Assembly: GCA_016191015.1 (NCBI GenBank)
Contig: JACPPM010000204.1
Span: 1-41,411 of the forward strand
DNA length: 41,411 nt
Direction of reading: 5' to 3'
Source: Acidobacteriota bacterium
Lineage (GTDB): Bacteria > Acidobacteriota > CAIWXX01
The notes under the pieces were generated by a model. That model was not told where the DNA came from and made no database searches. It was given only the letters and a program-made list of their open reading frames with translations. The number at the start of each line of letters is the position of its first letter. Position 1 is the first letter of the stretch. Made by a program: the position numbers and the translations under genes. Shown here piece after piece: positions 1 to 41,411 of the stretch.

Positions 1-2
1 CC

Positions 3-128
3 CACACACGAGTCAACAAGGTCAAGCATCTCTTGAGAGAAAGAAATCTCGACCGCTTCGGTGCCACGACGAGCGTTGCATCTGCGCTAGGCCCGTCACT
101 CAGGCTTCCCCCGCTTTTGCATTTTTGA
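3..128 (+). CDS. possible 3' end of a gene cut by the window edge
   Basis: The third forward frame is open from the window edge to a TGA at 126-128 and reads as about 41 ordinary, charged residues (beginning HTRVNKVKHLLRERN). A second frame is also open here, so coding is not proven. No domain can be recognised in so short a piece. It would be the tail of a gene running in from the left, followed by the hairpin at 145-177. Confidence 0.2.
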   Translation, partial: HTRVNKVKHLLRERNLDRFGATTSVASALGPSLRLPPLLHF

Positions 129-144
129 TTTTGCATTTTTAATT

Positions 145-177
145 CCTGAATCCGCGCGTCTTACGCGCGGATTCAGG
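145..177. terminator. perfect 15-bp inverted repeat, possible terminator or structured leader
   Basis: CCTGAATCCGCGCGT (145-159) and its exact reverse complement (163-177) are separated by a 3-base loop, CTT. A T-rich tract precedes it (120-144). No T-run follows on the plus strand and none follows on the minus strand, so it is not a textbook intrinsic terminator in either direction. It lies between the possible partial gene at the left edge and the sensor kinase, and may instead be a repeat-derived hairpin. Confidence 0.4.
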
Positions 178-219
178 GGATGGCCTCGCGGATTGCCGCG
201 GCTCCCCCTGTGTGGTAGG

Positions 220-241
220 TTGCACGAAGGCGGATGTGCAA
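220..241. promoter_or_regulatory. inverted repeat TTGCAC-N10-GTGCAA upstream of the kinase
   Basis: A perfect 6-base inverted repeat with a 10-base spacer lies 55 bases before the chosen start of the sensor kinase. The geometry fits a dimeric-repressor operator, but repeats this short occur by chance. No convincing -35/-10 pair was seen beside it. Confidence 0.15.
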
Positions 242-296
242 CGATCGCGGATCTGCGCCGTCTATCATTATTCGACACTGCTCACCGCTTAACCGG

Positions 297-3269
297 ATGC
301 ATTCAGGGGGACGTGGGGTACCGCGCGCGTGGTCGGTCTCTGCCGCGCTGCTCTGCGGATCCCTCGTGGCGTCTGCACTTGATCCTCAGAAGGCCCTGAC
401 ACAGTACGGATTGAATGCGTGGCAGATCGAGCAAGGTCTGCCGGAGAACGCCGTGTACGCCCTGACCCAGACGGATGGGGGCTACCTGTGGGTCGGGACC
501 GAGGACGGCCTGGTCCGTTTCGACGGCATGCGTTTCAAATCGATCGAGGCCGGGTCTACCGGCCGGCTTGCCAGCAACTATGTCCGGGCTCTCCATCAGG
601 ACGCACGGGGAGACCTGTGGATTGGTACGTATGGCGGGGGTCTGAGCAGACTGAGGGGACACGAGCTCGTCACATTTACGACCAGCGAGGGATTGGCCTC
701 CGACAAGATTCTCGCCATTCACGAAGACGCGCAGGGAGCGCTGTGGGTGGGGACGGACGCCGGCCTGAACAAGATCACAACGAGTCACGTCAGCACGATC
801 ACCACCAGGGACGGCCTGGAGAGCGACCGAGTGTTCTCGATCTGCGAGGACCCTGATGGCGCCATCTGGGCGGGGACCAACGGCGGCGGAGTCAGCCGCC
901 TGAAGGATGGGATGGTCCGCTCGTACACCACCCGCCAGGGCCTCTCCAGTGACCTCGTGCGTTGCCTCGCCGCCGACTCCGATGGCACGATCTGGATCGG
1001 GACCGAGGCGGGTCTCAATAGGCTGAAGGATGGCGACATCACGATTCTGACGACCCGTGATGGTCTCCCGGGTGACTGGGTATCGGCACTGCTGAAGGAT
1101 CGCGACGGGGCCCTCTGGGCGGGGACGACCGGAGGGCTCTGCCGCCTTGCGAACGGGCGCATCGCCACGCTCGGCGCACACCAGGGCCTGACGAACGAGA
1201 ACGTCAGGTGTCTGTACGAAGATCGGGAAGGAAGCGTATGGATCGGCACATACGGAGGGGGGCTGAACCGGCTGCGCGACGGGAAATTCAAGACTATTTC
1301 CACCCGGGAAGGACTGGCTGACGACCTGACATGGGCGATCTGCGAAGACGCCCATGGAAGTATCTGGATCGGCACTGATGGCGGGCTGAATCGGTTGAAG
1401 GATGGAAAAATCGATCGCTATTCCATCGCCGACGGCCTTTCAAGCGACAAGGTCGTGTCACTGTATGCGGACGGAAGGGGCACGATGTGGATCGGCACGG
1501 AGGGCGGCGGGTTGAATGCACTCGTGAACGGGAGGTTCAAGGTCTACTCGACCCGGAGCGGTCTGTCCCATGACAGGGTGTCCTGCATCACGGAGGACCG
1601 GCAGGGAGACGTCTGGATCGGAACGCTTGGCGGAGGCCTGAATCGACTTCGTGGCGGCACGTTCACGTCCTACACGATCAAGGACGGCCTTTCGAACAAC
1701 AGCATCAGCTTCGTCCATGAAGATCGCAACGGCGATCTCTGGATCGGAACCAGCGGGGGGCTCAACCGCTTTGAGAACGGGAGATTCACATCGTCCACGA
1801 CGAGTCGCGGGCGTTCGAGTGAACTGTTGAACTCCGTCTACGAAGACACCGATGGCAATCTGTGGATGGGGACTCACGGCAACGGTCTCGCTCTCTGCCG
1901 GGAGGGGAAGCTTGTTTTCGTCACGACCGCCGACGGCCTATTCCACGACGCGGTCTACAAAGTCCTCGAGGATGGGTTCGGGACCTTCTGGTTGACCTGC
2001 AACAAGGGGGTTTTTACTGTCAGGAAGAACGAGCTCCTGGATCTGGTCGATGGAAAGACGACCAGGGTGCACTGCACGGCGTACGGCCTGCCCGACGGGA
2101 TGCGGAGCATCGAGTGCAATGGAGGCATGCAGGGGTGCGGCTTGCGGAGCAGAGATGGACGCTTGTGGGTCCCGACGATTTGCGGGGTCGTGGTGATCGA
2201 CCCGGGATCCATCACGTCCAATCCCCTGCCGCCGCCCGTTTGGGTGGAGGAGCTCACCGTGGATGAGAGTCAGATCGTGCTCGGGGGCGCGGATTCGGCG
2301 CGGGCCCTCGACCTGCGCCCTGGGGTCGACCGCTACGAGCTCCACTACACGGCGCTGAGTCTGGTGGTCCCGGAACGTGTTGCATTCAGGTACATGCTCG
2401 AGGGGTTCGACCGATCGTGGGTCGATGCGGGCACACGCCGGACAGCGTACTACACTAGGATTCCGCCCGGCTGGTATACGTTTCGTGTGAAGGCGTGCAA
2501 CAACGACGGTGTCTGGAATGAGATCGGGGCTTCAGTGCGTTTTCGCGTGATGCCGCTCTATTACCAGACGAGATGGTTCTACGCGTTGTGCCTGGCATCT
2601 GCGTTCCTCTTGGGGTGGGGGCTGTATGCGCTTCGCATTCGACAGATCAGGATGCGATTCGTGGCAGTTCTCGGCGAGCGGCAGCGTATTTCGAGAGACA
2701 TTCATGACACGCTGGCTCAGGGGTTGATGGCGGTTTCGATCCAGTTGGATGCCGTCCAACGGGCGTGGGGGAAATCCGAGGAGGCCTTTGGCGCGGGGTT
2801 GAGCCGTGCGCGAGAGCACATTCGCGGCACACTCGCCGAGGTCCGGCGGTCGGTTTTGGACCTCAGGTCGATGACTCTCGAACAGCAAGGGTTGAGTCAG
2901 GCGCTGGAACAGGCTGCGAGAGAGAGCTCGACGGGCTCAAAATTGCACGTCGTGGTAGAAACGGGAGGCGTAAAGCGGCGTCTGCCCTACGACGTCGAGG
3001 CGAATTTGCTGCGGATCGCCCAGGAGGCGATCACGAATGCGATCCGGCATTCTGGGGGATCGAAAGTACAGCTCGAACTGAGGTACGAGGAGCGTCAAGT
3101 GCGCCTCAGCGTCAAGGATGACGGCAAGGGGCTGGCCTTGCCCGTGAACGCGGGCCACTACGGCCTGCTCGGCATGCAGGAACGGGCCGAAAACCTTGGT
3201 GGGTCGTTCAGCGCAAGGAGCCAGCCAGACGGAGGCGCCGAGATCGAGGTCATCGTCCCTGCGCCCTGA
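297..3269 (+). CDS. two-component sensor histidine kinase with 14-repeat propeller ectodomain
   Basis: 990 residues from the ATG at 297. This start gives a clean signal peptide (ending near AALLCGSLVASA); the upstream extension does not look like secreted protein. Fourteen propeller repeats of the form W-(I/V/A)-G-T...GL.RL (last two degenerate) fill most of the periplasmic part, which fits two seven-bladed propellers. A Y_Y_Y domain follows (LHYTALSL... to RVMP), then one membrane helix (FYALCLASAFLLGWGLYAL). The kinase is of the NarL/DesK type (HisKA_3): the phospho-accepting His is residue 803 in RDIHDTLAQG, followed by an N box (QEAITNAIRHSG) and G boxes (DDGKGL, GLLGM). It should sense a periplasmic or surface ligand, possibly a glycan by analogy with Bacteroidetes hybrid sensors, and phosphorylate the regulator 291 bases downstream. 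The ligand is unknown. Confidence 0.93.
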   Translation: MHSGGRGVPRAWSVSAALLCGSLVASALDPQKALTQYGLNAWQIEQGLPENAVYALTQTDGGYLWVGTEDGLVRFDGMRFKSIEAGSTGRLASNYVRALHQDARGDLWIGTYGGGLSRLRGHELVTFTTSEGLASDKILAIHEDAQGALWVGTDAGLNKITTSHVSTITTRDGLESDRVFSICEDPDGAIWAGTNGGGVSRLKDGMVRSYTTRQGLSSDLVRCLAADSDGTIWIGTEAGLNRLKDGDITILTTRDGLPGDWVSALLKDRDGALWAGTTGGLCRLANGRIATLGAHQGLTNENVRCLYEDREGSVWIGTYGGGLNRLRDGKFKTISTREGLADDLTWAICEDAHGSIWIGTDGGLNRLKDGKIDRYSIADGLSSDKVVSLYADGRGTMWIGTEGGGLNALVNGRFKVYSTRSGLSHDRVSCITEDRQGDVWIGTLGGGLNRLRGGTFTSYTIKDGLSNNSISFVHEDRNGDLWIGTSGGLNRFENGRFTSSTTSRGRSSELLNSVYEDTDGNLWMGTHGNGLALCREGKLVFVTTADGLFHDAVYKVLEDGFGTFWLTCNKGVFTVRKNELLDLVDGKTTRVHCTAYGLPDGMRSIECNGGMQGCGLRSRDGRLWVPTICGVVVIDPGSITSNPLPPPVWVEELTVDESQIVLGGADSARALDLRPGVDRYELHYTALSLVVPERVAFRYMLEGFDRSWVDAGTRRTAYYTRIPPGWYTFRVKACNNDGVWNEIGASVRFRVMPLYYQTRWFYALCLASAFLLGWGLYALRIRQIRMRFVAVLGERQRISRDIHDTLAQGLMAVSIQLDAVQRAWGKSEEAFGAGLSRAREHIRGTLAEVRRSVLDLRSMTLEQQGLSQALEQAARESSTGSKLHVVVETGGVKRRLPYDVEANLLRIAQEAITNAIRHSGGSKVQLELRYEERQVRLSVKDDGKGLALPVNAGHYGLLGMQERAENLGGSFSARSQPDGGAEIEVIVPAP

Positions 3270-3273
3270 CGAG

Positions 3274-3481
3274 ACGGAGCCGCGACCAAACAGGCGGCGT
3301 CTCCGCCGAGCTGGGAGGGTGGAGCGTGCAGCGTGAGAGCGTTCCGTGCCACCCTGAACATCCGAAATGACGCAACCATCTCTGCCATCCTCCCATCCTG
3401 CTTTCCTGAGGGGAGTCTGAAGGATCTGACACTCTCCAAGATGTTGCCATTTCGTGCCGACACTCAACATCTTGGACACTA
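3274..3481 (+). repeat. dispersed repeat family R1, copy 1
   Basis: This fills most of the gap between the kinase and its response regulator. It begins four bases after the kinase stop with an eroded hairpin (CGGAG...CTCCG). The conserved block GCGTGAGAGCGTTCCGTGCC follows, then CTGCTTTCCTGAGGGGAGT, and it ends in TTGCCATTTCGTG...CACTCAACATCTTGGACACTA. The same blocks recur in order at 19700-19885 and, inverted, at 41175-41411. No protein is apparent; the minus-strand open frames through it are shadows, although all copies share the by-chance peptide NALTLHA. It may terminate the kinase transcript. Confidence 0.8.
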
Positions 3482-3560
3482 AAAGAGCTCGGCGTTCGGC
3501 TCGTTGTGTGGGAGAATCTCCAAGTCAGAGCTCGCAGACGGGCAGGGGGGCGGGGCGCGT

Positions 3561-4187
3561 ATGAGCAAACCAGGCCGGATTCGAATCCTGATCGCGGACG
3601 ATCACGCGGTGGTCCGCAAAGGGATTGCGGCGATGATTGCCGAGCAGGAGGACATGACGGTTGTAGCGGAGGCCGCGAATGGCCGGCTGGCTGTTGAGCT
3701 CTTCCTGAAATGCCGGCCCGATGTGGCGCTGATGGATGTGAGCATGCCGGTGATGACGGGCGTCCAGGCTGTCGCCGCGATCCGGCGTGAGGTGACCGGG
3801 GCGCGCATCATTATTCTCACCGTGCACGAGGGGGACGAGGATATTCGACGCGCCATCGATGCCGGCGCGCAGGGCTACCTGCTGAAGAGCGTGCCCGCCG
3901 ATGAGCTTCTGGCTGCGGTCCGCGCAGTGCACGCCGGAAAGCGCTGGGTGCCGGAGGTTCTTTTGGACCGGCTGGCCGAGGAACCCGCGGGGCTGACATC
4001 CCGGGAGCGCGAGGTTCTGCTGATGCTTGCGCGGGGGCTCACTAACAAGGAGATCGCCAGAGTGCTCGGCGTGGGCGCTGGGACGATCAAGACGCATGTG
4101 CTGAGCATTCTGGCGAAGCTGGGCGTGAGCGATCGGACGGAGGCCGTGACCGTAGCCCTGCTTCGGGGCGTCATCAATCTCACCTGA
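3561..4187 (+). CDS. NarL/LuxR-family response regulator
   Basis: 208 residues. The receiver domain (about 7-122) has acidic residues D13/D14, phospho-accepting D59 (ALMDVSMP) and conserved K109 (GYLLKS). A LuxR-type helix-turn-helix follows (about 144-205: LTSREREVLLMLARGLTNKE, then TIKTHVLSILAKLGV). The ATG at 3561 starts directly before the first receiver strand; a longer frame back to 3504 adds nothing conserved and no ribosome-binding site is clear. It is the natural partner of the HisKA_3 kinase upstream and should bind DNA as a phosphorylated dimer. The repeat between the two genes suggests they may now be transcribed separately. Its targets are unknown; the lipoprotein gene downstream is a possibility. 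Confidence 0.93.
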   Translation: MSKPGRIRILIADDHAVVRKGIAAMIAEQEDMTVVAEAANGRLAVELFLKCRPDVALMDVSMPVMTGVQAVAAIRREVTGARIIILTVHEGDEDIRRAIDAGAQGYLLKSVPADELLAAVRAVHAGKRWVPEVLLDRLAEEPAGLTSREREVLLMLARGLTNKEIARVLGVGAGTIKTHVLSILAKLGVSDRTEAVTVALLRGVINLT

Positions 4188-4200
4188 GTGACCGGCACGT

Positions 4201-4218
4201 CTCTACCATCTGGTAGAG
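4201..4218 (+). terminator. 7-bp hairpin just after the response regulator
   Basis: CTCTACC-ATCT-GGTAGAG forms a perfect 7-bp stem with a tetraloop, 14 bases after the regulator stop codon. There is no T-run after it, so intrinsic termination is only possible, not shown. Confidence 0.35.
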
Positions 4219-4573
4219 GCGCACTGGGGCCACCTTGCGCGATAGTCAGCCCCGGCATGAATCACAGAGTGAGGGCTGAGGGGGCGAAAGTTTCCTCCGA
4301 GGATCCCTACCGCGGAGGTCGATCGCGTCCTGCGACCGTTCCACGGAAGCGGATCTCGCGGCTCCGCAATGAGGTGAGTGACGATCGCGCGCCGACATTG
4401 CCGCCGGGTGCGAGTCAGAACCCGGCCGGCCAGGCCGAAATCATCACCTACAAGAACCCTTCCGCTTACAGCCGGTCGTCCTCCATCAAAGTGTACAGCT
4501 ATTCCGGATCATCGACGACATCGAATTACCTCTTGCGGGCGACCTGGTAGGCAGAATCTCGCCCGTGCAGCCA
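4219..4573. other. gene-free spacer with several short inverted repeats
   Basis: No recognisable gene. A 120-codon frame begins with GTG at 4188, directly after the regulator stop, and ends at 4550. Its translation is Arg/Ser/Pro-rich with no domain, and I do not call it. Short potential stems occur (CCTCCG...CGGAGG near 4297-4319, GGTCG...CGACC near 4318-4338, GCGGA...TCCGC near 4349-4368). They could mark a structured RNA, but they match no riboswitch class I know. Confidence 0.3.
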
Positions 4574-4605
4574 GGGCCCGGGGCGCCCGCCAGCGCCCCG
4601 GGCCC
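4574..4605 (+). terminator. perfect 13-bp GC-only hairpin
   Basis: GGGCCCGGGGCGC (4574-4586), a 6-base loop, and its exact complement (4593-4605), followed by ACCCTTTGCTTC. The stem is very stable but the downstream T-tract is only three bases. It lies about 60 bases before the promoter of the next gene, a sensible place for a terminator insulating that gene. Confidence 0.5.
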
Positions 4606-4665
4606 ACCCTTTGCTTCGAGCGGAGCAAATTCCGTGCATGAGGAGCCGGCACGCGCGCCACTGTA

Positions 4666-4694
4666 TTGACTTTCGGCGAGACGCGCCCTAGATT
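4666..4694 (+). promoter_or_regulatory. sigma70-like promoter for the TPR lipoprotein gene
   Basis: TTGACT (4666-4671), a 17-base spacer, and TAGATT (4689-4694) give a -35/-10 pair close to consensus with ideal spacing. The likely transcription start is about 4701, some 20 bases before the ATG at 4722. Confidence 0.55.
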
Positions 4695-4721
4695 GGGGCT
4701 CGGTAGTCAATCTAATTGGCC

Positions 4722-7109
4722 ATGTCGATGCTACGAACATTCGCTCACGGGCTCGTCACCATTGCTCTCCTCACCGCCTGCGTCCTGATGACCGCGCCTT
4801 CGTGCAGCCGACGGCCAACCGAGTCGGAAAGAACTCCAGCTCCGATGGTGGTCAAGACGCGCAGGTCGGTTGCCGTCCTGGGGTTCCGTAACCTCTCGGA
4901 ACGGACCGACGCAGCGTGGTTGTCTGCGGCGCTCGCCGAGATGCTCGGCAGGGAGCTCGCAGCGAGTGAAGAACTACGGATGATCCCGGACGAGAACGTG
5001 GCACGAATGAAAGTCGACCTTGCCGTGTCTGAGATCGACAGCCTCCCCGCCGATCTGCTCGCAAAAATACGCTCTAACCTCGGAACGGACCTGGTCATTC
5101 TCGGCTCATACATGGCCGGAGGAAGAGGAGAAGGGGGAGAGATCCGCCTCGACCTGACCGTGCAGGACGCGATGTCCGGTGGCACCGTAGCTACTGTTGT
5201 GGACGCAGGCAAGGAGGCCAGCCTTCGCGAGCTGGTCTCGGTCCTCGCAACTCGCCTGCGCCAGAGCCTCCACGGCGGCCATTCGCAGGCATCCCAGCCC
5301 GGACCAGCCGTGGCATCTTCGACTGCCACGAATCTCGAGGCGGTGCGCCTGCGTACAGAGGGCCTCGCCAGCCTCCGTTCCTTCGACCCGACTTCGGCAC
5401 GGACCCTGCTGGAGGGGGCAGTGGCCTCCGATCCTTCGTCGCCCCATGCCCATGCCGCAATGGCGGCGGCGTGGTCCGGCCTCGGCTACGACTTGAAGGC
5501 CAAAGAAGAGATCAAGCGGGCGTCCGATCTCTCTGCAAACCTGCCGAGAGAAGAGCGACTCTTTATCGAGGGACGTTACCACGAGGCGTTCAAGGCGTGG
5601 GAAGAAGCGATCGAGGCGTATAGGACGCTCGTGGGACTCTTTTCAGACAACGTCGAGTACGGGCTTCGCCTTGCTGAGGTCCTGTCGGCCGCCGGGCGCG
5701 GAAAGGAGGCGCTGCAGGCCGTCGAAGTTCTGCGAAAGCTTCCACCCCCGGGACGCGACGACCCGCGGATCGACCTGGCCGAGGCGACGGCGGCTCATTC
5801 GCTGTCCGACTACCGGAAGTCGCAGGAGGCGGCGGCAAGTGCGGCCCTGAAGGGGTCGACCAGCGGGGCGCGTCTTCTCGTGGCACAAGCGCGGTACCAG
5901 GAAGGCCGGGCCGCGGCGCGAGCCGGCGATCCTGGGAAGGCTATCGCGGCATGCGACATCGCGAAACGAACGTTTGCAGAAATCGGCGATCGGGCCGGGC
6001 TGGCGCGCTCTCTGAACCTCCTCGCGAATATCGCCTCCGACCAGGGCGAGTTGGCTCGCGCCAAGGCGGCCTATGAAGAAGCCCTCGCGACCTATCGCGT
6101 GCTGGGCAACCGGGCCGGTACCGCGGCCGCGCTCAACAATCTCGCGGTCGTGTCTGAGCAGTGCGGAGACATGGCAGGCGCACTCGAAATGTACCAGCAG
6201 TCGCTGGGGATCTTCCGCGAGGTTGGCGACAAGCGAAGCACCGCGGTGAACCTGAACAATATCGGCGAGATCATGGAGCAGCAGGGAGATCTCCCCTCCG
6301 CGAAGAAGATGTTCGAGCAATCGTTGGAGATCCGGCGTGGAACCGGCGACAAGTGGGGGATCGCCGGGTCCTTGAACAACATCGCGAAGGTGCTGCGGGT
6401 GGGAGGGGATCTACCCGGAGCTGAGGGGGCGTACCAGGAGGCTCTCACGATCGCAAGGGAAATTGGAAGCAAGAGCCGTCAGGGGGCTACTTTGGACGGC
6501 CTCGGCCGACTCTGCGCCGCACGAGGGGATTTCGGCGAGGCGCGGAAAAGGTATGATGAGTCCGTCGCTATCCGTAGCGGCATCGGCGAGAAGGGTGGCA
6601 TAGCGGAGACATGGCTGGCCATCGCGTCACTCGCGATGTGCCAGGTGAATGCCGGCGCCGCAGAGAGCCTTGCGCGCGACGCCATGGCAGAGTTCGAGAA
6701 CGAGAAACGGCCGGACGACAAGGCGTACGCGTGCGCCGCCCTCGCGGATGCACTTCTGGCCCAGACCAAGTCTGCCGCCGCCCAGGAATCCATCGCCCAG
6801 GCGCTCAAGCTCTCGAACAAGAGCCGCAACCTCGACCTGCGCCTCACCGTCGCCATCTCCGCTGCCCGCGTTCGGGCTGCCGCCGGACGACACGCCGAGG
6901 CATCGATGAGAATCGAAGATGCCATGGCGACAGCGAGGAAGGCCGGCCTGGTCAGCCTCCAACTCGAGGCTCGCCTCCTTCTCGGGGAGATCGAAATCCA
7001 ATCGGGCAAGGCAGCCCTCGGACGACAGCATCTTCAGGCTTTGGCAAATGACGCATCAAAGCTCGGCTTCGTTTCGATCGCGCACAGGGCAGCCGGCGCG
7101 TTGAGCTGA
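4722..7109 (+). CDS. TolB/FlgO-like N-terminal domain plus TPR array, probable lipoprotein
   Basis: 795 residues. The N-terminus is a signal sequence with a lipobox-like LTAC (Cys20); a second Cys28 (APSC) is a less likely lipidation site. Residues about 45-170 resemble the TolB/FlgO-type alpha/beta domain often paired with TPRs (RSVAVLGFRNLSE, then GTDLVILGSYM). From about 205 to the end are helical repeats. The clearest TPRs lie about 430-640, each of the type ALNNLAVVSEQCGDMAGALE and about 40 residues long, as in TPR_12 proteins. A TTG two codons earlier is a possible start, but the ATG follows the promoter well. It is probably an envelope scaffold; partners are unknown. The gene stands alone, preceded by a strong hairpin. 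Confidence 0.8.
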   Translation: MSMLRTFAHGLVTIALLTACVLMTAPSCSRRPTESERTPAPMVVKTRRSVAVLGFRNLSERTDAAWLSAALAEMLGRELAASEELRMIPDENVARMKVDLAVSEIDSLPADLLAKIRSNLGTDLVILGSYMAGGRGEGGEIRLDLTVQDAMSGGTVATVVDAGKEASLRELVSVLATRLRQSLHGGHSQASQPGPAVASSTATNLEAVRLRTEGLASLRSFDPTSARTLLEGAVASDPSSPHAHAAMAAAWSGLGYDLKAKEEIKRASDLSANLPREERLFIEGRYHEAFKAWEEAIEAYRTLVGLFSDNVEYGLRLAEVLSAAGRGKEALQAVEVLRKLPPPGRDDPRIDLAEATAAHSLSDYRKSQEAAASAALKGSTSGARLLVAQARYQEGRAAARAGDPGKAIAACDIAKRTFAEIGDRAGLARSLNLLANIASDQGELARAKAAYEEALATYRVLGNRAGTAAALNNLAVVSEQCGDMAGALEMYQQSLGIFREVGDKRSTAVNLNNIGEIMEQQGDLPSAKKMFEQSLEIRRGTGDKWGIAGSLNNIAKVLRVGGDLPGAEGAYQEALTIAREIGSKSRQGATLDGLGRLCAARGDFGEARKRYDESVAIRSGIGEKGGIAETWLAIASLAMCQVNAGAAESLARDAMAEFENEKRPDDKAYACAALADALLAQTKSAAAQESIAQALKLSNKSRNLDLRLTVAISAARVRAAAGRHAEASMRIEDAMATARKAGLVSLQLEARLLLGEIEIQSGKAALGRQHLQALANDASKLGFVSIAHRAAGALS

Positions 7110-7366
7110 GCCGGACAGCCGGGCGACGAGAACGGTCCGGACCACAGTTTGGTCATTTCGCCCAGGATAGCGCGAAGTGACGCAGGTGGTGAAAACCCCG
7201 CCGGAGCTCGGGCGGAGCGCGCGTCAAAAGCATCCTGAGTTTCAATGATTTGCGGCGCGGTGAGGGACGCGGAGCTTTGCCTTCGCACCCCGGTGTTTGG
7301 CATGGCCGTTGCATGTTATTGCCGGTGCCGCGACGATGCGTGTGCCGTCCTTAGAGGAGATCGGAC

Positions 7367-8101
7367 ATGGTGGGACTGCGAATCCGCGTTTGGACGCTGA
7401 GCTTCCTATGCTCTGCGTCAGCCACCGCATCGGCCGGAACGATCGTCGGATCCCGACACGACCTTCAGTCGGTCTGGCAGCAGGGGTACAGCATGCCGGT
7501 GATCCTCAATAACTATGGTGAGATCTGCGTATACTGTCACACGCCGCACTCTGCCAACGCCGCCGTCGCCGCGCCCCTCTGGAACCGTTCAGCGCCCTCG
7601 ACCGCCTACACTCTCTACAGCAGCGCGACGATGGACACGGTCGTGGGCCAGCCCAGCGGCGTCTCTCTAGCCTGTCTCTCATGCCACGACGGGAGCATCG
7701 GAGTCGACCAGATCCTGAACGCGCCCGGCAGCGGCCCCAATCTCTCAGGCCCGTGGTATGGTCAGAGCGAGGCTTCGGGACATTGGGCTCTGGACGGTAT
7801 CCGCCGGCATGGCAGCTGCAATCTCTGTCACTACGGCTCCTACGCTCACGATTCGCGCACCTCCGCGCTCGGCAGCGATCTGGGGAACGACCATCCGATC
7901 TCGATGACCTTTCCGACTCCGGCGCAGGATCCTGCGTTCAACCAACCACCCGACCCGTCCAAGGGATTCGGTGACGTGCCACTGTACGAAGGAAAGGTCG
8001 AATGTCCGACCTGCCACAACGTCCACGATCCGGACATCGCCCCGTTCCTCCGCAAGAGCAACAGAAACTCAGCGCTCTGCCTGACCTGTCACATCCACTG
8101 A
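7367..8101 (+). CDS. secreted pentahaem c-type cytochrome
   Basis: 244 residues with a signal peptide (about 1-23, ending SATASA). Five haem c attachment motifs are visible in order: CVYCH, CLSCH, CNLCH, CPTCH, CLTCH. The protein ends two residues after the last one. Additional histidines (for example HTPH, CHNVH) can act as distal ligands, so it is probably a low-potential periplasmic electron carrier of the doubled-CxxCH type. The ATG at 7367 has AGAGGAG about 8 bases upstream. It runs toward the bc-complex series and its last 33 bases overlap the end of the monohaem cytochrome gene on the other strand. It may hand electrons to or from that complex. The 257 bases before it hold no gene. Confidence 0.9.
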   Translation: MVGLRIRVWTLSFLCSASATASAGTIVGSRHDLQSVWQQGYSMPVILNNYGEICVYCHTPHSANAAVAAPLWNRSAPSTAYTLYSSATMDTVVGQPSGVSLACLSCHDGSIGVDQILNAPGSGPNLSGPWYGQSEASGHWALDGIRRHGSCNLCHYGSYAHDSRTSALGSDLGNDHPISMTFPTPAQDPAFNQPPDPSKGFGDVPLYEGKVECPTCHNVHDPDIAPFLRKSNRNSALCLTCHIH

Positions 8102-8542
8102 GGCCGTGGGGGCGGGAGTCACCGCGATACTACGGATGTAGTGAACCAGAGCACGAATCTCTCGAGCCGAGAGGGTCTTCCCCCACGGCGGCATGCCGGG
8201 CGAGTAGCCGAGGCTGGTCCCGCCCTTTTCGATCGCGTCGAAAAGGTCCTGGTCGCTCCGCTTCTTCTGCAAATCAGCCAACGTGAGATCGCGCGGACGC
8301 GGGTCGAGATTGTAGGCATTGAAGCCGTCTCCCTTCGCCTCTTTTCCGTGACACACGGAGCAGTAGTGTTCGAATGTCCGCGCGCCGAGACGATCCAGGT
8401 AACGAGGATCGGTCACCCCGCTCGCCTGCCCGGGCGTGCCGGATTCCGGAAGGGTGCGGCTCTTCGCTCGGCTCCGCGCAACGGCGAATACCGACAGTGC
8501 AAGTACCACGATGCTCGCGGCCGTCAACAGATAGCGCCTCAT
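8069..8542 (-). CDS. membrane-anchored or secreted monohaem cytochrome c
   Basis: 157 residues. An N-terminal hydrophobic segment (YLLTAASIVVLALSVFAVAR) acts as a signal or anchor. One class-I cytochrome c domain follows, with CSVCH about 60 residues in, a following KGDG, and the axial Met probably in PGMPPWG. A GTG one codon earlier is an equally possible start; GAGGGG lies 5-8 bases before. It is the last gene of the bc-complex series, 12 bases after the octahaem gene, so it is probably co-transcribed and is likely a mobile or tethered acceptor for the complex. Its 3' end overlaps the convergent pentahaem gene by 33 bases. Confidence 0.88.
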   Translation of the reverse strand: MRRYLLTAASIVVLALSVFAVARSRAKSRTLPESGTPGQASGVTDPRYLDRLGARTFEHYCSVCHGKEAKGDGFNAYNLDPRPRDLTLADLQKKRSDQDLFDAIEKGGTSLGYSPGMPPWGKTLSAREIRALVHYIRSIAVTPAPTASVDVTGQAER

Positions 8543-8554
8543 CACTACAGCCCC

Positions 8555-10576
8555 TCACTGACTTCCAGCCGCGGGATCCGCGGCGATTTTGTGCCTGGTG
8601 GAGACGAAAGCCGTCAGCTCCACGATCTGCTCCCGGCTGAGTCCGTAGTTCGGGCAGCGGACGTCCTCGCGCCAGCGCTGCGGGTTCTCGAGCCAATAGG
8701 CAATCCAGCCGCTCTTGAGCCGGTCTCCGGCGTCGCTCAGGGGCGGTCCGTAGTAGCCGCCGGCTTGTCCGAGGATGTGGCACGAGTTGCAGCCGAGCCT
8801 CGTGTAGGTCCGCTCGCCGGCGGCGACTTCCTCCTGTGCCGGCGGTCGTCCGCCGAAGGCGTCCGAGGGGATCGAATCGTCGAGGAAGACGTCAGCGATG
8901 TAGTCGGCGATGCGCTTCGCATCCCCGGCGTTCATCCGGAAAAAGGGCATTCGCTCCGGGAGTATTCCGCGAATGGTGTAAGGAGTCAGTAGGTAGCTTT
9001 CGAGCCAGTCGCGTGTGACTTTGCTGCCTTCGAATGTCAGCGGAGCCGTCGAGATGTCGCCCCCGGAGGCACCGACGATATGGCACGACAGACAACGGTA
9101 GCGGTCGAAGAGCCGTCCAACGTCCCCTGCCGGTACGGCGGTGACGCGGTTCGGAGATGCGGAGATCGGCTGATACTCATCCGGCACGCCCTCGCCGCTC
9201 AGCGACAGCAGCGCGGTCACGACCGAGGTAACCTCCTCGGTCTGCAACGAGAAGGTAGGCATCTTGAGGCCGGGGGCGAAGGAGCTCGGTTCCGTCACCT
9301 TCGCCCCGACCCATGCGGCCAAGGTCTTGGGGAGATCGGAGCGTCGCCCGAAGTCCAACGAAGACACCTTCTTGTCCGCGAGCGCGCTCAGCTCGGGTCC
9401 GATCTTCTCCTGTCCGCTCATACCCTCCATGGGATGGCACCCGAAGCAGCCGTACTTGAGGAAGACCTTGCGTCCTTCTTCGGCGAGCCTCTGATTGGGC
9501 TGGAACGGAGATTCCTGTTGCGCGGGCTCGCTGAAGTCCCGCAGCTCTTCGGACAGGTACGCCGCGATGTCTCGCGCCTCTTCCGGCGTGAAGTCGAAGG
9601 CAGGCATCGGTGTCCTCGGGTTGAACGCCGAAGGATCCCGTACGAAGGCGAGCAGCCATGCACGCGACGCCTTGCTTCCGACGAGCGAGAGCTCCGGCGC
9701 GCTGTCGTTCCCCTTCCCTTCGACGGTGTGGCAGGAGATGCATCGGGACTCGCGAAACAGCACCTCCCCCTTTGCTGCATCTCCGGGCGGCTCGGTTGCG
9801 GCCGCCTCGATCCTGGATGCAAGCTCGACGGCCGGGGGACGCGAGAAGAGATAGTTGATCAGCGCATCGGTCTCGCCGGGCTCGATGCGAAACCGCGGCA
9901 TGCGTGCGTTCGCGTTGAGGGCCTTCGGGTCCTTGAGCCACGCGCGCACCCAGGAGGCTCTGAGCTTGAGGGGCGTCGCCGACAGCGACGGGGCCTCAGC
10001 CGTGTACGCCTCGTAGCCGCGCGCCAGATGACAGGAATAGCACGCATACCGCTCCATGAGTTGGCGTCCCTTGGAGAGGCGGGGCGCCTCGGAGGCCTGG
10101 GCTCCTCGATGGCAGCGGCCGCAGGAAGCCTCGAGGTAGACTGACGGCAGGAGGGGCGTAGGCCAGTGGCGTGTGAGACCGTGAGCCTCAGCGGCAGTCG
10201 TGGCAAGCCCCTGACCTCCGTGGCAGAAGACACACCCGAACTGGTCCAAGTCGACGGGCGTATGTGCGGTTTCGCTGTGGAAGCCGAACGGTGCCGGCGC
10301 ACCCGCCAGGGTTGGTTCGGAGACGCCCTGGTGGCACGTGACACAGCGATCGACGCGGTTCCCGAAGCCGGGGTTCCAGATCTGCTCGATCCGATCTGGA
10401 CGGGAAGCGACCGCCCGGGCGAGCCGCGCCGACGGCGCTCGCTCAGCAGCCAGTCTACGATACTCCCGCTGGTACCCGTGGTACTCGCGGAGAGCGTTCT
10501 TGAGGGGAGCGGCGGCGAGCACGACGAGAAACACGACGCTGCTCGTTGCGAAGACAACACGAAGGCGGTTCGTCAT
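8555..10576 (-). CDS. membrane-anchored octahaem c-type cytochrome of the bc complex
   Basis: 673 residues with one N-terminal membrane helix (VVFATSSVVFLVVLAAAP) and a large periplasmic part. Eight haem motifs are visible: CVTCH, CVFCH, CGRCH, CYSCH, CISCH, CFGCH, CLSCH and CNSCH. The first four are grouped as in multihaem quinol-oxidising complexes. The last four each sit in a class-I cytochrome c-like module with repeated segments such as MPRFRIEPGE, MPAFDFTPEE, MPTFSLQTEE and MPFFRMNAGD, probably carrying Met ligands. It probably replaces cytochrome c1/f as electron acceptor of the Rieske/cytochrome b unit encoded upstream. It starts 110 bases after the subunit-IV gene. It could also be a separate oxidoreductase, but gene order favours the bc complex. 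Confidence 0.88.
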   Translation of the reverse strand: MTNRLRVVFATSSVVFLVVLAAAPLKNALREYHGYQREYRRLAAERAPSARLARAVASRPDRIEQIWNPGFGNRVDRCVTCHQGVSEPTLAGAPAPFGFHSETAHTPVDLDQFGCVFCHGGQGLATTAAEAHGLTRHWPTPLLPSVYLEASCGRCHRGAQASEAPRLSKGRQLMERYACYSCHLARGYEAYTAEAPSLSATPLKLRASWVRAWLKDPKALNANARMPRFRIEPGETDALINYLFSRPPAVELASRIEAAATEPPGDAAKGEVLFRESRCISCHTVEGKGNDSAPELSLVGSKASRAWLLAFVRDPSAFNPRTPMPAFDFTPEEARDIAAYLSEELRDFSEPAQQESPFQPNQRLAEEGRKVFLKYGCFGCHPMEGMSGQEKIGPELSALADKKVSSLDFGRRSDLPKTLAAWVGAKVTEPSSFAPGLKMPTFSLQTEEVTSVVTALLSLSGEGVPDEYQPISASPNRVTAVPAGDVGRLFDRYRCLSCHIVGASGGDISTAPLTFEGSKVTRDWLESYLLTPYTIRGILPERMPFFRMNAGDAKRIADYIADVFLDDSIPSDAFGGRPPAQEEVAAGERTYTRLGCNSCHILGQAGGYYGPPLSDAGDRLKSGWIAYWLENPQRWREDVRCPNYGLSREQIVELTAFVSTRHKIAADPAAGSQ

Positions 10577-10686
10577 CGGGTCTCAACCTCCGAAATGGCC
10601 GGCGTGGAAGGAGAACTGTGGATCATCGGCAAGCCGTGCCGCCGTGGCGACGGGACGCTGAGCTGGTCGTGTGCACTCATAGTTGA

Positions 10687-11388
10687 CTACAGCGATATTT
10701 CCCACGGCCAGACGAGGCTCCAGCCGGGTCCCCGGAAGAAGGTCCCGATGATGGTGAGGAGACAGGCGACGATCACGAACCACGTCATGATCCACTGTGG
10801 GAGCGTCCGCAGGCCGAGCCACGCCCGGAGCCGACCGGGGTGTGGGAGGGGGCGGCTGAGGCCAATCAGAGCTTCGCACGCGAGGGTCGGCACGAGTACC
10901 ACCCAGCAGTGGAAGAGAGAGAGGAGCGGGACGACCACGATGGTGAGCGAGAGGAGGCCGATCGTCACTCGTTTCGATCCCCAGCTCCACAGCGCCACGG
11001 GTGCTCGATTGACGCGCGCATAGGGGATGATGATCAGGGCGATGACAACGAGTGTTGGGATCAGGACGCCCGCCACGACTGGTGGAAAATAGTGGAGCAA
11101 CTCCTGGAGTCCCAGGAAGTACCACGGGGCCTTGGCCGGGTTGGGGGTTTCGAGCGGATCGGCGATCCCTTCGAGAGGCGCGTCCCAGAAGAGAGATGCG
11201 AGCGCGATGAGGATCACCACCCACTGAAGGAGGATGACTTCGCGGACGATCAGGTGCGGAAACGTTGTGACCTGCTCCTCGCGCCGTCGCGGGACCGCCA
11301 GGGACAGGTCGGGGCGGACGAGCGCCACGCGCTTGGGGACCGACATCGGGTCGGCGGACTCGACGATATCCAAGCTTTCGTCTTTCAC
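10687..11388 (-). CDS. cytochrome b C-terminal half (subunit IV/PetD-like)
   Basis: 233 residues with three to four membrane helices. It carries the subunit-IV hallmark [20 protein letters not shown], whose APWY takes the place of the PEWY motif lining the quinol-oxidation (Qo) site. Long soluble N-terminal arm (about 45 residues). It starts with GTG whose GTGA overlaps the cytochrome b stop by four bases, so the two are translationally coupled. Cytochrome b split in two like this is the b6f-type organisation also found in many non-photosynthetic bacteria. A Met at residue 15 is an alternative start. It is membrane-embedded and completes the Qo site. Confidence 0.9.
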
Positions 11389-12155
11389 CGGTACACCTCG
11401 AGTGTCTCTTCGTCCTCTGCGAGCGGCCCTTTCACGCCACCGTCCTTGCGGACCCGCCAGATGTGCAGGGCGGCGATCAGCACGAGCAGCAGAGGGAGGG
11501 CGACGCAGTGCAGCACGTAGAAGCGAATGAGCGCGTTCGCGCCGACGATGTTGCCGCCCAGCAACAGGAAGCGAATCCGCTCACCCAACACCGGTGTGGC
11601 GCGAACCATGTTGGTCCCCACCGTGACGGCCCAGTAGGCCAGTTGATCCCAGGGAAGGAGGTAGCCCGTGTAGGAGAGCAGAAGAGTCAGCGTGAGGAGG
11701 ACGACGCCAAGCACCCAGTTGAATTGGCGGGGCGGGCGGAAGGCGCCGTGATAGAAGACGCGGAGCATATGGAGGAAGACGACGAGCACCATTGCGTGGG
11801 CGCTCCACCGGTGCATGTTGCGAAGAAATGTGCCGATGTCGACGGTGAACTGCAGCTCCTTCATGTCCATGTAGGCCTCGGGCACGGACGGATGGTAGTA
11901 GAACATCAGGAGTATGCCTGAGGCGGCCAGGATGGCTGTGAGGGCGAGCGAGATGCCGCCGAGGTAGTAGGTGTGACGAACCTCGAGCGCTTTTCGTCGC
12001 ACCTTCACGGGGTGCATGTGAAGGAAGAAATTCTGAAAAATCGCCAGGGATCGATTTCGGCTCGAGTCCGTCACTCCGTGGCGAATGATCGATCGCCAGA
12101 GCTCGGAGCGGCTCAGCGCGTACCACCACACAGATGGTGAGAGCTCAATCCTCAT
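11385..12155 (-). CDS. cytochrome b N-terminal half (cytochrome b6/PetB-like)
   Basis: 256 residues. A ~60-residue amphipathic lead with [20 protein letters not shown] is typical of non-photosynthetic cytochrome b6-like proteins. Four membrane helices follow. Haem b ligand histidines are visible in helix B ([10 protein letters not shown] and [14 protein letters not shown]) and helix D ([20 protein letters not shown]). The [13 protein letters not shown] segment matches the conserved Qo-side helix. Start ATG at 12155 with GGAGG about 7 bases upstream. It oxidises and reduces quinol within the bc complex and is followed immediately by its C-terminal half. Confidence 0.93.
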
Positions 12156-12231
12156 CGGGAGCCTCCTCTCGCGTCATCGGCCCACCTCCGACAGCGCCGT
12201 GCATCCTCGTCACCATGCGATTCCCCAGCCA

Positions 12232-12750
12232 TCATGCCTTGAACACCGTTCCCGCAGGGATGATCACAGACGTGTCGACGACAAGCTCTTCGCGCTCGTT
12301 GAGTCGCACCTCCAGCCACGGCAGCGACCGCGGGGCCGGCCCTCCCATGACGTCGCCCTCCATGTTGAAGACGCTCCCGTGGCAGGGACACGCGATCACG
12401 CGGCTCTCCGACCGGAAACGCGTGATGCACCCGAGGTGGGTGCAAACCGCGGACATTGCATACACACCCCTCGAATCGGCAATGATGTAGACCTTCTTCT
12501 CTCTCTCGAAAAACACGGTTCCTTCCGGGAAGAGCGACCGCCTGCCGGCCACGAAGCTCGGCGACGGCTCGAACAGCACCTTGGGGTGGATGAAGTCGAG
12601 CGCCACGGCTCCCGCACCCCCGCACGCCGCGGCGCACGCCCCGATTCCGATCCGCGTCAGGAAAGTGCGGCGGTCCACTGACGATCCATCGCCCGCCTCA
12701 CCGTCCCCCTGAAGCTCAAGCGCCTTCTCGATCGATCCATTATCTGACAT
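12232..12750 (-). CDS. Rieske [2Fe-2S] protein of the bc complex
   Basis: 172 residues. A twin-arginine signal/anchor (DRRTFLTRIGIG followed by an Ala/Gly-rich helix) marks Tat export with a retained N-terminal membrane helix, usual for Rieske subunits. The cluster ligands are in box 1 CTHLGC and box 2 CPCHGS, giving two Cys and two His plus the disulfide pair. The start ATG at 12750 is chosen because GGAGGCG precedes it; the longer frame reads into the previous gene. Its first 11 bases overlap the end of the oxidoreductase gene. It takes electrons from quinol at cytochrome b and delivers them to a cytochrome c, here presumably the octahaem protein. Confidence 0.95.
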   Translation of the reverse strand: MSDNGSIEKALELQGDGEAGDGSSVDRRTFLTRIGIGACAAACGGAGAVALDFIHPKVLFEPSPSFVAGRRSLFPEGTVFFEREKKVYIIADSRGVYAMSAVCTHLGCITRFRSESRVIACPCHGSVFNMEGDVMGGPAPRSLPWLEVRLNEREELVVDTSVIIPAGTVFKA

Positions 12751-14578
12751 TGAACGCCTCCGACAGATCCGAGGACTGCATTGTGATGGTCCCGGCAGGA
12801 CAGCGAGCAGCACACAGTCCACAGCGAATGCAGGTGTCTTCGTCCTTGATGATGAGCGTCCCGACGATCCCGGCCTTCCCCTCGGACCCCGCTGCCGGAG
12901 GAGGCAACCCGCAGGCGACCAGATCCTGGCGCCTCACAGGCACCAGCTCTATGCAGTCTTCCGGACAGACATCCATGCATCCTCCGCAAAGCAGGCACTC
13001 GGTTCCAGCCACCGGATCCTGCTGGAACACGGTGTTTGTCCAACAGTGAAGGCACCGGAGCCCCTCCTTGCGTGCCTGCGGTTCTGCGAAACACTGCTCA
13101 ACCTCCGCGATCCCGATGCGGCGCACGATCGGTGTCCTCGGTGGAACCTGGCGCGGGATGGACTCGTAGTCGAGCTCCCGGTCGTAAGCGCGCGGTCGAC
13201 GGATGTTCACCTGAAGTGTCGGCTCAGGTCGCGCCCGCCCTCGAAGATATTCATCGATGGCGCGTGCCGCCCGCTTCCCGTCGGCGATCGCATGAATCGC
13301 TATGCGCGGCCCGAACGCCGCATCGCCGCCGGCGAAGATACCCGGCCGGCTCGTCCCCAGCGTGCCTGGGTCGACCCGGAGCGTGCCCTGCGGCGTCACA
13401 TCGACCTTGTCATCGGTGCCGAGGAATGACAGGTCCACTTTCTGCCCGATGGCCAGAATCACCGTGTCGCCTTCGATCGTCTTTTCCGTCCCCTCGATCA
13501 TCGTCGGGTTGAACCGGCCCCTCTCGTCGAAGACGCGGGCGACGTCGAGGGTTTCCAGGCCGCAGGCCACGCCGTTTCGCTCGAGGACGCGAAGCGGTCC
13601 CCGCCGGGTGAGAAAACGTATGCCTTCTTCGGCGGCTTCGGCGACTTCCTGGGGATCCGAAGGCATCTCGTCAGGCGACTCCAGACAGACAACCGTCACT
13701 TCGCGCGCCCCGAAGCGGATGGCGCTTCGCGCCACATCCAAGGCCTGGACGATCGAGAGACTTCGCTCGACATTGTTCGTGCCCGGGCCCCGCATGGCCG
13801 TGCGCGCGACATCGATGGCGACGTTGCCTCCACCTATGACCACGACCTTGCTGCCCATCTCCACCCGGTAACCGAGGTTGACGTTCAAGAGATAGTCGGT
13901 CCCCCGAAGGACACCGTCGAGCTCGATCCCTGGGATTGCCAGCCCACGACTGAGCTGAGCGCCGACTCCCAGAAAGATCGCTCGATAACCCTTCGCCTCC
14001 AGGTCGTTCAGTCCGATGTCACGCCCGACGCGCACGCCCGTCAGCAGCTCGACTCCTAGCGACAGGATCGCGTTGATCTCCAGTTTGATCAGCTCCCGCG
14101 GGAGCCTGTACTCCGGCACACCCAGCCTGAGCATCCCGCCCGCCACGGGTTGGGCTTCGAAGATCGTGACCGGGTATCCGAGGAGCGCCAAGTCGTGCGC
14201 GCAGGCGAGTCCTGCCGGACCGGATCCCACGACGGCGATCCGTTCCTCGTAGCGTCGGGATCGCGCCCCATAGATTTCGGTCAACACAGTGAGATCTACC
14301 ATGCTCTCGACACCGAATCGCTCGGTCACGAATCTCTTGAGCGCCCTGATGGCAACGGGCGCGTCGATCTCCCCGCGACGGCACGCATTCTCGCATGGAG
14401 CAGCACAGATCCTGCCGCAGATAGAGGCAAGCGGATTCGGGGCGCGAGCGACCGCGTACGCCTCCCGATATCGCCCTTCTCCGATCAGGGCGGCGTATTT
14501 GCCCGCCTCGGTGTGCACGGGACAGGCCCATCGGCACGGGAAGTTTCGTTCGAGCCACTCGCGGTTGTAGCCAGTCAT
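12740..14578 (-). CDS. GltD-like FAD/NAD(P) oxidoreductase with two C-terminal [4Fe-4S] clusters
   Basis: 612 residues. The N-terminal region resembles the iron-sulfur part of glutamate synthase small subunit and dihydropyrimidine dehydrogenase (CPVHTEAGKY; CGRICAAPCENACRRG). The FAD Rossmann motif is GSGPAGLACAHDL, the NAD(P) motif is VVVIGGGNVAIDVARTA, and the closing FAD segment is GIFAGGDAAFG. The C-terminal ~115 residues are ferredoxin-like, with CLLCGGCMDVC and CIRCGLCAARC plus CLHC. No signal or membrane helix, so it is cytoplasmic. It is the first gene of the bc operon and overlaps the Rieske gene by 11 bases. Similar proteins accompany Rieske/b complexes in anammox planctomycetes, where they are thought to link quinone and NAD(P) pools. 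The same role is inferred here; glutamate synthase is unlikely because no large subunit is present. Confidence 0.9.
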   Translation of the reverse strand: MTGYNREWLERNFPCRWACPVHTEAGKYAALIGEGRYREAYAVARAPNPLASICGRICAAPCENACRRGEIDAPVAIRALKRFVTERFGVESMVDLTVLTEIYGARSRRYEERIAVVGSGPAGLACAHDLALLGYPVTIFEAQPVAGGMLRLGVPEYRLPRELIKLEINAILSLGVELLTGVRVGRDIGLNDLEAKGYRAIFLGVGAQLSRGLAIPGIELDGVLRGTDYLLNVNLGYRVEMGSKVVVIGGGNVAIDVARTAMRGPGTNNVERSLSIVQALDVARSAIRFGAREVTVVCLESPDEMPSDPQEVAEAAEEGIRFLTRRGPLRVLERNGVACGLETLDVARVFDERGRFNPTMIEGTEKTIEGDTVILAIGQKVDLSFLGTDDKVDVTPQGTLRVDPGTLGTSRPGIFAGGDAAFGPRIAIHAIADGKRAARAIDEYLRGRARPEPTLQVNIRRPRAYDRELDYESIPRQVPPRTPIVRRIGIAEVEQCFAEPQARKEGLRCLHCWTNTVFQQDPVAGTECLLCGGCMDVCPEDCIELVPVRRQDLVACGLPPPAAGSEGKAGIVGTLIIKDEDTCIRCGLCAARCPAGTITMQSSDLSEAFNVR

Positions 14579-14698
14579 GACGGTGTTGCGACTGCCGCTA
14601 TTCTATCTCGAATCCAGGCGCACGCAGAGACGGGAAGCAGGCATGGCTCTCCCGGCCCCAGCGTGTATCCTCATCTACCCGACTCTGCCGGCGCGCCG

Positions 14699-15289
14699 CT
14701 ACCGGGTGATCTCGAAATCGGCCGTTGTATCGGCCGTCACCTCAACTGACTTCGACGTGCCCTTCAGCTTCGGATGCCACACTTTCAGTGTGTACTTGCC
14801 AGCCGGCACATCGGGGATCGACCACTTGCCCGTCTTGTCGGTCACCGCAAAGTACGGAGTCGGCACGGCCACGACGAATCCTTCCATCTCCGGGTGCACG
14901 TTGCACAGGAGAGTCGCGACACACTCCTTCTTGAATGTATAGGACTTTTTCTGCCCCTGCGGCCAGCTTCCCAGGTTGAATTTGTCGCAGCACGCATCGG
15001 GGGAGAAGACGTTGTGAAGGAACGGATCAGAGTTCAGAAATTCCACCGGCGTGCCTGCCTGGACCGCCACAACGTGTGGAACGAATGCGAGCTGTTTCTG
15101 GTCAACATTGACCGCGGCGGTCGGTGGTTGAAAAGTCTTGCCTGCGATCGCGTCTATGTACACCACGGCATCGGAGTTGTCCCGGGCGCCTTTGCACGTG
15201 ACCGTCCCGGAAAGCTTGGCTGCCGCGGCGTGCGAGGCAAAAAGAAGAACGGCGAACATCGCGGCCGCCGTCCGCATCCTGGTTGTCAT
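14699..15289 (-). CDS. secreted cupredoxin (plastocyanin-like) protein
   Basis: 196 residues with a clear signal peptide (ending FASHAAAA). The fold resembles plastocyanin-like proteins with a carboxypeptidase-regulatory-type end (VPAGKYTLKVWHPKLKG). Possible type-1 copper ligands are His in LHNVFSPD, and Cys, His and Met in LLCNVHPEMEG. The ATG at 15289 has GGAGGAA about 8 bases upstream. The frame runs open to 15562 but that extension is the palindromic repeat, not protein. It lies between the cytochrome-porin gene and the bc operon (120 bases to the oxidoreductase). A periplasmic copper shuttle between the two is the natural inference; a structural, copper-free role cannot be excluded. Confidence 0.85.
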   Translation of the reverse strand: MTTRMRTAAAMFAVLLFASHAAAAKLSGTVTCKGARDNSDAVVYIDAIAGKTFQPPTAAVNVDQKQLAFVPHVVAVQAGTPVEFLNSDPFLHNVFSPDACCDKFNLGSWPQGQKKSYTFKKECVATLLCNVHPEMEGFVVAVPTPYFAVTDKTGKWSIPDVPAGKYTLKVWHPKLKGTSKSVEVTADTTADFEITR

Positions 15290-15438
15290 GCTGAGTGTTC
15301 CTCCATTACGAAGATCCATGGGGAACCGCCCATCTGCCGAGACGAAATGGGCTGGGCGATTCCCCCGTGTGGACCTGGTGTCAAATGTTCCCGAACCGGT
15401 CCTGAGATCCGGAGTAGACGCACACGGGCATGAGCGCA

Positions 15439-15542
15439 ATGTCATCCTGAGGAGCCGGGCGAAGCCCGGTGACGAAGGATCTCCTCCATGGGCTACGGGG
15501 GGAGATCCTTCGGCCCGGCTGCGCCGAGCCTCAGGATGACAT
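15439..15542. repeat. 104-bp palindromic dispersed element
   Basis: Outer arms ATGTCATCCTGAGG (15439-15452) and CCTCAGGATGACAT (15529-15542) are exact complements, as are inner arms GAAGGATCTCC (15474-15484) and GGAGATCCTTC (15501-15511). Between them are GGGC/GCCC-rich stems (CCGGGCGAAGCCCGG). From memory, sequences of this type, often read by gene finders as peptides like EARRSRAEGS, are scattered through many environmental genomes. The rest of the 307-base spacer (15290-15596) shows no gene. As RNA it would form a long hairpin between the cytochrome-porin and cupredoxin cistrons. Confidence 0.85.
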
Positions 15543-15596
15543 GCTGGCTGTACTGCGGCCAAGTGTACTCCGAATCTCAGGAACCGGTCACTCGCC

Positions 15597-16856
15597 TTAC
15601 AGGCCGAACTGCATCTGCGCGACGAATGTCGTGTTGTCTTTGTTCGCGTCGTCGAGGAACTTCTGGAGCTCCAGGATGAACTTGATGTTGGCCCGGGCGA
15701 GCATGGTCAGAGCCGGGATCACCGACGTAACCGGCTTCACAGCATCGCTGGCCGTGTCCGAATCCCGCCATTCATACCTGACCAGGCCGTAGAGCCACGG
15801 ATAGATGGCGTAGCTCCCCTGGAGATAGAAAGCCCGCGATGTACGGTCTGAAGTCCCCGGGATCTCCGATTTCATCTGCATGAGGACGCCGCTCGCAATA
15901 AGGTTCTTGTACCAGAATTCCGCATCTGCGCCGTACACGGTGAAATCCTCGTCCTCGGCTCCGTCTTTCGATGCAGTGCCTTTGTAGAAAAACCCGCCCA
16001 TGGTGATCGAGTCATCCCGCAGCGGATCAGAGGCCGCGCTCTCCTCGCCCTTCCCCCCTGCCTCTCCCAACCCGCCGACCTTGAAGGTCGCGCGCCCGTA
16101 GAAATCCTTCGCATTGTTGTTATCGCTGAGGCCGGTGCCGTTAACCACGCCGAATCTGTAGGTGAAGCCCCCGCGGTCGGACGCGCCGTTGTGCGCTCCC
16201 CACACCTCAAAGCCATACTGATCATCCCGCGACCGCCACCCATTCCTGGTCCGCAAGCTCGCAACGTTGTAGTGGTTCCTCGTGAACCTGGCGCCACTTT
16301 CGGCGAAATCCGACCCCACAAATCCCATTCTAATATGGAGCGCTGGATTGTGATCATACTGGAGGGCGACGGGGTAGCCGATTTCGGTCTCTCCTCCCTC
16401 GTTTTCGAGCTCGACCTCGCCGAAGAAGGAGAAGTGTTCCCCGAGCGTGCCACCGTACAGCAGCTCGATTTCATGCGGAGTCTCGAATTCCCACTTCACA
16501 TCGCTCTGCGCGGTGTAGTTCGTTCGGCCGACGACGTGGAGCGAAATCGGGAAGTATCCGGGCATGTCACTGGGCCACACGGCCTTGGGCCACATCTTCT
16601 TGTACCCTTCGGAACCCAGGCTGACCGGCTCTTCCTTACGGGCATTCTCGTCCCCGCCGGGCCAACGATAACCGTTGTTCCTGAACGCCTTGCCGAAGCC
16701 GTTGAGCTTCGGAAAGCCGTAGTGGCAGGTCACGCAACTCGTCTTGTACTTGCGCGCAAACGCGGGAATAGCCATCGCATCCGGCGCCGCGATACAGAGT
16801 ATGGCGAGCGTAATGAGCGTGCCGGTGAGAAAGCGGAACGGGACTCTACCTTTCAT
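15597..16856 (-). CDS. Cyc2-like fused monohaem cytochrome-porin (outer membrane)
   Basis: 419 residues. Signal peptide (about 1-29, ending PDAMA), then immediately IPAFARKYKTSCVTCHYGFP with haem residues C41, C44 and H45, then KLNGFGKAFRNNGY. The FAR...C-x-x-CH...P.L..FG..F...GY pattern is the hallmark of the cytochrome part of Cyc2-type fused cytochrome-porins. The remaining ~350 residues show alternating polar/aromatic beta strands (HEIELLYGG, FSFFGEVELE, FYLQGSYAIYP) ending in an aromatic-hydrophobic C-terminal strand (TTFVAQMQFGL), as in outer-membrane barrels. Start supported by GGGAGGAG 5 bases before the ATG. Cyc2 is the outer-membrane Fe(II) oxidase of several iron oxidisers, but the wider family is not all proven to oxidise iron, so the substrate is open. 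It heads the respiratory series. Confidence 0.8.
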   Translation of the reverse strand: MKGRVPFRFLTGTLITLAILCIAAPDAMAIPAFARKYKTSCVTCHYGFPKLNGFGKAFRNNGYRWPGGDENARKEEPVSLGSEGYKKMWPKAVWPSDMPGYFPISLHVVGRTNYTAQSDVKWEFETPHEIELLYGGTLGEHFSFFGEVELENEGGETEIGYPVALQYDHNPALHIRMGFVGSDFAESGARFTRNHYNVASLRTRNGWRSRDDQYGFEVWGAHNGASDRGGFTYRFGVVNGTGLSDNNNAKDFYGRATFKVGGLGEAGGKGEESAASDPLRDDSITMGGFFYKGTASKDGAEDEDFTVYGADAEFWYKNLIASGVLMQMKSEIPGTSDRTSRAFYLQGSYAIYPWLYGLVRYEWRDSDTASDAVKPVTSVIPALTMLARANIKFILELQKFLDDANKDNTTFVAQMQFGL

Positions 16857-17050
16857 CGATCTCCTCCCTTGGGCCCGGTGCGAGTGCGGTACGCCCGCAG
16901 CACGGTACCAGACCCTTCTGAGATCAATGTAGGCTCAGGAGCCCCTGGGGGCATCGGCCAAACACATCATTGTGCTGGTGCGTTTGCATCATTTTTCACA
17001 GGAGACACGCGGGCCGCCCGCCGACATCTGGATTTCGAGTCGCCTCCGCC

Positions 17051-17713
17051 TCAGACAAGATGATGCCGGAACGCGTATGCGATCGCCTCCGACTTGCTGT
17101 GGACGCCGAGTTTTTCCAGAATGTGCTGGACGTGGTTGCGAACCGTGACAGGTGAGATGAACAGCCGCCTCGCGATCTCGCCGGTCGAGTGGCCCGCGGC
17201 CAGCATCCCGAGTGTCTCGATCTCACGCTGCGTGAGCGGCTCGACACCTGAGGACCGCGGCACGGGGGCCGTCCCCGCCGTCGCCTCCGCGCGCCCGCTC
17301 GGCTCGGGCTCAACAGGGTCTCCTGAAAACGCCGGACGAAATGTGTGGAGCAGAACGGCTGAGTTTCCGGCACCCGGCAGCTTGAGCGTCAGGACGGTGA
17401 CTCTCACCTCCACCTCACGCCCATCATGGTGACGAACCGTCATCTGAAATGGATGGACAGATTCCCCCGACTCGCCCATCCGCGCAACAGCACAGGAGGG
17501 TCCGCAGTACCGGTTCTGAAAGAGATCCATGCCTCCGAGGACCGTCCAACACGGCCGACCTACCACGGCGGACGCATGCCATCCCAGAAGCCTCTCGCTC
17601 GCTCTGTTCCAAAACACGATCTGACCGCCCAGATCGATGCCGCACACCGCATCGGGCGAATCGGTCAGAGAGAGTAGCAACGCGTGGGGACTGCCCGCTG
17701 CCCCATCATTCAT
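17051..17713 (-). CDS. PAS-domain LuxR-type transcriptional regulator with a Cys cluster
   Basis: 220 residues from the ATG at 17713 (an ATG at 17755 is possible; neither has a strong ribosome-binding site). The PAS domain covers about 12-125 (PDAVCGIDLGGQIVFWNRAS, LLGWHASAVVGRPC) and includes a three-cysteine segment, GRPCWTVLG...NRYCGPSC, a pattern seen in other PAS-LuxR regulators and suggestive of a redox, metal or cofactor sensor. After a Pro/Ala linker comes a LuxR helix-turn-helix (LTQREIETLGMLAAGHSTGE, ISPVTVRNHVQHILEKLGV). There is no receiver domain. It lies 194 bases upstream of the cytochrome-porin gene on the same strand, so it is a candidate regulator of the respiratory genes, perhaps responding to redox state. 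Confidence 0.85.
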   Translation of the reverse strand: MNDGAAGSPHALLLSLTDSPDAVCGIDLGGQIVFWNRASERLLGWHASAVVGRPCWTVLGGMDLFQNRYCGPSCAVARMGESGESVHPFQMTVRHHDGREVEVRVTVLTLKLPGAGNSAVLLHTFRPAFSGDPVEPEPSGRAEATAGTAPVPRSSGVEPLTQREIETLGMLAAGHSTGEIARRLFISPVTVRNHVQHILEKLGVHSKSEAIAYAFRHHLV

Positions 17714-17876
17714 GCTGCAATGATAGCCGAGATGCACAGGGCGAGTCACCTTCATGCAGAAGACTGGTTCAATGGCCGGAGCAGATTGCCCGCGTTCGGC
17801 ATCTTCGGGAATGACCACTTGCGATCATCGTCTGGGGACGAGTCTGCAGACAGACCGGATGCCGGACCGGCCAGTA

Positions 17877-19553
17877 CTACCGGGGATCTTCGCCGATGGC
17901 CGCGCCTCGTTCCAATGCCTCGGCCAGACTGCGGGCACGGGCCACGATCGCCTCTGGGTATCCCACGTGCTCCAGGAGTGCGATGGCATTGTGGCTGGTA
18001 CATGCGCCAGGCCGGATCGTGTAGTCGAAGGACAACCCGTTCGAATCGAGTGTCTCGGTGAAGTGGAAGGGAGAGTAATCCGGGCAGAGAAGTCGGACCA
18101 GGTCCGCATCATGAGTGGCTGCAAAGACGAAATGCGGCTGCTTCGCCATGAAACGCAACACCTCGGCCGCCCCTGCGATACGCTCTTCCGGGTTGGTGCC
18201 CCTGAACAGCTCGTCGGCAACGAGGAGATAGCGATCCCCTGACGTCGAGGCGCGTACTAGTCGCAGGATCGACTCGACCTCGGCCAGATAGTAGCTCTTT
18301 CCCTCGATAAGATTGTCAGATCGGCCGATTGAGGTCAGCGGGCGAACATGAGGCAATGTGTACCGGTCAGCTAACGCGAAGCATCAGCTCTGCGCGAACA
18401 CCGCATTGACCGCAATCGCCTTCAGAAACGTAGTCTTACCCGACATGTTGGATCCCGTCACAAGGACGCCGCAGCCGTCTACAGAGAAATCGTAGGGAGA
18501 CGGCGAGGCGAGTAGCGGGTGGCGGAGGGCCGCGAACCCCCAGGAGGCTCGCGGAGCTGTGAATTCCGGGTGGCAGTGATGAGCGTGCTCTGTCAGGTAG
18601 GAGGCGACGGAGTGGGCGGCATCGATCATGCCCACTTCTTCGAAGAGGGAGCGCAGGCCGGCAACATCCCGCTGCACTGCTGCACGCGATGCTGAATACG
18701 CCAGCACATCGATCAGGAAGTAGATCTTGAGATACTGGATGATCCCCAGACCATCGTCCAGAGATAGGAGGGCCAGGGAGCGGGCGAGCTTCGCGGAGCG
18801 ATCAGCGGATCGGCGAATAGCGGGGCAGAGCGCGGCAAGGTCGGCACTGTCCAACGCGGCGATTCGGCGCGCCGCACCAATGAGAGCCCCCAACTGGCTT
18901 AGCGGCACCTCGTCGATGCCTCGCCGGTGCGCGAAGTGGACGATGCCGTTGACCACCAGCACAGGGAAGACGGCTGCCCAGGAGAACGTACCTGCCCACG
19001 CAAGAGCCAAGACAACGGCTGCGACCAGGGCCAAGACAGGCGCGACGTCCCCGATCGCGGTCATCCGCGGGGGCTCTCTCCACAACAGCTCGGCGACGCG
19101 TGACGCGCTCCGGCCGCGCACATGTGTGAGGCAGAGCTGCAGGGGTTCGCGCAAGGTATGGTTGCGTGAGAGGAGCTCTACGAGCCGGTGCCGCCGAGTG
19201 AGCTCGTGTTCGTCGAGCCGCAGCGAGCGCAATGTCCTGTACAGTACCTGGGAGCCGACAGGTGACACGCAGCGATCGAGCCGCGCGAAGACATGATCGA
19301 ACTCGAGATCTTCCCATGTGCGATCATCGATGATGTGACGATCGCGCGCGGGCCTTTCGGGATCAATGTCGTGGAGGGCACGGGCGACCGCGATCCCACA
19401 TCGGTCGCCCGGGAGGTGGCCCCAGGTGCTGCGCAACTCCCGCAGCAGCCTCCTCCTCCAGAACCAGGAGTGAGCCCATGCCACTCCCCCTCCGACAAGC
19501 AGAACCATGAGAGGTGCCGCGAGCCGCCAGGTCTGCCACGTCAGCACAGGCAC
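17877..19553 (-). pseudogene. membrane-anchored MutS-like ATPase interrupted by one in-frame TGA
   Basis: Read through, this is a 558-codon frame. The N-terminal part has a membrane helix (LMVLLVGGGVAWAHSWFW), a helical MutS core/lever region with a further hydrophobic stretch (VLALVAAVVLALAWAG), then Walker A TGSNMSGKTTFLKA. Eight codons after that block comes TGA (18384-18386). The same frame continues as CFALADRYTLPHVRPL and then TSIGRSDNLIEGKSYYLAEV, the Walker B region VADELFRGTNP, and AATHDADL, all expected of a MutS ATPase. So only one codon is wrong. As read, the product is a 389-residue fragment lacking Walker B. A recent nonsense mutation or a sequencing error are the likely causes. 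The start is GTG at 19553 or 19547; the latter is better spaced from GAGGAG. Intact members are uncharacterised membrane MutS relatives, not mismatch-repair MutS. Confidence 0.88.
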
Positions 19554-19699
19554 TCCTCAGAAGTTGCGCCGCGCTCGACTTCGTGCTCCGAGCAAGCGGT
19601 TTGCCAGCCCGCAGACCTGCTGACCATTTGGCGCCAGCATCGATCCTCGCCGCCCCACGCATCCATTTCCGAGTCGGACATCCAAGCAATTCCAGCCTA

Positions 19700-19885
19700 G
19701 ACGGCCACGAAAAGCAAGTTGCCGCGCGCGAGAGCGTCGAGCGTGGAGCGTAAGAGCGTTCCGTGCCATCCCGACCGTCCTGGAGAACCGATCCGTCCCT
19801 GCGATTCTCCCTTCCTGCTTCCCTGAGAGCAGTCCGGAAGGTCTCGCCCCCTCGGGAGTTTTGTCATTCCGTAACAACGCTCAGT
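19700..19885 (+). repeat. dispersed repeat family R1, copy 2
   Basis: Same block order as copy 1: a degenerate first hairpin (ACGGCCACGAAAAGCAAGTT), GAGCGTAAGAGCGTTCCGTGCC split by single changes, CTGCTTCCCTGAGAGCAGTC, then TTTTGTCATTCCGTAACAAC and GCTCAGTTT. Its right end runs into the last codons of hypF (stop at 19881-19883). The rest of the 327-base spacer (19554-19880) contains no gene I can support. Confidence 0.75.
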
Positions 19886-22157
19886 TTGTGCCGCGGAGCA
19901 GACCCATGATCTGGCCGAGGGCGATGCCGCCATCGTTGGGGGGGATGCGCCGGTGCCAGTAGGGGTTGAATCTTTCGCCGGTGAGGCGGTCCACGGCGCG
20001 CTCGCAGAGATATTTGTTTTGGAAACACCCGCCGGTCAGGACGACGCGCTCCAAGCCTGCCATCCGCGTGACTGAGACGATGGTTTCGACGAGGGTGTTG
20101 TGGAATTTCGCGGAGATCGCGCCGTGTGTGGCGCCCCGGCGGAGGTCCTCGATCAGGCTCAGGATCATCGGCGCCCAGTCGATGATCGCAGGCGTTCCCG
20201 TGCCGATCGAGAACGGGTAGTGGTCCATCACGGTGCGGCCGTCGAGAGCGAATTCGAGCTCCATCGCGGCCTGTCCTTCATACCTGGACACGTGGCGAAG
20301 ATCGCACAGCGATGCGACGGCATCGAAAAGCCGCCCGGCGCTCGAGGTCAGCGGCGCGTTGAGCCCTGCCTGCAACATCGCCCGCATTGTCTCGCGATCT
20401 TCCTTCGGGAATGCATTCACCGGCGCCAGGTCCATTCGGTCGAGCGCATCCGATCCGAGCGCTTCGAAAAGCAGCCCCAATGCAGATCTCCGCGGCTCTC
20501 GCACGGCCTTTTCGCCGCCCGGGAGGCGGAAGCTCCGCAGGTGTGCGATCCGCTCGAACGAGTGCTGCGACACCCGCAGAAACTCGCCTCCCCAGACCGT
20601 CCCATCGAGTCCGTAGCCGGTTCCGTCCCAGGCCACCCCGAGCGCGGGGGCGGCGAGGTCGTTTTCGGCCATGCAGGAGAGGACATGCGCATAGTGGTGC
20701 TGAACGGGCGTCACAGCCAACCCCGATCGGAAGGCGTACCTTGTCGAAAGGTAGTCAGGATGAAGGTCGCATGCGACCCGCCGGGGTTCCACGTCGTACA
20801 TCCGCGTCAGACTGCCGATGACATCCTCAAAGGCGGCGTACGCCTCGGCGGTTTCGAGGTCGCCGATATGCTGGCTAGTAAAGACCTGGTTGCCGGTCGC
20901 AATCGCAACCGTGTTTTTCAGATGCGCGCCCACGGCAAGGACCGGCTCAGTCCCGCCCGGGATCTGCTGAGGCATCGGCGCATATCCCCGCGCCCTCCGC
21001 AGAACGAGCTCCCTTCCGGCCATGATTCGAACGATCGAGTCGTCGACGTGGCGGGCGATGGCGCGGTTGTGAACGAGGAACAGATCGGCGATGCCGGCGA
21101 GGCGATGGCGCGCATCGTTCTCGTCGGTGCAGATTGGCTCATCCGACAGATTGCCGCTTGTCGCGACCGCAGGAAAACCAAGCTCGGCCATGAGCAGATG
21201 ATGCAGAGGCGCATAAGGCAGCAGGACGCCGAGATACGGATTGCCCGGCGCCACGGAGGGAGCGATCACCTGAGCGAGCTCTAGGCGCCGCAGGAGAACG
21301 ATTGGCGCTTCGGGCGAGCAGAGCAGCCGCTCTTCCACGGGCGAGACCTCGCAGACATCGCGGACCGACGCCACCGAAGGGAACATCGTCGCAAACGGCT
21401 TCTCTTCGCGATGTTTCCCGGCCCTCAGCCGCCGCACTGCATCGTGGTTGCGGGCGTCGGCGATGAGGTGGAATCCGCCGATGCCTTTGACCGCGACGGT
21501 CGTGCCGCCGGCGATCGCACGCGCCGCAGCGATCAGCGCCTCATCGGCGATCGCTACCACACCGCCGTCGGCCCGCCGCAGCTCGAGCCTCGGGCCGCAC
21601 TCGGGACAGGCGTTCGGCTGTGCGTGGAAGCGCCGATCGCGCGGGTCTTCGTACTCGCATCGGCATTGCTGGCACATCGCGAACGCGCGCATGGTGGTGT
21701 TGGGACGGTCGTAAGGCAGCGCATCGATGATGCTGTATCGCGGCCCGCAATTAGTGCAGTTCGTGAACGGATACCGATATCGCCGGTTGGCCGGGTCGAA
21801 GACCTCGGACAGGCAATCCGGACACGTGGCGATGTCCGGCAGCACGATGGCGGTCTTGGCGCCTGCCGCATCGCTGTGCCGGATCTCGAATCCGCTGCAA
21901 CCCGTCGGATCGAGGTAGGAAGTCTCGACCCCCTGAATCGAGGACCGCGGCGGCCTATCGGCTTCGAGCCGCTGCAGAAACGTCCCCAGGACCGCGGCCG
22001 TGCCCTCAACCTCGATCGTGACGCCCTGCGGCGTATTGATCACCCAGCCGGCAAGCCCCATTTCCGTGGCAAGCCGGTAGACGGCCGGCCGGAAGCCAAC
22101 TCCCTGCACGGCGCCCCGCACGTGCAATCGCAAGCGGCGCGCGCTGGGAACTTCCAA
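19881..22157 (-). CDS. hypF: HypF carbamoyltransferase (orphan)
   Basis: 758 residues, full family length. Acylphosphatase domain at the N-terminus (GAVQGVGFRPAVYRLATEMG). Two Cys4-type zinc fingers follow (CPDC...CTNC; CQQC...CPEC). The YrdC-like carbamoyl-adenylate domain has VAVKGIGGFHLIADA and KHREEKPFATMF. The Kae1-like C-terminal domain has VQHHYAHVLSCMAEN, GVAWDGTGYGLDG and VVLTGGCFQNKYL. The known role is making the CN ligand precursor of [NiFe] hydrogenase from carbamoyl phosphate and ATP, passed to HypE. No hypA-E or hydrogenase genes are in the window. The start is TTG at 22157, six bases after the stop of the ATPase-PglZ gene and in the same frame, with TGAGG before it; the genes are probably co-transcribed and coupled. 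Confidence 0.95.
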   Translation of the reverse strand: MEVPSARRLRLHVRGAVQGVGFRPAVYRLATEMGLAGWVINTPQGVTIEVEGTAAVLGTFLQRLEADRPPRSSIQGVETSYLDPTGCSGFEIRHSDAAGAKTAIVLPDIATCPDCLSEVFDPANRRYRYPFTNCTNCGPRYSIIDALPYDRPNTTMRAFAMCQQCRCEYEDPRDRRFHAQPNACPECGPRLELRRADGGVVAIADEALIAAARAIAGGTTVAVKGIGGFHLIADARNHDAVRRLRAGKHREEKPFATMFPSVASVRDVCEVSPVEERLLCSPEAPIVLLRRLELAQVIAPSVAPGNPYLGVLLPYAPLHHLLMAELGFPAVATSGNLSDEPICTDENDARHRLAGIADLFLVHNRAIARHVDDSIVRIMAGRELVLRRARGYAPMPQQIPGGTEPVLAVGAHLKNTVAIATGNQVFTSQHIGDLETAEAYAAFEDVIGSLTRMYDVEPRRVACDLHPDYLSTRYAFRSGLAVTPVQHHYAHVLSCMAENDLAAPALGVAWDGTGYGLDGTVWGGEFLRVSQHSFERIAHLRSFRLPGGEKAVREPRRSALGLLFEALGSDALDRMDLAPVNAFPKEDRETMRAMLQAGLNAPLTSSAGRLFDAVASLCDLRHVSRYEGQAAMELEFALDGRTVMDHYPFSIGTGTPAIIDWAPMILSLIEDLRRGATHGAISAKFHNTLVETIVSVTRMAGLERVVLTGGCFQNKYLCERAVDRLTGERFNPYWHRRIPPNDGGIALGQIMGLLRGTN

Positions 22158-22163
22158 GGAACC

Positions 22164-25100
22164 TCAGGTCAGGGGAACCAGCGATATGACCGGCACGAGT
22201 CGCTCGATCATCGATGCCCCGCCGTGGGTATAGGACCTTCCGTCGCGGGCGATCCTGAAGCCATGATCGGCGAACAGCGTGATCGGCGCGGATGGGTCGA
22301 GGCTGCGCGTGAGCGACCTGCATGCGATGCGCAGCTCAGCCGCCGCGACCCGACGCAAATCTTCGAAGCGCAAGAACCGCTCGTGCAGCAGCCGGTCCAC
22401 GACGTCGATCTTGGTGAGTGGATGATTGTGCCCTGCGCCGACCAGGTCGCGGAAGAAGGCTGCGGTCGTGGTCTCGGTCGAGACGATGGCCGTCGATTCA
22501 GCCTCGACTCGCCAGGACGGCAGAAGCGCCGGCAACTCGGCATGCAGTGCCGAAAGAAGCGGCAATCCGAGGCAGTCCAGAATGAGCCACTGCGTCTGCT
22601 GTCGATCGTTGAGGAGAGCGGGGAGCGAATCCGGTGCCTCGGCCAGGACGCTGTTGGCGAGATTATCGAGACAGTCCAGCCAACGGGGCTCGGCGATTCG
22701 CATCATGCGGTGGTGCTGTCCGTAGAGCGTCTCGGCGAGGGTGGCGAGCTCGGCGGCGGTGCCGGGACGGGTCGGAGACGCCACTTCGATGGCAGCCTGC
22801 ACAAGACCAGGGACGCGGCGGCCTGCCGGCAGGCCGAGGGTGCCGTCGATGAGCCACTGCACTATGCTTTCCTCGGCGGCTTCGCCCAGGGCCAGCGATT
22901 CGAGACGCTCGAGCGTCTCCGCGCTGACCCACTCGGGACGTATGGATTTCCGGAGCTCTCCTATCTCCAGCGCATTCAAACCACCGGGAAGCGGCACACC
23001 GTGGCGCAATGACTGCTCGACGCACCAGAGCACGATGCCGCTGTCGCGCTCGCGCGGCTGCACGCGGAGCCTCGAAGGTTCATACCTCGCCAGCAACCGG
23101 TCGATCTCGGCGACCAGATCCTGCCTGCTCCAACTGCGCCCGCGCAGCTCCTCGAAGAGGGTGTCGATGTCGATCTGAGCAGTGAGCTGCAATCCCGACA
23201 TGTGCTGATCGAAAAGCGCCAGGTTCTCGATATCCGGGACGGCGGCGGATCCGTCGAGGTAGGCGAGCGTGCCGGTGGTCAGCTCGAACCCCTGCGCCTG
23301 CCATTCTCTCATGCGGCTCTTGATCGACTCATCCTGGAACAGCATCCGCAACGAGGTCTCGATCTTCTCTCGCCCCGTCTGCAGGCGCTGCAGTTCTTCC
23401 TCGAGCGGCGCAGATTCGCCGTCGAATCCGCAGGTGCAGACGGGCTGGAAGTCGAGGTTGACCAAACCATGGCAGACCATCCGCGCCGCGCGCTCGCGTC
23501 GGTCATTCCAATCCCGGAGCTCAGCCTCGAGTCCCGCATGTTTGCTGGCGGCGACGCGAGGTGGCGTCCAGCTCATGATTTCGCGCGGCCGGTCCCAGAA
23601 GGCGCCGTGCGCGGCGGTGTAATCGGCCTTGTACGCATCGTAGGCGCCCTTCGCATCGAGCAGCCATCGCTCGGCGGAATCGAGATCATCGATCAGCGGC
23701 GGCGAGCCGATCTGCCCGGCGCGTGCGACGCGCTCAGCGCGCTCGGTGCGTGCCCAGGCGGGGTGGGTGAAGAGGTGTTTGCAGCGCGTGAGCTCTGCGA
23801 GGAGGCGATCGATGCGATCGGGCAGTGGGCTCAACTCGGCGTGCAACGACAGGAAGCGTGCAGGCGAACCGATCTCGTAGAGAAAATGCTCAAACCCCTG
23901 CAGCTCATGTTCCCCCTTCTCGATCGCAGCCAGCTGCGCGAGCATCTTGTGGAGCTTCCCCGAGAGCTCCTCGCTGACACCATACTGCTGTAGCTTGAGC
24001 AGCGCGGACTGGAATCGGACCGACTGGGCGCGCGCGACTTCCCGGAGCTGCTGCACGGCGAACCTTTGCGCCGCCACGGTCCACTGCTTCGGAACGCGAA
24101 CGCCCAGTGCGTCGCATAGGTGTTGGAGGTCCCGGAGCTGATCGGCGGTCAGAGCCCGCCCGGGCACGATCTTCCCGTACTGGATCGGCGTCGGGAGCGT
24201 TTCGAATAGCTCCCGGTACGATTTCTTCTCCTTCACGATATCCAGCTCTCCGTAGAGGAGGAGGAAGATGAGCAGCAGGTGGATCTGATCGGGAACCAGT
24301 CCGTAGACGGGACTGGCCAGGTGGGTGTAGACCACGGCCGGAGCCGGATGATGCTCGACCAGCGGCATCAGAAGACTGACGAGCTCGTTGCGATCGAGCC
24401 GTGCGGGCAGGGAGTAGTCCTGCCCCTTGCGCTGGAGCAGTCCCATGGGTACCAGGTACGCCTCGCGGATCAATTTCACGTATTCGTCGGCATCGGGCAC
24501 GCCGATATCGTGCTCGGCGGCGAAGCGCATGAAGCGACGGTAGGCCTCCTTGGGCAGCGGCCCATGGCTCGGGGCGAACCGCTCGAACGAGGGATATGTC
24601 CGCCGCAGGATCCACTGCGCGTGGTGCTCGAGCCACAGTTGTAGGGAACTGGAGGTGTCGATCCGCAGCGGGCTCTCCGCCTTGCCGGTCGGCGCTGTGA
24701 TCGTGGCTTCCAGATAGGCGCTCCGGACCTGAGCGCGAAACAGCGCGACCCTTTCCGCGATCCGCCGGTCCAGGCGTTGGAGCAGATCCGGATTCATCGG
24801 GCGTTCGCGGAGGCGCAGCAGAGCGGCGAGCTCGAGCGTCTCCTCGCCCAACGTGAGCCGTGCCGGCTGGAGCATGTAGACACCCGGCGCCGGTTCGCTC
24901 TCTCCCCATGGCAACCGGATGCAGAGCGCACAATCTTCCTTCGGCGGCGGAACACCGTCGCCCAGATAGACCCAGTACGTGCGTTCATGAAAATGCCAGC
25001 GCAGGGAGCGCATCTGCCACTCGTTCCGTGGCAGTTGGAAGGGATTGAAGACGTCAGCCGCGGTGGTTGGAGCGAGCAGTTCGAAGACGGCATCGCCCCT

Positions 25101-26444
25101 GCCCTGGAGCTCGGCCAGCTCCCGCGCGAGCATCTTCTCCAACGCTCCGCCACCATCGCCTTCGAGGTGCAGGGAGTAGCGTCCGTTTTTTTCCTGCACG
25201 AAGTCGGATTCCGCGTGCATGTTTTTCATCGTCCGGTCAATTATCCGAATGTTTTTTGCCGGATCGACCCTTGCGGTAGTGAAAAGAAGCCAGTGCGCCG
25301 CCTCGGTCGGCGACACCCCCTTGCGTACCGGCGAGAGGTAGGTCACGATCAACAGCTTCAGGACACGCCAGGCAAGCTCACGCGCCGGCTCCGTTTCGAA
25401 CATCGCATCCATGTTCTTGCGGTAATGCGGCAGGACGCGTTGCGCAAGCGGTAGGAACTCGGGCTGGATCTCGAACAGATCCATGAAGTGGTCGACGATC
25501 CGGTCGGGGCTCAGGAACGAGCCCCACGGGCCGTCGAGAAAGGGCTGGATCCCTCGAGTCGCTTGCCCCGCCAATTGCGTCGTGATGAAATCGACCACCC
25601 CGCGCGCCTGCGAGAAGCGGTCGCGCACCTCTTCGAGCAGATCCAGAGTAACCGGGTGAACCGGATAGATCGAAGCCATTGCCGGAAGGTCGAGATTGCT
25701 GTCGGGGTATGCCTTCTTCAACCGGCTGCACAATTGCTCCACGGCCTCGGCGTATCCCGGCTGCTTGATCAGAATGGCCTTCGAGACCAGGTCGCGCACG
25801 TGTGCCGGCGAGAGCAGGAACCGCAGCGGGTACCGATCCTTGATCTTGCGGTACAACGCGTGCTCCAGATCTCCGGCATGCTCAATCTGCTCCTGCATCG
25901 CTGCAATCACCCAGAACCGGTGCCCCTGGGCCCATTCACCTATGTACTGCAGAAACCGAACGTCTTCGTTGAAAAGCTGTGGCGTTGGTTTCGAGCGAAG
26001 GAATTCGGAAACCTCATCAAGAAGGAGAATCACGCGCGGACCGGAAGTCAGCGCCGACCAGGAGAGACGCCGATCTTCCTGCCCCGGCCTCAGACCCAGG
26101 GCGCCGCAGACGATGTCCTCGAGCCTGGCATCGGCCGCGTAGTTCAGCAGGGAGACCGCGACGACCTTCAAGGATCCGTCACCGATCAGCCCGACGCGCG
26201 CCTGTTTGGCAACGTAGGCGAGGAAGTGCGACTTGCCGGCACCATAGCTCCCGATCAGGAAGATCCCGCAGCCGGAGGGTTTTGCTATGGCGGCGCGCAG
26301 GGAGCTGAGATACTTATCTACGTCAGTAGTGATGCAGTAGCTCTCAGTGATCCACTCGGATTCACCACCGTCCAGATGGTCCAGGCGCACAACTGTCGGA
26401 TGCGCTCTCACATCGACGAGGTCGCGGATTCGTCTGGGCTCCAT
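22164..26444 (-). CDS. DUF6079/PglY-type ATPase fused to a C-terminal PglZ-like domain
   Basis: 1426 residues from the ATG at 26444 (AGAGGA about 8 bases before; the longer frame to 26501 has no such site). N-terminus RIRDLVDVRAHPTVVRLDHL, Walker A GSYGAGKSH (65-73) and Walker B RVILLLDEVSEFL (about 137-149) resemble the large DUF6079 ATPases that include PglY of type 2 BREX and are related in role to BrxC. A long helical middle follows, with a CTCGFDGE motif before a coiled coil (PLEEELQRLQTGREKIETSL). The last ~150 residues look like the PglZ/alkaline-phosphatase fold: LILDCLGLPLL (first metal Asp, about 1290), VSTETTTAAFF (Ser/Thr nucleophile candidates 1322-1327), FADHGF (1393-1395) and THGGASMIERLVP (His 1407). 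No BREX methyltransferase, BrxL or PglW is present. Phage defence is an inference from family membership. Confidence 0.8.
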   Translation of the reverse strand: MEPRRIRDLVDVRAHPTVVRLDHLDGGESEWITESYCITTDVDKYLSSLRAAIAKPSGCGIFLIGSYGAGKSHFLAYVAKQARVGLIGDGSLKVVAVSLLNYAADARLEDIVCGALGLRPGQEDRRLSWSALTSGPRVILLLDEVSEFLRSKPTPQLFNEDVRFLQYIGEWAQGHRFWVIAAMQEQIEHAGDLEHALYRKIKDRYPLRFLLSPAHVRDLVSKAILIKQPGYAEAVEQLCSRLKKAYPDSNLDLPAMASIYPVHPVTLDLLEEVRDRFSQARGVVDFITTQLAGQATRGIQPFLDGPWGSFLSPDRIVDHFMDLFEIQPEFLPLAQRVLPHYRKNMDAMFETEPARELAWRVLKLLIVTYLSPVRKGVSPTEAAHWLLFTTARVDPAKNIRIIDRTMKNMHAESDFVQEKNGRYSLHLEGDGGGALEKMLARELAELQGRGDAVFELLAPTTAADVFNPFQLPRNEWQMRSLRWHFHERTYWVYLGDGVPPPKEDCALCIRLPWGESEPAPGVYMLQPARLTLGEETLELAALLRLRERPMNPDLLQRLDRRIAERVALFRAQVRSAYLEATITAPTGKAESPLRIDTSSSLQLWLEHHAQWILRRTYPSFERFAPSHGPLPKEAYRRFMRFAAEHDIGVPDADEYVKLIREAYLVPMGLLQRKGQDYSLPARLDRNELVSLLMPLVEHHPAPAVVYTHLASPVYGLVPDQIHLLLIFLLLYGELDIVKEKKSYRELFETLPTPIQYGKIVPGRALTADQLRDLQHLCDALGVRVPKQWTVAAQRFAVQQLREVARAQSVRFQSALLKLQQYGVSEELSGKLHKMLAQLAAIEKGEHELQGFEHFLYEIGSPARFLSLHAELSPLPDRIDRLLAELTRCKHLFTHPAWARTERAERVARAGQIGSPPLIDDLDSAERWLLDAKGAYDAYKADYTAAHGAFWDRPREIMSWTPPRVAASKHAGLEAELRDWNDRRERAARMVCHGLVNLDFQPVCTCGFDGESAPLEEELQRLQTGREKIETSLRMLFQDESIKSRMREWQAQGFELTTGTLAYLDGSAAVPDIENLALFDQHMSGLQLTAQIDIDTLFEELRGRSWSRQDLVAEIDRLLARYEPSRLRVQPRERDSGIVLWCVEQSLRHGVPLPGGLNALEIGELRKSIRPEWVSAETLERLESLALGEAAEESIVQWLIDGTLGLPAGRRVPGLVQAAIEVASPTRPGTAAELATLAETLYGQHHRMMRIAEPRWLDCLDNLANSVLAEAPDSLPALLNDRQQTQWLILDCLGLPLLSALHAELPALLPSWRVEAESTAIVSTETTTAAFFRDLVGAGHNHPLTKIDVVDRLLHERFLRFEDLRRVAAAELRIACRSLTRSLDPSAPITLFADHGFRIARDGRSYTHGGASMIERLVPVISLVPLT

Positions 26445-26571
26445 CTGTGTATCCTCTGCCGGACTGGCGGCGCGGTTTCTGTCTCGAGACCGCGTCAGCA
26501 CTTGCGAGTCGTTATTCTCTCCCAGAAGAGCGGGAAAGTCGATCGAGCGAGGCTGCCTGCCAGGCCCATGC

Positions 26572-26577
26572 TAGAAT
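26572..26577 (+). promoter_or_regulatory. weak -10 candidate for the TPR gene
   Basis: TAGAAT, five of six matches to the -10 consensus, lies 25 bases before the ATG at 26602. No good -35 is present at 16-18 bases. The 157-base divergent spacer (26445-26601) must hold promoters for both this gene and the ATPase-PglZ gene; no convincing site was found for the latter. Confidence 0.2.
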
Positions 26578-26601
26578 GGCGCGGGCGCAAGAGGAGCTGG
26601 G

Positions 26602-27570
26602 ATGGTCGAAGAGCTGAAGAGGGTATTGCGGCGGAACCTGGAGCAGGCCTTGCGGGTGTCGGACCTCGGCCAGGCCGATATCCTCCTGGAGCGGCTCAAG
26701 GCCGAGGATCCGCTGTCGGTCGAGACCCGGGGCCTGGAGCTCGATTTCCTGATTCATGCGCGTCGATTCGATGAGGCGCAATCGCTCTCGTCTCAGCTCC
26801 TGGAGCTATTCCCCGCTTCCCCCCGCATTCAGTATTTCGCGGGTCTGCTGGCCTGCCGGACGAAGAGGTACGCAGAGGGTGAGGTCCACCTGCGTGAGAG
26901 CGAGAGACTCCACGCCCATTGGCGGACACGTCTCTGGCTTGGCAAAGCTCTCACTCAGTTGGGCCGCTTCGACGAGGCCGAAGCCATTCTGTTGGGGCTC
27001 CTGCCACAGCATCCCAACTGCCGTACAGATCTCGCGTGGTTGTACGAAAGGAAGCAGGAAGGCAGCCGGGCGATGAAACTGCTGCAGGAGCATCTTCTGG
27101 CGAATCCGGACGACTCGTTCGCACAGTCGCAGCTTCGCCGACTGGAGGCGCGAGCTGTTTCGCCGGAGGAGCTCCGCGACGAGGTCGACACTCTGGCGGA
27201 GCTCGGCGAAGAAGTCGACCCTGACGTTCTCCCGGAATACATCGAAGTCCTCCTGCGCAGCGGTGACGCAGCCAGAGCCAGGAGTGTCGTCGGAGAGAGA
27301 CTACCCGCCCTCGGTCCGAAACACAGGACCCGTGTCGGCTGGGCGTGCTACAAGCTGCAGGCGTATGACATGGCGTTCGAGCTGTTTTGCGCGAGCTTCG
27401 CTGAGAACCGCGCGGACTTCAAGTTTCTTGCGGCGCTGGAATGTGCCGCGGATCGGTGCGGTCGAACGGGGGAGCTGCTGCGCCTCTACGCATCGCACGC
27501 CGTTAGCGAGAAACGTCTCTACGGCAGGATGAAGACGCTCAGCGCGAGATTGCAGGCTCGCCGCCAGTAG
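26602..27570 (+). CDS. cytoplasmic TPR-repeat protein
   Basis: 322 residues with no signal peptide or membrane helix. Helical TPR-type repeats run through the whole chain (for example RRFDEAQSLSSQLLELFPAS, then RRYAEGEVHL-like and LGRFDEAEAILLGLLPQHPN), with a less regular second half. Good ribosome-binding site GAGGAG 6 bases before the ATG at 26602. Transcribed divergently from the ATPase-PglZ gene across 157 bases, so they may share regulation, and the protein could be an adaptor for it; this is only positional inference. Function is otherwise unknown. Confidence 0.75.
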   Translation: MVEELKRVLRRNLEQALRVSDLGQADILLERLKAEDPLSVETRGLELDFLIHARRFDEAQSLSSQLLELFPASPRIQYFAGLLACRTKRYAEGEVHLRESERLHAHWRTRLWLGKALTQLGRFDEAEAILLGLLPQHPNCRTDLAWLYERKQEGSRAMKLLQEHLLANPDDSFAQSQLRRLEARAVSPEELRDEVDTLAELGEEVDPDVLPEYIEVLLRSGDAARARSVVGERLPALGPKHRTRVGWACYKLQAYDMAFELFCASFAENRADFKFLAALECAADRCGRTGELLRLYASHAVSEKRLYGRMKTLSARLQARRQ

Positions 27571-27576
27571 CGGCCC

Positions 27577-27590
27577 GCGGGCGCGCCCGC
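27577..27590. terminator. 14-bp GC palindrome between convergent genes
   Basis: GCGGGCGCGCCCGC is a perfect palindrome centred in the 25-base gap between the convergent TPR and permease genes. It is symmetrical and therefore could act in both directions, but no T-run follows on either side. Confidence 0.3.
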
Positions 27591-27595
27591 CGTCT

Positions 27596-28909
27596 TCACC
27601 GCACTCTCCGGAGAAGAACGCCGGCCGCGATCCAGGAGAGGAGGGCAATCCACTCGTGGAGAGTGAAGTGGCCCGGCACGGCAGGTGTTACTTTCAGCGC
27701 GATCAGGGCGAGGGCCACGACGATCCCGGTTGCCGCGACAACCCGCTGCCGGGGTGCGTGATCGATCCACATACTCGCCGCGCAGGTGGCCAGCCAGCCA
27801 ATTGCTGAAGCCATCGAACCGACTTCGATGATCGGAATGAGGATTGCATCGCCGAAGAGCACTGCGACGGCGGTACCGGCGCCGATGGCAATGACGGCGA
27901 CGGAGGGCGTTTGGTACCTCTCGTGGACCCGTCCGGCACGCGCATCGATCAACTCACGGCGCCCCATCGCAAACAGCAACCGGGTGGCGGCCAGGAAGTT
28001 GCCGTTGAAAACTTTGAGCAGGGACAGAAGGGCGGCTGCGAGGATGATGGTGACAATCCATCGCTGTCCCAGAGCCTGCTCGAAGGCGAAGGCCGTTGCG
28101 AATCTCTGCTTGACCAGCGTTTGCCAGGGATGCACGTAGGCGACGATGGCAATGGCCGACGTGTAAAAGAGGATGCCGACGACGATGGAGGCGAGGATCG
28201 CGCCAAAGAATCCACTGCTCTTGAAATCCGGATTCGCTTCTTCGGCGCACTTGGGCACCGACTCGAAGCCCACCATGAAATACGGAACGATCTGGAGAAT
28301 GAGAAAAAGCGAAATCCACCCGCTGCCGTGAGCGAACAGCGGCTCGAAATTGCCTACCGATCCATGCGACAGCCCGCTCGTGGTGAAGACGACGAACAGC
28401 GCAATGAGCCCGAATGTCGTCCAATTCTGGAAGGTCGCGCTCACCCGGACTCCGCGGTAGTTGAGGAGTGTGATGATGGCGGTCAGGGAGAGTCCCAGAA
28501 CCAGATGAGGCAGATAGACCGGGCGGCCGGCTACGCTGTAAATCTGGTGGCTGTTGAGCGCCGGAAAGATGTAGGCCATGATCTTCCCGACTGCGATGGC
28601 CTCCCAAGGGCAGACAATCCAGTAGGCCAGCATCATCATCCAGCCGGTGCCGAAGCTCACCGACTGCGGGAACACGCGCGCCGTGTAGGCAATCTCGCTA
28701 GCCGCGTCGGGCATGATCGTGACGAGACGCCCGTAGACGTAGCCGATCGGCAGGAGCACGACGCCGCAGACAGCAAAGCCCAGAATCGCGCCCAGAGGAC
28801 CGCCTCGTCCGAGCCAGTCATCCATGACAACGAGCCATCCGACTCCGACCATGCTGCCAAAGGCCAGAGTAAAATAGTCAAGAGTGCGCAGCTTTCGAGC
28901 CAGTTGCAT
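27596..28909 (-). CDS. APC-superfamily amino acid/polyamine permease
   Basis: 437 residues with about twelve membrane helices. The N-terminus LRTLDYFTLAFGSMVGVGWL carries the G-S-M-V-G-x-G unwound helix-1 motif of the APC family. Helix 6 region FMVGFESVPKCAEEANPDFK contains the conserved F-E-S/P..AEE signature of amino acid transporters. The ATG at 28909 begins a normal short cytoplasmic lead; the frame remains open to 29065 but that part is repeat-derived. Substrate cannot be told from the sequence. It stands alone, converging with the TPR gene and preceded by a repeat-rich spacer of 552 bases. Confidence 0.88.
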   Translation of the reverse strand: MQLARKLRTLDYFTLAFGSMVGVGWLVVMDDWLGRGGPLGAILGFAVCGVVLLPIGYVYGRLVTIMPDAASEIAYTARVFPQSVSFGTGWMMMLAYWIVCPWEAIAVGKIMAYIFPALNSHQIYSVAGRPVYLPHLVLGLSLTAIITLLNYRGVRVSATFQNWTTFGLIALFVVFTTSGLSHGSVGNFEPLFAHGSGWISLFLILQIVPYFMVGFESVPKCAEEANPDFKSSGFFGAILASIVVGILFYTSAIAIVAYVHPWQTLVKQRFATAFAFEQALGQRWIVTIILAAALLSLLKVFNGNFLAATRLLFAMGRRELIDARAGRVHERYQTPSVAVIAIGAGTAVAVLFGDAILIPIIEVGSMASAIGWLATCAASMWIDHAPRQRVVAATGIVVALALIALKVTPAVPGHFTLHEWIALLSWIAAGVLLRRVR

Positions 28910-29011
28910 TCGCGAATCGTAAGCGGCGGCCAAGAGACTGTCAATCCGGCCTGGCCTCGCCCCGGGGCTGCGGCAAAGTCGAGTCGCCGATTCGGGCGAG
29001 GCCTTTCCGTG

Positions 29012-29055
29012 CGAAACCGCAGATGGCACAGATTTCCGCGCAGAATACGCAGATT
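29012..29055 (+). repeat. CGCAGATT-type dispersed repeat, copy A
   Basis: GAAACCGCAGATGGCACAGA, then TTTCCGCGCAGAATACGCAG, then ATT. This is an internally repetitive sequence (CGCAGAT / GCACAGAT / CGCAGAT) related to copies B (29137-29168, inverted) and C (31066-31102). No coding capacity is evident. Confidence 0.6.
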
Positions 29056-29136
29056 CTTCCAGCATTCAACCGACGAGCAACTTCCTTCTCACTCTCGGCT
29101 CGGCGCGAAGCAATCTGCGACATCTGCGAGTCAATC

Positions 29137-29168
29137 GGTGGAATCTGCGGTTTCCGGGACCTTGCCGT
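29137..29168 (-). repeat. CGCAGATT-type dispersed repeat, copy B (inverted)
   Basis: On the minus strand this reads CGGCAAGGTCCCGGAAACCG, then CAGATTCCACCG. It matches copy C at 31066-31102 with three differences over 32 bases. The two copies lie in opposite orientation on either side of the HD-GYP gene. Confidence 0.7.
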
Positions 29169-29194
29169 AGCCTTGGGCCTCGCCCAGATCGGGC

Positions 29195-29244
29195 GATAAG
29201 TGGGCATCTCCTTCGTCGCCTTCGTCGCTGCGGTGCTCAAAGGG
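29195..29244 (+). repeat. CTTCGTCGCC-type repeat, intergenic copy
   Basis: GATAAGTGGGCATCTCCTTC, then GTCGCCTTCGTCGCTGCGG, then TGCTCAAAGGGCG. The first 39 bases match 36281-36319, inside the radical SAM gene, at 36 positions. Here it is in the permease/HD-GYP spacer and codes for nothing recognisable. Confidence 0.75.
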
Positions 29245-29250
29245 CGAGAT

Positions 29251-29380
29251 ACTCGTAGAGACTCTTTGAGACTCGTAGAGACTTCGCAGCGATCGGTGCA
29301 GCCCTGGTTCCACAGCTGGACATTGTTCCTCTCGGCAGTCTCTACCAGTCTCCACAGGTCTCAACCAGTGTCTACGAGAT
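29251..29380. repeat. GTAGAGACT direct and inverted repeats
   Basis: ACTCGTAGAGACT occurs at 29251-29263 and 29271-29283. Related inverted forms follow (GTCTCTACCAGTCTCC near 29338, AGTGTCTACGAGAT near 29367). The whole spacer 28910-29461 (552 bases) holds these repeats, copies A and B and the 29195 repeat, and no gene I can support. Confidence 0.65.
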
Positions 29381-29461
29381 TCGGGCACCTACCCCCTTCT
29401 CGCCGGCCTGCGCTCGGATCGGCGGGGCGGCACGTGTGCTACGTCGCCCGCCTGGTCAGGT

Positions 29462-30982
29462 TCAGCTTCGCTCGCGTCTTCCAGGGCTCCCGAAGCCCTC
29501 GAAGATCGCGAGCATCCGATCGCGGTCGTCGAGGAACGCCTCGAGGATGCGCGCGTCGAAGTGCGCCGGAGAGAGCCGATCGTCCCCGCGCCGCATCACA
29601 TCGAGTGCCTCGTCGTGCGTGAAGGGCCGCTTGTACGCACGCGTCGTTCTCAGCGCGTCGTAGACATCGATCACCCGGACAACGCGCGCCTCGAACGGTA
29701 TTTCCTCGCCGCGGAGGCCGGACGGGTAGCCTGTCCCGTCGTGGTTCTCATGATGCGACAAGGCAATGTTGCGGGCAACGGCGAGCTGAGGAGAACCGCC
29801 GAGGATGTGAGCACCATTGGTCGTGTGTGTCTGCATGATGGCGATCTCCTGCTCGCTCAACGGACCCGGCTTCCGGATGATGTCGACCGGGATCGTGATC
29901 TTGCCCACATCGTGCATTTGTGAGCACTTCGAGAGCCATCGCGCGAAGCGTTCGTCGGTGCCGAGCTGCGCGGCGATTCTGGCGGCATAGGAACCGATCC
30001 GGCGAATGTGGTTGGCCGTCTCGCCATCGTAGATCTCGGCGGCGAGGGCCAGCGCCTCCATCGTGTACGAAAACGCCTTCTCGACCTGGCGAGTCTCCAG
30101 ACGGATGCGTTCGAAGACGGTCCAGTGGCGCATCATGGCGCGGAGGAGTGGGAGCTCGAAAAGACCGACCTCCCATGGGTATCCGGCTGCGAAAACAGAA
30201 TGGCTGCCCGAGATGATCGCGACGAAATTACCGAGACGAAGGCTGTGCGGCAGATGGAGCAGGTTCCGAATCTCGTCGGCCGGCGCCGCTTTGCTCAGGT
30301 ACTGCCCTTCCCCCCTCTCAAACGGCTTCAGCACCTGCGCGAGGGCTCCGGGTGGAATCTCTACAAACTGCTGCTGCCAGTGCTCCTGTTCGTAGTAGCA
30401 GAGCACTCCCCAGACGATCCCCCTGACCTCGATCCCACCCCAGATGAGGGCCGGGTGGTTGGGAAGTCCGGCCTCGGGCCCCAGCACCTGGCGGGCCATC
30501 GTCGACGCCACATCCTTCGCCCGGAGGTCAGCTACGATACGTCCCGCAAAGCTCTCCGCGAACGTTCCGAGCTTGTCCATTTCGAAATAGCTCATCAGGA
30601 GTCGATCGCTGAGGTGCTTGGCGCGGAGCAACGCGCGCACACGGGCGAGCAGCTCCTCGCGGTGGATCGGCTTGCTCAGGAAATCCTCCGCGCCGGCGTC
30701 GAGACATCTGATGCGATCGTGCGTCGTTCCATTCGATCCCATCACCACGATCGGAATCCGGGCCATGGCTTCATTGCTCTGTATCGACTGGCAAAAATCC
30801 AGAGCGCCACGCCCGGGGATCTGCATGTCCAGAAGGATCAGCGCGGGCGGCGTAGCCTCGATCTCCTCCAACGCGTTCTCGGCGCTCACGGCCCGAACCG
30901 GAGCGTACCCCGCGGCGCTCAACCAGCCCGAGACGGCGTCACCCGTTTCGGGCTCGCTGTCAGCCACGAGGATACGGTCCAT
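29462..30982 (-). CDS. receiver-HD-GYP response regulator (probable c-di-GMP phosphodiesterase)
   Basis: 506 residues. Receiver domain 1-120 with phospho-accepting D52 (LILLDMQIP) and K104 (FLSKP). A middle region (about 125-320) is not recognised and may be a sensory or GAF-like fold. The HD-GYP domain fills the C-terminus: HD pair in CSQMHDVGKI (about 357), HHENHDGTGYPSGL (about 410-420) and DVYDALRTTRAYK. HD-GYP enzymes hydrolyse cyclic di-GMP using two or three metal ions, and the metal ligands visible here are intact. No kinase gene is adjacent. Start ATG at 30982. It is soluble and cytoplasmic and probably affects motility or surface glycan functions. Confidence 0.93.
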   Translation of the reverse strand: MDRILVADSEPETGDAVSGWLSAAGYAPVRAVSAENALEEIEATPPALILLDMQIPGRGALDFCQSIQSNEAMARIPIVVMGSNGTTHDRIRCLDAGAEDFLSKPIHREELLARVRALLRAKHLSDRLLMSYFEMDKLGTFAESFAGRIVADLRAKDVASTMARQVLGPEAGLPNHPALIWGGIEVRGIVWGVLCYYEQEHWQQQFVEIPPGALAQVLKPFERGEGQYLSKAAPADEIRNLLHLPHSLRLGNFVAIISGSHSVFAAGYPWEVGLFELPLLRAMMRHWTVFERIRLETRQVEKAFSYTMEALALAAEIYDGETANHIRRIGSYAARIAAQLGTDERFARWLSKCSQMHDVGKITIPVDIIRKPGPLSEQEIAIMQTHTTNGAHILGGSPQLAVARNIALSHHENHDGTGYPSGLRGEEIPFEARVVRVIDVYDALRTTRAYKRPFTHDEALDVMRRGDDRLSPAHFDARILEAFLDDRDRMLAIFEGFGSPGRRERS

Positions 30983-31065
30983 CCGAAGCGCCCCCTCCGA
31001 CGTGCTTCCCGATCGCGCACCAGTATACCAGATGTTCAGCCTGGTGCCGTTTCCCGGTCAAGGCA

Positions 31066-31102
31066 ACGGCAAAGTCCCGGAAACCGCAGATTTCACAGAT
31101 TC
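31066..31102 (+). repeat. CGCAGATT-type dispersed repeat, copy C
   Basis: ACGGCAAAGTCCCGGAAACC, then GCAGATTTCACAGATTC. It is the inverted match of copy B. It lies in the 140-base spacer between the HD-GYP start and the end of the glycan operon, 20 bases after the operon's last stop codon as transcribed. Confidence 0.7.
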
Positions 31103-31122
31103 CCCTCCGCAGCCGGAAAAAA

Positions 31123-32100
31123 TCACACGACGATGACCTGCACGGTCTCGAAGGTCTCATCTGCCCACCTGCCCTTGTATGGGACCTCCATTCCCAGATC
31201 GTAGACAGCGACCCCCTCCTCGCACAGCATCCGCAGCATCTCCACCTGGAGGGCACTCCCGAGCGACAGCTTGGAGAATCGTTGATCGAAGCTCATTTGG
31301 AGCCCACGATAGACGCCGAAGTGAACGGCACCGAAAACGTAGCCGGCGTCACGGTCGTCGAGCCGGGCAAAGGTAATCCGAGCGAGATCATGCGGCCAGA
31401 GCCGGAGTAACATCTGCCGGTAGAACTCGCTCATCGATGCCTCACACAACCCCGTCCCGGCCTCTCCTTTCCAGCTTCGAGCCTCGACTGCGAGCATCCG
31501 GGCATGAAGTGCCGCGGCCTCTGACTCCGACCGGATTCGCGTGATCCGTTCCACCTGCAGTCCGGCGTCCATCACCAGTCGCCGGCACCTCCGGAGGTTG
31601 GCGCGGAACTTGCGCGATCTCCGGCGCATGAAGCCGTCGATCCCTCCTTCCAGACTCGCCCGGTACCTTATCATCGAGGCCCCGCGGAGGAGGCGCGAGC
31701 CGCGCGACAATACCTCCACCAGGGCCATGAACATCCGTCCGCCCGGCCGCAGACCACTCAGTAGCAACGCCGGCCGTGCCGCTCCCGCCTCGCCGACCTC
31801 TCGCGCGAAATCGCGAGCAAGCGCTGCGGCATCCGAGTAGACGAATGGCGAAGCGAATCCCCAGTTGACCTCCAGCGGCTCCAGGAAGGCCCTCCCCTGG
31901 TAAACAGTGCACGCCAGAAGGCAATAACCCGCATCTGAGCGCCGCAGCCATGGGCTGCGACGAGGCGCGAATGCGAAGTGAGCGGGAACGGTCCAGTAGG
32001 TCGATGAGCAGAAAGAGTCGACGTCATCGTGCCCCGCCAACAGCTCGTCCACGGCGGCGGCATCGGCCTCAAGTTCCCCCAGGCTGAGCGTGTGCATCAT
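31123..32100 (-). CDS. FemAB/GNAT-like acyltransferase
   Basis: 325 residues from the ATG at 32100 (the next codon is also ATG). It resembles the GNAT-fold proteins of the FemAB/BioF2 type: an N-terminal half with WTVPAHFAFAPRR and an Arg-rich FMRRRSRKFRANLRR region, then a C-terminal acyltransferase half with AVHFGVYRGLQMSFD, LSLGSALQVEMLRML and VYDLGMEVPYKGRWA. Family members move acyl or aminoacyl groups onto sugars, lipids or peptides. It is the last gene of the glycan series, 120 bases after rfbC, so modification of a glycan sugar is likely. Donor and acceptor are unknown. Confidence 0.75.
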   Translation of the reverse strand: MMHTLSLGELEADAAAVDELLAGHDDVDSFCSSTYWTVPAHFAFAPRRSPWLRRSDAGYCLLACTVYQGRAFLEPLEVNWGFASPFVYSDAAALARDFAREVGEAGAARPALLLSGLRPGGRMFMALVEVLSRGSRLLRGASMIRYRASLEGGIDGFMRRRSRKFRANLRRCRRLVMDAGLQVERITRIRSESEAAALHARMLAVEARSWKGEAGTGLCEASMSEFYRQMLLRLWPHDLARITFARLDDRDAGYVFGAVHFGVYRGLQMSFDQRFSKLSLGSALQVEMLRMLCEEGVAVYDLGMEVPYKGRWADETFETVQVIVV

Positions 32101-32220
32101 TCGCGTCGACGCGTGAGACCAGAGTATGCCGCCGCGCAACGCTCTTTGGCAAGCCCCGCAAGATCGATCTCGCAACGCCGCAGTGATCTGGGGCGCGGCC
32201 GCCGAAGCCGGAGCGCGCCG

Positions 32221-32775
32221 CTAGATTGTGAATGCCGGGTTTGCGAGGTACTGCTTCAACGACATCCCGCGCCGGTCTCGCGCGGAGATGATCGGATCAG
32301 AGACCGGCCAGGTGACTCCTACGTCCGGATCGTCGTAGGCGATCGTCCCTTCTGCCGCGGGAGTGTAGTAGGCGGTGCACTTGTATTGAACATCGGCCCG
32401 ATCCGAGAGCACGAGAAACGCGTGGCCGAAACCCGCGGGCACGATGAGCTGTTTCATGTTTTCGGCAGATAGCTCGATGCCAATCCATTTGGCGAAGTGC
32501 GGCGAGCCGACTCGTAGATCAACGACCACATCCAGGATCCGTCCGGACGTGCATCGGACAAGCTTGCTCATCGGCGCGTCCATCCCCTGATAGTGGATGC
32601 CACGCAGAACTTTGGCTTGGGACTGTGAATGGTTGTCCTGGACGAAATCGTAGTCCAGACCGTGGTCTGCGAAGCGCTGCCTGTGGTAGCTTTCGATGAA
32701 GAACCCACGTTCGTCGCGGACGTAATCCGTCTGGATGATCACCACTCCGGGCAGATCAGTCGGCAGCAGACGCAT
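32221..32775 (-). CDS. rfbC: dTDP-4-dehydrorhamnose 3,5-epimerase
   Basis: 184 residues from the ATG at 32775; a GTG two codons earlier with GAGGG upstream is equally possible. The cupin-fold RmlC signature is intact: ERGFFIESYH, DNHSQSQAKVLRGIHYQ (catalytic His), DVVVDLRVGSPHFAKW, LIVPAGFGHAFLVLSD (second His) and YKCTAYYTPAAEG. It converts dTDP-4-keto-6-deoxyglucose to the L-lyxo keto sugar on the way to dTDP-L-rhamnose. rfbA, rfbB and rfbD are not in this window and must be elsewhere, or the enzyme serves another deoxysugar. It is the seventh gene of the glycan series, 94 bases after the GT2-TPR gene. Confidence 0.95.
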   Translation of the reverse strand: MRLLPTDLPGVVIIQTDYVRDERGFFIESYHRQRFADHGLDYDFVQDNHSQSQAKVLRGIHYQGMDAPMSKLVRCTSGRILDVVVDLRVGSPHFAKWIGIELSAENMKQLIVPAGFGHAFLVLSDRADVQYKCTAYYTPAAEGTIAYDDPDVGVTWPVSDPIISARDRRGMSLKQYLANPAFTI

Positions 32776-32869
32776 TTCCACAAATCCCTCGCGTTCGCTA
32801 TCCTATCTCAACAGACTCCGGGCACTCACAACAGTCGACCATTCTACCATCCAGCCATCGCCGTTCGTT

Positions 32870-34024
32870 TCAAGGCGGCGGCAAGGCTTCTCGCAGGATG
32901 CGCTCTGTGATCGCAAGGGCCTGGGGGCATCCGGGATCAAGAAGAGCAAGATTAATGTTTGGATCACGGTATCCGGGCCGCAATGAGCGCGCCTGCTCGA
33001 ACGCTTGGCGCGCTGCCTCCAGCCGTCCACAGTGAGCCAACGCGACGCCGAAGTTATTCCAGAGCTCCGCGGCCACACCGTGCATTCTGCAACCCTGCTC
33101 CAGGACCGAGAGTGCGTCCGCCGTTCTCCCCCGCATCAGGTCCCATGTCCCGAGAAGGAAGAACCGTGAAGTCCCTGCGGGATCCAGCCGTTCGAGCTCA
33201 GTGAGGGCGCCAAGAAAAAGAGTTTCGCTCCTCACCTTGAATGCGTGATTGGCCATGGCGAGCGCGCGCGACGCGGCGGAATCCGGGTACAGTCTCTCGA
33301 ATGCGGCACGGACGCAGTCGATCGGCCAGCGCTCCAGGATCATGCGCTCCGCTGTGAGATGTGCCGCCAGATCGCTGCTTGTATTCTCGTCATGACGACG
33401 AACATGAGCCTCCACACTCGCGAGGTAGCTCCAGCTTCCGTGATGGGCGATCCGCAACCAGAGGTCGTAGTCCTCGGCGTGCGCTAACCCGGAATCGAAT
33501 CCATTCAACTTCATCAGCAGGTCACGTCGCGCGAGCACAGTGGGAGTCGCGATTTGGTTGCGAACGAGGAGACCGCCCATTGCCCGGGCTCCTTCGAAGC
33601 CGTTCCATGTCCAGTCTGACACGCCGAGGGGGATGCCGGCCGCGTCGACCCATCTCGCCGTGCCGGCCACCGCGCCGGCCCCGCTCCGTTCCAACTCCGC
33701 GATGCATCGTGCCAGATGACCCGGAGTATGGAGATCGTCGGCATCGAGGAAGGCGACGAACGGTGCCCGTGTCGCCCAAATCCCCTGGTTGCGCGCCACT
33801 GAGGGACCCGCTTGGCGACCAGTCGAGAGGTATTTGATCGGGAATCCCCCCGGCCGCGTGCGCCCCAGAGGCGGGCCGTCTTCGATGAGGAGGATTTCCA
33901 TCCGCATCGAGTAATCCAGTGAGGCGAGAGCCGCATCCAGAAACGGCGCCTCCCCAATCACCGGTACGACAACGGCGACGTCAGGGAGAGTCTGCCCCTC
34001 AGGTTCTGAAGAAAAAGTTACCAT
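32870..34024 (-). CDS. family-2 glycosyltransferase with a C-terminal TPR tail
   Basis: 384 residues. GT-A fold N-terminus: VAVVVPVIGEAPFLDAALAS, IEDGPPL, QAGPSVARNQGIWATRAP and the DADD motif FLDADDLHTPG; the later AEDYDLWLRIA is the usual family-2 acceptor-side motif. From about 265 onward it becomes TPR-like (FFLLGTWDLMRGRTADALSV, ELWNNFGVALAHCGRLEAAR, QAFEQARSLRPG), perhaps a protein-interaction tail. Its first 26 bases overlap the end of the preceding GT2 gene. Soluble, probably acting at the membrane face on a glycan or a glycosylated protein; the sugar is unknown. Confidence 0.88.
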   Translation of the reverse strand: MVTFSSEPEGQTLPDVAVVVPVIGEAPFLDAALASLDYSMRMEILLIEDGPPLGRTRPGGFPIKYLSTGRQAGPSVARNQGIWATRAPFVAFLDADDLHTPGHLARCIAELERSGAGAVAGTARWVDAAGIPLGVSDWTWNGFEGARAMGGLLVRNQIATPTVLARRDLLMKLNGFDSGLAHAEDYDLWLRIAHHGSWSYLASVEAHVRRHDENTSSDLAAHLTAERMILERWPIDCVRAAFERLYPDSAASRALAMANHAFKVRSETLFLGALTELERLDPAGTSRFFLLGTWDLMRGRTADALSVLEQGCRMHGVAAELWNNFGVALAHCGRLEAARQAFEQARSLRPGYRDPNINLALLDPGCPQALAITERILREALPPP

Positions 34025-35027
34025 CTGAGCTCCATCCCGTCATGCCCATGCGATGCAGGAATTCCCGGACGCATGGCATCAAAGAGAAATCGGTTACGAT
34101 GAGGATGTCCCACTCCCCGACGTCCGTCCCTGGAAAGGCTTGGGTATCTCGCAGACGAATCTCCGATTCAAGTCCCTGAGGAGTCTGCGCGAGGACCAGG
34201 CCGAAGTCCGTGGCGGCTTCTTGATAGAGCTCAGCGCCGAGCCCTTCACCGAGGATAACGGCTCGCGCCGCCCCGGGCAGATCCGGCTTCGTCCGTCGCA
34301 CATAGTCCAGCTTGGAGCGGATGGCGCGGCGGATTTGCTCGACCCGTCGTCCCTCGCTCACCCGAGTCTCATGAATGCGGTAGATGTAGAGTCGCTCCGC
34401 CAATCGCGCGAACCGGTGGGCCGGAAGCAGGCGCAGCCACAGATCGTAGTCCTCTGCCCACTGATACTCCGGGCGGTATCCGTGTGCTTCTGTCATAACC
34501 CGTGTTCTGGCCAGAATGCTGCCGTGGACGAAGCAGCAGGTCAGGGCGAGGAGATCGCGGATCTGGGCGGGCGTCCGCGCGACATCGTGCTGGTCGCGAA
34601 CGGCACGGGTCCAGGGCGTCTCGACCGATGAGCCCGTCGCATCGATGAACTCGACGCAAGTGGCCACGATATCGACATCCGGATTCGATCGAAGGTGCCC
34701 AACCTGCTGCGCCAACCGATCCACATGGGAAAGATCGTCCGCGTCCTGACGAGCGAGGAGCTCGCCGCGGGCTTCGAGGAGCCCGCGATTGAGAGCACTG
34801 ACGATCCCCTGCCGGCTGGTCTCGATGTGGCGGATCCTGGAGTCGCCGAGCGACCGCACGTACTTGGCCGATCCGTCGTCACTTCCGTCGTCAATGACGA
34901 CGACCTCGAGGTCCGCGTATGTCTGCCGGAGGATGCTCTCGAGCGCCAGAGGCAGATAGGGCATCCCGTTGCGCACCGGCAAGACGACACTGACGAGCCC
35001 CTCGGTCAGATCAGAAGTAGCGCACAT
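33999..35027 (-). CDS. family-2 glycosyltransferase
   Basis: 342 residues from the ATG at 35027, chosen because it lies just before the first GT-A strand; the frame stays open upstream only inside the radical SAM gene. Motifs: VSVVLPVRNGMPYLPLALES, VVIDDGSDDGSAKYV, GIVSALNRGLLEARGELLAR, QDADDLS and WAEDYDLWLRLL. After about residue 250 the C-terminal part is not recognised. It overlaps the radical SAM gene by 17 bases upstream and the GT2-TPR gene by 26 downstream, so translation is coupled. It transfers a sugar from a nucleotide sugar within the glycan pathway; specificity is unknown. Confidence 0.9.
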   Translation of the reverse strand: MCATSDLTEGLVSVVLPVRNGMPYLPLALESILRQTYADLEVVVIDDGSDDGSAKYVRSLGDSRIRHIETSRQGIVSALNRGLLEARGELLARQDADDLSHVDRLAQQVGHLRSNPDVDIVATCVEFIDATGSSVETPWTRAVRDQHDVARTPAQIRDLLALTCCFVHGSILARTRVMTEAHGYRPEYQWAEDYDLWLRLLPAHRFARLAERLYIYRIHETRVSEGRRVEQIRRAIRSKLDYVRRTKPDLPGAARAVILGEGLGAELYQEAATDFGLVLAQTPQGLESEIRLRDTQAFPGTDVGEWDILIVTDFSLMPCVREFLHRMGMTGWSSDGNFFFRT

Positions 35028-37485
35028 AGTCGCCGTTTTCGCGCAAACCGATCCGCTCCAACTGCCGGCTGATCTCCGTCGCTCCACTGCGAGACGCGAC
35101 CACGACGAACTTATCCCGGCAGTGCCGGCCATCGTCCCAGGGCAGGACTGGAATCCCGGATAGGGAGGCAGCCTGTCTTGACGCATAGTTGTCGACGAAG
35201 GCGGTGACAGCAACGCCTGAATTCAGAAGCTTTCGAAGGACTTTGCGACCACCGCTCCCGGCTCCGAAGATCACAACAGGCTTGCCGGTGTCCCCGATCT
35301 TCCGGACGATGTCTCCACAATCCCTCTCGGTCTCCATGCAATTCGAAAGACAACTCAGGCAGTGCGACTGCCGCAGCTTGCGGAGTGCGGCCAAGTGAGA
35401 TTCGGATCCCCAGAGTTGTCGGATAGCGTCGGGCCGATCACCCTGACCGACGCGCCCGGCGGAGGTGACCGGGCAGACGTGGAAGGCACCGTCCGCGTCC
35501 AGGAAGAAGCCGCGGTCCCAGAAAACGCAGGCCGACTGTCTTTCCGCACCTCGCAGAATCCGACTCGCATCGGCAAGAGTTGTGAGCCCCCGGAGCTTGC
35601 CGTATGCCTCGATCGCATCGGCGACTCCGGACCATTGCGATGGAGAGGCCTGCCACTGGTCGCGGACGTCCGCGCTCCCGATGTAGATGTCAGACTCAGT
35701 CGCCGGTGTCAGTGTCAGCCCGACGCCTGCATCTCGGGCCAGGTCGTCGACAACATGGATGTCATCCACATTCATCGGCATGACCGTCATGTTGATTCCG
35801 ACACTCAGGTTGCGCCTCTCGGAGGCGAGCTTGACGAGGGCGCGGAGGGTCTTGAGCGATTTCGCGAAGAGTCCCTGCACACCTCTGACGTGGTCGTGGA
35901 CCTCGGCCCCTCCGTCCAAGGACACGGTCATCGCGAGTGTCACCGGAGGTGGGAGAAGGGCGAGGATTTGGCCGACTTGCCCCAGGATTCGCTCAGGCAT
36001 CGAACCGTTCGTGGGGATCCCGATCTCCTGGAGTAACGGGCAGAGATCGATCAAGTCACTGACCACCTCAGGCAAGTCCGCCCTGAGGAAGGGCTCGCCG
36101 CCCGTCAGGTTCACGACCTCGAGGTGTGCCTTGATGAGCGGATCGTCGAGCCTGCGTCGCAACGTCTCGCGGGCCACCACCTGCGGGTCATCCCGCTGCC
36201 AGATCGTGCACATCGCGCACTGGACGTTGCACGCATACGTCAGAGGCATCACCAGCACCGTGGGGCCGCCCAGAACCCTCGATAAGGGCGCATCTGCTTC
36301 GTCGCCTTCGTCGCTGCGGCCCTTTGGGCGGGCACTTTCGACGTACGAGAGCTTCGCCTCGAGTGCATTCGCCTGGCTCACCATCTCCTCCAGCGCCAGA
36401 ATGGTGGGACGCCAAAGATGGGCGGGGTGTTGCCGGTAGTCGATTCCGGTGCGCCAGAAACGAGGTAGAAAGGAAAGTCCAAGAGTCTCCTGGAGAGTGT
36501 GACGCACTGCAGAATCGTCGCCCCACCGCAGGACCTCATCGAGCAGGGGGCGAAGTGTCGAAGATGCCACCGAGGCGCCGCCCTGCGCTTGCAGGAGTCC
36601 TTGCCGGGCGTTAGCGACCCTCGGACGCAGGGCTTCCAAAGAGTCCCGCTCCCGCACCAGCCTGTCATCGGCCGTGGGCCCGTCCGTGAGATCTACCGTG
36701 GCTTCCGATGTCACCCTCTTCGTGACGCATTCACTGAGCGGTCGGCGTGACCAGCCGGGTTTAGGAGCGGCGCTTTCGCCGCAGTCAACGAAAGTGATTC
36801 CCGGGATGTGACTCAGGACGGAGAGCAAGGCAGCGAGCGGGCGGAACGCCGGAGTCACACCACCGGCGTCCCCGAGGTCGATCCCGAGAAGACCGATGCA
36901 GGTCGCTCCAGCGCCCAGAGCAGTCGCAACGGCCGTCGCGGGCCACAGCCCCCAGCCGAGCCAGATCTCGGGAATGAATACGCGGCCCGCTCGCGCGTGG
37001 GCGAACAATGACGGTGGTGTTTTTGGCTCAATCGCCATCCACCCAGATCCCACGCAGAGGCGTCCGGCCCGTTCCCTCGCAGAAAGCTCGGCTTCCAGAC
37101 ATGATTGATGTTCGATGAGGACCAGATCCGGTTCAATGCCGTATCCTGCTAGCGCATCAGCACCCCGCAGGGAGGTCACAAGATGGAAGAACCCACGCCG
37201 ATTCTTGAGCTCGCCGATTGCAGCATGCAGAGACGGTCCGGTGCCTACTACCAGGATCAGATCGCCGGCGGGAATGCGCAAGCGCCCCAAGGGGACGACA
37301 GCGTTGTCCAGACGATTGTGAAGCGGATCGAGCCGGGCTCCGGTGAACCTCCCGAAATGTGCGGCGTATGCGGACCACGCATGACTGAGGACGGGCTCGC
37401 GGCCTTCAGAAGGAATCTCATCAATCGCGAGGTAGTGATCGGCGCCGATCTCTCCGAGGAGAAGCAGCGTTCCATCGTTGGTCAC
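35011..37485 (-). CDS. DUF115 (Maf-like) - radical SAM/SPASM - Rossmann three-part fusion
   Basis: 824 residues, starting with GTG whose GTGA overlaps the GT4 stop. Part 1 (about 1-300) resembles DUF115/motility-accessory-factor proteins (LILVVGTGPSLHAAIGELK, SLRGADALAGYGIEPDLVLI). Part 2 (about 410-715) is a radical SAM enzyme with CNVQCAMC binding [4Fe-4S]-SAM, NLTGGEPFLRADLPE and SLDGG, plus SPASM-type Cys (CVFWDRG, HVCPVTSAG, CLSCLSNC). Part 3 (about 725-824) is a nucleotide-binding-like domain (PVVIFGAGSGGRKVLRKLL). The linker at about 389-402 (RSDEGDEADAPLS) is encoded by a dispersed repeat. Maf proteins glycosylate flagellin and some radical SAM enzymes modify peptides or sugars, so a role in glycan or protein modification is inferred. 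The exact reaction is unknown. Confidence 0.82.
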   Translation of the reverse strand: MTNDGTLLLLGEIGADHYLAIDEIPSEGREPVLSHAWSAYAAHFGRFTGARLDPLHNRLDNAVVPLGRLRIPAGDLILVVGTGPSLHAAIGELKNRRGFFHLVTSLRGADALAGYGIEPDLVLIEHQSCLEAELSARERAGRLCVGSGWMAIEPKTPPSLFAHARAGRVFIPEIWLGWGLWPATAVATALGAGATCIGLLGIDLGDAGGVTPAFRPLAALLSVLSHIPGITFVDCGESAAPKPGWSRRPLSECVTKRVTSEATVDLTDGPTADDRLVRERDSLEALRPRVANARQGLLQAQGGASVASSTLRPLLDEVLRWGDDSAVRHTLQETLGLSFLPRFWRTGIDYRQHPAHLWRPTILALEEMVSQANALEAKLSYVESARPKGRSDEGDEADAPLSRVLGGPTVLVMPLTYACNVQCAMCTIWQRDDPQVVARETLRRRLDDPLIKAHLEVVNLTGGEPFLRADLPEVVSDLIDLCPLLQEIGIPTNGSMPERILGQVGQILALLPPPVTLAMTVSLDGGAEVHDHVRGVQGLFAKSLKTLRALVKLASERRNLSVGINMTVMPMNVDDIHVVDDLARDAGVGLTLTPATESDIYIGSADVRDQWQASPSQWSGVADAIEAYGKLRGLTTLADASRILRGAERQSACVFWDRGFFLDADGAFHVCPVTSAGRVGQGDRPDAIRQLWGSESHLAALRKLRQSHCLSCLSNCMETERDCGDIVRKIGDTGKPVVIFGAGSGGRKVLRKLLNSGVAVTAFVDNYASRQAASLSGIPVLPWDDGRHCRDKFVVVASRSGATEISRQLERIGLRENGDYVRYF
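36281..36330 (+). repeat. CTTCGTCGCC-type repeat inside the radical SAM gene
   Basis: GATAAGGGCGCATCTGCTTC, then GTCGCCTTCGTCGCTGCGG, then CCCTTTGGGCG. Matches the intergenic repeat at 29195 at 36 of 39 positions in the same orientation. On the coding strand it is in frame and yields the acidic linker between the DUF115 and radical SAM parts. Confidence 0.75.
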
Positions 37486-38555
37486 GATTCCTCACTCCGC
37501 CATCGGACAGCGGTCGCGCGCAGCGATTCGAGGTAGCGCGCCGCGATGCCCCTCACATCGTGCGCTGCAGCAGTCGCACGGCCGGCATCGCCCATTCGGG
37601 AGGCGAGCTCCGGGTCGATGAGGATCGTGCGAAGCCGATCCGCGAAGGACGCGATGTCACCGTGCGAGACGAAAAACCCCTCACGCCCGTCCGTCAAGAT
37701 CGTTTCGATGTGTCCGACCTGCGCGCAAACGACGGGGCGTCCCGCGGCCATTGCCTCCAGGAGCGCCGTGGGTACACCCTCACACTGCGACGGCAAGACG
37801 ACGACCCGGCAATCAGCGATCTCCCGCGGCACGTCGTCGCTCCTGCCTGCCATGACGAAGCGTCCGGCGACTCCCGCTGCCTCGGCCTCGCTCTGTATCC
37901 AGTCCCTCTCCCCTTCGCCAACGACGCGCAGCTCAACATTCGGCACGTGGTGCAGAAGGAGTCGGAGGACGGTCACCAGATCGACGACATGCTTTCGCGG
38001 ATGCAGATTGGCGATGCAGAGGACTCGATTCGGTGTCCGGGCAGAGACGGGTGGCACGCACGAGAATCTTTCGAATTCGACCGCTTTTTCGAGGAATGTC
38101 TTTCTGAGAGGCGATTGGGCATAGTGCCGCGCCAACTCCGGCGTCGTGAAGCTGATCCCATCGCAGGCGCAGAGGAGCGCATCCTCTGCGCGCCACTCGA
38201 AACCTCCCTCCATACGGTACATCGCCGCTATGTCGTATCCCTTGCTGTAGAAGATCGCAGAGTCCCCCCGTGCCAACAGCATCGGAGCCAACCGGTGGGC
38301 GCAACGATCGAAAAGGAGATTCACCAACTCGTATCTGCGATCGAGGACACCACGCAGCTCCTCGCCAGTGGAAGCGATGAACAGGTGAGAAGCAGATGCG
38401 AGGTAGTCGAATCGGAGGGGGCCGTCTGAGAAGGCCAAGACATCATGCGCCGCAGAACCGACTGCCTCCAACTCTCGAAAGATCCGCAGCATCGCCAGAA
38501 ACGTGGTCTCCATGCCGCCGCGCCTCAAGGATTCCACGACGTGGAGATAGCGCAT
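37482..38555 (-). CDS. family-4 glycosyltransferase
   Basis: 357 residues from the ATG at 38555, which has AGGAGG 5 bases before; a GTG two codons earlier is possible but too close to that site. GT-B fold: N-terminal HVVESLRRGGMETTFLAML, C-terminal RVLCIANLHPRKHVVDLVTV, ELRVVGEGERDWIQSEAEAA, VMAGRSDDVPREIADCRVVV and LPSQCEGVPTALLEAMAAGR with the E-x7-E type donor site. It retains configuration when transferring the sugar. Its stop overlaps the GTG of the radical SAM gene by four bases. Acceptor and sugar cannot be told. Confidence 0.93.
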   Translation of the reverse strand: MRYLHVVESLRRGGMETTFLAMLRIFRELEAVGSAAHDVLAFSDGPLRFDYLASASHLFIASTGEELRGVLDRRYELVNLLFDRCAHRLAPMLLARGDSAIFYSKGYDIAAMYRMEGGFEWRAEDALLCACDGISFTTPELARHYAQSPLRKTFLEKAVEFERFSCVPPVSARTPNRVLCIANLHPRKHVVDLVTVLRLLLHHVPNVELRVVGEGERDWIQSEAEAAGVAGRFVMAGRSDDVPREIADCRVVVLPSQCEGVPTALLEAMAAGRPVVCAQVGHIETILTDGREGFFVSHGDIASFADRLRTILIDPELASRMGDAGRATAAAHDVRGIAARYLESLRATAVRWRSEES

Positions 38556-38634
38556 GCTCACCTCCTCTGGCGAACGAAAAGGCTGACCGCAGTATTGCGC
38601 GCGTGAGGAAGGAATCCCGGTTCCCCGTGGATTT

Positions 38635-40023
38635 TCACCCGCTGCCCTCGATCGTTCGATCGCCCCCGAAGTGGAATCCCGGGTAGAGTCGCGCGTACTC
38701 GCTTTTCCTCATCTCCTGGCGGAGGAGAGCCTCGATCTCTTCGGGGGTCAGGCGTCCGATCTCGTCCTGCTTGAAGTGCTGGAAAAGAATAACTAGCTCC
38801 TCGGGCGTGAAATGTCGATGGTAGGGGACGGCGTTACATTTTCTGACGGTCGGAGTGAGCATGAGACCCAAGTGTCTGAGCGCGTCGCCGAGCCCGGCGC
38901 CGATGTTATCCATGCTACAAACCACGGCGTTCTGAAATCCACCGACATGCACATTGATGACAGACTCAGTGTGGGCCACATACCAACGGACCTTATCCTC
39001 GCGCGAAAGCCTCTCCCACTGATCTGCGCTCATCTCATCTGTATCAACTGCTGTGACGCGGTTCCTAATGAAATCGCGAGTCCCATAGTGGAAGTTGTGC
39101 TCCAGAATCGACGTGACGGCCTTGCCCCCGTCACGACGCACCCACAGAATCGTGAAATCGTAGAATGGGAGATCTCGTATGAACGGGAGCATGAGTCCGT
39201 AGGGATTGCCGCCGAGCGCGTCATACTGGGAAAGGAGGCAATCCAGCAGGAGGATTATCGGTTCGCTCCGTCCCGTTTGCCTGTATATCCTGAGCAGGTC
39301 GTAAAGCTCCTGGCCGTATGCTTCGTGACCTACACGCATGGGTAGAACCAGACCGGTTTCCAGCGCCTGAGCGATCGAGTTTCCTCCGCAGCGACCGGGA
39401 GAGGGAAAGACAAGCCGCTTCTGACCGGTCACCAAGCCAGCCCGATATCGATGGACCCTCGCGCGGATCACAGTCCCGGCGAGATCGCACACCCAGGCAA
39501 ACAATGCCGTGTGCCGAGCCGCGAAATCGGTGTGGCATACCAGCAAAACCAGGTTGACGGCGTCGTCCCACGATGGATTCCGTACACTGTATTGTTGCTT
39601 GACCCAGTAGAGCGCTCGGTCCCCGTCTCCCCTGTTCAGGTGGTGGAGAAAAAGATCGCGCGCTTCGTCAGGGGCAGGAGGAACCAACCTGAACCAGACG
39701 TCGGCACGGTCTGGAAAGGCCGAGACTGGTAGCGGTTTGAGAAGCGGAATGTCTTCGAACTTGAAGATCCTCTGTTGAGGGACGCCCCGAGCGCAGAGCA
39801 GCCGGGAGATTTCGTCGAAGGGCGTCCCCACGATGCCGTAGTAGTAGTCGCCAAGAGGTGCGTCCGCGCTGTCGTGTCGCGGAATCGCCTCGAAATTGAG
39901 GCCGAACGTGGTCTTCAAAAGCGGCAGCAGATCCTGAGCTTTCTGGCCACGGCCGATAAGCACGGTCCTACCCGTAATGAGGCCTTGCAGAACCTCGACC
40001 ATTCCTCCGTATTCGTGGCTCAC
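38635..40023 (-). CDS. sulfotransferase-like protein with an N-terminal nucleotide-binding-like domain
   Basis: 462 residues if GTG 40023 is the start; an ATG at 40002 is possible but sits directly on a GGAGGA. The first ~100 residues (GRTVLIGRGQKAQDLLPLLK, YYYGIVGTPFDEISRLL) resemble the last domain of the radical SAM fusion two genes on. From about 215 there is a sulfotransferase-like part: LVFPSPGRCGGNSIAQALE resembles the PAPS phosphate-binding loop and FTILWVRRDGGKAVTSILEH the 3'-phosphate motif, with a conserved-looking MDNIGAGLGDALRHLGL near the end. It would transfer sulfate to a glycan. The P-loop differs from classical PKSGTTW, so this is a family-level guess. Confidence 0.6.
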   Translation of the reverse strand: MSHEYGGMVEVLQGLITGRTVLIGRGQKAQDLLPLLKTTFGLNFEAIPRHDSADAPLGDYYYGIVGTPFDEISRLLCARGVPQQRIFKFEDIPLLKPLPVSAFPDRADVWFRLVPPAPDEARDLFLHHLNRGDGDRALYWVKQQYSVRNPSWDDAVNLVLLVCHTDFAARHTALFAWVCDLAGTVIRARVHRYRAGLVTGQKRLVFPSPGRCGGNSIAQALETGLVLPMRVGHEAYGQELYDLLRIYRQTGRSEPIILLLDCLLSQYDALGGNPYGLMLPFIRDLPFYDFTILWVRRDGGKAVTSILEHNFHYGTRDFIRNRVTAVDTDEMSADQWERLSREDKVRWYVAHTESVINVHVGGFQNAVVCSMDNIGAGLGDALRHLGLMLTPTVRKCNAVPYHRHFTPEELVILFQHFKQDEIGRLTPEEIEALLRQEMRKSEYARLYPGFHFGGDRTIEGSG

Positions 40024-40045
40024 GGCCTAACGAGCTCCCGCACCT

Positions 40046-41038
40046 CTACCTCACGCGCATCGCGCTGAACAACCCTCCGACTCTCTTGAAATCGGCAAAT
40101 TTGCCGGAAAGGATAATATGTTCATAGACTGCCCGGACAACACCAGGGAAGTTCTCCCCATAGTCGTGATAGCAGATCATCCCGCCCGGCTCGACGTAGT
40201 CGCGCCAATGAAGAGTATCGGCGGCCGCGGACTTGTATGTATGTTCGCCGTCGATCCAGAGCAGCCGAACTGCAGTATGGCCTCGCATGAAATACGACCA
40301 GTTGACGGCAACCTCCTGAGAGGACATGCAGTAGTATCTGACGACGTCACGAACGCCGTGCTGGGCCAGGTTGGTCTCAAGATCAGGTTGGTGGACAGGA
40401 TCTATAGTGACGACGGGCGGACGACCGGAGTCGAGACAACCGAGTGCCAGAGCGATCGCAGAACCTCCCCGCCACGTCCCGATTTCAACGACGGCTCCAG
40501 TCCCGGGACCTTCTTTGGCTAGCTGGTACAGGTAGGTGAGCTGTTTTTTTGCGAGGAGAGCAGGTGTCCGCACCAGGTGGGCACCGACGCGCCACGGATC
40601 CTGGCACCGTAGCAGGTCGTCCCGGGAGTGAAGGATAAAGTTCCAGTCGATCGCATAGCATTCCGATACATCCAATTCACGGAGCAGCCGTGCGATTTCG
40701 ATATAGGCGATGTCGTCGGCGCTCGTCTGCGCGTAGAGGGCGAGCTTGACGCCGCTATTCTTGAGGATGGCCAGAAGAGCTGCGGGCAGGGTGGAGGGCG
40801 AGAGCGCTGTGCTGTCATAGTAGTAAGTCTGGATCCGCGGATCGTCGCTCGGCAGTATCTCCCGGTGTCGGGTAAGGAAGATGAGATGGCGATCTCCGGA
40901 GGTTTCGAGCAACCTTCGGGCGACTAAGGAACAGTGCCAGACGGGGGACGACGCAACGAACAGTATCGGTCCGCTCAGCGGGAAAGACGAAAGCCGGAAC
41001 TCGAAGTCAAGGATCGTGACGGGATTGAATCCGCTCAT
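40046..41038 (-). CDS. class I SAM-dependent methyltransferase (Methyltransf_24 type)
   Basis: 330 residues. The C-terminal ~170 residues are a Rossmann methyltransferase: motif I AVVEIGTWRGGSAIALALG, VTIDPV, LLWIDGEHTYKSAAADTLHW and DYVEPGGMICYHDYGENFPG, as in the Methyltransf_24/cephalosporin-hydroxylase-like group. The first ~130 residues form a separate alpha/beta region (GPILFVASSPVWHCSLVARR, VKLALYAQTSADDIAYIEIA) that I do not recognise. It is the first gene of the glycan series, 22 bases before the sulfotransferase-like gene. It probably O-methylates a sugar or ceramide-like carrier; the acceptor is unknown. Start ATG at 41038; the 136 bases between it and repeat copy 3 should contain the operon promoter, which I could not pick out. 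Confidence 0.85.
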   Translation of the reverse strand: MSGFNPVTILDFEFRLSSFPLSGPILFVASSPVWHCSLVARRLLETSGDRHLIFLTRHREILPSDDPRIQTYYYDSTALSPSTLPAALLAILKNSGVKLALYAQTSADDIAYIEIARLLRELDVSECYAIDWNFILHSRDDLLRCQDPWRVGAHLVRTPALLAKKQLTYLYQLAKEGPGTGAVVEIGTWRGGSAIALALGCLDSGRPPVVTIDPVHQPDLETNLAQHGVRDVVRYYCMSSQEVAVNWSYFMRGHTAVRLLWIDGEHTYKSAAADTLHWRDYVEPGGMICYHDYGENFPGVVRAVYEHIILSGKFADFKRVGGLFSAMRVR

Positions 41039-41174
41039 CTATAGGTGAGCCCGGTTCTAGGGAATGGGTATCAACATGGCTGTCTCTCCCCGCTGGCTAC
41101 TCTACATCACCAATGAGGATATTGCGAGCCGCCCCGGAGCTATCGCAGGGTCGTGGCAGATTCGAGGCGCCGAT

Positions 41175-41411
41175 TAGTGTTTAAGAAGTTGAGTGCTTAC
41201 ACGAAATGGCAAAACATTTGACAGGGCAAAATCTTCCGAACTCCTCTCAGGAAAGCAGGAGGAGAGGAATGCAGGAACGGAGCGGTCGCCTCGGACGGAT
41301 CAGAGTGGCTCGGAAGAACGCTCTCACGCTCCACGCTCCAGGCCCGCGAAGCGGGCCGGACGCTCTCACGCGCGGCGGAGACGCAACCTTTTTGGTTGCG
41401 GCTCCGCCGCG
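41175..41411 (-). repeat. dispersed repeat family R1, copy 3 (inverted, reaches window edge)
   Basis: Read on the minus strand it gives the same blocks as copies 1 and 2: a terminal hairpin, GTGGAGCGTGAGAGCGTTC, CTGCTTTCCTGAGAGGAGTT, TTTTGCCATTTCGTG and CACTCAACTTCTTAAACACTA. It is the best preserved copy. It also contains GGCCCGC-GAA-GCGGGCC (41341-41357), absent from copies 1 and 2. The spacer 41039-41411 contains no gene. Confidence 0.8.
41371..41411. repeat. 17-bp-stem hairpin at the end of repeat copy 3
   Basis: CGCGGCGGAG (41371-41380) pairs with CTCCGCCGCG (41402-41411), then one A/G mismatch, then CGCAACC (41382-41388) pairs with GGTTGCG (41394-41400), with a TTTTT loop. An eroded version with the outer CGGAG/CTCCG pairing is seen at the start of copy 1. 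Confidence 0.75.

What the first reader, a model, noticed from the sequence alone, without database searches (positions are those of the whole stretch)
22164..26444. The two core BREX components, a PglY/BrxC-type ATPase and a PglZ-type domain, appear fused in one 1426-residue protein
Seen: Walker A and B in a DUF6079-like N-terminus, and at the C-terminus LILDCLGLPLL, a Ser/Thr-rich turn, FADHGF and THGGASMIERLVP, the order expected of a PglZ/alkaline-phosphatase-fold metal site. Known: PglZ and a large BrxC/PglY ATPase are the constant partners in BREX phage-defence systems and are normally separate genes with a methyltransferase. Here no PglX, BrxL, BrxA/B or PglW is present and the neighbours are hypF and a TPR gene. 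Inference: a minimal or divergent BREX-like system, or a non-defence ancestor of it.
Basis: partly seen in the sequence, partly recalled or inferred. Interest (0 to 1): 0.8.

Follow-up and report, generated by a model that had tools for sequence, protein, structure and literature searches.

The report
Two-gene BrxC–PglZ fusion module
One bacterial protein naturally joins the two core parts of the BREX phage-defence machine, a DNA-binding ATPase and a metal-dependent nuclease-type domain, and in distantly related bacteria it is inherited together with a repeat (TPR) protein, so it looks like an undescribed two-gene offshoot of BREX that has no DNA-methylating enzyme.

Summary
The fusion is real. 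It lies on the minus strand (22164-26444, 1426 aa). Residues 1-1076 are a full-length BrxC-type ATPase. The C-terminus is a minimal PglZ domain that Pfam misses, but its AlphaFold model (pLDDT 90) matches PorX and BREX PglZ first in the PDB. All seven alkaline-phosphatase-superfamily ligand positions (D1290, T1327, D1350/H1354, D1393/H1394, H1407) are invariant in 15 homologues. Homologues of the same architecture occur in 14 further genomes, in Gammaproteobacteria and in the window's own phylum. Methyltransferase, BrxL and BrxB are not encoded beside it, and 14 of 15 fusion genomes have no separate PglZ detectable by Pfam; the window's genome has a canonical Type 1 BREX on another contig. Best reading: a compact, methylation-free, BREX-related ATPase-nuclease plus TPR module. 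Defence is plausible but unproven, because no defence island surrounds it. No description of it was found in the papers searched.

The parts
22164..26444 (-). BrxC-PglZ fusion gene, 1426 aa, ATG start, stop at 22164-22166
   Evidence: ORF and homologue alignment starting at the same Met
23217..26444 (-). BrxC/DUF6079-type ATPase region, residues 1-1076
   Evidence: Pfam DUF6079 1.1e-19; hhalign to standalone BrxC-like family E 7e-17 over 4-1076 and to canonical BrxC E 2e-9; Foldseek top hits BrxC 9zll/9zdx
26229..26252 (-). Walker A, residues 65-72 GSYGAGKS
   Evidence: invariant G65, G68, G70, K71, S72 in 10 sequences
26001..26030 (-). Walker B, residues 139-148 around D143-E144
   Evidence: invariant D143, E144 in 10 sequences
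23430..23474 (-). Conserved Cys motif C991...C1003-x-C1005 near the end of the BrxC-like coiled-coil region
   Evidence: nearly invariant in A4; a similar C..PxCxCGF motif in standalone BrxC-like family A7
22620..23216 (-). helical linker between ATPase region and PglZ domain, residues 1077-1275
   Evidence: mostly helices in both models
22167..22619 (-). minimal PglZ-type metal-dependent phosphodiesterase domain, residues 1276-1426; lacks the long insert between DHG and HGG of canonical PglZ
   Evidence: AF2 pLDDT 90; Foldseek PorX and BREX PglZ; seven invariant ligand positions in 15 sequences
22575..22577 (-). D1290, first predicted metal ligand
   Evidence: invariant
22224..22226 (-). H1407, last predicted metal ligand (HGG), in the position of PorX H500 / E. 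fergusonii PglZ H741
   Evidence: invariant; equivalence inferred from PMC12205998 and profile alignment
26602..27570 (+). TPR partner gene, 322 aa, divergently transcribed
   Evidence: TPR Pfam hits; co-occurrence and co-evolution
26445..26601 (.). 157-bp divergent intergenic region shared by the two genes
   Evidence: no sigma-70 consensus found

Best explanation
This is a compact two-gene BREX-related module. The large protein is a BrxC-type ORC/Cdc6-clade AAA+ ATPase whose C-terminus carries, on the same chain, a minimal PglZ-type metal-dependent phosphodiesterase/nuclease. The divergently transcribed TPR protein is its co-inherited partner. Shown here: the domain composition, the complete predicted catalytic residue set, the conserved pairing with the TPR gene, and the patchy, partly horizontal distribution. 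Inferred: the ATP-bound ATPase oligomerises on DNA as BREX BrxC does; covalent fusion replaces BrxB as the tether to PglZ; the TPR protein acts as sensor or brake; and when triggered, the PglZ domain nicks or cuts nucleic acid of an invader, or degrades an oligonucleotide signal. Because no methyltransferase is encoded beside it, self/non-self discrimination would not rest on a methyl mark of its own.
For: ATPase. PglZ domain: (after the family itself, the next-ranked of 2100 ORFs are the PglZ proteins). Partner: TPR divergently adjacent in 13 of 14 loci with a readable flank (the exception, G274, has it 26 kb away on the same contig). It is present in 8 of 9 fusion-bearing and 0 of 20 fusion-less Gammaproteobacteria (Fisher p 2e-6), and the two trees agree, with pairwise identities correlating at r=0.96, Mantel p 1e-4. 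In same-family genome G001 the fusion is absent and the TPR gene is truncated with two stops. Independence from BREX: 14 of 15 fusion genomes have no PF08665 PglZ. [quoted passage not shown] Accessory-gene behaviour: 5 of 369 sampled genomes of L007's class, different genomic neighbours, second copies in G434 and G570.
Against: No activity or phage resistance was tested. The loci are not in recognisable defence islands; neighbours are hyp, pst/phoU, flagellar, TonB and other housekeeping genes. No copy was found on plasmids or in viral contigs. Standalone BrxC-like ATPases in apparently housekeeping settings exist in the window's phylum and align better with the fusion than the canonical BrxC pair did. 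The metal-site geometry could not be measured, because model coordinates are not released.
Confidence: 0.6

Rival explanations
1. A non-defence, chromosomal DNA- or nucleotide-signal-processing ATPase-phosphodiesterase, sharing ancestry with BREX but serving cell physiology (for example nucleotide-second-messenger breakdown, as PorX does, or chromosome upkeep).
For: Housekeeping neighbours; standalone BrxC-like ATPases with recurring non-defence neighbours; the nearest solved folds to the C-terminus are PorX, a signalling phosphodiesterase.
Against: Very patchy distribution, absent even from the same-family genome with a decayed partner, neighbours not conserved between lineages, likely transfer between phyla (window groups with L006 rather than with its own phylum, moderate support).
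Confidence: 0.33
2. A satellite of canonical BREX that needs PglX or other BREX proteins in trans.
For: The window's genome has a Type 1 BREX on another contig.
Against: 14 of 15 fusion-bearing genomes have no separate PF08665 PglZ; neither the fusion nor its partner is near BREX genes in any locus.
Confidence: 0.05
3. The C-terminal domain is a catalytically dead or unrelated remnant and the protein is a plain BrxC-like ATPase.
For: Pfam gives no PglZ hit; the insert between DHG and HGG is missing.
Against: All seven predicted catalytic residues are invariant at 31-48% identity; a confident model retrieves PorX and PglZ.
Confidence: 0.04

Closest known systems
BREX core complex BrxC:BrxB:PglZ (Type 1; PMC13326643, PMC12205998)
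   Same: BrxC-type AAA+ ATPase coupled physically to a PglZ-type metal-dependent nuclease domain
   Different: One polypeptide; no BrxB-binding N-terminal domain, no Ig-like C-terminal domain, no insert between DHG and HGG in PglZ; no PglX, BrxL, BrxA or BrxB beside it; a TPR partner instead
BREX-Related Capture and Type-3 BR systems (PMC12839542)
   Same: DUF6079 or DUF499 ATPase with PglZ outside canonical BREX
   Different: There PglZ and ATPase are separate genes, with a HerA/FtsK translocase, or with a methyltransferase and helicase; neither TPR nor this fusion is mentioned in the main text
PorX (PglZ-domain response regulator of PorXY)
   Same: best fold match of the C-terminal domain; catalytic Thr and last His in the same order
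   Different: PorX has a receiver domain, not an AAA+ ATPase
SspC of Ssp phosphorothioate systems
   Same: BrxC-related ATPase; PADLOC SspC models also hit
   Different: no SspB, SspD or SspE genes recognised beside it and no PglZ domain in SspC
Standalone BrxC-like family A7 (L076, L077, L079)
   Same: aligns over residues 4-1076, shares the CxCGF motif
   Different: no PglZ domain and no TPR partner seen; next to a PBP1-type gene (L076, L077) or a small exported protein (L076, L079)

Membership tests
BrxC / DUF6079 ATPase | Pfam DUF6079 above gathering score with intact Walker A and B | tested here: met
   69.9 bits vs cut-off 23; K71, D143, E144 invariant
BrxC (NCBIfam BREX_BrxC hypothetical equivalog) | score above curated cut-off 400 | tested here: not met
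   52 bits
PglZ (Pfam PF08665) | profile hit above cut-off | tested here: not met
   no hit in 11 members
PglZ domain, fold level | PorX/PglZ fold and full ligand set | tested here: met
PglZ domain, fold level | ligands cluster into a metal site | tested here: inconclusive
   coordinates not available; inferred from fold match and invariant residues
BREX system (Types 1-6) | separate brxC/pglY and pglZ genes | tested here: not met
   one ORF
BREX system (Types 1-6) | adjacent modification gene (pglX, or PAPS reductase in Type 4) and brxL/brxA/brxB/pglW | tested here: not met
   none recognised among large ORFs of the window or 13 other loci by reading and selected profile scans
BREX system (Types 1-6) | phage exclusion | not testable with these tools
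   no experiment
PglZ nuclease | Mn/Zn-dependent phosphodiesterase or nuclease activity | not testable with these tools
   no experiment

The most novel reading that the evidence does not exclude
A previously undescribed two-gene immune system: a self-contained BrxC-PglZ ATPase-nuclease with a TPR sensor that excludes invaders without any DNA-modification enzyme of its own, either a stripped-down descendant or a surviving simple relative of the ancestor of BREX.
Probability: 0.45. Interest if true: 0.85.

Novelty: new variant of a known kind. Interest (0 to 1): 0.68.

Why it matters
How BREX stops phage is still unresolved; its ATPase and nuclease meet through BrxB in a multi-protein complex of changing make-up. 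A natural single-chain version with one partner gives a much simpler object for structure and biochemistry. It suggests that ATPase-to-PglZ coupling, rather than methylation, may be the ancient core, and it widens what defence-gene finders should look for, because current Pfam and NCBIfam models miss the PglZ half.

Tried and rejected
Reading the gene on the + strand: rejected, because it has internal stops. Pfam and PADLOC alone for the C-terminus: uninformative. Solved-structure sequence search with the C-terminal profile: no useful hit. Mobile-element origin: no plasmid match, no viral-contig match, and only a 13%-coverage match in one phage record. RNA element at the locus: none by Rfam. 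hypF as functional partner: rejected, because it was not seen beside the other loci. The 1797- and 1803-aa frames in L034 and L035 were first taken as longer fusions; the extra N-terminus is the antisense shadow of the TPR gene.

Full report
Observation. The gene at 22164-26444 is on the minus strand and encodes 1426 aa from the ATG at 26444. The upstream GTG frame would add 19 aa, but the homologues start at the ATG. It occurs once in the 6.43-Mb genome.

N-terminal part. Pfam DUF6079 matches at 1.1e-19, PADLOC BrxC at 5e-15 and NCBIfam BREX_BrxC at 3.6e-14, the last far below its curated cut-off. The profile of ten homologues aligns with canonical BrxC (two sequences, one from the window's own genome) at E 2e-9, and over residues 4-1076 with a family of standalone BrxC-like proteins at E 7e-17. 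A model of residues 1-1140 is of moderate quality (pLDDT 73.6, pTM 0.35). Its best PDB matches are nevertheless Acinetobacter BrxC (9zll, 9zdx) and then ORC/Cdc6 ATPases, which is the clade assigned to BrxC in PMC12839542.

C-terminal part. Pfam sees nothing. With 11 homologues the last 296 residues give a confident model (pLDDT 90.2, pTM 0.87). Foldseek against the PDB returns PorX seventeen times, then the PglZ chain of the Acinetobacter BREX complex, then alkaline-phosphatase-superfamily enzymes. TM-scores are low (0.34-0.43 by query for PorX), so the match is to the fold and not a close superposition. Profile-profile comparison with nine PglZ proteins gives E 7.1e-5 and probability 63%, against 0.0046 (7.6%) and 0.66 (0.1%) for two control pairs. 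An HMM of the segment searched over 2100 ORFs ranks the PglZ proteins directly after the family itself, with weak E-values. D1290, T1327, D1350, H1354, D1393, H1394 and H1407 are invariant in 15 sequences. They follow the D / S-T / DxxxH / DH / H order of the alkaline phosphatase superfamily (own knowledge), and T1327 and H1407 correspond in order to PorX T272/H500 and E. fergusonii PglZ T538/H741 (PMC12205998). The long stretch between DHG and HGG in canonical PglZ is reduced to about a dozen residues here.

Distribution. Same-architecture homologues were found in Gammaproteobacteria (L006, L007, L008, L009/L033, L010, L029, L019/L030, L031/L032, L034, L035 with second copy L028) and in the window's own phylum (L069 with second copy L072, L070, L071, L073). 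L008 and L073 are cut by contig ends before or inside the PglZ region, and three genomes carry the gene split over two contigs. The window's class is not that of the Gammaproteobacteria homologues and holds only two genomes here. The family is rare: 5 of 369 sampled genomes of L007's class and 6 of 396 of the window's phylum, the distant L074 included.

The partner. In 13 of the 14 loci whose 5' flank can be read, the same TPR family is encoded divergently beside the fusion. In 12 it is directly adjacent and in L031 one gene intervenes. In the fourteenth (G274) it lies 26 kb away on the same contig. Of nine fusion-bearing Gammaproteobacteria eight have the TPR gene; the ninth has the fusion broken at a contig end. 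None of 20 fusion-less ones has it. The two protein trees agree on their supported groups, and pairwise identities correlate at 0.96 (Mantel p 1e-4). The window's same-family relative G001 has no fusion and only a truncated TPR copy with two internal stops, with a transposase-like frame nearby. Together these show a co-inherited pair, although physical interaction is not shown. In both trees the window groups with L006 rather than with its own phylum (support 83/91 and 92/89), which suggests transfer between phyla.

Relation to BREX. No BREX gene was recognised beside any of the loci. Large ORFs were read by eye and selected neighbours were scanned with PADLOC; the few hits were generic domains. 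Fourteen of fifteen fusion genomes have no PF08665 PglZ; other BREX proteins were not searched genome-wide. The exception is the window's own genome, whose contig C251 carries BrxC, PglX, PglZ and BrxL. PMC13326643 shows that BrxC, BrxB and PglZ form a core complex bridged by BrxB; here the two ends are one chain and the BrxB-binding N-terminal part of PglZ is absent. The fusion is therefore coherent with known BREX contacts.

Literature. The large BREX survey PMC12839542 describes BREX, BR and capture systems; neither this fusion nor a TPR partner appears in its main text. Further searches of the held library found none. Its supplementary tables, subscription papers and preprints could not be read, so the claim of novelty is limited to that.

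Function. I judge an anti-invader role somewhat more likely than a housekeeping one because of the sparse, partly horizontal, easily lost distribution and the two BREX-type catalytic parts. The housekeeping neighbours, the absence from plasmid and virus collections, and the standalone BrxC-like relatives keep the rival alive. The steps from ATP-driven assembly to nuclease release, and the sensor role of the TPR protein, are inference.

A second, distant architecture. L074 (G554) encodes a BrxC-PglZ fusion of about 1770 aa, keeping six of the seven ligand residues in alignment, with a divergent calcineurin-like phosphoesterase gene instead of the TPR gene. This is a single case.

Noticed in passing
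L041 576-17964 and L075 1746-5492 (window genome contig C251): Canonical Type 1 BREX (BrxC, PglX-like pieces, PglZ, BrxL) with further genes inside that hit PADLOC Ppl and pAgo models.
   Followed up: partly
L076 2258-6136, L077 1733-5686, L079 1473-5258: Standalone BrxC-like ATPases of 1262-1318 aa without BREX genes in view, next to a PBP1-type transglycosylase (L076, L077) or a small exported protein (L076, L079); possibly a housekeeping branch of the BrxC superfamily.
   Followed up: partly
L074 128-5437 and 5530-6348: Divergent fusion of about 1770 aa, BrxC plus PglZ-type C-terminus, with a divergent calcineurin-like phosphoesterase gene in place of the TPR gene.
   Followed up: partly
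L058 1821-2633: Decayed TPR copy (two stops, N-terminus missing) in the window's same-family genome, with a transposase-like frame nearby and no fusion gene.
   Followed up: yes
window 23430-23474: Conserved C...CxC motif after the coiled-coil region, shared with the standalone BrxC-like family; a possible metal-binding hinge.
   Followed up: no
window 32873-37485: Glycosyltransferase with MftF similarity and a large radical-SAM protein with mycofactocin-maturase-like similarity close together; possible peptide-derived cofactor cluster.
   Followed up: no
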